DNA from: Acidimicrobiia bacterium
Lineage (GTDB): Bacteria; Actinomycetota; Acidimicrobiia; IMCC26256; JAENVU01
Length of the DNA stretch: 37,340 bases
Assembly: GCA_009694415.1 (NCBI GenBank)
Contig: SHUZ01000007.1
Span: 1-37,340, forward strand
Direction: 5' to 3'
Numbering within the stretch: position 1 is the stretch's first letter; every line of letters starts with the position of its first letter. Positions 1 through 37,340 of the stretch are shown here, one piece after another. Both the position numbers and the translations under genes were made by a program. The notes below the pieces were generated by a model. It did no database searches and had not been told where the DNA came from. It was given only the letters and a program-made list of their open reading frames with translations.

Positions 1-240
1 TCCGAACGTGATGTCGCGCTGCTTCGGCGCATCCAAACATTGACCCAAGAAGGCGTGGGCATCGCTGGCGTGCGCCGCATTCTCGACCTAGAAGCACGCG
101 TCGCCGACCTCGAAAGCATTCTTGAAGCTACGCGCGCCGCTGCAATTGTAGAGATCGACAATGTGCATCGCAGTTATCGACGCGACCTTGTTCCAGTCAG
201 CCGTGCAGTTGTGCGAGCCGAACCGCGGCGCAGGAGATAG
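1..240 (+). CDS. hspR: HspR-type MerR-family heat-shock repressor, C-terminal part
   Basis: The window opens inside this frame and it stops with TAG at 238-240. The visible 79 residues include [20 protein letters not shown] followed by a heptad-rich [12 protein letters not shown] segment. That is the end of the MerR-type DNA-binding region and the start of the helix seen in HspR. In actinobacteria HspR represses the dnaK operon and clpB, often with DnaK as co-repressor. The gene lies 4 nt before clpB, so the two are probably cotranscribed and autoregulated; any HAIR operator would be upstream of the window. The start codon is outside, and an internal TTG at 40 should not be taken as the start. 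The family call rests on the LTQEGV...GVRRIL signature and the clpB neighbour. Confidence 0.85.
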
Positions 241-244
241 CGAG

Positions 245-2830
245 ATGGCACTAGACCCCAACAAGTTCACGCGCAAGACCCAAGAGGCAATAGGTGCCGC
301 CCAATCGCTCGCGCGTGAGCGCAACAACAGCCAGGTAGAAGGAGCCCACCTGCTCTCAGCGCTAGTCGGTCAAGCCGAAGGCGTTGTGCTGCCTGTTCTC
401 GAACGCGTAGGTGTCGCGCCGAAGGCCGTCAAGGACCGCGTGGACGAAGTTGTAGGAGCACTGCCTCAGGTATATGGCGCCACTGCGCAACCACCTCAGA
501 TGAGTCAAGACGCGTACCGACTCCTCGAGGCCGCCGACTCCGAACGCACCGATCTCGGCGACGACTACCTGTCCACCGAACACGTTCTGCTCGCGATGAC
601 CAAAGTCCCTGGCGGTGTCGGTGACCTGCTGCGCGCCATTGGAGTCACCACGGACAACGTGCTCGACGCGCTAAAAACAATTCGCGGTTCACACCGTGTG
701 ACGAGCGAGAACCCCGAAGATCAATATCAAGCGCTCGAACGTTTTGGTCGCGACCTAACGGAAGAAGCGCGCCTCGGTCGCCTAGATCCCGTCATCGGTC
801 GCGACGAAGAGATCCGGCGGGTTATCCAGGTGTTATCTCGTCGCACGAAAAACAACCCTGTACTTATCGGGGAACCCGGTGTTGGAAAGACAGCAATTGC
901 AGAGGGCCTAGCGCGGCGCATTGTCGAAGGCGATGTTCCAGAAAGCTTGCGCGACAAACGCCTCATCTCGCTCGACATCGGATCGATGGTGGCCGGTGCG
1001 AAGTACCGCGGCGAGTTTGAGGAACGCATGAAGGCCGTACTCAAAGAGATTGTCGACTCAGACGGCGAAGTCGTCACCTTCATCGACGAGTTGCACACGA
1101 TCGTCGGAGCAGGCGGTGCCGAAGGTGCGGTAGACGCCGGAAACATGATCAAGCCGATGCTCGGGCGTGGCCAACTGCGCATGATCGGTGCGACCACTCT
1201 CGATGAGTACCGCAAACACATCGAGAAAGACCCAGCCCTGGAGCGTCGCTTCCAGCAGGTGTATGTGGGCGAGCCTTCGGTAGACGACACGATCGCCATC
1301 TTGCGCGGCCTCAAAGAACGCTACGAAGTGCACCACGGTGTGCGCATCCAAGACGCGGCCGTCGTAGCTGCCGCCGTGCTGAGTCACCGCTATATCTCTG
1401 GGCGTCAGTTGCCCGACAAGGCGATCGATCTCATGGACGAAGCGGCAAGCCGGTTGCGCATCGAGATCGACTCCATGCCCTTCGAGATTGACGTTGTAGA
1501 GCGCCGGATACGACAACTCGAGATTGAGAAAGCCGCGCTCGCAAAAGAAACCGACGAGCTATCGCTTGCGCGGCTCAACACGCTCGAAGCCGAACTTGCC
1601 GAACTGAGCGAATCGCGTGACGGCATGGTTGCGCATTGGCAGTTGGAGCGCGATGCAATCACTGAGATTCGTCAATGCAAAGAAGCGCTCGAGTCGACGC
1701 GCATAGAAGCCGAGAAGGCAGAGCGTGAAGGCGACCTGCAACGCGCAGCCGAACTTCGTTATTCGACCATGCGAGATCTCGACAACGACATCGCTGCCAA
1801 GACCGCTGCACTCAACGAGTTGCAATCGGTTCGTCAGATGCTCAAGGAAGAAGTTGACGAAGAAGACGTAGCCGAGATTGTTGCGAAGTGGACCGGCGTT
1901 CCGGTGACGCGCCTGATGGAAGGCGAAGTACAGAAACTCGTGCGTATGGAAGATGGCCTACACGAGCGCGTCATCGGCCAAGACGAAGCGGTAGCCGCAG
2001 TGGCGAACGCGATTCGCCGCTCACGCGCCGGACTATCGGACCCCAACCGTCCGATCGGGTCGTTCCTATTTCTCGGTCCAACCGGAGTCGGCAAGACCGA
2101 GCTCGCCCGCGCGCTTGCGGAGTTCATGTTCGACGACGAACGCGCCATCGTGCGCGTAGACATGAGCGAGTACATGGAGAAGCACTCCGTCTCGCGCCTT
2201 GTCGGAGCGCCGCCCGGATACGTCGGTTACGAAGAAGGTGGTCAACTCACAGAGTCGGTGCGCCGCCGCCCGTATGCGGTGGTGCTCCTAGACGAAGTGG
2301 AGAAGGCGCATCCCGACGTGTTCAATGTGCTGCTCCAGGTGATGGACGACGGGCGCCTCACGGACGGTCAAGGCCGCACGGTCGACTTCACGAACACGGT
2401 TCTCATAATGACCAGCAACCTCGGTGCCCGCGCGTTCACGGAAGGCGGCGGCAACGAAACCGAAGTCGTAATGGCGGCAGTGCGTTCCCACTTCAAGCCC
2501 GAGTTCATCAACCGCATCGACGAACTCGTGTTGTTTCACCGCCTCGAAGAATCCCAGATTGCGCGCATCGTCGACCTGCAACTGCTGTTGCTGCGCGACC
2601 GTCTCGTTGCCCGCGGGATCGGTATTGAACTGACCGATGCCGCGAGGGCCCACATCGCCCGCGCTGGCTACGACCCAGATTTTGGTGCTCGCCCCATCAA
2701 GCGAGTGATCCAGAAGGAAGTTGCCGATCCTCTTGCATTGGCTCTTCTTGCTGGCGAATACCGAGAAGGAGACGTGATTCAGGCCGATGAGGCCGAGGGG
2801 TCGGGCCTCGTGTTTAACAAAGCGACCTAA
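245..2830 (+). CDS. clpB: ClpB disaggregase (Hsp104 family AAA+ chaperone)
   Basis: This is an 861-residue cytosolic hexameric ATPase that threads aggregated proteins and hands them to DnaK. It begins [17 protein letters not shown], the usual ClpB start, and a longer frame from 161 is rejected. An AGGAG at 232-236 sits 8 nt before the ATG. The order of domains is a Clp N-domain (about 1-145), NBD1 with Walker A GEPGVGKT near 209-216 and a FIDELH Walker B near 280, a coiled-coil middle domain (about 410-525), and NBD2 with Walker A GPTGVGKT near 611-618 and a [11 protein letters not shown] Walker B near 680. The length is normal for full ClpB. The preceding hspR suggests heat-shock control. 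A terminator-like hairpin follows at 2893. Confidence 0.97.
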
Positions 2831-2858
2831 CTCGGCGAAGATCGACGGCACCTTCTAC

Positions 2859-2890
2859 TAACCTGTACCCAACGTGAGTACCGTCACGTT
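2859..2890 (+). promoter_or_regulatory. Putative purA promoter and leader palindrome
   Basis: TAACCT at 2859-2864 fits the TANNNT -10 pattern common in this window and would place transcription start near 2871. A perfect 7-bp inverted repeat begins exactly there: AACGTGA at 2871-2877, spacer GTACCG, TCACGTT at 2884-2890. It could be an operator or the first hairpin of the purA leader, next to the terminator hairpin at 2893. No convincing -35 was found. The promoter is inference; the palindrome is seen directly. Confidence 0.45.
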
Positions 2891-2892
2891 TC

Positions 2893-2926
2893 AGACCGTG
2901 CAATCTCGCACGGTCTTTCTATTTTT
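2893..2926 (+). terminator. Rho-independent terminator or attenuator between clpB and purA
   Basis: A perfect 9-bp stem (AGACCGTGC at 2893-2901, GCACGGTCT at 2908-2916) with loop AATCTC is followed by TTCTATTTTT. The tail ends at 2926, 1 nt before the purA ribosome binding site (AGGAG, 2928-2932). It can terminate the hspR-clpB message. If purA is transcribed from a promoter near 2859, the hairpin lies in the purA leader and could act as an attenuator. Confidence 0.8.
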
Positions 2927-2938
2927 CAGGAGACAACT

Positions 2939-4231
2939 GTGCCTGGCGCAGTGATTGTGGGCACCCAGTGGGGTGACGAGGGAAAGGGTCGATTTACCGA
3001 CTACCTCGCGAAAGATGCATCGCTTTGCGTGCGCTATCAGGGGGGCCACAACGCGGGCCACACGCTCGTCGTGGACGGCCAAGTGTTCAAACTTCAACTG
3101 GTTCCGAGTGGCGTTCTTTATCCGTGGGTGCTGCCGGTTATTGGAAACGGCGTCGTCGTAGACCCGCACGTTCTCCTAGCTGAACTCGACATGCTCGAGT
3201 CCAAGGGCATCGACAGTCGCCGCATTCGTCTGTCAGGTAATGCGCATCTGATCATGCCGTACCACCAAGAACTCGACCGCCTCAACGAGCGCTATCTCGG
3301 AAACGCCAAGCTCGGCACCACAAAGCGTGGTATCGGTCCTGCATATGCAGACAAGGCGATGCGAGTAGGGCTTCGAGTGCAAGACCTACTCGACCCCAAG
3401 ATCTTTCGCGAGAAGTTGGATCTAGTGCTGCGGGAGAAAAACGGAGTGTTGACGAAGGTCTACAACCGCTTGCCTGTCGATGCGGACGAATTGGCAGCCA
3501 ACTACCTCGCACTAACCGACCGCCTTGAACCATTGATCGATGACACGGTGCATCTCGTTCACGAAGCACTAGATGAGGATCAGTGGGTTCTTTTTGAAGG
3601 CGCCCAAGCAACGTTCCTCGATCTGGATCACGGTACGTATCCATTCGTCACGTCGAGCAACCCTGTTGCAGGAACCGTCTGTGCCGGCGCGGGCGTAGGT
3701 CCCCGCGACATCGAGCGCATTGTCGGAGTCGTCAAGGCATACACAACACGCGTCGGTAGCGGACCATTTCCTGCCGAACTATTCGAAGGTGATCCCGTCA
3801 GCGACGCACTCGTAGACCGCGGTGGAGAGTTTGGCACCAACACGGGTCGGCGTCGTCGTACCGGCTGGTTGGACCTCGTGATGGTGAAGCACTCATTGCG
3901 CATCAACACATGCACAGAAATCGCGCTTACCAAACTCGATGTGCTTTCGTCATTCGACGAACTCAAGGTCTGCGTTGCTTACGAAGGTGAAGACGGCACC
4001 CGTTACGACCACGTTCCGTATCACCAGTCGGTGTTGCACAAGGTGCGCCCTGTGTACGAAACCCTTCCCGGTTGGCATGTAGATATAGAACGCGCGGCGG
4101 TGTTGGAGGACTTGCCGTCTGCGGCCATGGAATATGTGCGTTTCATCGAGCAGTTCACTGGTGTTCCGGTGACTTTCGTGGGCGTTGGTCCGGGCCGTGA
4201 GCAGACGGTCGTGTTGCCACGCGCGGCATAA
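2939..4231 (+). CDS. purA: Adenylosuccinate synthetase
   Basis: PurA is a cytosolic GTP-dependent enzyme that joins IMP and aspartate to give adenylosuccinate, the first committed step to AMP. The 430-residue length is standard. The P-loop-like [10 protein letters not shown] is at residues 8-17 and the GHNAGHT catalytic histidine motif at 36-42, with [11 protein letters not shown] further on. Translation starts at GTG 2939 with an AGGAG 6 nt upstream. It heads the purine cluster and works with purB, which removes fumarate from its product. purD starts 9 nt after its stop, through a tiny mini-ORF. Confidence 0.97.
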
Positions 4232-4232
4232 C

Positions 4233-4244
4233 GTGAACACGTGA
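4233..4244 (+). other. Three-codon stop-start mini-ORF before purD
   Basis: GTG AAC ACG TGA begins 1 nt after the purA TAA, and its TGA (4242-4244) overlaps the purD GTG (4241-4243). The stretch is a perfect 8-bp tandem repeat (ACGTGAAC at 4231-4238 and 4239-4246). No Shine-Dalgarno sequence is visible before purD, so reinitiation by terminating ribosomes is plausible. Function is inferred. Confidence 0.4.
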
Positions 4245-5494
4245 ACGTTCTCGTCGTCGGTTCCGGTGCCCGTGAGCACGCACTCGCGTGGGCCCTATCC
4301 CGCTCGCCACTCGTCGACGAAGTCGTTTCCGCGCCAGGTAATCCCGGTATCGCGTCCGGGGTAGGGCCGTGCATGGATTTGCCATCTGCGCTTGCTCGCC
4401 TCGACACCTTCGAACTTGTGGTTATAGGTCCGGAAGGGCCACTCGTAGACGGCCTCTCAGATTCCTTACGCGCATCGGGCGCGAATGTGTTTGGGCCATC
4501 GGCGGCTGCATCCCAACTTGAAGGATCCAAAGCCTGGATGAAGGAAATACTCGCGGCCGCAGGTGTTCCGACGGCGCGCTACGGACGCTTCGACGACAAC
4601 CAAGAAGATACCGCGCTCGCATTCCTCGAAACCTTGCCTGGTCTCTACGTAATCAAGACAGATGGGCTAGCCGCAGGTAAGGGGGTGATTGTCACCGAAT
4701 CAATTACCGAAGCGCGTGCAGCGGTTCGCTCGTACCTTTCCGGAGAAGCCTTTGGCGACGCAGGCCGCACACTCGTGTTGGAGGAAGGTCTAACCGGTCC
4801 CGAACTTTCGCTGCTGGTGTTATGTGATGGAACGCTCGACGGCATTCCACTCGCGCCTGCACAAGATTTCAAGCGCATTGACGACAAAGACACGGGTCCC
4901 AACACTGGAGGGATGGGTGCGTACTCGCCTGTGCCGGTTGCCGGAAACGAAATTGTTGAACTTGCTATGGAGCAAGCGGTACGACCGACCCTCGAAGAAT
5001 TAGCAGGTCGTGGGATCGACTACCGCGGTGTGCTCTACGCGGGTCTAATGCTCACACCCGACGGGCCGAAGATCATTGAGTACAACGTGCGCTTCGGCGA
5101 TCCGGAATGCGAGGTCGTGGTTCCGCGCCTGTCGAGTGATCTCGCTGTGCATCTCCTCGAAGCAGCAACGGACCGTTTGACGAGCCCAGTTGTGTTCACC
5201 GACAATGCCTGCGTAACCATCGCGCTCGCAACTGAAGGGTATCCACACACCCCGCGCACCGGAGATGTGATCGAAGGCCTCGAAGCCGCAAGCGCGTTAG
5301 ACGACGTAATGATTTTTCATGCGGGAACACGCGGTGAGGGCAACGACATAGTGACCGCTGGTGGGCGAGTGTTGGCGGTCACAGCGCTAGGAGATTCGGT
5401 GTCGAACGCTCGCGAGCGCGCGTATGAGGCTGCCAACCTCATCTCATGGCCAGGAATGCACTACCGAACCGATATTGCAGCCGGAGTTACTTGA
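4241..5494 (+). CDS. purD: Phosphoribosylamine-glycine ligase (GAR synthetase)
   Basis: PurD couples phosphoribosylamine and glycine using ATP to make GAR, the second step of purine synthesis. The 417 residues begin with the typical [13 protein letters not shown] segment, followed by the ATP-grasp region with [12 protein letters not shown] and the metal-binding [10 protein letters not shown] motif. The GTG start at 4241 lacks a clear Shine-Dalgarno sequence and is overlapped by the stop of a three-codon mini-ORF. The gene ends with TGA at 5492-5494, where the next mini-ORF begins at once, leading to purB. Full-length and intact. Confidence 0.96.
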
Positions 5495-5511
5495 TGATGG
5501 AGCTTTCATGA
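5494..5511 (+). other. Five-codon stop-start mini-ORF between purD and purB
   Basis: ATG ATG GAG CTT TCA TGA (peptide MMELS) starts on the last base of the purD stop (TGATG) and its own TGA overlaps the purB ATG (ATGA). The two starts are 14 nt apart. The mini-ORF also contains GGAG at 5499-5502, a plausible Shine-Dalgarno site for purB, so the open frame could be incidental to that site. Confidence 0.45.
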
Positions 5512-6803
5512 TTCCTCGCTATTCACTTCCCGAGATGGACGCGCTCTTCAATGACGAAGCGCGGTTTGGCGCATGGCTCGAGGTCGAGATCTTGGCTACC
5601 GAAGCATGGGCAGATCTCGGTGTTGTTCCACAAGACGCAGCCAAGGCCATCCGCGCCCGCGCAGGCTTTGATGTTGCTGCAATCGAAGAACGCGAGCAGA
5701 TCACAGAGCATGATGTTGCGGCGTTTGTCGACATAGTGCAGGAGTCAGTCGGGCAACCGGAAGGTGCCTGGCTCCACTACGGCCTCACCTCAAGCGATGT
5801 GGTCGACACTGCACTCGCGTTGCAACTGACGCGTGCTGCCGACTTACTCATTGAAGCGGCCGTCGCTCTCGAGGGCGCCATAGCAACACGAGCACGCGAG
5901 TTCCGGAACACTCCTATGGTCGGCAGAACGCACGGCATACATGCGGAACCAACCACGTTCGGCGTAAAACTCGCGTTGTGGGCGCTTCAGGTCCGCCGCG
6001 ATGTTGAACGCCTACGTAGGGCGCGCACCGGAATTGCAGTAGGAAAACTTTCGGGCGCGGTCGGGACGTATTCAAACGTAGATCCAGCTGTCGAAACACA
6101 TGTTTGTAACGCGTTGGGACTGGTACCCGTGCCTGCTACCCAAGTACTTGCGCGCGACAGGCACGCGGAGTTGCTCTACGCATGCGCGTCTGTTGGTGCC
6201 ACGATCGAACAATGTGCCTTAGAGATACGTCACCTGCAACGCACCGAAGTACGCGAGGCCGAGGAGCCATTTCGTGCCGGAAAGCAGAAGGGTTCTTCTG
6301 CGATGCCGCACAAGCGCAACCCGGTCAAGTGCGAGCAGTTGTGCGGCCTCGCGCGCGTGTTGCGTGCCGATCTCATGGCAGGTCTGGAAAACGTTGCGCT
6401 TTGGCACGAGCGTGATATTTCACACTCTTCGGTAGAACGCATTGTGCTTCCCGACGCCTGCCTGCTTACCCACTACATGCTCATCAAGATGCGATCGGTT
6501 GTGGAGGGAATGGTCGTCTATCCGGAACGCATGTTGGAGAACCTCGCTGCCAGCTATGGGCTCGTATTCAGTCAGCCGGTGCTGCTTGCGCTAGTCGAAT
6601 CGGGCAAGTCGCGTGACGATGCGTACCGAATCGTTCAACGCAACGCCATGAAGACATGGGATGAGCGACGTCCGTTCATCGATGTTCTCCGGGAGGACTC
6701 CGAGATCACGGGAGCGCTTTCCGATGAACAATTAGTTGCCTGCTTTGATCTCACTCGCGCGATTTCGAACGTCGGTAGAACGTTCTCGGTGCTCGACGCG
6801 TGA
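5508..6803 (+). CDS. purB: Adenylosuccinate lyase
   Basis: PurB eliminates fumarate from SAICAR to give AICAR and from adenylosuccinate to give AMP. The 431-residue protein carries the fumarase/aspartase superfamily signature SSAMPHKRNP in its central third, the GRTHGIHAEP segment upstream and the TSSDVVDTA motif near the N-terminus. I chose ATG 5508 (MIPRYSLPEMDALF) because the family begins here and GGAG lies 5 nt upstream; a 28-residue extension reaching 5424 overlaps purD and is rejected. It sits between purD and purC, matching its role after PurC. The stop overlaps the first of two mini-ORFs before purC. Confidence 0.96.
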   Translation: MIPRYSLPEMDALFNDEARFGAWLEVEILATEAWADLGVVPQDAAKAIRARAGFDVAAIEEREQITEHDVAAFVDIVQESVGQPEGAWLHYGLTSSDVVDTALALQLTRAADLLIEAAVALEGAIATRAREFRNTPMVGRTHGIHAEPTTFGVKLALWALQVRRDVERLRRARTGIAVGKLSGAVGTYSNVDPAVETHVCNALGLVPVPATQVLARDRHAELLYACASVGATIEQCALEIRHLQRTEVREAEEPFRAGKQKGSSAMPHKRNPVKCEQLCGLARVLRADLMAGLENVALWHERDISHSSVERIVLPDACLLTHYMLIKMRSVVEGMVVYPERMLENLAASYGLVFSQPVLLALVESGKSRDDAYRIVQRNAMKTWDERRPFIDVLREDSEITGALSDEQLVACFDLTRAISNVGRTFSVLDA

Positions 6804-6831
6804 GCAGCACACGGTGAGGGCCGCGCGATGA
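6800..6831 (+). other. Two tandem five-codon mini-ORFs between purB and purC
   Basis: GTG at 6800 overlaps the purB TGA (GTGA). It runs five codons (peptide MSSTR) to TGA 6815-6817, which overlaps GTG 6814. That second unit runs five codons (MRAAR) to TGA 6829-6831, which overlaps the purC ATG at 6828. The starts are spaced exactly 14 and 14 nt. The second unit contains GAGGG at 6816-6820, a possible Shine-Dalgarno site 7 nt before purC; the first unit has none. Confidence 0.5.
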
Positions 6832-7706
6832 TCGAATTGCCTCAGCTCTACAGCGGCAAAGTACGCGATCTATACGAAGCCGGCGACGACCGTCTACTCA
6901 TGGTCGCGTCCGACCGGGTCTCAGTGTTCGACGTCGTACTCGAAAATCCAGTGCCAGATAAGGGTCGTGTGCTGACCGCGATCTCTGCGTTCTGGTTTGA
7001 GCAGATGGCCGACCTCCTTGCGAACCATGTCATCTCGGTCAACCCAGAAGATTTCCCCGCGCAAGCGCGGCCCGACGCCGACGGCCGCGCAATGCTTGTA
7101 CGACGGACCGAACCAGTACGCATGGAATGCATCGCGCGCGGGTATTTGTTCGGTGGCGCATGGACCGAATATTGCGAACACGGCACCGTGCAGGGGAGTC
7201 CGATGCCAGCGGGAATGCGGGAAGCGGAACGTCTACCCGCGCCGATGTTCACGCCCACAACAAAGGCCGACGCCGGTCACGACTTGCCGATGACCGATGC
7301 TCAGGCCGTTTATCTCGTCGGTCGTGAGACATTCGAACGTCTTAAGGAAGCGGTGCTCGGCATCTACGAACGCGGTGCCCGCTTTGCGGAGACACGCGGG
7401 ATAATCCTTGCGGACACCAAGTTCGAGTTCGGCTTTGCTCCCGACGGCGAACTCCTGCTGATCGATGAAGTGCTCACGCCTGACTCCTCTCGTTACTGGC
7501 CGGTGGAGGAATACGCGCCCGGTGGATCGCCGCCAAGCTTCGACAAGCAGTTCGTACGCGATCACTACCTGACGTTGGACTGGGACAGGACATCACCTGC
7601 GCCTGCCGTGCCGCCAGAGGTCATTGCCGGTACGCGAGCGCGCTACATCGAGGCATACGAACGGCTTACGGGTCTCCTCTTTGATGACTGGTACGGTCGC
7701 CCATGA
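6828..7706 (+). CDS. purC: SAICAR synthetase
   Basis: PurC condenses CAIR with aspartate using ATP to give SAICAR. The 292 residues start MIELPQLYSGKVRDLYE, with the diagnostic YSGKVRDLYE ATP-site segment; LADTKFEFGF and LIDEVLTPDSSRYWP follow in the second half. The length matches the longer actinobacterial form rather than the roughly 237-residue E. coli enzyme. The ATG is overlapped by the stop of a mini-ORF, and the TGA overlaps the purS ATG by 4 nt, so purC, purS and purQ should be translated in close coupling. Confidence 0.96.
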   Translation: MIELPQLYSGKVRDLYEAGDDRLLMVASDRVSVFDVVLENPVPDKGRVLTAISAFWFEQMADLLANHVISVNPEDFPAQARPDADGRAMLVRRTEPVRMECIARGYLFGGAWTEYCEHGTVQGSPMPAGMREAERLPAPMFTPTTKADAGHDLPMTDAQAVYLVGRETFERLKEAVLGIYERGARFAETRGIILADTKFEFGFAPDGELLLIDEVLTPDSSRYWPVEEYAPGGSPPSFDKQFVRDHYLTLDWDRTSPAPAVPPEVIAGTRARYIEAYERLTGLLFDDWYGRP

Positions 7707-7963
7707 TGTTTTCTGTGACTGTGCAGGTGACTCACCTGCCTGGAATCTTGGATCCGGTGGGCGCAACGGTCGAACGCGCTTTGCCTGCCCTCGGGTACAC
7801 CAACGTTTCGCAGGTACATGTCGGCAAAACCATCCGACTGATGATCGATGCCGAGAATGTTGAAGCCGCACGTGCTCAGTGCGAAGAGATGTGTCAACGA
7901 CTGCTTGCCAACCCGGTCATTGAGGCGTTCGACATTTCGATTGATGATGTAGTTCCGGCATGA
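7703..7963 (+). CDS. purS: FGAM synthase subunit PurS
   Basis: PurS is the 86-residue small subunit that bridges PurQ and PurL in the three-part FGAM synthase complex of Gram-positive bacteria. It starts [20 protein letters not shown] and contains [17 protein letters not shown], the typical PurS pattern. The start could be ATG 7703 or the adjacent ATG 7706. It overlaps purC by ATGA and purQ by ATGA, which fits the need for matched amounts of PurS, PurQ and PurL. Confidence 0.95.
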
Positions 7964-8646
7964 CATCGCGCGTCGGTGTTGTGCAGTTTCCTGGCACCAA
8001 CTGCGAACTCGACGTAATACAGGTAGTCGAACAACTTGGCGGAACCGCAGAGATCTTGTTTCATTTGGAGAGCGCACTAGGTGGTGTTGATGCGGTGGTC
8101 GTTCCTGGTGGATTCGCACACGGCGACTACCTACGAACAGGAGCCATCGCGCGCTTCTCTCCAGTGATGGATGCGGTTGCGCGCCATGCTGCCGAAGGTG
8201 GCCCTGTAGTTGGAATATGCAATGGATTTCAGGTTCTTTGTGAGGCGGGCCTGCTACCTGGTGCACTCCAGAAGAACGCGGGCCTCAAATTTCTCTGTGA
8301 AGACGCTGTCTTGCGTGTAGAAACCACCGACTCGGCACTTACGAACATGGCAACCGTCGGGCAGCATCTAAACATTCCAATCAATCACTTCGAAGGTAAC
8401 TATGTATGTGACCCGAACGTGCTCGCCCGACTGCGCGCAGAAGACCAAGTAGTTCTTCGTTACGTTGATAACCCGAACGGCAGCCTCGACAACATCGCTG
8501 GTATCTGCAACGCGGGTCGCAATGTCGTTGGGCTCATGCCGCACCCCGAGCGCGCGTCGGACGCATTGTTAGGTTCTGAAGATGGTTTGGTATTGATGCA
8601 GTCGATACTTGCTGCATGCGGCCAAGTAATGAGCATGCCACGATGA
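7960..8646 (+). CDS. purQ: FGAM synthase glutaminase subunit PurQ
   Basis: PurQ is a class I glutamine amidotransferase that hydrolyses glutamine and passes ammonia to PurL. The 228-residue protein has the nucleophile Cys87 in [11 protein letters not shown] and the His/Glu pair in GLMPHPER near the C-terminus. It begins [16 protein letters not shown], the normal start. The ATG overlaps the purS stop. Its TGA is overlapped by an ATG that opens a five-codon mini-ORF leading to pyrE. Confidence 0.96.
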
Positions 8647-8660
8647 GGGTGTCGCGATGA
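8643..8660 (+). other. Five-codon stop-start mini-ORF between purQ and pyrE
   Basis: ATG AGG GTG TCG CGA TGA (MRVSR) overlaps the purQ TGA at its start (ATGA) and the pyrE ATG at its end (ATGA), again with a 14-nt step. CGATGAGG occurs at 8641-8648 and again at 8655-8662, as if the start region had been duplicated. GAGGG at 8645-8649 could also serve as the pyrE Shine-Dalgarno site, which is the simpler explanation here. Confidence 0.45.
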
Positions 8661-9208
8661 GGCCAGCACAGGCAGCGCTCGCTGCGGTGTTACGCGAGTA
8701 TGCGATCACGGAAGGCGAGTTCACTCTCGCCTCGGGTCGCAAATCGAGTTGGTATTTGGACGGCCGCCAGGTGACGTTTCGCGGCGATTGCCTCACGATT
8801 GTTGGCGATGCCATCACCGAAGCGCTCGCCGAAGTTGGTATCGGTGATGACTATGACGCAGTGGGTGGGTTGGCAGTGGGAGCAATTCCTGTCGCGTTGG
8901 CCGTAGCGACGATCAGCGGCAAGCGGAGTTTCGCTGTGCGCAAGGAAGCAAAGGGACATGGCGTTGGCGGTCGTATTGCTGGCCCTCTGAATCCGACAGA
9001 CCGCGTATTGGTAGTCGAAGATGCGGCGACTACCGGAACGTCGTTGATCGAGGCAGTCGATGCGATCAGCGAATTTGGTTGTGAAATCGTGGCCGCCACG
9101 CTGCTTCTGGACCGCGGCGGCGAAGTAGGAGCGGCGCTGGCCGAACGGGGCATCGCGTACGCGCCGGTACTGATCGCTCCAGACCTGGGTTTCGCGCTCG
9201 GAAGCTAA
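8657..9208 (+). CDS. pyrE: Orotate phosphoribosyltransferase
   Basis: PyrE transfers phosphoribose from PRPP to orotate, making OMP for pyrimidine synthesis. The 183 residues contain the short-form OPRTase core: FTLASGRKSSWYLDGR near the N-terminus and the PRPP-binding VLVVEDAATTGTSL loop in the second half. A pyrimidine gene inside a purine cluster is unusual in layout but logical, because both pathways draw on PRPP. The ATG at 8657 is overlapped by the mini-ORF stop. A stop at 9206-9208 is followed by the promoter-like spacer before purL. Confidence 0.92.
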   Translation: MRPAQAALAAVLREYAITEGEFTLASGRKSSWYLDGRQVTFRGDCLTIVGDAITEALAEVGIGDDYDAVGGLAVGAIPVALAVATISGKRSFAVRKEAKGHGVGGRIAGPLNPTDRVLVVEDAATTGTSLIEAVDAISEFGCEIVAATLLLDRGGEVGAALAERGIAYAPVLIAPDLGFALGS

Positions 9209-9242
9209 ACGCCCTCGGGTTTGGGGATGGGTTTTGGGTCAG

Positions 9243-9248
9243 TAGTCT
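9243..9248 (+). promoter_or_regulatory. Putative leaderless promoter of purL
   Basis: TAGTCT lies 6 nt before the purL GTG at 9255, placing the expected transcription start on or next to the start codon. A TTGGGG at 9221-9226 is a weak -35 candidate with a 16-nt spacer. There is no Shine-Dalgarno sequence. The same spacing occurs at several other genes in the window. Confidence 0.45.
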
Positions 9249-9254
9249 CGGCAG

Positions 9255-11540
9255 GTGACCGCTGAACCGCTCCATCGTGCCCTCGGCATGACCGATGACG
9301 AGTTGGAAGCAGTCGTCGATGAACTGGGTCGCGAACCCACACATCTTGAACTCGCTATGTATTCGGTTATGTGGTCTGAGCATTGTTCCTACAAGTCGTC
9401 GCGGTCCCATCTCAAGCGCTTGCCCACGGAAGCGCCGTGGGTATTAGTGGGTCCGGGCGAAGGTGCGGGTGTGATCGATGTCGGCGACGGCATCGCGGTA
9501 GCGGTGCGCATCGAAAGTCACAACCATCCGTCCGCCGTCGAGCCATACCAAGGTGCGGCTACGGGAGTTGGCGGCATTATCCGCGACATCTTCTCAATGG
9601 GCGCGCGCCCTATTGCTCTAATGGATCCGTTGCGTTTCGGATCGTTGGACGATGCGCGCACGCGGTACTTGTTCGAAGGTGTTGTCAGCGGCATTAGCGG
9701 GTACGGGAATGCAGTTGGCGTTCCGACAATCGGCGGCGAAGCGGTATTCGACGAGTGCTACCACGACAATCCACTCGTCAACGTCTTCTGCCTCGGCGTG
9801 CTTCCCCACGAGCGGCTTGTTCTTGCACGCGCAGAAGGCGTCGGAAATCTTGCCGTGCTATTGGGTGCTTCGACAGGCCGTGATGGCATCGGCGGAGCGA
9901 GCGTTCTGGCATCGGCCGGTTTCGCCGACGCCGACGAGTCGAAGCGGCCGAGCGTGCAGGTGGGAGACCCGTTCGAAGAAAAGAAGTTGATTGAAGCGTG
10001 TCTCGAGCTGCTCGATGCTGACCTTGCGATAGGCGTGCAAGACCTCGGCGCAGCGGGATTGTCGTGTGCCGCAAGTGAGACGGCTGCCAAGACCGGCGCA
10101 GGTATGGATGTAGATGTAGCGCGGGTTGCCAAACGCGAGCCGGGCATGACGCCGGTAGAGGTGCTCACTTCGGAGAGTCAGGAACGCATGTTGGCAATTG
10201 TCACTCCGGACAACCTTGAAGCAGTACTTGCACTATGCGAGCGGTGGGAAGTGCGAGCGACAGTGGTTGGTCGCGTTACAGATAACGCGCGTTTTCGTGT
10301 GTACGACGGCCTGTTCGACGCACTCGGAGTTCCGGGCGTGAACCCTGCGCCTCCACATGGTGATGCAGCACAAGATGCGAGTTCGGATCGGGAACCGCTT
10401 GCGGATGTTCCGATCGAAAGTCTGGGTGATGGTCCTCTGTACCACCGACCGCTCGCACCACCAAATGATCTGCACGACAAGCAAAGCGATGACCCGGCTC
10501 GGGAACTAGCGGCGCGTTTCTCCGACGGCGCCGATTGCACGGTCGAGTTACTCGCGCTTCTTTCATCGCCAAACGTTGCCGACAAGACTTGGATCTCGCG
10601 CCAGTACGACCATCAATTATTTCTCAATACGGTGGTTGGCCCTGGCAGGGACGCAAGTGTGTTGCGACTTCAAGAAACTGCGGGTCGTGCACTCGCCTTG
10701 GCGGTAGATGGCAAGGCTCGCTTCTGCGCCCTCGACCCGCGCACCGGAGCGCGTCTTGCGGTGCTTGAAGCTGCCCGCAACGTGGCATGCAGCGGTGCGC
10801 GTCCGCTAGCGCTCGTGAACTGCCTGAATTTTGGAAACCCAGAACACACGGAAGTGATGTGGCAGTTCTCTGAAGTGATCGACGGTATGGCAGAGGCCTG
10901 CACCGCGCTCGGTTTGCCGGTAATCGGTGGCAACGTGAGTTTCTACAACGAGAGCCGTGGCGCCGACATTGATCCAACACCAGTGGTCGGCGTGATCGGT
11001 CTCATCGACAATCTCAAAACGCGACCGGTCGGCACCGCTCTCACGTCGGGTGATCGGATCGTGGTCCTTGGCGAGACGCGGTCGGAATTGGGGGGATCAG
11101 AGTGGGCGACGATGCACGGCCTGCGAAATGGTGTGCCGCCGATCGCCGATCTAGACACCGCGCGACGACTACACGAACTCGTAGCGGCGCTTGTTGTCGA
11201 GGGAGTTCCGAGCGGCATCCACGATTGCGCGGACGGAGGTCTTGCGGTAACGCTTTGCGAGATGGCTATCGCAGGGGAGATCGGGTTCCAAGTCAACATT
11301 GGTGGAGCGCTTAGTTGTTTCTCCGAGTCGGCATCGCGCGTAGTTCTTTCACTGGCTCCCGATCGCGAGCAAGTGGTTCTCGACCGCGCTGCAGACGCCG
11401 GCGTACCCGCATCGGTGATCGGTAAAGCGGACGGCACGCGTCTCACTGCCGAGGAAGCATTCGATGTATCGCTTACCGATGCCACAACGGCCTGGCGAGA
11501 TGCCATCCCATCGCTTATGGCGGCGGTTGTAGCGCACTGA
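9255..11540 (+). CDS. purL: FGAM synthase large subunit PurL
   Basis: PurL is the 761-residue catalytic subunit that converts FGAR to FGAM with ATP and the ammonia delivered by PurQ. It is the short, three-component form expected with separate purS and purQ. Visible motifs are MYSVMWSEHCSYKSS near residue 35, HNHPSAVEPYQGAATGVGG near 90-110, and IGGNVSFYNES in the second half, reflecting the internally duplicated AIR-synthetase-like fold. The GTG start at 9255 is preceded by a leaderless-type -10 element instead of a ribosome binding site. It is separated from purQ by pyrE. Confidence 0.96.
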   Translation: MTAEPLHRALGMTDDELEAVVDELGREPTHLELAMYSVMWSEHCSYKSSRSHLKRLPTEAPWVLVGPGEGAGVIDVGDGIAVAVRIESHNHPSAVEPYQGAATGVGGIIRDIFSMGARPIALMDPLRFGSLDDARTRYLFEGVVSGISGYGNAVGVPTIGGEAVFDECYHDNPLVNVFCLGVLPHERLVLARAEGVGNLAVLLGASTGRDGIGGASVLASAGFADADESKRPSVQVGDPFEEKKLIEACLELLDADLAIGVQDLGAAGLSCAASETAAKTGAGMDVDVARVAKREPGMTPVEVLTSESQERMLAIVTPDNLEAVLALCERWEVRATVVGRVTDNARFRVYDGLFDALGVPGVNPAPPHGDAAQDASSDREPLADVPIESLGDGPLYHRPLAPPNDLHDKQSDDPARELAARFSDGADCTVELLALLSSPNVADKTWISRQYDHQLFLNTVVGPGRDASVLRLQETAGRALALAVDGKARFCALDPRTGARLAVLEAARNVACSGARPLALVNCLNFGNPEHTEVMWQFSEVIDGMAEACTALGLPVIGGNVSFYNESRGADIDPTPVVGVIGLIDNLKTRPVGTALTSGDRIVVLGETRSELGGSEWATMHGLRNGVPPIADLDTARRLHELVAALVVEGVPSGIHDCADGGLAVTLCEMAIAGEIGFQVNIGGALSCFSESASRVVLSLAPDREQVVLDRAADAGVPASVIGKADGTRLTAEEAFDVSLTDATTAWRDAIPSLMAAVVAH

Positions 11541-11572
11541 CAGCGGGTGCAGCCTCGGCTGGGCTCCTCTGC

Positions 11573-11578
11573 GATAAT
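11573..11578 (+). promoter_or_regulatory. Putative leaderless promoter of purF
   Basis: GATAAT, preceded by TGC in the extended -10 position, ends 7 nt before the ATG at 11586. Transcription would start at or beside the start codon. This supports choosing ATG 11586 over GTG 11547 or ATG 11577. No strong -35 is visible. Confidence 0.5.
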
Positions 11579-11585
11579 GGGGGCA

Positions 11586-13100
11586 ATGCCCGTCGACTCG
11601 GATGCACGCATCGACGCCGCTGCCCCACAGATTGGGCACGCGTGCGGTGTGTTTGGCGTGTACGCACCGGGGCAGCCCGTTTCCAATCTCGTTTACCTAG
11701 GGCTCTTCGCATTGCAACACCGCGGTCAGGAATCGGCAGGGATCTCAGTCAGCGATGGCGAGACGATCACCGTCGTCAAGGACATGGGTCTCGTATCTCA
11801 AGTGTTCGACGAGCGCCGCCTTGCTCCTCTGCACGGTCATCTAGCGATTGGCCACAACCGCTACTCGACCACCGGTGCTTCGTCCTGGCACAACGCGCAA
11901 CCCATCTACCGCTCGGTTGGTGACGCCGGTTTCGCTTTAGGTCATAACGGCAACCTCACAAATACCGCCGATCTCGCATTGCGACTCGGGATGCTTCCAG
12001 GTATGACAGCCGCCGAAACCGAGTTCGATTCGACTACCGACTCTGCTCTTGTGGCCGAGTTGGTAGCCCGTGAGTGGTCCGATGAACCGCGTAGCGATGG
12101 CCGCGAGTTGGAGGTTGCGCTTGAAAAAGTATTGCCTCGCCTCGAGGGAGGGTTTTCCTTCGTATTGATGGATGACTCACACCTCATTGGCGTACGCGAC
12201 CCGCACGGCATCTGGCCCTTGGTACTTGGTCGCCTCGACGGTGGTGGGTGGGTGCTTGCGAGCGAGTCGGCAGCACTCGACATCATTGGAGCGCATTACG
12301 TGCGCGATGTAGAACCGGGAGAGATGGTCGTAATCGATGCGGCGGGTCTGCGCCGCGAGTACAACTACGCAGCCGCTGATCCGAAACTGTGCCTCTTTGA
12401 ATTTGTGTACTTCGCCCGCCCAGATACGCGCCTTTACGGACAGAGCGTGCACGCAGCTCGCCAACGTATGGGCGAAGCGCTCGCCAAGCAAGCACCGGTA
12501 GCAGCCGACATGGTGATGCCTGTTCCGGAGTCCGGGATACCCGCAGCGCAAGGGTTCGCGCGCGAGTCAGGTGTTCCGTATGGAGATGGCTTGGTCAAGA
12601 ACAGGTATGTGGGCCGCACGTTCATCCAGCCGAGTCAACGTGAGCGCGGCGTTGGCGTGCGCCTCAAGTTGAATCCGCTTCCAGAGAACATCGAAGGCAA
12701 GCGCTTAGTTGTTGTCGACGATTCGATCGTGCGCGGCACTACTACCCGCGAGGTGATCAAGATGTTGCGCGAGGCTGGAGCTGCAGAGGTGCACTTCCGG
12801 GTCTCGTCGCCCCCTTATCGGTGGCCATGTTTTTACGGGATGGATACGGGGCGCCGTGGAGAACTGCTCGCGGCTGACCTATCGGTAGGCGAGATACGCG
12901 ACTACCTCGGCGTTGACTCGCTTGCGTACCTAGAACTCGACCGCCTTACCGCTGCAACTCACGCCTCTCCCGAGGCGTTCTGCACGGCGTGTTTGTCCAA
13001 TAACTACCCGATTCCGGTAACGCTTACCGACGGCGACGCAAAGATGGTGCTCGAGACACAGGTGCTCGACTTCACCGAGCCCGCCGGCGTTAAAAAGTGA
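11586..13100 (+). CDS. purF: Amidophosphoribosyltransferase
   Basis: PurF makes phosphoribosylamine from PRPP and glutamine, the committed purine step. From ATG 11586 the protein has 504 residues. A 19-residue propeptide precedes the catalytic Cys20 in HACGVFGVYAP, as in the processed Bacillus-type enzyme. The glutaminase domain contains LQHRGQESAGI, and the phosphoribosyltransferase domain has VVVDDSIVRGTT. Cysteines in PKLCLFEF, YRWPCFYG and FCTACLSNN match the four [4Fe-4S] ligands of the oxygen-sensitive B. subtilis type. The stop overlaps the first of two mini-ORFs leading to purM. Confidence 0.95.
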   Translation: MPVDSDARIDAAAPQIGHACGVFGVYAPGQPVSNLVYLGLFALQHRGQESAGISVSDGETITVVKDMGLVSQVFDERRLAPLHGHLAIGHNRYSTTGASSWHNAQPIYRSVGDAGFALGHNGNLTNTADLALRLGMLPGMTAAETEFDSTTDSALVAELVAREWSDEPRSDGRELEVALEKVLPRLEGGFSFVLMDDSHLIGVRDPHGIWPLVLGRLDGGGWVLASESAALDIIGAHYVRDVEPGEMVVIDAAGLRREYNYAAADPKLCLFEFVYFARPDTRLYGQSVHAARQRMGEALAKQAPVAADMVMPVPESGIPAAQGFARESGVPYGDGLVKNRYVGRTFIQPSQRERGVGVRLKLNPLPENIEGKRLVVVDDSIVRGTTTREVIKMLREAGAAEVHFRVSSPPYRWPCFYGMDTGRRGELLAADLSVGEIRDYLGVDSLAYLELDRLTAATHASPEAFCTACLSNNYPIPVTLTDGDAKMVLETQVLDFTEPAGVKK

Positions 13101-13128
13101 CCGTGCAAACGTGACGTCTCAAACGTGA
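13097..13128 (+). other. Two tandem five-codon mini-ORFs between purF and purM
   Basis: GTG 13097 overlaps the purF stop (GTGA) and runs GTG ACC GTG CAA ACG TGA. Its TGA overlaps GTG 13111, which runs GTG ACG TCT CAA ACG TGA. That TGA overlaps the purM GTG at 13125. The steps are 14 and 14 nt. The two units share 10 of 14 bases. Neither contains a GGAG-like site, so a Shine-Dalgarno explanation does not account for them. Confidence 0.5.
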
Positions 13129-14189
13129 CCGCGGACGGGGCCGACTCTTCCAAGCCGGATCGACTCACTTACGCCCAAGCTGGCGTTGACATAGCTGCTG
13201 GTGAAATGGCCGTCGAGGCGATCAAGGCGCATGTTCGGAGCACGTTCCGCCCCGAAGTTGTAGGCGATGTCGGCGGTTTTGGTGGCCTGTTCGCAATTGG
13301 AAAGTTGGGCTACAGCGACCCCGTTCTTGTTTCTTCAACCGATGGTGTCGGCACTAAGTCATTGATTGCACGCCTCACGCGTCGATTCGACACAATCGGA
13401 ATCGACCTGGTCGGTACCGCAGACGATATAGCCGCACAGGGTGCGGAACCGTTGTTCTTTCTCGACTACATCTCTGTCGGCAAGTTGGTGCCGGAGATGA
13501 TCGATGACCTTGTGCGCGGAATAGCGGAAGGGTGTCGCCAGGCAGGGTGCGCGTTGATCGGTGGAGAGATGTCGGAACATCCCGACTTGATGTCGCCAGG
13601 CGACTTCGATCTAGTTGGGTTTGCAGTCGGTGTCGTCGAGCGCGACCAGATACTCCCGCGCGACGTGAAGGCTGGTGATCGCGTAGTTGGCATTGCGAGC
13701 CCTGGTTTGCGGTGCAACGGCTATTCGTTGGCGCGCAGAGCGCTGCTAGATCGTGCGGGACGATCCTTGGACGCGCCGGCATGGAAGGGAGCCGCGACAA
13801 CTCTCGGTGAAGAGTTATTGCGCCCGAGTGTTATTTATGCACCAGCACTCGCAGCGATTCGTCGGCGGGTAAAGGTGCACGCGTTCGCTCATGTCACGGG
13901 TGGCGGCATTCCCGGCAACCTCGTGCGCGTGCTTCCGCACGGTTGCGATGGCGTCGTGCACCGAGGGCGTTGGGAGGAGCCGCGCATCTTTGGCGAAGTG
14001 CAGGAAGCCGGTGACGTGGCCGATGACGAGATGGAACAGGTATTCAACCTCGGGCTCGGGATGCTTGTCGTTGTTGCAGCAAGCGATGTCGAGCGCACAA
14101 TTGATACGGCTCGTTCAGCGGGCCACGATGCTTGGCTAGTCGGAGAAATCACCGACGGCCACGGAAACGCCAGGGTGACTCGCAAGTAG
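13125..14189 (+). CDS. purM: AIR synthetase (FGAM cyclo-ligase)
   Basis: PurM closes FGAM to AIR with ATP. The 354-residue sequence has the family hallmarks LTYAQAGVDIAAG, GGFGGLFAIG, VSSTDGVGTKS and the glycine-rich HVTGGGIPGNLVRVLP. The GTG at 13125 is the only in-frame start that matches the usual N-terminus and is reached through the mini-ORF chain from purF. It is the last gene of the purine cluster; the next gene converges on it, with stops 5 nt apart and no terminator visible between them. Confidence 0.95.
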   Translation: MTADGADSSKPDRLTYAQAGVDIAAGEMAVEAIKAHVRSTFRPEVVGDVGGFGGLFAIGKLGYSDPVLVSSTDGVGTKSLIARLTRRFDTIGIDLVGTADDIAAQGAEPLFFLDYISVGKLVPEMIDDLVRGIAEGCRQAGCALIGGEMSEHPDLMSPGDFDLVGFAVGVVERDQILPRDVKAGDRVVGIASPGLRCNGYSLARRALLDRAGRSLDAPAWKGAATTLGEELLRPSVIYAPALAAIRRRVKVHAFAHVTGGGIPGNLVRVLPHGCDGVVHRGRWEEPRIFGEVQEAGDVADDEMEQVFNLGLGMLVVVAASDVERTIDTARSAGHDAWLVGEITDGHGNARVTRK

Positions 14190-14194
14190 GTCGT

Positions 14195-14422
14195 CTAGCC
14201 GAACCAGTTGGCAGCTACCCAACTGCGCTTGTTGCAAGCGGGGCATCGCAAGTATCGCGAGTGATGTCGCCATGGTGCCCACACGTTGTACGGCAGCATT
14301 CTGCGCACGAGTTCTGGGTAGGAAATCCGTGTACGCCCAAGACAGCGTTCGCACTCGACGATCAGCGTGCCTGATCTGCGCTGTGCGGTAGAGAACAGCG
14401 CGCTCTTGCCGTCATCGGTCAT
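14195..14422 (-). CDS. Small zinc-ribbon protein downstream of parA
   Basis: A 75-residue protein carries two CxxC pairs, CERC at 24-27 and CPAC at 60-63, spaced as in a zinc ribbon. A basic, aromatic-rich segment lies between them (PYNVWAPWRHHSRYLRC). Its ATG overlaps the parA stop by 4 nt (ATGA), which is the best evidence that it is a real, cotranslated gene. I do not recognise a named family. The combination of metal-binding ribbon and basic residues would suit nucleic-acid or protein binding, but this is inference. It converges on purM. Confidence 0.7.
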   Translation of the reverse strand: MTDDGKSALFSTAQRRSGTLIVECERCLGRTRISYPELVRRMLPYNVWAPWRHHSRYLRCPACNKRSWVAANWFG

Positions 14423-15195
14423 TGTGTGTCGCTGTATAGATCCAGGCGCTGAGCGATTGTTGTACCTAGTTCGCGATAAGCGATTGCTCCTGGCGACGTC
14501 GGCGCGTGCTCGAGCACTGATCTTCCCTTTGCCGGGGCCTCCGCGAAACGCACCGACCTCGGCACCACGGGAGAGAGAACTTCGAGGCCGTAGCGGTTGG
14601 AGATGTCGGCAACGACCTCGCGGGTGTGGCGCGTGCGCCCGTCAAACATGGTTGCGATTACACCCAGTACTTCGAGATCCGGTTGCGTGTAAGCGCGAAC
14701 GTCCGCGACCGTTTCCAGCAACTGTCCAACACCCCGGTGACTGAGCGTTTCGCATTGAAGAGGAATGAGAACATGATCGGCCGCGGTGAGTCCGTTAATC
14801 GTGAGAATGCCGAGCGAAGGGGGGCAGTCAATGAGGATCACCTCGTAGTGGTCCTTGAGGGGCTGCAGTGCTCGCGACAGCGCGTGTTCGCGGCCGACCT
14901 TGTTTGCGAGGTGGAGTTCTGAGCCAGCCAGGTCTATGGAGGCTGGGATGATGCTGATTCCTGTGGTGTGTACAAGGGCGTCCTCGGCCTTGTTGCGACC
15001 GGTGAGCACGTCGTGGAGAGATACCGGAAGTGACTCTGGATCGAGACCAACCGAATACGTAAGGCAAGCCTGGGGATCCAGATCCACAAGGAGCACGCGG
15101 TGTCCTGCCTCGGCGAGGGCCGCACCAAGTGTGTGGGTAGTTGTTGTCTTTCCTACCCCACCCTTCTGGTTGGCGATGGACAGAACGTGAGCCAT
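14419..15195 (-). CDS. ParA/Soj-family partitioning ATPase
   Basis: This is a 258-residue P-loop ATPase of the ParA family. The deviant Walker A KGGVGKTT is at residues 11-18 and includes the signature lysine. LVDLDPQACLT follows, and the Walker B is VILIDCPPSLG. It resembles chromosomal Soj-like proteins that bind DNA nonspecifically and move cargo, but no parB follows. Its partner here is a small zinc-ribbon gene overlapping its stop. The ATG at 15195 sits 6 nt after a TACACT -10 element, suggesting a leaderless message. It may be an orphan ParA rather than the main chromosome segregation ATPase. Confidence 0.88.
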   Translation of the reverse strand: MAHVLSIANQKGGVGKTTTTHTLGAALAEAGHRVLLVDLDPQACLTYSVGLDPESLPVSLHDVLTGRNKAEDALVHTTGISIIPASIDLAGSELHLANKVGREHALSRALQPLKDHYEVILIDCPPSLGILTINGLTAADHVLIPLQCETLSHRGVGQLLETVADVRAYTQPDLEVLGVIATMFDGRTRHTREVVADISNRYGLEVLSPVVPRSVRFAEAPAKGRSVLEHAPTSPGAIAYRELGTTIAQRLDLYSDTQ

Positions 15196-15201
15196 CTGGT
15201 G

Positions 15202-15207
15202 AGTGTA
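15202..15207 (-). promoter_or_regulatory. Putative leaderless promoter of parA
   Basis: On the minus strand TACACT is followed by 6 nt (CACCAG) and the parA ATG. No Shine-Dalgarno sequence is present. The -35 position holds only TGTACC, a weak match. Confidence 0.45.
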
Positions 15208-15288
15208 CCGATGGACTTATCCGAGGTACATGGGAGATTCGCCGGTCCTAGACGGGCTACTAGCCAATATTCGGTAGGGCTGCTACCA

Positions 15289-15317
15289 TTGCCGCGAGTT
15301 TCCGGGCCTTCGATAAT
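15289..15317 (+). promoter_or_regulatory. Promoter of the bldC-like gene
   Basis: TTGCCG at 15289-15294 and GATAAT at 15312-15317 are separated by exactly 17 bp, the best-formed sigma-70-type promoter in the window. Transcription would start near 15324, leaving a leader of about 50 nt. A TAGGAG at 15358-15363 lies 11 nt before the ATG. Confidence 0.6.
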
Positions 15318-15374
15318 GATGGTTTCCGATGAGCAGTTAGAGCGATAGAGACCTAAATAGGAGCCGAGAGACAG

Positions 15375-15578
15375 ATGGCTGGCAAAGAGCCAACGGGCGA
15401 AGAACTGCTAACACCTGCAGAGGTGGCGGCGATGTTTCGAGTGAACCCGAAGACCGTCACACGCTGGGCTCGTGCTGGAAAGATCTCAGCGATTCGTACA
15501 CTGGGCGGCCACAGACGCTTTCGAGCGTCAGAGATTCGCGGACTTCTCGTGCAAGAAACCGAGCACGAAGAGATATAA
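15375..15578 (+). CDS. bldC: BldC-like small MerR-type DNA-binding protein
   Basis: The 67-residue protein is almost entirely one winged-helix domain. LLTPAEVAAMFRVNPKTVTR and AIRTLGGHRRFRASEIRGLL closely match BldC of Streptomyces, a developmental regulator that binds DNA cooperatively as head-to-tail oligomers. The length agrees with BldC (about 68 residues) and there is no effector domain. It is divergent from parA and has its own promoter. What it controls in a non-sporulating actinobacterium cannot be read here. Confidence 0.88.
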   Translation: MAGKEPTGEELLTPAEVAAMFRVNPKTVTRWARAGKISAIRTLGGHRRFRASEIRGLLVQETEHEEI

Positions 15579-15608
15579 ACGAATCCATTTTTCTTTAGCA
15601 ACAACGAA

Positions 15609-15632
15609 GGACCCGGCTTTGAGGCCGGGTCC
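15609..15632 (-). terminator. Terminator of the tRNA-Glu-Asp-Phe operon
   Basis: A perfect 9-bp stem (GGACCCGGC / GCCGGGTCC, loop TTTGAG on the + strand) lies 20 nt beyond the 3' end of tRNA-Phe. On the minus strand it is followed by TTCGTTGTTG, a loose T-rich tail. On the + strand, after bldC, the tail is GC-rich, so it suits the tRNA operon better, though it may stop both convergent transcripts. Confidence 0.65.
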
Positions 15633-15652
15633 TGTCGCGTCGCTACTTGGAT

Positions 15653-15728
15653 TGGTGGCCGGGACCGGCGTCGATCCGGTGACCCCACGCTTTTCAGGCG
15701 TGTGCTCTGCCGACTGAGCTACCCGGCC
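15653..15728 (-). tRNA. tRNA-Phe (GAA)
   Basis: 76 nt including an encoded CCA. The acceptor stem is GGCCGGG/CCCGGCC, the D-arm starts TAGCTCAG, the anticodon loop CTGAAAA gives GAA, and the T-loop is GGATCGACGCC. It is the third gene of a Glu-Asp-Phe minus-strand operon and the only one of the four tRNAs here with CCA in the DNA. Confidence 0.95.
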
Positions 15729-15755
15729 GTGCGGGAAGATCGTAGAGACTCCCGG

Positions 15756-15830
15756 CGGTCCTGACGGGATTTGAACCCGCGGCCTCCGCCTTGACAGGGC
15801 GGCGTGCACTCCAAACTGCACCACAGGACC
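15756..15830 (-). tRNA. tRNA-Asp (GTC)
   Basis: 75 nt without encoded CCA. The acceptor stem is GGTCCTG/CAGGACC with discriminator G, the anticodon stem is CCGCC/GGCGG with loop CTGTCAA (GTC), and the T-arm is GCGGGTTCAAATCCCGT. The gene's downstream bases read CCG, so CCA must be added by the nucleotidyltransferase. Confidence 0.95.
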
Positions 15831-15865
15831 GTGGTGGTAACCGTCAATTGTGTTACGGCTTCCGG

Positions 15866-15938
15866 TGCCCCCAGGGGAGTTCGAATCCCCGTTACCGCCG
15901 TGAAAGGGCGGCGTCCTAGGCCACTAGACGATGGGGGC
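15866..15938 (-). tRNA. tRNA-Glu (TTC)
   Basis: 73 nt without encoded CCA. The acceptor stem is GCCCCCA/TGGGGGC with discriminator A, the anticodon loop CTTTCAC gives TTC, and the T-arm is CGGGGATTCGAACTCCCC. It is the first gene of the minus-strand Glu-Asp-Phe operon. Confidence 0.95.
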
Positions 15939-16071
15939 TCGCGCTCCTTGAGCGGCACGGCAGCGTAGCAGCGCGCAGCCGTTCTTTCCTAAGGGTGACG
16001 GCGGTGCCCGTCGCGATGGTGCCCTTCGTCGGACTGCGTATATGTGGAAGCGCAGGGTACGCTCAGGGTTG
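15939..16071. promoter_or_regulatory. Divergent promoter region between tRNA-Glu and tRNA-Lys
   Basis: TACGCT occurs on both strands as a possible -10: minus strand at 15962-15967, 23 nt before tRNA-Glu, and + strand at 16058-16063, 8 nt before tRNA-Lys. Neither has a clear -35. No coding frame in the spacer looks real. Confidence 0.3.
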
Positions 16072-16144
16072 GGGTCGCTAGCTCAACTGGTAGAGCACCG
16101 GGCTTTTAACCCGTTGGTTCAGGGTTCAAGTCCCTGGCGACCCA
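16072..16144 (+). tRNA. tRNA-Lys (TTT)
   Basis: 73 nt without encoded CCA. The acceptor stem is GGGTCGC/GCGACCC with discriminator A, the anticodon loop CTTTTAA gives TTT, and the T-arm is CAGGGTTCAAGTCCCTG. The first anticodon-stem pair is C-T, a mild irregularity. It is divergent from the Glu-Asp-Phe operon; these four specificities also cluster in mycobacteria. Confidence 0.93.
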
Positions 16145-16160
16145 CTCAAGACATGAGTGG
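16142..16160 (+). terminator. Short hairpin at the 3' end of tRNA-Lys
   Basis: A 7-bp inverted repeat (CCACTCA, spacer AGACA, TGAGTGG) starts inside the last three bases of the tRNA and is followed by a poorly T-rich GGTTCTTC. It may help end or process the tRNA-Lys transcript. It is too weak to call a typical terminator. Confidence 0.3.
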
Positions 16161-16189
16161 CCGAGACGGTTCTTCACAGTTGGTGCGCG

Positions 16190-16444
16190 TTACGTGCCGT
16201 CTACGGAATCGCAGATGCAGAACTCGTTGCCCTCAGGATCTTGCATGAGGAACCAATTCGCACCGTGTTCCTGGCACAAGCCATCACTCAATTGTGTGGC
16301 GCCTAGGTCCATCAACCGCACCCGTTCTCCCTCAATGTCGGGCGTCTCGATATCCAGATGCATGCGGTTCTTCGAGAGTTTGGCTTCAGCCAGTTGCGCC
16401 GAATCGGCAGCATCCAGGACGAGGCCAATCTTTAAGGTCGTTAC
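16190..16444 (-). pseudogene. Remnant of a VOC/glyoxalase-like protein
   Basis: Read on the minus strand, an 84-codon frame gives TTLKIGLVLDAADSAQLAE, then after a few residues NRMHLDIETPDIEGERVRLM and FLMQDPEGNEFCICD, ending at TAA 16190-16192. The two parts match the first strand and the C-terminal half of single-domain glyoxalase-like (VOC) proteins. The middle, including the usual FWxxxLGY segment and about 60 residues by family memory, is missing. The codon where the start is expected is GTA, and an in-frame TGA lies six codons upstream, so no start codon remains. The frame is otherwise open, suggesting a fairly recent in-frame deletion plus start loss. Function is probably gone. Confidence 0.75.
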
Positions 16445-16508
16445 GTCGGGATGACTTCACCCTACAGATCAGACGTTACAGATCGGAAGGTGTGGCAGCC
16501 CGTCGGTC

Positions 16509-16904
16509 TTATTTGCGTTGCTCATCGGCCGGTACATGCAGTTTCGCGATCCGTTCGTCGTGAGGCCCTAGATACCGGACGAGCGCACCGACTACGAGGT
16601 CGGTATCTAGGGTTCCTGCCTCGCACATTTCGCTGAGGTCGGCCCAGTCACGAGGGCGGTTGAAGAACGCTTTGAAGACCGCAACATCACTGCAGGACAG
16701 GAATGGAACCATCTGAGATGCGAACACATTGTCTGAATCCAACGGGTCGACAAACACGTTCACGTCGATATCGATTGTGCCGCGAGCCCGTTTCGTGCAC
16801 CACGCCAGTGCGAGTGCGCCGCCAAAGGCATGCGGTATACGCGCATCCGAGAACCCCGTGTTCAGTTCCAAAATCTTGGTGGAGATTGGGACTTCAGGCT
16901 TCAT
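16509..16904 (-). pseudogene. Nucleotidyltransferase-like partner of the XRE gene, internally deleted
   Basis: From ATG 16904 the frame encodes 131 residues. STKILELNTGFSDARIPHAF, GGALALAWC and GTIDIDVNVFV match the N-terminal half of a nucleotidyltransferase-fold family that pairs with small XRE proteins, and DIDVNVFV supplies the paired catalytic aspartates. The sequence then jumps from DPLDSDNVFAS to VPFLSCSDVAVFKAFF, skipping about 50 residues that in the family hold the PVDLFF-like third carboxylate. DWADLSEMCEAGTLDTD and VVGALVRYLG complete the normal C-terminus. I infer an in-frame internal deletion and a catalytically dead product. The ATG overlaps the original end of the XRE gene. 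The family's biological role (possibly toxin-like) is not certain. Confidence 0.7.
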
Positions 16905-17208
16905 AGTGGCCGAACTGCGGGAACTCAATCGCCTTTTTGTGGGCGGCGGGGAACTTCTCGGCGAGTTCGAGGACAGCGAGTAACTAACGGGACCGCTCGG
17001 CGTCCGGTGCCACAAGAGGAGTTGTTGAGATACTGACGGTGAATCCGGCTGCAGCGAGGATGCGCTCGAAGGTGTCCATGGTCGGCACTACCCGTCCAGC
17101 TTCGTAGGCGGAAAGGGCCGAATGGGAAGTCTCCGCCTTCCATGCGAGGGTCCTGAGACTGAAACCAGCACGTTCACGGGCATCACGCAATATCGCCGGT
17201 GCATTCAT
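16894..17208 (-). pseudogene. XRE-family antitoxin-like protein interrupted by a nonsense codon
   Basis: From ATG 17208 a 74-residue XRE helix-turn-helix protein reads LRDARERAGFSLRTLAWKAE and SHSALSAYEAGRVVPTMDTF, then stops at TAG 16984-16986. The same frame continues without a break as LAVLELAEKFPAAH and AIEFPQFGHYEA to TGA 16894-16896. That tail is the usual C-terminus of this family, so the TAG is a nonsense mutation at codon 75 of an original gene of about 104 codons. The original stop overlaps the start of the nucleotidyltransferase gene, giving a coupled two-gene module. The DNA-binding domain is intact and may still repress its promoter. Confidence 0.75.
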
Positions 17209-17215
17209 GTTTGCG

Positions 17216-17236
17216 ATGGTATCAGATCAGATACCA
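17216..17236 (-). promoter_or_regulatory. Leaderless promoter and overlapping operator of the XRE gene
   Basis: On the minus strand TACCAT (17216-17221) ends 7 nt before the ATG at 17208. It is embedded in a 20-bp inverted repeat with 7-bp arms: TGGTATC at 17217-17223 and GATACCA at 17230-17236, with AGATCA between. An XRE repressor binding here would cover the -10, which is the classic antitoxin autoregulation layout. Confidence 0.6.
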
Positions 17237-17241
17237 CTTGA

Positions 17242-18474
17242 CTACGAGTAGCGCACTTCCTTGCCCCGGCTATCTCCATGATGGGCCACAGCTTCGGCCA
17301 GATCGGCCAGCAAGGCGTCCACCGCTTCCCGATGGATGGGAGAGAGCATCATGTGCAGTCCCGTTGGATCGGTGTTGCGGTTTAGGTTCCAACCGCGATC
17401 GTCCATCACATCTCCCACCGCATGAAGGTCGACCGTCGAGCTCCGCAACGCGAGCACCGGGCCTATGGGGTCTCCGACAATCTCGATTCCGTCTATTGCC
17501 TCAATGCCGGCCCGCATTCGATCCACCGTTTGGCATAGGTCTGCCACAATCTCTCTGTACCCGTCGGTACCCAGATGTTGGGTCATTGCCCAGGCAGTTG
17601 CTACCGGCGCCGCCGGTCGGGCTCCCGCTACTCCGGGAGTCGCATATAGCCCAGATGCCCATTCGTCGTAGAAGAAGACCTGATCGAAGAACCAGTCGTC
17701 GTCTGCGTGAAGCAATACCGACACGCCCTTCGGCACATAGCCATATTTGTGTACGTCTACGGACATTTCCGTTACACCCTCAACTCGGAAGTCCCACGGC
17801 GCAATGGGCCTACCCAGTTGCTCGAGGAACGGCAGCACAAAGCCCCCGATACAAGCGTCGACATGGCATCCGATCCTCTTCTCCCCAGCCAGCCCCGCGA
17901 GCTCCGTAACTGGATCGAGAATGCCGTGGGGGTACGTGAATGCAGATGCCACTATCACGCAGGTGTTTTCCGTGATCAGACTCCGCGCCGCATTTACGTC
18001 TGCCCTGTAGCCGTCATCGACGGGTATGCGCACATAGTCCATGTCGAAGTAGTGCGCTGCCTTTGCATACGCGGGGTGCGCAGTCTGCGGAGCAAGAATT
18101 GTTGGTCGTTCTACGCCTCGCGCTAGTGCCCGCTCGCGGTTTACGAGCATCGACATGAGAATCGATTCGGTACCGCCCGACGTTGTCGATCCAGGCGATC
18201 TTTTAGAAGTGGCGTTCATGGGACGGTGCACCAACTCCGCGACCCACTGAACCAACTCGGTTTCCAATCGAGCTTGCTCGGGGAACTTCAACGGATTCAA
18301 CGCGTTGGCGAACAGGTAGCGCTTGTAAACGCTGTCGGCCAACTCCTCTAGGTCGGTGCGCCCTGTCGGATACACAAGACCGAACAGGCGGGAGCCGTGC
18401 ACGTCGGGATCCTGGGCCCGCCGCTCATCGAGGTCAGCGAGCACTTCATCGACAGCTCTTCCTTGTTCATTCAT
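17242..18474 (-). CDS. PLP-dependent decarboxylase/lyase, sphingosine-phosphate-lyase-like
   Basis: This is a 410-residue group II PLP decarboxylase-fold enzyme. SGGTESILM binds the PLP phosphate near residue 99, the aspartate in GCHVDACIGG (Asp206) contacts the pyridine nitrogen, and SVDVHKYGYVPKG places the Schiff-base lysine at 243. The spacing and the HKYGYVPKG motif are closer to sphingosine-1-phosphate lyase and archaeal-type glutamate/tyrosine decarboxylases than to bacterial GadB. The substrate cannot be assigned. GAGG at 18482-18485 lies 7 nt before the ATG. It is a single gene between the decaying XRE module and a divergent LuxR-type regulator, which might control it. Confidence 0.85.
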   Translation of the reverse strand: MNEQGRAVDEVLADLDERRAQDPDVHGSRLFGLVYPTGRTDLEELADSVYKRYLFANALNPLKFPEQARLETELVQWVAELVHRPMNATSKRSPGSTTSGGTESILMSMLVNRERALARGVERPTILAPQTAHPAYAKAAHYFDMDYVRIPVDDGYRADVNAARSLITENTCVIVASAFTYPHGILDPVTELAGLAGEKRIGCHVDACIGGFVLPFLEQLGRPIAPWDFRVEGVTEMSVDVHKYGYVPKGVSVLLHADDDWFFDQVFFYDEWASGLYATPGVAGARPAAPVATAWAMTQHLGTDGYREIVADLCQTVDRMRAGIEAIDGIEIVGDPIGPVLALRSSTVDLHAVGDVMDDRGWNLNRNTDPTGLHMMLSPIHREAVDALLADLAEAVAHHGDSRGKEVRYS

Positions 18475-18589
18475 CAGTAAACCTCAGGTCCAAGAATCGA
18501 TACGGGTCGGATCCTTGCACGGCTGCCATCGGGATGCCCTGCGGCGTGCTGCTTTGCATAGTGTCCACGGTCTTGCGTCGAGAGGTCGG

Positions 18590-18595
18590 TACGAT
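18590..18595 (+). promoter_or_regulatory. Putative leaderless promoter of the LuxR-type regulator
   Basis: TACGAT ends 6 nt before the ATG at 18602, so transcription should begin at the start codon. There is no ribosome binding site. This supports the 207-residue start over a longer frame from 18356, which would overlap the divergent decarboxylase gene. Confidence 0.45.
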
Positions 18596-18601
18596 CCGAC
18601 G

Positions 18602-19225
18602 ATGGTCACTGCGGCGGGCCCGTCGGTCGTTATCTCCGATGCCATACCGCTCGTCGTCGCCGGACTCACTTCGGTACTCGGCAACGCTGGGTACCGCGTG
18701 GTGGGCGCAACGGCGAACTCGGTTGAATTACCAGAACTCGTGGCCGCCCGTACCCCGGGAATCGTTGTATTGGGCTCAACCTCTGACCTAACTCAGATCG
18801 AGACGGTGCGTCGGTTGCGAGCGGCTGCACCGCCTACATGCATCGTGCTCTTATTGCCTAATGGCAGTCGGGAATCGCTTGCCGAGTTGTTGGGCTTAGA
18901 TGTCGAGGCGCTGCTCGCGCGTTTTATCGAACCTGCCGAACTGGTCTCCTCCTTGAAGCGAGCATGGAGTGGCGAGCGCGTGGTGGATCCGAAACTTTTG
19001 AATTCAGAAGTGGACGTTGAGGCGGAGGCATCAAGTCTGACTACCCGTGAATACCAGGTTCTCGCTAAGTTGGCGACAGGACAATCCAATCGCCAAATCG
19101 CGTCGGAACTTTTCGTTTCGCTACCAACGGTTAAGACTCATCTTGCACACATATATGCCAAGTTGGGAGCGAAAAATCGCAACGAGGCCCTAGCGCGAGC
19201 GATGACGCTCGGCTTCCTGACGTAG
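18602..19225 (+). CDS. LuxR-family regulator with degenerate receiver domain
   Basis: The 207-residue protein has a receiver-like N-terminal domain (about 8-120) and a LuxR C-terminal DNA-binding domain (about 145-200) with LTTREYQVLAKLATGQSNRQ and PTVKTHLAHIYAKL. In the receiver, the normal DD pair is only SD (residues 12-13), and the phospho-acceptor position in PGIVVLGSTSD is Gly58 instead of Asp. It therefore should not be phosphorylated in the usual way and may be constitutive or ligand-controlled. No histidine kinase gene is nearby. It precedes csrA by 74 nt on the same strand and diverges from the PLP decarboxylase gene. Confidence 0.85.
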   Translation: MVTAAGPSVVISDAIPLVVAGLTSVLGNAGYRVVGATANSVELPELVAARTPGIVVLGSTSDLTQIETVRRLRAAAPPTCIVLLLPNGSRESLAELLGLDVEALLARFIEPAELVSSLKRAWSGERVVDPKLLNSEVDVEAEASSLTTREYQVLAKLATGQSNRQIASELFVSLPTVKTHLAHIYAKLGAKNRNEALARAMTLGFLT

Positions 19226-19266
19226 CGAGAGTCCCCAAAGATACCGCGAGCGGTTTCTATGCTTGA

Positions 19267-19292
19267 TGCTATAACGCTGACCATGGAAGGAG
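19267..19292 (+). promoter_or_regulatory. csrA promoter and ribosome binding site
   Basis: An extended -10, TGCTATAAC (19267-19275), predicts transcription from about 19282. AAGGAG at 19287-19292 lies 7 nt before the csrA ATG, the strongest Shine-Dalgarno site in this part of the window. The leader would be only about 18 nt. Confidence 0.55.
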
Positions 19293-19299
19293 TTCCCCA

Positions 19300-19503
19300 A
19301 TGTTGGTACTAACTCGTCGGCGCACCGAACGCGTCATGATCGGAAACGACGTCGTTGTAACTGTGCTCGAGATACGTGGTGACCAGGTACGACTCGGAAT
19401 CGAAGCGCCTCGCGATGTTCAGGTGCACCGTGAAGAAGTTATGCAGGCGATCGAAGCGGGCGAAGAACCTGGAGAAGAACCGCGCCAACAACCTGGCGAT
19501 TGA
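19300..19503 (+). CDS. csrA: Carbon storage regulator CsrA
   Basis: This 67-residue RNA-binding homodimer begins [20 protein letters not shown] and contains [18 protein letters not shown], the CsrA core, with the RNA-contacting LTR near the N-terminus and the VHREEV segment near residue 43. CsrA binds GGA-containing leaders to control translation. The C-terminal [13 protein letters not shown] tail is acidic and probably disordered. In Gram-positive bacteria csrA usually sits with flagellar genes and fliW; neither is present here, so its targets are unclear. It converges on the following aminotransferase gene with stops 3 nt apart. Confidence 0.93.
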
Positions 19504-19506
19504 TCG

Positions 19507-20907
19507 CTATTCCTTCAACCTTTTCCAAGCTTCGGTAAGCACTTTTCGCAAAGTCTTTTCGATAAAGTCGAACTCTTCTGGACCAGCGATTAACGGTGGC
19601 GAGAGCTGTATTACCGGGTCGCCGCGGTCGTCGGTGCGGCATACAAGTCCCTCTTCGTAAAGACGGGGGGACAGGAAGCCTCGCAGCAGATCTTCCGCTT
19701 GCTCATTGGTGAATTGTTGGTTGGTCTTGGAGTCGGCCACCACTTCAATAGCGAGGAAATAGCCATCTCCGCGCACATCGCCGACGATTGGAAGATCCCG
19801 GAGACCCTCGATACGTGCGCGGAAGTCAGCCCGGTTTTCACGCACATTGTCGAGCACGTTTTCTTCTTCGAAGATTTCCAAGTTGCGAAGGCCTACAGCG
19901 CAACTTACGGGGTGACCGCCGAAGGTGCATCCGTGCAAGAAACTTTTTTGGTTTTGCAGGAACGGTTCAGCGAGAAAATCGCGGCAGATCACAGCGCCTA
20001 ATGGTGAGTACCCACTAGTGAGTCCCTTCGCCGTAGTGATCATGTCGGGCAGGTAGTCGTACCGTTGCGCGCCGAACATCTCACCCAGGCGGCCGAACGC
20101 GCAGATCACTTCGTCGGAGATGAGCAACACGCCATACCGATCACAGATCTCGCGGACGCGCTTGAAGTATCCCTCGGGCGGAGTGAGGCAGCCACCCGCG
20201 TTTTGCACTGGCTCTAGGAACACGGCTGCAACTGTCTCGGGTCCTTCAGACAGGATGCGTTGCTCGATGGCGTCGGTTACCGACAACATGAAAGTGTTTT
20301 CATCTCCCTCGAGGGGATGGCGAAAACTGTTTGTGTTGGGGACATGGCTCGCGCCCGGAACAAGCGGTTCGAATGGAGTGCGAAGCGAAGGGACTCCTGT
20401 AATTGCGAGTGCTCCGAGAGTGGTTCCGTGGTACGCGGTCTCGCGGGCGATGGCCTTGTACCGCTGGGGTTGGCCGATCGATCGGAAGTATTGACGCGCG
20501 AGTTTCCACGCTGACTCAACGGCTTCTGATCCGTCGGTCGTGAAGAACACACGGTTGAGATCTGCCGGGGCGAGGGAGCTCAACTTCTCAGCGAGCTTGA
20601 TTGCTGGCGGGTGCGCATAACTCCAGATCGGGAAGTACTCAAGAGTCTTTGCTTGCTCTGCAGCGGCATCTGCCAAATCCGCGCGGCCATGGCCCAACTG
20701 AACGGTGAACAAGCCGGAGAGTGCGTCGAGGTAGCGCTTGCCATGTGAGTCCCAGAGGAAGCACCCTTCGCCGCGCACCATTATCGGGACCTCGGTTTCG
20801 GCGTACGAGCCAAGTCTGCTGAAGTGCATCCAAAGGTGGCGCTTCGCGAGCCGACTTAGTTCTTCGGCATCGTGCTGGTTCGGGTCGTAGTGGTTCGTTC
20901 TTGTCAT
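19507..20907 (-). CDS. Class III omega-aminotransferase (putrescine/beta-alanine:pyruvate type)
   Basis: A 466-residue fold-type I PLP enzyme. The Schiff-base lysine is Lys294 in TTAKGLTSGYSPLGA, the pyridine-binding aspartate is Asp265 in LLISDEVICAFGR, and DGSEAVESAWK binds the cofactor phosphate. The overall pattern, including LGHGRADLADAAAEQAKTL, resembles putrescine-pyruvate and beta-alanine/taurine-pyruvate transaminases and mycobacterial Rv3329-like proteins. Its ATG overlaps the stop of the Lrp-family gene (ATGA), so the regulator probably controls it. With PotABCD, the aldehyde dehydrogenase and MmsA nearby, an amine or beta-amino-acid substrate is likely; the exact one is not readable. 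Confidence 0.85.
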   Translation of the reverse strand: MTRTNHYDPNQHDAEELSRLAKRHLWMHFSRLGSYAETEVPIMVRGEGCFLWDSHGKRYLDALSGLFTVQLGHGRADLADAAAEQAKTLEYFPIWSYAHPPAIKLAEKLSSLAPADLNRVFFTTDGSEAVESAWKLARQYFRSIGQPQRYKAIARETAYHGTTLGALAITGVPSLRTPFEPLVPGASHVPNTNSFRHPLEGDENTFMLSVTDAIEQRILSEGPETVAAVFLEPVQNAGGCLTPPEGYFKRVREICDRYGVLLISDEVICAFGRLGEMFGAQRYDYLPDMITTAKGLTSGYSPLGAVICRDFLAEPFLQNQKSFLHGCTFGGHPVSCAVGLRNLEIFEEENVLDNVRENRADFRARIEGLRDLPIVGDVRGDGYFLAIEVVADSKTNQQFTNEQAEDLLRGFLSPRLYEEGLVCRTDDRGDPVIQLSPPLIAGPEEFDFIEKTLRKVLTEAWKRLKE

Positions 20908-21392
20908 CGTGTACCCCAATCGAATATCTGCTTGAACAGTCGGAGGTAAGTGAATGTCTCAGTGTTTCGTATTTCAGGAATCGTTCTTACCTTGTCGTTG
21001 AGCAGGTTAAGGAGGTGGTCGTCGTCCTCGCATACGACCTCCATAAGCAGGTCGAAACTGCCGCTAGTCACAACGACGTAGGACACCTCGGGGATCAGTC
21101 CGATCTTGGCTGCGACCTCACGTAGATCGCCGTCCACCTTCAGGCCGATCATCGCCATGCGGCGGAAGCCGAGGGTTAGCGGATCGGTAACCGCGACAAT
21201 TTGGACGACTCCAGTGTCAATCAAACGCTGCACGCGCTGGCGTACCGCTGCTTCCGAGAGGCCGACCACTTGGCCTAGGCGCGTGTAGGGGAGGCGGCCG
21301 TCTTCTTGGAGGGCCGCGACGATGGCCTTGTCCGTGTCGTCGGTAACGATCACGGTCTCCAAGGTCTTCTTTGAGCGCTTCGGCGTAGTCAC
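20904..21392 (-). CDS. Lrp/AsnC-family transcriptional regulator
   Basis: The 162-residue protein has an N-terminal helix-turn-helix (about 18-70, with TRLGQVVGLSEAAVRQRVQR) and a C-terminal RAM ligand-binding domain (about 75-155, with VSYVVVTSGSFDLLMEV). Such proteins form octamers, sense amino acids or amines, and usually control an adjacent metabolic gene. Here it is cotranslated with the omega-aminotransferase. The start is GTG 21392, and a longer N-terminal arm than in typical Lrp is present. Two GGATATCG boxes lie upstream as candidate binding sites. Confidence 0.92.
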   Translation of the reverse strand: MTTPKRSKKTLETVIVTDDTDKAIVAALQEDGRLPYTRLGQVVGLSEAAVRQRVQRLIDTGVVQIVAVTDPLTLGFRRMAMIGLKVDGDLREVAAKIGLIPEVSYVVVTSGSFDLLMEVVCEDDDHLLNLLNDKVRTIPEIRNTETFTYLRLFKQIFDWGTR

Positions 21393-21571
21393 CCGAGTCC
21401 CCCTTATGCCGTTGTTTTATCTCTAGAAGTTTCGTTTGGAAAGGGATATCGTCGCATATTGCCACCAGAGGCATGGAATCCGTTGTATTGGCAGGCTCAA
21501 TCAATGGATATCGGAGAATAAGATTATATGGCTAATAAGGAGATCAATACCGCGTTTGCCAGCAAAATCCC
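21393..21571 (-). promoter_or_regulatory. AT-rich control region upstream of the Lrp-aminotransferase operon
   Basis: A perfect TATAAT lies on the minus strand at 21523-21528, predicting transcription near 21516 and a leader of about 125 nt; the -35 is weak. The box GGATATCG occurs at 21444-21451 and 21506-21513, 62 bp apart or about six helical turns, which suits a multimeric Lrp protein. No coding frame in this stretch looks real. Confidence 0.45.
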
Positions 21572-22189
21572 CTAGCTGCTTAGGCGGGCTGCAATCGCTG
21601 CCGGAGTCACAAAGATCTCGAATCCCGCTTGTTCTAGCCATAGGCGATTAGCCACATGCACGCGGTCGGTTTCGTCGAAATGATTTAGAGCTACCAGTAT
21701 CGGGAAACCGGTCAATGCATCGGCGCTGCATCGCACCGCGTTGATGCTGCCGAGACCAGCGTCTGACACGAGAACAACGATCTCGGCTGCCACACCTCTG
21801 GCCAAGTCGGTGGTGTCGCCATCGCACGCGATTGGCGAGTGCGGTCCCCCTGCACCTTCCACGAACATGATGTCGGCGAGTGGAGCTGGGGCCAACTCTG
21901 CCACCAGGTCTGAGATTGTGAAACTCGGGAGGCCCAATGCATCTGCTGCCATCGGGGGAGCCATCGCAAGTGGGTACCAACGATGAGGTGGGCAAACCGT
22001 CAAGGAGTCCTCGGCAGTTGCCGACGCCAGCACATCGGCATCGGTGGGATGCGTGTTGGCAGCATCAAAAGATTGCGCAGGCTTGCGCGCAGCGGCGGTC
22101 TTGCCGCCAGCGCGCAAAGCTGTGATGACGGCGGCGGCCCACCAGGTCTTTCCCACGTCGGTTCCTGTGCCAGTGACGACAACGATCAC
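21572..22189 (-). CDS. bioD: Dethiobiotin synthetase
   Basis: BioD carboxylates DAPA with CO2 and ATP to dethiobiotin. The 205-residue protein begins with the P-loop GTGTDVGKTW (residues 7-16) and has RKPAQSFD and FVEGAGGPHSPI, the usual substrate and magnesium segments. The GTG start overlaps the bioF stop (GTGA). It is the last gene of bioA-bioF-bioD. The sequence is somewhat diverged in its second half but keeps the catalytic pattern. Confidence 0.92.
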   Translation of the reverse strand: MIVVVTGTGTDVGKTWWAAAVITALRAGGKTAAARKPAQSFDAANTHPTDADVLASATAEDSLTVCPPHRWYPLAMAPPMAADALGLPSFTISDLVAELAPAPLADIMFVEGAGGPHSPIACDGDTTDLARGVAAEIVVLVSDAGLGSINAVRCSADALTGFPILVALNHFDETDRVHVANRLWLEQAGFEIFVTPAAIAARLSS

Positions 22190-23325
22190 TGACTGTTTCC
22201 TGGTGGGAACTCCAGAGATAGCCCCAAACCAATTAGTGCATCGCGCAAGGTCACAATCTGCGCGGGTTCGTGAGCTGCAGACAGGGCAATGCGCAACCTG
22301 GACGTGCCTGGAGCAACCGTCGGAGGTCTGATTGCCGGTACCAGTATTCCCATTTCCAAGAGCGCGGCCGATGCGGCGAGAGCGCGTTGTTCATCTCCGC
22401 AGAAAACCGGGATGATCGGTGAAGGATGGTGCGGAACCAGAAGGTCGATGTTGGCGCGCAACCTCGCGCGTAACTCTTGTCCTTCCGGCGAACGCAACAC
22501 TCGTACTGCTGCCAGCGCTGCGGCGGTATCTGCTGGCGTAGATGCGGTGGTGAAGATGTACGAGCGAGCGCGGTTGATGATCAGATCCGCGATATCTGCG
22601 GGTGCCCCAACAAATCCACCAAGAGATCCCAAGGTCTTTGACAATGTGCCCACACGCACCACGTTCGAGTCTTGGAACTCTGGTCCCAGTACGGCGTGCG
22701 CTTCGTCGACGACTAACAGCGCGCCGTGTTTCGCGCAGCAGTCGATTAGCGCACCAACATCTGCAACGTCGCCATCCATAGAAAACACCGTGTCGGATAC
22801 CACGAGTTTGCGCGTTGTGGATGGTGCCTCACCAAGGATCTGGTCGAGTTTTGTAATGTCTCTGTGCGGAAAGACGGTGACCTTTCCGCGTGCGAGGCGA
22901 CCTGCGTCAATGATCGAAGCGTGATTGAGTTCGTCCGAACAGATGAGGCTTCCCAGTCCGCCGAGCACCGTGAGCACGCCCAAGTTGGCTGCGAACCCAG
23001 TGGGGAACAAGACCGCTCTTTCCGAATGTTTCCATGCTGCTAATTCGGCTTCGAGCTCCGAGTGGAGCGGCCGTGACCCGACGACGAGTCTGGCAGCACC
23101 TGTTCCTGCGCCCCAACGATCGAGGGCAGCGTGCGCGGCGGCGATTACGCAGGGGTGCTGTGTGAGTCCCAAGTAGTCGTTGGACGCGAACTGGACGACT
23201 TCCCGATCATCGGGCGCGAGTTTTCCTTCAACGCCGGATAAATCCAAGTCCCGCGGCGCGCGCCATTGGCCTGCAGATCGGATGCGATCTGCCTCACCCT
23301 GAGACCACTCAGACCAGGAAGTCAC
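22186..23325 (-). CDS. bioF: 8-amino-7-oxononanoate synthase
   Basis: BioF condenses pimeloyl-thioester with alanine. From GTG 23325 it has 379 residues, the family length. FASNDYLGLTQHP is near residue 47, VVDEAHAVLG supplies Asp207 and His210, and GTLSKTLGSLGGF places the PLP lysine at 230. The GTG overlaps the bioA stop (GTGA), which decides the start; a 47-residue extension into bioA is rejected. It lies between bioA and bioD. Confidence 0.94.
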   Translation of the reverse strand: MTSWSEWSQGEADRIRSAGQWRAPRDLDLSGVEGKLAPDDREVVQFASNDYLGLTQHPCVIAAAHAALDRWGAGTGAARLVVGSRPLHSELEAELAAWKHSERAVLFPTGFAANLGVLTVLGGLGSLICSDELNHASIIDAGRLARGKVTVFPHRDITKLDQILGEAPSTTRKLVVSDTVFSMDGDVADVGALIDCCAKHGALLVVDEAHAVLGPEFQDSNVVRVGTLSKTLGSLGGFVGAPADIADLIINRARSYIFTTASTPADTAAALAAVRVLRSPEGQELRARLRANIDLLVPHHPSPIIPVFCGDEQRALAASAALLEMGILVPAIRPPTVAPGTSRLRIALSAAHEPAQIVTLRDALIGLGLSLEFPPGNSQ

Positions 23326-24617
23326 GCGGTGACCTCTGTAATAGCTTCTGCCAGCGTGCCCACGATGCGATGTATCTCTTCTGAGGTGATCGTGAGCGGA
23401 GGCATCAACACGACTACGTCGCCGAGCGGACGCAGAAGTACCCCGCGCGCGACAGTCGCCGCGCACACCTTCCGTCCCCAGAGAAGGCCGTCCGCAGGTG
23501 GAGCAAGTTCGATACCGGCCATTAGTCCTTGCAGGCGTACATCTTTTACCGCAGGAAGTGATGTGATGCGGTCGTCCAACAAACCCTTGAGTTCGCTAGA
23601 CCGTTCACGAACATTGGCGAGAACATTCCACGCCTTTAGCAACTCGAGGTGCCTGATAGCCACCGCAGCGGCGAGGGCATTCCCGCTGTAGGAATGGCCG
23701 TGGTAAAGCGTTTTTTCCGACAAGTCGGGACCGAGAAATGCATCGAATACCGGCCCGGATGCGACGGTTGCCGACATTGCTAAATAGCCAGCCGTGAGGC
23801 CTTTGCCGAGACACAACAGGTCAGGACGAATACCCGCCGCCTCACAGGCGAACAAGGTCCCTGTTCTTCCGAAACCTGTTGCCACCTCATCACAGATGAG
23901 CAACACGTTGTGTTCGCGGCACGTTTCCGCAAGTGCGGCAAGCCCGTCTGGATCTCCAAGTTGTATTCCGGATGCGCCCTGTACCAACGGCTCCACGATC
24001 ACAGCCGCAAGTTGCGAAGCATTTGTTTCAATCATGCGTAACGCCGCGTCAGGCCAAGTTGGATCATCGAATCCAGGCGCGCGCAGGACAGGAAAGAGCA
24101 GAGGGTCAAAAATGTCAGTGCCGAATCCCCGTGCGCCGACGCTGAGAGCGCCAATGGTGTCTCCGTGGTACGCACCCCCGAACGCGAGGAACTTGTTACG
24201 TCCCGTTACGCCGCGGTTGATCCAATACTGGAACGCAATCTTGAGTGCTTGCTCTACAGCACAAGCACCGTCCGACGCGTAAAGAAAATGTGGGTCATTG
24301 ACTGGAACGACCTGCGTGAGTGCTTCTGAGAGCTCGATGACGACACGGTTGCCGTTGCCGAGCATCGTGGTGTGCGCGCCGCGGTCGATCTGCGCGCGGA
24401 GTGCATCGTCGAGTTCTGGGACGCAATGACCAAGTGTTGTTACCCAAAGACTTGAGATTGCATCGAGGTAACGGTTTCCCTCGACGTCGATCACTTCGTG
24501 TCCTTCGGCGTGGTCGACGATCACAGGCGAGTTGTCGGGATAGACCGACATCTGAGTGAAGCCGTGCCAAACAACCGCCGAGTCGCGGTCTACCCAACCT
24601 TTCGTGTTACCTGTCAC
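23322..24617 (-). CDS. bioA: Adenosylmethionine-8-amino-7-oxononanoate aminotransferase
   Basis: BioA aminates KAPA to DAPA using S-adenosylmethionine. From GTG 24617 it has 431 residues, matching the family. Visible are VWHGFTQM near the N-terminus, SSLWVTTLGH, FLYASDGACAVEQALKIAFQ, ICDEVATGFGRTG with Asp243 and CLGKGLTAGYLAMSAT with the PLP lysine at 272. The GTG lies 6 nt after a TACGAT -10, supporting a leaderless start rather than the longer frame from 24752. It heads bioA-bioF-bioD; bioB is not in the window. Confidence 0.94.
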   Translation of the reverse strand: MTGNTKGWVDRDSAVVWHGFTQMSVYPDNSPVIVDHAEGHEVIDVEGNRYLDAISSLWVTTLGHCVPELDDALRAQIDRGAHTTMLGNGNRVVIELSEALTQVVPVNDPHFLYASDGACAVEQALKIAFQYWINRGVTGRNKFLAFGGAYHGDTIGALSVGARGFGTDIFDPLLFPVLRAPGFDDPTWPDAALRMIETNASQLAAVIVEPLVQGASGIQLGDPDGLAALAETCREHNVLLICDEVATGFGRTGTLFACEAAGIRPDLLCLGKGLTAGYLAMSATVASGPVFDAFLGPDLSEKTLYHGHSYSGNALAAAVAIRHLELLKAWNVLANVRERSSELKGLLDDRITSLPAVKDVRLQGLMAGIELAPPADGLLWGRKVCAATVARGVLLRPLGDVVVLMPPLTITSEEIHRIVGTLAEAITEVTA

Positions 24618-24623
24618 GGCGCG

Positions 24624-24629
24624 ATCGTA
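24624..24629 (-). promoter_or_regulatory. Putative leaderless promoter of the biotin operon
   Basis: On the minus strand TACGAT is followed by CGCGCC and the bioA GTG. It sits in the 47-nt gap after the upstream aminotransferase gene, so the biotin genes may be transcribed on their own. No BirA-type operator is evident. Confidence 0.45.
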
Positions 24630-24664
24630 GAGCGCGACCGCCCTCACGGGCTTGGGTGGCGATG

Positions 24665-26029
24665 TCAGGAACCGAGTGCGGTGCAGAAATCGCTGAACTG
24701 ATCTATGTAGCCGTCGATGTCTGCCTCGGTATGTTGAACCGAGATGGTCCACTGTTCCTCATCGCCAGGCGTGATGAAGATGCCGCGGTTGAGTGCCCAT
24801 GGGTACGACGCCAGGTACAACTCGGGGAGCGTCTCCAAGAAGTCCCGGTAGTTGTTGAGGGGTGTAGGGCGGTACGAGATGCATCCTTTGGCGCCCAGAT
24901 CCACGGTGTGTCCCGGTGTTCCCGCGGCAGACATGGCGTCTGCACATCCGGTCGCCAAGCGCGTTCCGAGGGCATCGAGGTAGTCGTACGCGTCGCGAGT
25001 AAGGATCTCTGTGAGCGTTGCAAGCCCCGCTGCGGCAACAAGCGGGTTGCCGTTGAAGGTCCCTTGTTGTGCTGCTCCGCTGTTGATTATGTCCATGACA
25101 TCGGCACGGCCACCGAACGCGGCCCCAGGCGTTCCTCCACAAATTGCCTTCGCCCAGCACGCGAGATCGGGAACTACGCCGTAACGCTCTGTAGCCCCGC
25201 CATACGCGACCGTCGCACCGCTTTTAACCTCGTCGAAGATCAAGAGCGCGCCGTGACGGTGAAGTAGGTCTTTCAGGCCCGCGAGATAACCCGGATGCGG
25301 TTCACAGATTCCGATGTTCATCATCACCGGTTCAAGAATCACGCAAGCGATCTCGTCGCCGCGATTCTCTAACAACCTAGAAAGCATTTCAAGATCATTG
25401 AACGGAACGACATGTGTGAATTCGGCCATCATCGGCGGTATCCCGAGCGACATCGGCATGTTCGACGGGGCGTCGCGCCCACCGATCATCTCTGAGTTCG
25501 GCACCACCGAGAACATGACCGGGTCATGGTGACCGTGGTAGGAGCCCTCGATCTTCACAATGTGATCTCGGCCTGTCGCGGCTCTTGCGATGCGTATGGC
25601 CGTCATCGTCGCTTCGGTGCCAGAGTTAGCGAAGCGAACGGATTCGGCTTGAAAGCGTTCGCAAATTGCTTCGGCAAACTCCACTACCGAGGCGGTGGGT
25701 GCAGCAAAGTGAGTTCCTGTGCGCGCGGCGCGATCGATTGCCTCGACCACCTTGGGGTGCGCGTGTCCGACGATCATTGCGCCGAAGCCATTGTGGAAGT
25801 CGACGTACTTGTTGCCGTCTACATCGGTAACAGTTGATCCCGCACCTTCACGCAAGTACACGGGATAGGGATCCCACGCCTGGAACGACGAAGGGACTCC
25901 CATCGGCATATGCAATACAGCGCGTTCAAACAATGCTTTTGACGCAAGGGTGCGTTCCCACAGCTTGGCGTTTTCGGTTGCTTCGATCGCTCGCGCGGAA
26001 TCGGAGATTGATGGAGTTGATGAACTCAT
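24665..26029 (-). CDS. Class III aminotransferase, glutamate-1-semialdehyde-aminomutase-like
   Basis: The 454 residues carry FANSGTEATMTAIRIARAAT, the SYHGHHD segment, IFDEVKSGATVAYGG with Asp266 and CWAKAICGGTPGAAFGG with the PLP lysine at 294. These features place it near GSA aminomutase (HemL), but the FDEVKSG motif, the longer length and the location among amine-catabolic genes argue against a tetrapyrrole role. It lies 47 nt after the aldehyde dehydrogenase on the same strand and is probably cotranscribed with it. I infer an omega-amino-acid or GABA-type transaminase. No Shine-Dalgarno sequence precedes the ATG. Confidence 0.8.
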   Translation of the reverse strand: MSSSTPSISDSARAIEATENAKLWERTLASKALFERAVLHMPMGVPSSFQAWDPYPVYLREGAGSTVTDVDGNKYVDFHNGFGAMIVGHAHPKVVEAIDRAARTGTHFAAPTASVVEFAEAICERFQAESVRFANSGTEATMTAIRIARAATGRDHIVKIEGSYHGHHDPVMFSVVPNSEMIGGRDAPSNMPMSLGIPPMMAEFTHVVPFNDLEMLSRLLENRGDEIACVILEPVMMNIGICEPHPGYLAGLKDLLHRHGALLIFDEVKSGATVAYGGATERYGVVPDLACWAKAICGGTPGAAFGGRADVMDIINSGAAQQGTFNGNPLVAAAGLATLTEILTRDAYDYLDALGTRLATGCADAMSAAGTPGHTVDLGAKGCISYRPTPLNNYRDFLETLPELYLASYPWALNRGIFITPGDEEQWTISVQHTEADIDGYIDQFSDFCTALGS

Positions 26030-26076
26030 AAGGGGTGGTTTCTATCAGGCTGCGTTAGGGAAAGTCGTGGCGGGCT

Positions 26077-27498
26077 TTAGTGCTTGATCATGACGTGCTT
26101 GAGTTCGGTGTAGTGCTCTATGGCGTAGATCGACATGTCTTTGCCATAGCCAGAGTGCTTGAATCCGCCGTGCGGCATCTCGGAAACGATCGGAATGTGG
26201 TCGTTCACCCAAACGCATCCGAATTGCAGAGCCGCGGTCATGCGCATCGCCCTGCCGATGTCTGAAGTCCAGACACTGGCCGACAATCCATAGTCGATGT
26301 CGTTTGCCCAGGTAACTGCCTGGGCTTCATCGCTAAAACGTTGGACGGTGACTACAGGTCCGAAAATCTCTCGTTGCACGATTTCGGCCTCTTGGGATGG
26401 CCCCGTGATGACCGATGGTGTATAGAAATATCCAGGACCGTCTATCTCTGAGCCGCCGATCGTTACTTCAGCGCCACCTTCGACGGCGCGCCGCACCATC
26501 GCCGCAACACGCGATCGTTGGTCTGCTGAGATCAGCGGCCCCATGACCGTCTCTGCGTCGAACGGGTCTCCCGTTGCGATCTCGCCTACCGCCTCCGTGA
26601 GTCCAGAAACGAACGCGTCATACACGCCGGGAGCTGCAAGCACGCGAGCTGGCTGAGTGCAGTCCTGGCCGGAGTTGTAATAAGACATCTCTGCGATGCA
26701 CGCGATCGCCGCCTCAACATCGGCGTCATCGAAGATCAGAACGGGAGCCTTACCGCCAAGTTCTAGGTGCACTCGTTTGAGTGTTTCTGCAGCCGTGCGT
26801 GCGATGGCTTTACCTGTCTCCACGCTTCCGGTCAGTGACACCATTGCAACCTTGGGATGCCGCACGAGCGCGTCACCTGCGGTTTCGCCCTGGCCACAAA
26901 TCACATTGAGTACTCCCTTGGGGAGAATGTCGGCAGTGATCTCTGCGAGGCGTAATGCCGATAGCGGAGTTAGCTCACTTGGCTTGAGCACGACGGTGTT
27001 GCCCGCAGCAAGCGCCGGACCAAGTTTCCACGTAGCCATGTTGAGCGGGTAGTTCCAAGGCGCGATTGAACCGATCACGCCTAGTGGGTCACGTCGCAAG
27101 TACGAGGTGTGATCCTCGAGGTACTCGCCAGCAGCTCGTCCCTCCATGAAGCGAGCGCCGCCCGCGAAGAAGCGCCAGTTGTCGACGGTGAGATCCATCT
27201 CGAACTCGATCATCGAGACCGGCTTCCCGCAGTTCTCCACCTCGATGCGTTGGATCTCGTCGAGGTCGGCGGTGATTGCATCGGCGACTTGGGCGAGCAT
27301 TTCGCTGCGTTCACGCGGCGTAGTTCTGCTCCAGGTCTGGAAGGCCTCAGCTGCCGCATCAACCGCTGCGTCGATATCTGCAGCATCGCTAGCAGGAACT
27401 GTCGTGATGACTTCGCCGGTCGCTGGCGCGATCACTTCGTCGACGTTGCCGCTGCTGGCATTGACCCACTCACCGGCGATGAAGTTCTTAGGTGCCAT
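26077..27498 (-). CDS. Aldehyde dehydrogenase, gamma-aminobutyraldehyde type
   Basis: A 473-residue NAD(P)-dependent aldehyde dehydrogenase. The catalytic Cys280 is in NSGQDCTQPARV and the general base Glu246 in VHLELGGK, with the cofactor motif SLTGSVETGK and the core APWNYPLNMATWK. The C-terminal HIPIVSEMPHGGFKHSGYGK is typical of gamma-aminobutyraldehyde dehydrogenases (PatD-like), which oxidise the product of putrescine transamination to GABA. GAGGAG at 27510-27515 lies 11 nt upstream of the ATG. It is divergent from potA and followed by an aminotransferase gene, which supports polyamine catabolism. Confidence 0.88.
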   Translation of the reverse strand: MAPKNFIAGEWVNASSGNVDEVIAPATGEVITTVPASDAADIDAAVDAAAEAFQTWSRTTPRERSEMLAQVADAITADLDEIQRIEVENCGKPVSMIEFEMDLTVDNWRFFAGGARFMEGRAAGEYLEDHTSYLRRDPLGVIGSIAPWNYPLNMATWKLGPALAAGNTVVLKPSELTPLSALRLAEITADILPKGVLNVICGQGETAGDALVRHPKVAMVSLTGSVETGKAIARTAAETLKRVHLELGGKAPVLIFDDADVEAAIACIAEMSYYNSGQDCTQPARVLAAPGVYDAFVSGLTEAVGEIATGDPFDAETVMGPLISADQRSRVAAMVRRAVEGGAEVTIGGSEIDGPGYFYTPSVITGPSQEAEIVQREIFGPVVTVQRFSDEAQAVTWANDIDYGLSASVWTSDIGRAMRMTAALQFGCVWVNDHIPIVSEMPHGGFKHSGYGKDMSIYAIEHYTELKHVMIKH

Positions 27499-27559
27499 GT
27501 TTGGGATACTCCTCGTTAGTGTTCAGCGGCGCAACTTGGCATAATGGTCCGCCTTGGCG
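27499..27559. promoter_or_regulatory. Divergent control region between the aldehyde dehydrogenase and potA
   Basis: On the + strand an extended -10, TGGCATAAT (27537-27545), predicts transcription near 27552, so the potA message has at most a few untranslated bases. TTAGTG at 27516-27521 is a weak -35. The 61-nt gap also carries the dehydrogenase ribosome binding site on the minus strand, so one regulator bound here could control both directions. Confidence 0.45.
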
Positions 27560-28750
27560 ATGGAGGGCGAAGCCTACGTGAGAGACACCGAACAAGGCGA
27601 GAGGAGCCTTCTTCCGGAATTGGACTCCGAAGGAGCGATCGATGCCGTAATTTCCATCGATCATGTAACCAAGCGGTTCGGCGAGTTCGTCGCGGTTGAC
27701 GACGCCAACTTCCATATCTCGCGCGGCGAGTTCTTTTCGATGCTCGGTCCGTCTGGGTGCGGGAAGACGACCACGTTGCGCATGATCGCGGGATTCGAAC
27801 AGCCTTCGAGTGGTGAGATTCGTCTAGACGGAAAGGACGTTTCGCGCGTCCCACCGTACAAGCGGCATGTCAACACGGTGTTTCAGCAATACGCGCTCTT
27901 TCCTCATATGAATGTTTGGGACAACGTTGCGTTTGGACTGCGCGCTACCAAAGTTTCCAAGCCAGAGATCGTCAGGCGGGTAACCGAACTGTTGGCAGTC
28001 GTTCACCTGGCCGATTTTGCGACCCGTCGCCCAGGGCAGTTGTCTGGAGGTCAGCAACAAAGAGTTGCTCTAGCGCGAGCGCTTGTTAACTATCCGAGTG
28101 CCTTGCTTCTCGATGAACCACTTGGTGCGCTCGACCTCAAGTTGCGCCAAGCGATGCAGCTCGAATTGAAACGCATTCAACGTGAGGTCGGCATTACGTT
28201 CGTCTTCGTTACCCACGATCAGGAAGAGGCGCTCACGATGAGCGACCGGATCGCTGTCATGAATGAAGGCCGAGTCGTCCAGATCGGGACTCCTCAGGAG
28301 ATATACGAAGAGCCAACAAGCGAGTTCGTTGCCGGTTTCATTGGAATGGCGAACCTGCTCGCGGCCCGATGCGAGGGCAGCGACGGCGAGTTCAGAATCG
28401 CCCGGATAGGTGATCAGGCCGTGAAAGTCGCATCTAATGGCTTGGCTATAGGCGATGAAGTAACCCTCATGGTGCGCCCTGAGCGGGCGCACCTTCGGAC
28501 GAGTGCACCACCTATGGATCTTGCCGGGGTCAGCGCAGAGGTTGTCGATCTCGTGTTTCAAGGCCCGATAGTGCGTTTCGATCTACGCTCACCAGATGGC
28601 ACGCCACTTGTTGCTCACGTCGGGCCCGGATCTGACTTACCACTCCTGCGCCCCGGCGATCAGGTGTGGATGTGCTGGGAGCCTTCGGCTGGCAGACTCC
28701 TGCCGAGATCGACGCAGGGGTTTCCGCGACCCGATGTCTTAGAGTACTGA
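27560..28750 (+). CDS. potA: Spermidine/putrescine-type ABC transporter ATPase
   Basis: The ATP-binding subunit of a polyamine importer. From ATG 27560 it has 396 residues, with Walker [10 protein letters not shown] near 63-71, the Q-loop in [11 protein letters not shown], signature LSGGQQQR, Walker [13 protein letters not shown] and switch histidine in [12 protein letters not shown]-terminal TOBE-like domain (about 290-375) is typical of PotA. The frame opens at TTG 27554, but the ATG is preferred. It is the first gene of potA-potD-potB-potC-mmsA. The substrate could be another cationic amine. Confidence 0.92.
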
Positions 28751-28780
28751 ACCGGTAGTCGAAACACCTAGGAGCCAAAC

Positions 28781-29965
28781 ATGACAGACCGACAAGCAAT
28801 GATCCGCACTGAAGCCCTGCGCCTCGCGCGGATGGCGGGAACGCCGCGTTGGAGTCGCAGACAGTTCCTCGGACGTAGTGCAGCGTTGCTCGGTGTAGCA
28901 GCGGTTGGCCCCGCAATCCTTGCGGCCTGCGGCTCCGATGAGAGTTCCGGCGGAAGCGGAAAGTCGGTAACCGTTTCGAACTGGGTTGACTACATGGCCC
29001 CTAAATCTCCCAAAGCTTTCACCGACGGGACCGGCATCGAGCTCAAATATAAAGAAGACATCAACGACAATAACGAGTATTTCGCGAAGGTTAAGCCCAA
29101 CTTGTCGAAGGGCGAGAGCATCGGTACCGATGCCTTCGTGCTAACCGACTGGATGGCTAACCGAATGATTAATCAGGTCAAGTGGGTGCAGCAGCTAGAC
29201 GATGCAAAATTCCCCAACAAGGCCAATATGCGAGTTACCTTGCAGAAGCCCCCGTTCGACCCTACGCGCGCGTACAGCGCGCCGTGGCAATCGGGTCTTA
29301 CCGGTATCGCGTACAACATCAAGGAGACTGGCAAGGAGATTCGCACTCTCGACGAGTTCCTAGCCATCGAGGGGAGCACCACGGTTCTGGCTGAAATGCG
29401 GGACACCGTCGGAATCTTCATGTTGGCAACCGGAGCCGATCCTTCAGTTCCTACCCACGCTGATTCGCTTCCCGCTTTTGACAAGTTGCAGAAGGCGATT
29501 GACGACGGGTCTATCGGGGGGACTAACGGGAATGAGTACGTGAACGATCTCGCCTCAGGGAACTTGGCTGCGGCCTTCGCATGGTCTGGAGACGTTGCGC
29601 AGATTTCACGGGACAATGCCGACGTGCGCTTCATGATTCCTGAATCAGGCGGAATGCTTTGGTCCGACAACTTAATGATACCTTCGACTAGCGAGAAGCC
29701 CGGCCTGGCGAGCGAGTTCATAAATTTCTTTTATGACCCAGTTAATGCGGCCGTCCTTACTAACTACATCCAGTACATCGCTCCGGTCGACGGCGTTGAG
29801 GATGAACTGATCAAGATGGGTGGTAGCGCAGCGAAGCTCGTAGACGATCCACTCGTCGTCCCGACGGCAGAGTTGCTCGCCAACGTCAAGATCTTCGGTG
29901 GTCTCGATGAAGAAGAGGAAGTCCAGTTTGACGAACACTTCGCGAATATCACCGGTACTGGCTGA
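28781..29965 (+). CDS. potD: Polyamine-binding lipoprotein
   Basis: The extracellular substrate-binding protein of the transporter, 394 residues. The N-terminus has a twin-arginine motif SRRQFLGRS near residues 25-33, a hydrophobic stretch and the lipobox ILAAC with Cys50, so it is probably a Tat-exported lipoprotein. The mature part begins with a serine/glycine linker and VTVSNWVDYMAP, as in PotD/PotF proteins, and has the family's LVDDPLVVP segment near the end. AGGAG at 28770-28774 precedes the ATG by 6 nt. It sits 30 nt after potA and before the two permeases. Confidence 0.9.
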   Translation: MTDRQAMIRTEALRLARMAGTPRWSRRQFLGRSAALLGVAAVGPAILAACGSDESSGGSGKSVTVSNWVDYMAPKSPKAFTDGTGIELKYKEDINDNNEYFAKVKPNLSKGESIGTDAFVLTDWMANRMINQVKWVQQLDDAKFPNKANMRVTLQKPPFDPTRAYSAPWQSGLTGIAYNIKETGKEIRTLDEFLAIEGSTTVLAEMRDTVGIFMLATGADPSVPTHADSLPAFDKLQKAIDDGSIGGTNGNEYVNDLASGNLAAAFAWSGDVAQISRDNADVRFMIPESGGMLWSDNLMIPSTSEKPGLASEFINFFYDPVNAAVLTNYIQYIAPVDGVEDELIKMGGSAAKLVDDPLVVPTAELLANVKIFGGLDEEEEVQFDEHFANITGTG

Positions 29966-29997
29966 TCGTTGTCTTGTAAACGAACTAGGTAGGAAGT

Positions 29998-30867
29998 GTG
30001 ATCCAACGAGATGATCAAGGGCGCAAACGCGCCCGCGCCGCGCCGTGGCTACTTCTTGGTCCAGGCATGCTGTTTCTATTTCTATTCTTCTTCTTTCCGC
30101 TGTACACGCTGCTCGAGATGTCGTTGTCGGCAAGCCCCAGCCGATTCGCGTCTCCTGTATTCACTTGGGAATGGGCGAATTACTCGGAGGCGCTCACCCA
30201 ATATGGGGAACAGTTCTCACGGTCGTTCCTCTACGCGACGTTGGCGACGCTTGCCGCACTCGCCATTGCTTATCCGCTCGCGTATGTAATCGCGTTCCGT
30301 GGCGGGCGATACAAGAACGTGTTGCTCGGGATGGTCATCGTCCCGTTTTTCACCAATTTTCTAATCCGCACGCTCGCATGGAAGACGATCGTCGGTGATC
30401 AGGGCATGGTTGTGGACATGCTGCGGACTGTTGGAATTCTAGGCGAGCATGAGTCGTTGCTTCGGCGTCCCATCGCAGTCATCGGCGGACTCACGTACAA
30501 CTTCCTGCCATTCATGGTGTTGCCGATTTATGTCTCCCTAGAGAAGATCGATACGCGGCTCGTTGACGCGGCTCGTGACCTCTACTCGACAACTTGGCGT
30601 GCGTTCCGAAAGATTGTGTTCCCGCTGTCGCTCCCAGGTGTATTCGCAGGAAGTCTGCTCGTTTTTATTCCTGCCGCTGGTGATTTTGTCAACGCGTACT
30701 ACTTGGGAAGCACCAAGACCACGATGATTGGCAATGTGGTCCAGAACCAGTTTCTCGTGCAGGTGGATTACCCGGTCGCCGCAGCCCTGTCGTTCGTGTT
30801 CATGGCGATCGTTATGGTCATCGTCGCGGTGTATTCGAAACTGTTGGGTACTGAGGACATCGCATGA
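29998..30867 (+). CDS. potB: Polyamine ABC transporter permease PotB
   Basis: A 289-residue inner-membrane permease with about six predicted helices; the first is LLLGPGMLFLFLFFFFPLY (about residues 18-36). The cytoplasmic EAA-type loop is visible as LVDAARDLYSTTWRAFRKIV in the second half, which docks on PotA. It starts at GTG 29998 with AGGAA unusually close (2 nt), so initiation may rely on coupling from potD. Its stop overlaps the potC ATG (ATGA), consistent with a heterodimeric channel made in equal amounts. Confidence 0.92.
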   Translation: MIQRDDQGRKRARAAPWLLLGPGMLFLFLFFFFPLYTLLEMSLSASPSRFASPVFTWEWANYSEALTQYGEQFSRSFLYATLATLAALAIAYPLAYVIAFRGGRYKNVLLGMVIVPFFTNFLIRTLAWKTIVGDQGMVVDMLRTVGILGEHESLLRRPIAVIGGLTYNFLPFMVLPIYVSLEKIDTRLVDAARDLYSTTWRAFRKIVFPLSLPGVFAGSLLVFIPAAGDFVNAYYLGSTKTTMIGNVVQNQFLVQVDYPVAAALSFVFMAIVMVIVAVYSKLLGTEDIA

Positions 30868-31751
30868 CATCGATTGTCGGCAAGGGTTCGGAAAAGCGCG
30901 ATTTGGCTTCGGGGACAGTCACATCTCCAATGGGTCGTGTCGGCAAGGCAACGATCAACGGCTTAGCTTTCCTCGCGCTCGTTTACCTGTTCTTGCCGAT
31001 CTTTGTGATCGTGATGTTTAGTTTCAACAATCCGAGAGGGAAGTTCAATGCCGTATGGCAGGAGTTCACCTTCGATAACTGGCTGCATCCTTTCTCCGAC
31101 ACTGCATTAACCGATGCACTGGTATTGAGTTTGGAGATTGCTCTAATCGCGAGTGTTATCGCAACGGTGCTCGGTACATTCCTAGCGATTGCGCTTGTGC
31201 GTTATCGGTTCCGCGGCGGAGCGGGGGTCAACTTCTTTCTTGTGCTCCCCCTCACGACTCCGGAGATCGTGCTCGGTGCATCGCTCCTTATGCTCTTCCT
31301 CGAGCCCCACCTTGTCCTTCTGAACCAAGATTTCACGCTCGGCTTCACGACGATTTTACTCGCTCACATCATGTTCTGTGTGAGCTATGTCGCCCTGACG
31401 GTCAAGGCCCGTATCCGAGGTTTTGACTGGACGCTGGAAGACGCAGCGATGGACCTTGGAGCGCGGCCAGCGCGCACCTTCATGAAGGTCACGCTTCCAT
31501 TGATCGCTCCCGGAATAATGGCTGCGTTCTTGTTGAGTTTTGCATTGTCCATTGATGATTTCATCATCACCTATTTCGTTTCTGGTCCAGACATAACCAC
31601 TTTCCCGGTTCGTATCTTCGGCCAGTCGCGCACGGCTACTCCGCCACAGATCAATGTGTTGGCGACCCTGATACTTATTTCGAGTGTGTCGGTGATGGTG
31701 CTTGTAACTTGGTTTGGACAAAGGCGCAAACGTCGCCTAGGTAACGTCTAA
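30864..31751 (+). CDS. potC: Polyamine ABC transporter permease PotC
   Basis: The second permease subunit, 295 residues, begins in a basic N-terminus followed by INGLAFLALVYLFLPIFVIV as the first membrane helix. The EAA loop reads LEDAAMDLGARPARTFMKVT, close to the PotC consensus. FALSIDDFIITYFVSG near the last third is also typical. It overlaps potB by 4 nt and is followed 22 nt later by mmsA, which links import with catabolism. Confidence 0.93.
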   Translation: MTSIVGKGSEKRDLASGTVTSPMGRVGKATINGLAFLALVYLFLPIFVIVMFSFNNPRGKFNAVWQEFTFDNWLHPFSDTALTDALVLSLEIALIASVIATVLGTFLAIALVRYRFRGGAGVNFFLVLPLTTPEIVLGASLLMLFLEPHLVLLNQDFTLGFTTILLAHIMFCVSYVALTVKARIRGFDWTLEDAAMDLGARPARTFMKVTLPLIAPGIMAAFLLSFALSIDDFIITYFVSGPDITTFPVRIFGQSRTATPPQINVLATLILISSVSVMVLVTWFGQRRKRRLGNV

Positions 31752-31773
31752 GGCTCGCTCGGAAGGTCTCGCG

Positions 31774-33282
31774 GTGACACGCACCATTTCGCATTGGATA
31801 GATGGCAAGATCTGGGATGCACGCCCGGATCGCACTAACGATATTTTTGATCCCTGTTCGGGTGAAGTTGCCGCGCAGGTGGCATTGGCGGGTCGCGCTG
31901 AGATTGACGCGGCGGTAGCGGGAGCTAAAACCGCGTTTGACGAGTGGAAGGAAGTGTCGCTTTCTCGGCGTGTGAAGGTGTTATTCGCGTTCCGCGAGTT
32001 GTTGGACGAACGCGCGGAGGAACTAGCGCGCTCAATTAGCACGGAGCACGGCAAGGTTCTTTCGGACGCGATTGGCGAAGTCGCTCGCGGTCAAGAGGTC
32101 GTGGAGTTTGCGTGTGGCATCCCGCATCTCTTGAAGGGTGGCTACTCGGAATCGGTATCTACTGGTACCGATGTTCATTCGATTCGCCAGCCATTAGGTG
32201 TAGTTGCAGGAATCACCCCTTTCAATTTTCCCGCGATGGTTCCAATGTGGATGTTCCCGATTGCGATCGCATGTGGCAACACGTTCATCCTCAAACCAAG
32301 CGAACGCGATCCGTCTGCGTCGTTGGTAATTGCTGAGCTTTGGGCTGAGGCGGGTTTACCCGAAGGCGTGTTTACGGTGCTGCAAGGCGACAAGCAGGCA
32401 GTGGATGGCCTACTTGCGCACCCCGATGTGCGGGCGGTGAGTTTTGTTGGGTCGACTCCTATCGCTAGATACGTATACGAAACCGCCGCGGCCAATGGCA
32501 AGCGTGTTCAGGCATTGGGCGGAGCGAAGAATCACATGATCGTGTTGCCCGACGCCGATATCGACGCGGCGGCAGACGCGGCGGTAAGTGCAGGGTACGG
32601 CTCTTCCGGAGAACGGTGTATGGCTATATCCGTTGTCGTTGCAGTTGATCCGGTAGGCGACGCGCTCGTAGATGCGATCGCACAGCGGTCGCGAGCTGTA
32701 CGTACTGGCCCGACCTTTGACGAAGCCTCTGAGATGGGTCCTCTCATCACGGCAGTTCATAGGGACAAGGTCGTCGGTTTCGTGGAATCCGGAATAGCTG
32801 AGGGAGCAGAGCTGGTTGTCGACGGCAGAGAAGTCCCGAATGCTGTCGATTCCTCAGGCTTCTTCCTTGGACCGTGCCTGTTCGATGGTGTTACCCCGGA
32901 GATGTCCATCTATCGCGAAGAAATCTTCGGACCCGTACTTTCTGTGATTCGCGTTGCGAACTACGAAGAGGCAGTTCGGCTTGTGTCGGATAACCCGTAC
33001 GGAAACGGGGTTGCACTGTTCACGAGGGACGGCGGCGCGGCACGGCGCTTCGAACGCGAAGTCGATGCTGGCATGGTCGGTATCAACGTCCCGATTCCTG
33101 TCCCCATGGCGTATTACTCGTTCGGTGGTTGGAAGCAGAGCCTGTTCGGTGACACCCATGTGCATGGTCCCGAGGGAGTGCACTTCTACACGCGCGGCAA
33201 AGTTGTTACATCGCGGTGGGCGGACCCTGGTGCCGTGGGCGACACGGGGCGACCTGATCTTGGGTTTCCTACAAATGCCTAA
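31774..33282 (+). CDS. mmsA: Methylmalonate-semialdehyde dehydrogenase (CoA-acylating)
   Basis: A 502-residue aldehyde dehydrogenase that converts malonate or methylmalonate semialdehyde to acetyl- or propionyl-CoA. Cys282 lies in SSGERCMAIS. The usual general-base position reads QALGGAKNH instead of LELGG, the hallmark of this CoA-acylating subfamily. PFNFPAMVPMWMFPIA and VPMAYYSFGGWKQSLFGD are also typical. The GTG start has GGAAGG 7 nt upstream. Placed after potABCD, it suggests that the imported amine yields beta-alanine or a related beta-amino acid, transaminated to malonate semialdehyde. Its stop lies inside a 16-bp tandem repeat. Confidence 0.93.
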   Translation: MTRTISHWIDGKIWDARPDRTNDIFDPCSGEVAAQVALAGRAEIDAAVAGAKTAFDEWKEVSLSRRVKVLFAFRELLDERAEELARSISTEHGKVLSDAIGEVARGQEVVEFACGIPHLLKGGYSESVSTGTDVHSIRQPLGVVAGITPFNFPAMVPMWMFPIAIACGNTFILKPSERDPSASLVIAELWAEAGLPEGVFTVLQGDKQAVDGLLAHPDVRAVSFVGSTPIARYVYETAAANGKRVQALGGAKNHMIVLPDADIDAAADAAVSAGYGSSGERCMAISVVVAVDPVGDALVDAIAQRSRAVRTGPTFDEASEMGPLITAVHRDKVVGFVESGIAEGAELVVDGREVPNAVDSSGFFLGPCLFDGVTPEMSIYREEIFGPVLSVIRVANYEEAVRLVSDNPYGNGVALFTRDGGAARRFEREVDAGMVGINVPIPVPMAYYSFGGWKQSLFGDTHVHGPEGVHFYTRGKVVTSRWADPGAVGDTGRPDLGFPTNA

Positions 33283-33320
33283 GGGAGCAGCCGCCTAAGG
33301 GAGCAGCCGCCTAAGGGAGC
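33277..33320 (+). repeat. 16-bp tandem repeat over the mmsA stop
   Basis: GCCTAAGGGAGCAGCC occurs at 33277-33292 and 33293-33308, and its first 12 bases recur at 33309-33320. The first copy contains the mmsA TAA. The repeat lies in the short gap before the convergent LLM gene and was probably made by replication slippage; it shows no clear hairpin terminator. Confidence 0.85.
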
Positions 33321-33335
33321 TACACAAAAGTTTGT

Positions 33336-34229
33336 TCAAGCAGTTCGTATTACCGGTGCCACTGCTTCCATGAAGTGTTGAAGCGTGTCGGGTTCGGCGA
33401 AGTCCGTGAATTGGATTACGAATCCTTCGACGCCAGAAGCCGCCTCGCTCGCTAGAGCATCGGCCACCTCGTTCGCGGTACCTGCCACTAGACCACCCCA
33501 TCCACCGAAACGCCTTTGCGCAGTAGCGAGTGTCTCGTCCCGCGATGCTTCGTCCAATACGAGTGCGACTGGATGTTGTACCGAGATGCGCGCGTCACCT
33601 GCGAGTGGCCGTAGGTCGTCGAGACGGTTTATCGCGTAAGTCGGGCAGTTCCACCAATCCGCATGGTCCCGAACAAGCGGCATTGTGAGGTGAGGACCAG
33701 CACCGCCAATATGGAGCGGAGGCCGCGGGAGTTGCACGGGGACCGGGCGGCCGATAGCGCCATCAAGCGTGAAATATTTTCCATTGAAACTAAAGGCTTC
33801 TCCCGAGAACATGAGGTCGAGAATCTCGATCGACTCACCCATGCGTTCCGCTCGTTCGACCTTGCTGAATTGGCCGAAGCCGTACGACTCGAGTTCCGCT
33901 TCTACGGACCCCCATCCGAGTCCGAGTTCTAGGCGGCCGTCAGAGATCACATCGAGGGTCGCTGCCATCTTCGCGAGAACTACTGGATGTCTGAACGGAT
34001 CGGCATTGACCAAGTGCCCCAATCGGATGGTCACCGTGCGCGCAGCGAGTGCCGCTGCAAGCGTCCAGCCTTCGAAAGTGTCTTTGTCCGGCGCGCCTGG
34101 GGCGGCAATGTGATCCATCAGCCATAAAGAATCGAAGCCAGCCGCTTCCGCAGCAAGAGTTCGTTCGAGGATTGTGGCGAAGTTCATTCTCAACTGAGGT
34201 AGGTAACACCCAAACCACGGAGTACTCAT
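33336..34229 (-). CDS. LLM-class (luciferase-like, F420-type) oxidoreductase
   Basis: A 297-residue TIM-barrel protein of the bacterial-luciferase superfamily. MSTPWFGCYLPQL, AAGFDSLWLMDHIAAP, RLGHLVNADPFRHPVVLAK and DVISDGRLELGLGWG follow the usual order of LLM flavin- or F420-dependent enzymes. ATG 34229 is chosen because the family starts with this first strand and a TACCGT -10 lies 7 nt before it; a 127-residue extension in the same frame reads like a shadow of the divergent SDR gene. F420 versus FMN and the substrate cannot be settled by eye. It is convergent to mmsA and divergent from an SDR gene. Confidence 0.85.
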   Translation of the reverse strand: MSTPWFGCYLPQLRMNFATILERTLAAEAAGFDSLWLMDHIAAPGAPDKDTFEGWTLAAALAARTVTIRLGHLVNADPFRHPVVLAKMAATLDVISDGRLELGLGWGSVEAELESYGFGQFSKVERAERMGESIEILDLMFSGEAFSFNGKYFTLDGAIGRPVPVQLPRPPLHIGGAGPHLTMPLVRDHADWWNCPTYAINRLDDLRPLAGDARISVQHPVALVLDEASRDETLATAQRRFGGWGGLVAGTANEVADALASEAASGVEGFVIQFTDFAEPDTLQHFMEAVAPVIRTA

Positions 34230-34236
34230 CGGCACG

Positions 34237-34242
34237 ACGGTA
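34237..34242 (-). promoter_or_regulatory. Putative leaderless promoter of the LLM gene
   Basis: On the minus strand TACCGT ends 7 nt before the ATG, with no ribosome binding site. The neighbouring SDR gene on the + strand has a strong GAGGAGGA (34268-34275) shortly before its GTG, so the two divergent genes seem to use different initiation modes. Confidence 0.4.
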
Positions 34243-34278
34243 GCGTGACGTGACCTACTAACAGCCCGAGGAGGATCT

Positions 34279-35058
34279 GTGATCGACCCAGGTACCGCGG
34301 AAATGCACTCGATTGAGTCCAAGGTTGTGATTGTTACTGGTTCCGGACGTGGCGTTGGCAGAGGGATTGCTGTGCACCTCGCCAAGGGCGGCGCGCGGGT
34401 TGTCGTTGCTGAATGGAAGCCTGAACTGATGGAGAGCACAGTTGCAGAGTTAGACGCGCTCGGTTCCGATGTTCTTGGTGTGGGTTGCAACATCATGGAG
34501 CAGTCTGAGATCGAGGCGATGGTAGCGGCGACCGTCGACCGCTTTGGACGCGTCGATGGACTCGTGAACAATGCGCAGACCTTTCGTCCTATGGCATCTA
34601 TGGCAGACATAACCGAAGAAGACCTCGACGTGTTTTACAGGTCTGGCGTAAAGGGAACGCTTTGGGCGATGCAAGCCGTGCGCCCCCACATGGCGAAACA
34701 GGGTTGGGGCCGCATTGTTAATTTCGCATCGTCAATGGGAATCACAGGTGGGCGCGACTTTGGCGCATACAACGCGTCCAAGGAAGCGATACGCGCACTG
34801 ACGAGAACGGCCGCGCGCGAATGGGCAGAAGAAGGAATCGTTGTGAACTGCATCGCTCCCGCGGCGGCTGACCACCACGGCGCCGCGGGCAAGGCGAGTG
34901 AGGGTTACCGGCAGTTCGTAGAAAACTGCCCGATGCATAGACAGGGAGATCCCGAAACCGACATCGGTCCACTGGCTTGGTTCCTTTGCTCGGACGCGTG
35001 TCGGTACTTGACCGGCCACACATTTATGGCCGACGGCGGCGCTTTCATGTGGGCCTAG
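34279..35058 (+). CDS. Short-chain dehydrogenase/reductase
   Basis: A 259-residue classical SDR. The Rossmann motif TGSGRGVG starts at residue 20, NNAQ at 97-100 replaces the usual NNAG, the catalytic serine is Ser151 in NFASSMG, and Tyr164 and Lys168 lie in YNASK. The cofactor preference is unclear. It starts at GTG 34279 after GAGGAGGA; an in-frame ATG at 34303 is a less likely alternative. It is divergent from the LLM gene and followed by a stop-start mini-ORF of the kind seen in the purine cluster, though the next gene lies on the other strand. The substrate is unknown. Confidence 0.88.
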   Translation: MIDPGTAEMHSIESKVVIVTGSGRGVGRGIAVHLAKGGARVVVAEWKPELMESTVAELDALGSDVLGVGCNIMEQSEIEAMVAATVDRFGRVDGLVNNAQTFRPMASMADITEEDLDVFYRSGVKGTLWAMQAVRPHMAKQGWGRIVNFASSMGITGGRDFGAYNASKEAIRALTRTAAREWAEEGIVVNCIAPAAADHHGAAGKASEGYRQFVENCPMHRQGDPETDIGPLAWFLCSDACRYLTGHTFMADGGAFMWA

Positions 35059-35069
35059 CGCGCGAGCAG

Positions 35070-35087
35070 ATGAAAGCGACGCGATGA
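35070..35087 (+). other. Orphan five-codon mini-ORF downstream of the SDR gene
   Basis: ATG AAA GCG ACG CGA TGA (MKATR) ends by overlapping a second ATG at 35084, again a 14-nt step. GATGAAAGCGAC occurs at 35069-35080 and 35083-35094. The frame from 35084 runs antisense into the next gene and stops after about 45 codons, so no real gene follows. It may be a remnant of a lost junction or a chance duplication. Confidence 0.35.
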
Positions 35088-35100
35088 AAGCGACAAGAGT

Positions 35101-35907
35101 TCAGGCGTTGAGAGTTATGAGTAGTTCGGTGAGGCTTTCGATACTCCGCTGGGCGGCTGATGCGTATCCCTCGGCTTCGATCTCCGGTCCGATCACCTCG
35201 AGATCAAAGCATCCCTGGTAGCCAGCTTCGACAACGTCGCTGAGGATTCGTTCCAATGGAATGTCGCCATCACCGGGAACCAATCGGTTCGGTGTGGAGA
35301 GCGTCCCGACGCGGAAGTCGCTTACCTGTACCAGCCGGATCGTGTCGATCGACGACCGTACTGTTTCGGCGAGGTCGCGTTCTGCCCAGCACGCGTTGAT
35401 CTCCATGCAGACGCCAGTACCTAATCTGCGCGCCAGAAAAACGTCGTCTGCGAGGGTGTGTACGAAACCAACATCTACCCGCAATGAGTTCGTGTGTTCA
35501 ATTGCAAACGGGATGCCTCGCTCGGCCGCCTCGGCGAGTGCGGGCTGGATCGCTTCCTCGAGCGCGTCCGCGGCGTCTGTCCATGGCAGGTGTCCTGCTG
35601 GGCCAGTCGTGAACACAAGGCACTCGGCGCCGATGGCAGTTGCGGTCTCTAGTGCGTGCGATAGACGCTCGCGTTGGCGGGACCATTGCGAAGGATCGGC
35701 GAGTTGGAAAGGTCCTAGGCCGATCAGGTTGGTGACGCGTAGACCGGCATCGCGTATTCGAGCCGTACCGTCGGTCCATCCATGACGTTCAAGTTTCGCT
35801 ACTGAGATTCCCACGCTGTTGATCGCGTGCTGCTCATAAAACGCGAGGTCTTCTTCTAACGACCAGTTGTATGTACTGATCGCGCTCACTGAGATTCTTG
35901 GATGCAT
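35101..35907 (-). CDS. Sugar-phosphate isomerase/epimerase-like TIM-barrel protein
   Basis: A 268-residue protein of the xylose-isomerase-like TIM-barrel (AP endonuclease 2) family. Likely metal ligands fall in the expected places: Glu in FAIEHTNSLR, Glu in GVCMEINACWAE, Asp in LVQVSDFRVG and Glu in CFDLEVIGPEI. RLVPGDGDIPLERIL is the usual loop before the last strands. Members include inosose dehydratases and hydroxypyruvate isomerases, so the exact reaction is not assigned. Its ATG overlaps the stop of the upstream SDR gene by one base, suggesting they act on the same substrate. Confidence 0.8.
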   Translation of the reverse strand: MHPRISVSAISTYNWSLEEDLAFYEQHAINSVGISVAKLERHGWTDGTARIRDAGLRVTNLIGLGPFQLADPSQWSRQRERLSHALETATAIGAECLVFTTGPAGHLPWTDAADALEEAIQPALAEAAERGIPFAIEHTNSLRVDVGFVHTLADDVFLARRLGTGVCMEINACWAERDLAETVRSSIDTIRLVQVSDFRVGTLSTPNRLVPGDGDIPLERILSDVVEAGYQGCFDLEVIGPEIEAEGYASAAQRSIESLTELLITLNA

Positions 35908-36680
35908 CAGCCAAGGAGGAGGGCGCGAGCCCCGCTGCTTCCTCCGTCGAGAGCCAAGTTGGTACCTGTGATGAACTCGCTCTCAGTTGACGCAAGAAAG
36001 ACCGCCGCGTGGGCTACGTCATCTGCAACGCCGAGGCGCGTGAGGTGCATTCCTTCGAGTCTGGCGCGCCGCTCATCGGTGATGTCTGCATCTCGACGAT
36101 CGTTGAGTACATACCCTGGACTAATCGTGTTGCAGCGGATGCCGTGGCTTGCGTAGTCGACTGCGATCGCTCTAGTGAGACCGTTTAGACCGGCTTTGCT
36201 AGCGATGTATGCAGTGAATCCCTTGGCGGCGCGCTCGGCTTGGCGCGTCGAGATATTGATGATGGATCCGTGACCCGCATCGAGCATGTGGGGTATCGCC
36301 GCGCGGCAACACCACATCGGTGCAGTCAGATTTACGCGCAACGCCTCGTCCCATGTTTCTGTGCTCAAGTCTGTAACTGCACCGTCGGACACATCTGTTG
36401 TGCCGGAAACCGCATTGTTGACTAGAACGGTTATGCCTCCGAGCGCGGAAGATGCCTGTTCAACAAGTTCCTCGCAGGTCGACTCGCCATCTAGGTCCGC
36501 CAACACAAGTTCTGCCGTACCGTTGTCTCCGCGTATTTCGGCGACTACCGCTTCGCCGCGGATTTCGTCGCGTCCAGTTACAACAACCGCGGCACCTTCG
36601 GCAGCGCAGCGAAGCGCGATGGCCCGACCAATCCCTGCAGTTGACCCTGTGATCAGAACCCGTTCACCCCCGAGGCGCAT
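35907..36680 (-). CDS. Short-chain dehydrogenase/reductase
   Basis: A 257-residue classical SDR with TGSTAGIG from residue 11, NNA at 88-90, Ser144 in NIST, and Tyr158 and Lys162 in YIASK. CNTISPGYVLND and the C-terminal FITGTNLALDGGSS are standard. ATG 36680 is chosen because the nucleotide-binding fold begins at once and a TAACCT -10 lies 7 nt upstream; a 39-residue extension toward 36797 would overlap the metal-permease gene. It is coupled to the isomerase-like gene. The substrate is unknown, probably a sugar, polyol or hydroxyacid. Confidence 0.88.
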   Translation of the reverse strand: MRLGGERVLITGSTAGIGRAIALRCAAEGAAVVVTGRDEIRGEAVVAEIRGDNGTAELVLADLDGESTCEELVEQASSALGGITVLVNNAVSGTTDVSDGAVTDLSTETWDEALRVNLTAPMWCCRAAIPHMLDAGHGSIINISTRQAERAAKGFTAYIASKAGLNGLTRAIAVDYASHGIRCNTISPGYVLNDRRDADITDERRARLEGMHLTRLGVADDVAHAAVFLASTESEFITGTNLALDGGSSGARALLLG

Positions 36681-36687
36681 GAACGGT

Positions 36688-36693
36688 AGGTTA
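36688..36693 (-). promoter_or_regulatory. Putative leaderless promoter of the SDR-isomerase pair
   Basis: On the minus strand TAACCT ends 7 nt before the SDR ATG, in the 28-nt gap after the metal permease stop. It suggests the SDR-isomerase pair is transcribed separately from the transporter gene. Confidence 0.4.
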
Positions 36694-36708
36694 GTGAATC
36701 GGTTGGCG

Positions 36709-37340
36709 TCAGTGATGAGACGGGAGGGAGAAGCCGGCGCGTGTCGTGCCCGTGATGCCGGCGACGATCGCGAAGATTCCGGTAGCCACGAGAACAATGG
36801 CGCCCCCCGGAGCGAGGCCCCACATGCGCGCTGCGGCGAGGCCGATCACTGCGCTCAGTGCGCCGATCCCTGCAGCCCCGACGATCGTTGTCCGGAACGA
36901 TCGTGCCAGAAGGCGGCTGGACGCGACCGGCAACACCATCAGCGCCGCTATTAGCAGCACCCCCACAATGCGCGTAGCAGCAACGATCGTGACGGCCGTG
37001 AGGATTGCGAGGAGTGCATTCAGCCCATCGACCGGTATGCCCGCCACGCGAGCGGCGCCATCGTCCAGCACGACCGATAGGAGCGCGCGACCCGTTACCA
37101 TTGTGCAAGCGACGATCAATGTCCCTATTGCGGCGACTACCCAAACGTCTGTGGGCGATACCGTAAGGATTGAGCCGAACAGGTAAGGCACCACATTGAC
37201 GCTTATGCCCTCTGCCGCCGCGCGGCTAGCGAATACCGCACCGGCCGCGATACCGCCGTAGAAGAAGAGAGCTAGTGCGAGGTCGCCAGAGGCTTTGCCG
37301 CGCCCACGTAGCCACTCCACTAAGAGCGCGCCGACTACCG
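36709..37340 (-). CDS. ABC-3 family metal (zinc/manganese) permease, C-terminal part
   Basis: A membrane protein that runs off the right edge of the window; no start is visible, and the frame is open through GTG 37320 to the end. About 210 residues remain, with several hydrophobic helices. VEWLRGRGKASGDLALALFF, AGIPVDGLNALLAILTAVTI and GVLLIAALMVLPVASSRLLA are typical of ZnuB/MntB permeases. The matching ATPase and binding protein would lie beyond the window, probably upstream on the minus strand. The metal cannot be told from the permease alone. Confidence 0.88.
   Translation of the reverse strand, partial: VVGALLVEWLRGRGKASGDLALALFFYGGIAAGAVFASRAAAEGISVNVVPYLFGSILTVSPTDVWVVAAIGTLIVACTMVTGRALLSVVLDDGAARVAGIPVDGLNALLAILTAVTIVAATRIVGVLLIAALMVLPVASSRLLARSFRTTIVGAAGIGALSAVIGLAAARMWGLAPGGAIVLVATGIFAIVAGITGTTRAGFSLPSHH

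Follow-up and report, generated by a model that had tools for sequence, protein, structure and literature searches.

The purA leader of the window (the whole stretch of 37,340 nt that was analysed) contains a short open reading frame that starts with GTG at position 2874 and ends with a TGA at 2952-2954, inside purA. Comparison with related leaders makes it our best reading that this is a nearly leaderless upstream ORF (uORF) coupled to purA, at the head of the cluster running from purA to purM. A -10 box of the form TAnnnT, a gap of 9 or 8 nt, a GTG and a coupled frame recur in 48 of the 53 purA leaders of the order, in 15 of 18 families. Across these families the peptide drifts freely, while the start codon, the frame and the stop position are held, and the comparison gives good evidence that delivering ribosomes can itself be what selection maintains. 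Translation of the uORF would thus probably deliver ribosomes to purA, and in this species it may also override a transcription stop. A first-pass annotation of this DNA had suggested a purA promoter, a possible attenuator behind it and a weak possible RNA antiterminator; the promoter and the attenuator reading stand, the antiterminator does not, and the decisive element appears to be the uORF rather than an RNA switch.

Layout of the purA leader and its predicted 5' end

All features of the leader lie on the + strand. The co-directional clpB ORF (161-2830; TIGR03346 ClpB, 1322.6 bits) stops 28 nt short of the -10 box TAACCT (2859-2864). The predicted transcription start, A2871, lies 7 bp past the box and follows a pyrimidine, and it is also the first base of a 5'-terminal hairpin (2871-2890, AACGUGA/UCACGUU) that would bury the uORF GUG. 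Downstream come an intrinsic terminator stem-loop (2893-2916), its T-tract TTCTATTTTT (2917-2926), the Shine-Dalgarno sequence AGGAGA (2928-2933), and purA itself (2939-4231, start GTG 2939; adenylosuccinate synthase, NF002223, 590.1 bits). The first-pass coordinates of the -10 box, both hairpins, the T-tract and the ribosome binding site (RBS) all hold on inspection and refolding, as does the remark that the terminator ends 1 nt before the RBS: C2927 alone parts the T-tract from AGGAGA. That annotation had missed the uORF (2874-2954), whose 26 codons and stop span the terminator, the purA RBS and all of the 5' hairpin except its first three bases. The frame overlaps the purA start by 16 nt, its TGA being supplied by purA codons 5-6 (GTGATT) read in the +1 phase. 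The 68-nt stretch from the -10 box to the end of the T-tract has a folding energy of -24.3 kcal/mol, where shuffled versions average -9.7 (z -6.8; none of 200 does as well).

Behind purA follow purD, purB, purC, purS, purQ, an ORF with a phosphoribosyltransferase domain, purL, purF and purM (4241-14189, +; ORFs with profile matches), and purA to purM is predicted to form one operon, which we consider probable. The phosphoribosyltransferase ORF (8657-9208, +), between purQ and purL, matches PF00156 at E 3.8e-09. Rfam, applied at the gathering score to the whole window, found four tRNAs only, and no known riboswitch or leader; these tRNA genes are clustered at 15656-16144, three on the - strand and one on the + strand.

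The promoter at 2859-2864 and a start near 2871, both proposed in the first pass, are borne out as predictions by the recurrence, in 48 of the 53 order leaders, of the -10 box and a CAACGTGA-like stretch at the same spacing. Of the 48 uORF leaders, 46 have a spacer of 9 nt between TAnnnT and GTG and 2 have one of 8 nt. According to the part of PMC5730371 available to us, the modal distance from the -10 to the start is 7 bp, with positions 6-9 used; A2871 sits at that mode, and a 9-nt spacer would therefore leave a 5' leader of just AAC, 3 nt. In columns that the search left free, A occupies the predicted start in 42 of the 48 leaders, C precedes it in 44, and A directly follows the uORF GTG in 44. 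The start codon itself is GTG in 48 of 48, though ATG and TTG were permitted in the scan, which points to a constraint beyond decoding.

A baseline for leaderless genes was drawn from 264 ORFs of three relatives (G002, G005, G042) plus one window ORF, the only one there to pass a G+C filter. TAnnnT stands 6 nt before 12 of 656 in-frame candidate starts and before none of 836 out-of-frame ones, and 7 nt before 6 in frame as against 2 out of frame, an enrichment that makes strictly leaderless genes likely in the order. These candidates start with ATG or GTG and their gap peaks at 6 nt; the purA uORF appears to be offset from them by about three bases.

The putatively coupled frame across the order

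The order comprises 58 genomes, 53 of them with a purA 5' end; among the other five, three gave no match, one had a fragment and one had the gene cut at its start. Two contigs (L058 and L059) belong to G057 and G011 and were counted once. One scripted scan found 47 of the 48 uORF leaders and another found L004, the GTG being chosen by promoter sequence with the frame ignored. Both scans demanded AC or CC (or similar) before the GTG, which makes conservation of those bases partly a matter of construction. An unconstrained scan of the last 135 nt of the 53 leaders (TAnnnT, a gap of 5-11, then ATG, GTG or TTG, blind to frame and neighbouring bases) recovered the same 48, leader L044 and four other sites.

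The distance from the uORF GTG to purA takes 24 different values among the 48 leaders, from 26 to 116 nt, and the uORFs are 8 to 43 codons long, with peptides that have little in common past the first residues. Past codon 7 they lack the position-2 dip in G+C that purA has (0.65/0.70/0.74 vs 0.64/0.56/0.78); this is expected if the frame alone matters, and it gives no independent sign of translation.

Despite the varied lengths, every one of the 48 frames has its stop in the interval from -7 to +13 relative to the purA start (48 of 49 if L044 is counted), so that the order-wide pattern is that of the class of coupled uORFs, whose frames end, across relatives, at the next gene or just within it. 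As a control, these leaders contain 152 other ATG, GTG or TTG codons, of which 26 have frames stopping between -10 and +13, and the two other frames read from the uORF GTG stop in that interval in 0 and 3 of the 48. A null with resampled leaders and free phase puts the mean chance of a stop in that interval at 0.29 per leader, and the values multiply to 7.6e-9 across the 15 families and to 7e-14 across the 24 spacings; the leaders being related, the family figure is the more cautious one and still approximate.

Most uORFs (40 of 48) use a stop at +13, in purA codons 5-6. Of the 48 uORF leaders 46 have such a stop within purA, as do 2 of the 5 order leaders lacking a coupled uORF and 5 of 20 loci from outside the order, so stop placement follows in part from the purA protein sequence. 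This makes the exceptions more telling, though there are just two: L021 (GTCATT) and L028 (GTGGTT) have no stop in purA codons 5-6 and instead carry a TGATG on the purA ATG. The uORF of L054 also stops at -2. Relative to purA, the uORFs occupy all three phases (43, 3 and 2 of the 48), and the five that are off phase carry stops of their own, at -3 (two), -4 (two) and -7. Three phases with one outcome fit termination near the purA start. A programmed frameshift from the uORF into purA was considered and is ruled out by the differing phases and by the off-phase leaders having their own stops before purA. By raw count, at least four of six bases match GGAGGA before purA in 45 of the 48 leaders, so purA might not need the coupling.

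The five order leaders without a coupled uORF are three of family f11, one of f13 and L044 of f7; the last keeps the promoter -10 and a GTG at 8 nt, with a frame that stops at -58. The -10/GTG unit is absent from three genomes of the same class that belong to other orders (G058-G060). It is likewise absent from 20 outside loci, among 41 of 80 loci listed; these (L060-L080 minus L077, a Coriobacteriia locus that was left out) are Acidimicrobiia-related or plain Actinomycetota by title. One locus from an Acidimicrobiales MAG (L079) has, upstream of 2501, a TAGACT, 6 nt, and a GTG opening a 12-codon frame that ends at -6, perhaps an independent leaderless uORF or else chance.

The 5' hairpin and the terminator

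The 5' hairpin of the window pairs 2871-2877 with 2884-2890 (7 bp, -7.4 kcal/mol). CGTT, the partner of its AACG, is the commonest tetramer at predicted RNA positions 10-36, where 27 of the 48 leaders have it (base shuffles predict 4.2), representing 8 of the 15 families; since the leaders are related, the excess is smaller than it appears. Counting starts 9 nt into the RNA, and the hairpin of L007, with its 4-nt loop, thus goes uncounted. The pairing probability averages 0.66 over the first six bases, as against 0.45 with the remainder shuffled, and is above 0.5 in 36 of the 48 leaders. The first 45 nt fold on average no more stably than shuffles (-12.5 vs -12.3), so what speaks for the hairpin is the recurrence of its arms and not its stability. 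On this comparison the 5' hairpin appears to recur in many lineages, amounting to about half the families, with loops that vary; it is not evident in several others, f16 for example.

The first CGTT after AACG lies at offsets of 7 to 24 and is not always the predicted partner. A distance that varies in this way means that the loop changes size while the clamp stays, which suits an RNA structure over a protein dyad. The same letters can be read as CAACGTGA N(6) TCACGTT, a sequence to which a CRP-like dyad geometry is attributed, and hence as a DNA operator for a predicted purine repressor lying over the start site. The dyad is near-perfect in the window and in several families, and its left half is strongly conserved. 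However, a second arm at offsets ranging from 7 to 24 is more readily explained by a hairpin loop than by a dimeric operator, and the half-site with its -10 is almost confined to purA: TAnnnT-N5-CAACGTGA has 39 matches in 61 genomes, 34 of which lie before purA by coordinates. We therefore consider an operator a poor bet. The reversed control pattern gives 17 matches, so the 5 non-purA matches call for no explanation. Two genomes of one genus have the -10/CAACGTGA sequence at a non-purA place (G040:C46:127269-127287 and G050:C124:10331-10349), which may be a conserved coding stretch.

The terminator hairpin within the uORF has 9 bp, a loop of 6 and a folding energy of -15.7 kcal/mol. Terminator-like sites in the first 8 kb number 6 against 7.6 expected in shuffles; as the count is not above chance, it is the quality of the 2893-2926 site that matters, none of the other five having so long a stem or so full a T-tail. 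No further one lies between the clpB stop and purA, and two weaker ones lie inside clpB. A terminator inside the uORF is found in five of the seven genomes of family f1: the window and G001, of the same genus, and G004, G005 and G006 of genus g3. In all five it begins 19 nt past the GTG and 46 nt upstream of purA. The same scan found none in the two remaining f1 genomes (G002 and G003), and in 43 of the 48 uORF leaders there is no terminator-like site between the GTG and purA, all 5 positives being in f1.

Between the window genus and g3, changes in the terminator stem keep the pairing when compared by eye (outer pair A-U/G-C, third A-U/G-U, seventh U-A/G-C), and in g3 the T-tract has just four T. 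The suggested antiterminator would pair ACCGT (2880-2884) with ACGGT (2910-2914). The complementarity exists in the window and 4 of its 5 pairs are kept in G001, which loses one, but three g3 genomes (GCAGT vs CCGGT) have the terminator and yet lose at least 2 of the 5. Forcing the alternative fold gives -9.7 kcal/mol, far weaker than the -23.8 of the unforced one. Attenuation by RNA alone through this antiterminator is accordingly most improbable, and we offer translation of the uORF, not an alternative RNA fold, as the putative antitermination device.

The attenuator reading of the first pass is a fair one, as the terminator falls within the predicted purA transcript and is the sole such site between the clpB stop and purA. 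With the predicted start 5' of the terminator and the uORF offset the same in two genera, every purA transcript must pass it. The terminator might merely be that of clpB, with the purA promoter reading through it constitutively; the uORF would then couple translation while the terminator went unregulated. That clpB stops at 2830 with no other terminator-like site before purA favours this account, as do the 43 leaders without a terminator, which indicate that the uORF does not need one. Against it, the terminator lies wholly 3' of the predicted start at a constant offset from the uORF GTG; moreover, co-directional clpB lies upstream in 19 of the 53 leaders (181 to 1581 upstream bases), 5 of which have the terminator, while 14 manage without. 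We regard this account as quite possible, if short of probable. A pyrBI-like attenuator that ribosomes override, and that also halts untranslated read-through from clpB, is what the f1 terminator probably is.

Proposed working and related systems

Taken as a whole, a uORF-coupled purA with the f1 terminator serving as a ribosome-overridden attenuator is the model we favour, and we think it rather likely to be right. Transcription would begin at about A2871, and the fourth base of the mRNA would open the GUG uORF. Entering at the 5' end or close to it, ribosomes would translate the uORF and stop at the TGA in purA codons 5-6, after which they would either re-initiate at the purA start or leave that start exposed to new ribosomes. 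Selection would keep the frame and the stop position of the uORF, the peptide being seemingly irrelevant. RNA that is not translated, whether from clpB read-through, a closed 5' hairpin or a lagging ribosome, would end at the terminator; in clpB read-through RNA the GTG would be internal and held in a hairpin, and such RNA should terminate. A ribosome translating the uORF close behind the polymerase would instead let transcription continue into the pur genes, as happens at pyrBI. As a speculation, a purine shortage that slowed the polymerase would give more read-through.

In the pyrBI attenuator of E. coli, a leader ORF runs through the terminator, closeness of ribosome and polymerase gives read-through, and UTP shortage raises it. 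The purA leader is alike in that its ORF (2874-2954) spans the terminator (2893-2916) and ends past it near the first structural gene, the arrangement that defines pyrBI-type attenuators and that is found here in f1 only. It differs in serving the purine pathway, in its near-leaderless start, in its read-through being a prediction, and in having no U-rich pause tract before the terminator: we found no nucleotide-sensing tract there, the longest run in 2871-2893 being TTT. In E. coli a translating ribosome near a terminator suppresses termination, and terminators lying within 100 bp of the start of a coding region can act efficiently, according to the portion of PMC4824070 at hand. Such efficiency means that ribosomes may arrive too late to antiterminate; both observations fit an attenuator set by ribosome loading relative to the polymerase.

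The purA uORF would work like the coupled small ORFs of mycobacteria, with strict membership among leaderless frames hinging on the actual 5' end. According to the available text of the genome-wide study by Shell et al. 2015 (PMC4633059), mycobacteria have hundreds of small ORFs, many of them on leaderless transcripts; coupling to the next gene is over-represented and sometimes persists although the peptide is not conserved. The purA uORF shares with them a leaderless or near-leaderless start and a short frame whose stop falls at the next gene or within it. It is unlike those described in that text in its predicted 3-nt 5' leader, its GTG in 48 of 48 cases and its recurrent 5' hairpin, in overlapping the next gene mostly by 16 nt vs RTGA, in preceding one gene order-wide and in enclosing a terminator in one family. 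With coupled leaderless uORFs already known, what would be new here is the deep conservation before purA, the 5' hairpin and the embedded terminator. A uORF joined to a terminator ahead of a long purine cluster, as in the window, had no counterpart at purA in the literature searched. Our search combined purA or purine synthesis with leaderless, uORF or leader peptide, and covered leaderless starts in Acidimicrobi; no such leader showed up among the results, drawn mostly from papers outside subscription. A review describes ribosome delivery by short upstream ORFs as a proposed role, in the part available (PMC12548453).

Mycobacterial polycysteine attenuators also have a leaderless short ORF that governs downstream genes (Canestrari et al. 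2020, cited in the available part of PMC9031893); unlike them, the purA uORFs have no regulatory codon run, so the charged tRNA of one amino acid is unlikely to be the signal. A leader-peptide attenuator responding to an amino acid was rejected in the same way: the peptides are unrelated, no common codon run is seen by eye, and the proposed antiterminator is unfavourable.

The choice of start site might itself be regulated. In pyrC and pyrD, start-site switching decides the fate of a 5' hairpin, which depends on the base used as +1; there the hairpin would bury a Shine-Dalgarno sequence, here the uORF start, and switching here is hypothetical. Ample ATP would favour A2871, with the GUG buried, while low ATP and high GTP would favour G2874 and a truly leaderless GUG; RNA from G2874 would lose three hairpin pairs and raise PurA, which spends GTP to make AMP. 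It would agree with this that the hairpin begins exactly at the predicted start, that the GTG is invariant, and that its usual spacing of 9 nt exceeds the 6-7 of candidate leaderless genes. Removing AAC weakens the hairpin to -4.1 kcal/mol, and in some species leaderless translation falls when the start is structured or lies further from the 5' end (PMC9031893, from the same part of the text). Yet a start at G2874 would be 10 bp past the -10, outside the range of positions 6-9 given in the consulted part of PMC5730371; the first six bases are paired at a mean probability of 0.5 or less in 12 of the 48 leaders; and any 5' truncation weakens a hairpin. A start switch is on balance unlikely. Three nested devices in some 80 bases (an ATP/GTP choice of start, a hairpin hiding the GUG, and a uORF gating both the terminator and the ribosomes for purA) are a still more doubtful combination; if real, they would place purA to purM under control without a regulatory protein, a ligand-binding aptamer or regulatory codons.

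The coupled uORF with its -10 gives no sign of being common outside purA. In 394 kb from three relatives, short -10-led frames ending at the start of a long ORF number 0 at gaps of 6-7 nt and five at gaps of 8-9, three of the five being those of purA; four control gap pairs give 1, 0, 2 and 2, so that the two non-purA frames are at control level. In both of these the stop overlaps the start of the long ORF (434 and 430 codons); one lies at G002:C1 near 125968 on the + strand, and the other in G005:C124 on the - strand, at scan position 13079 of the reverse complement.
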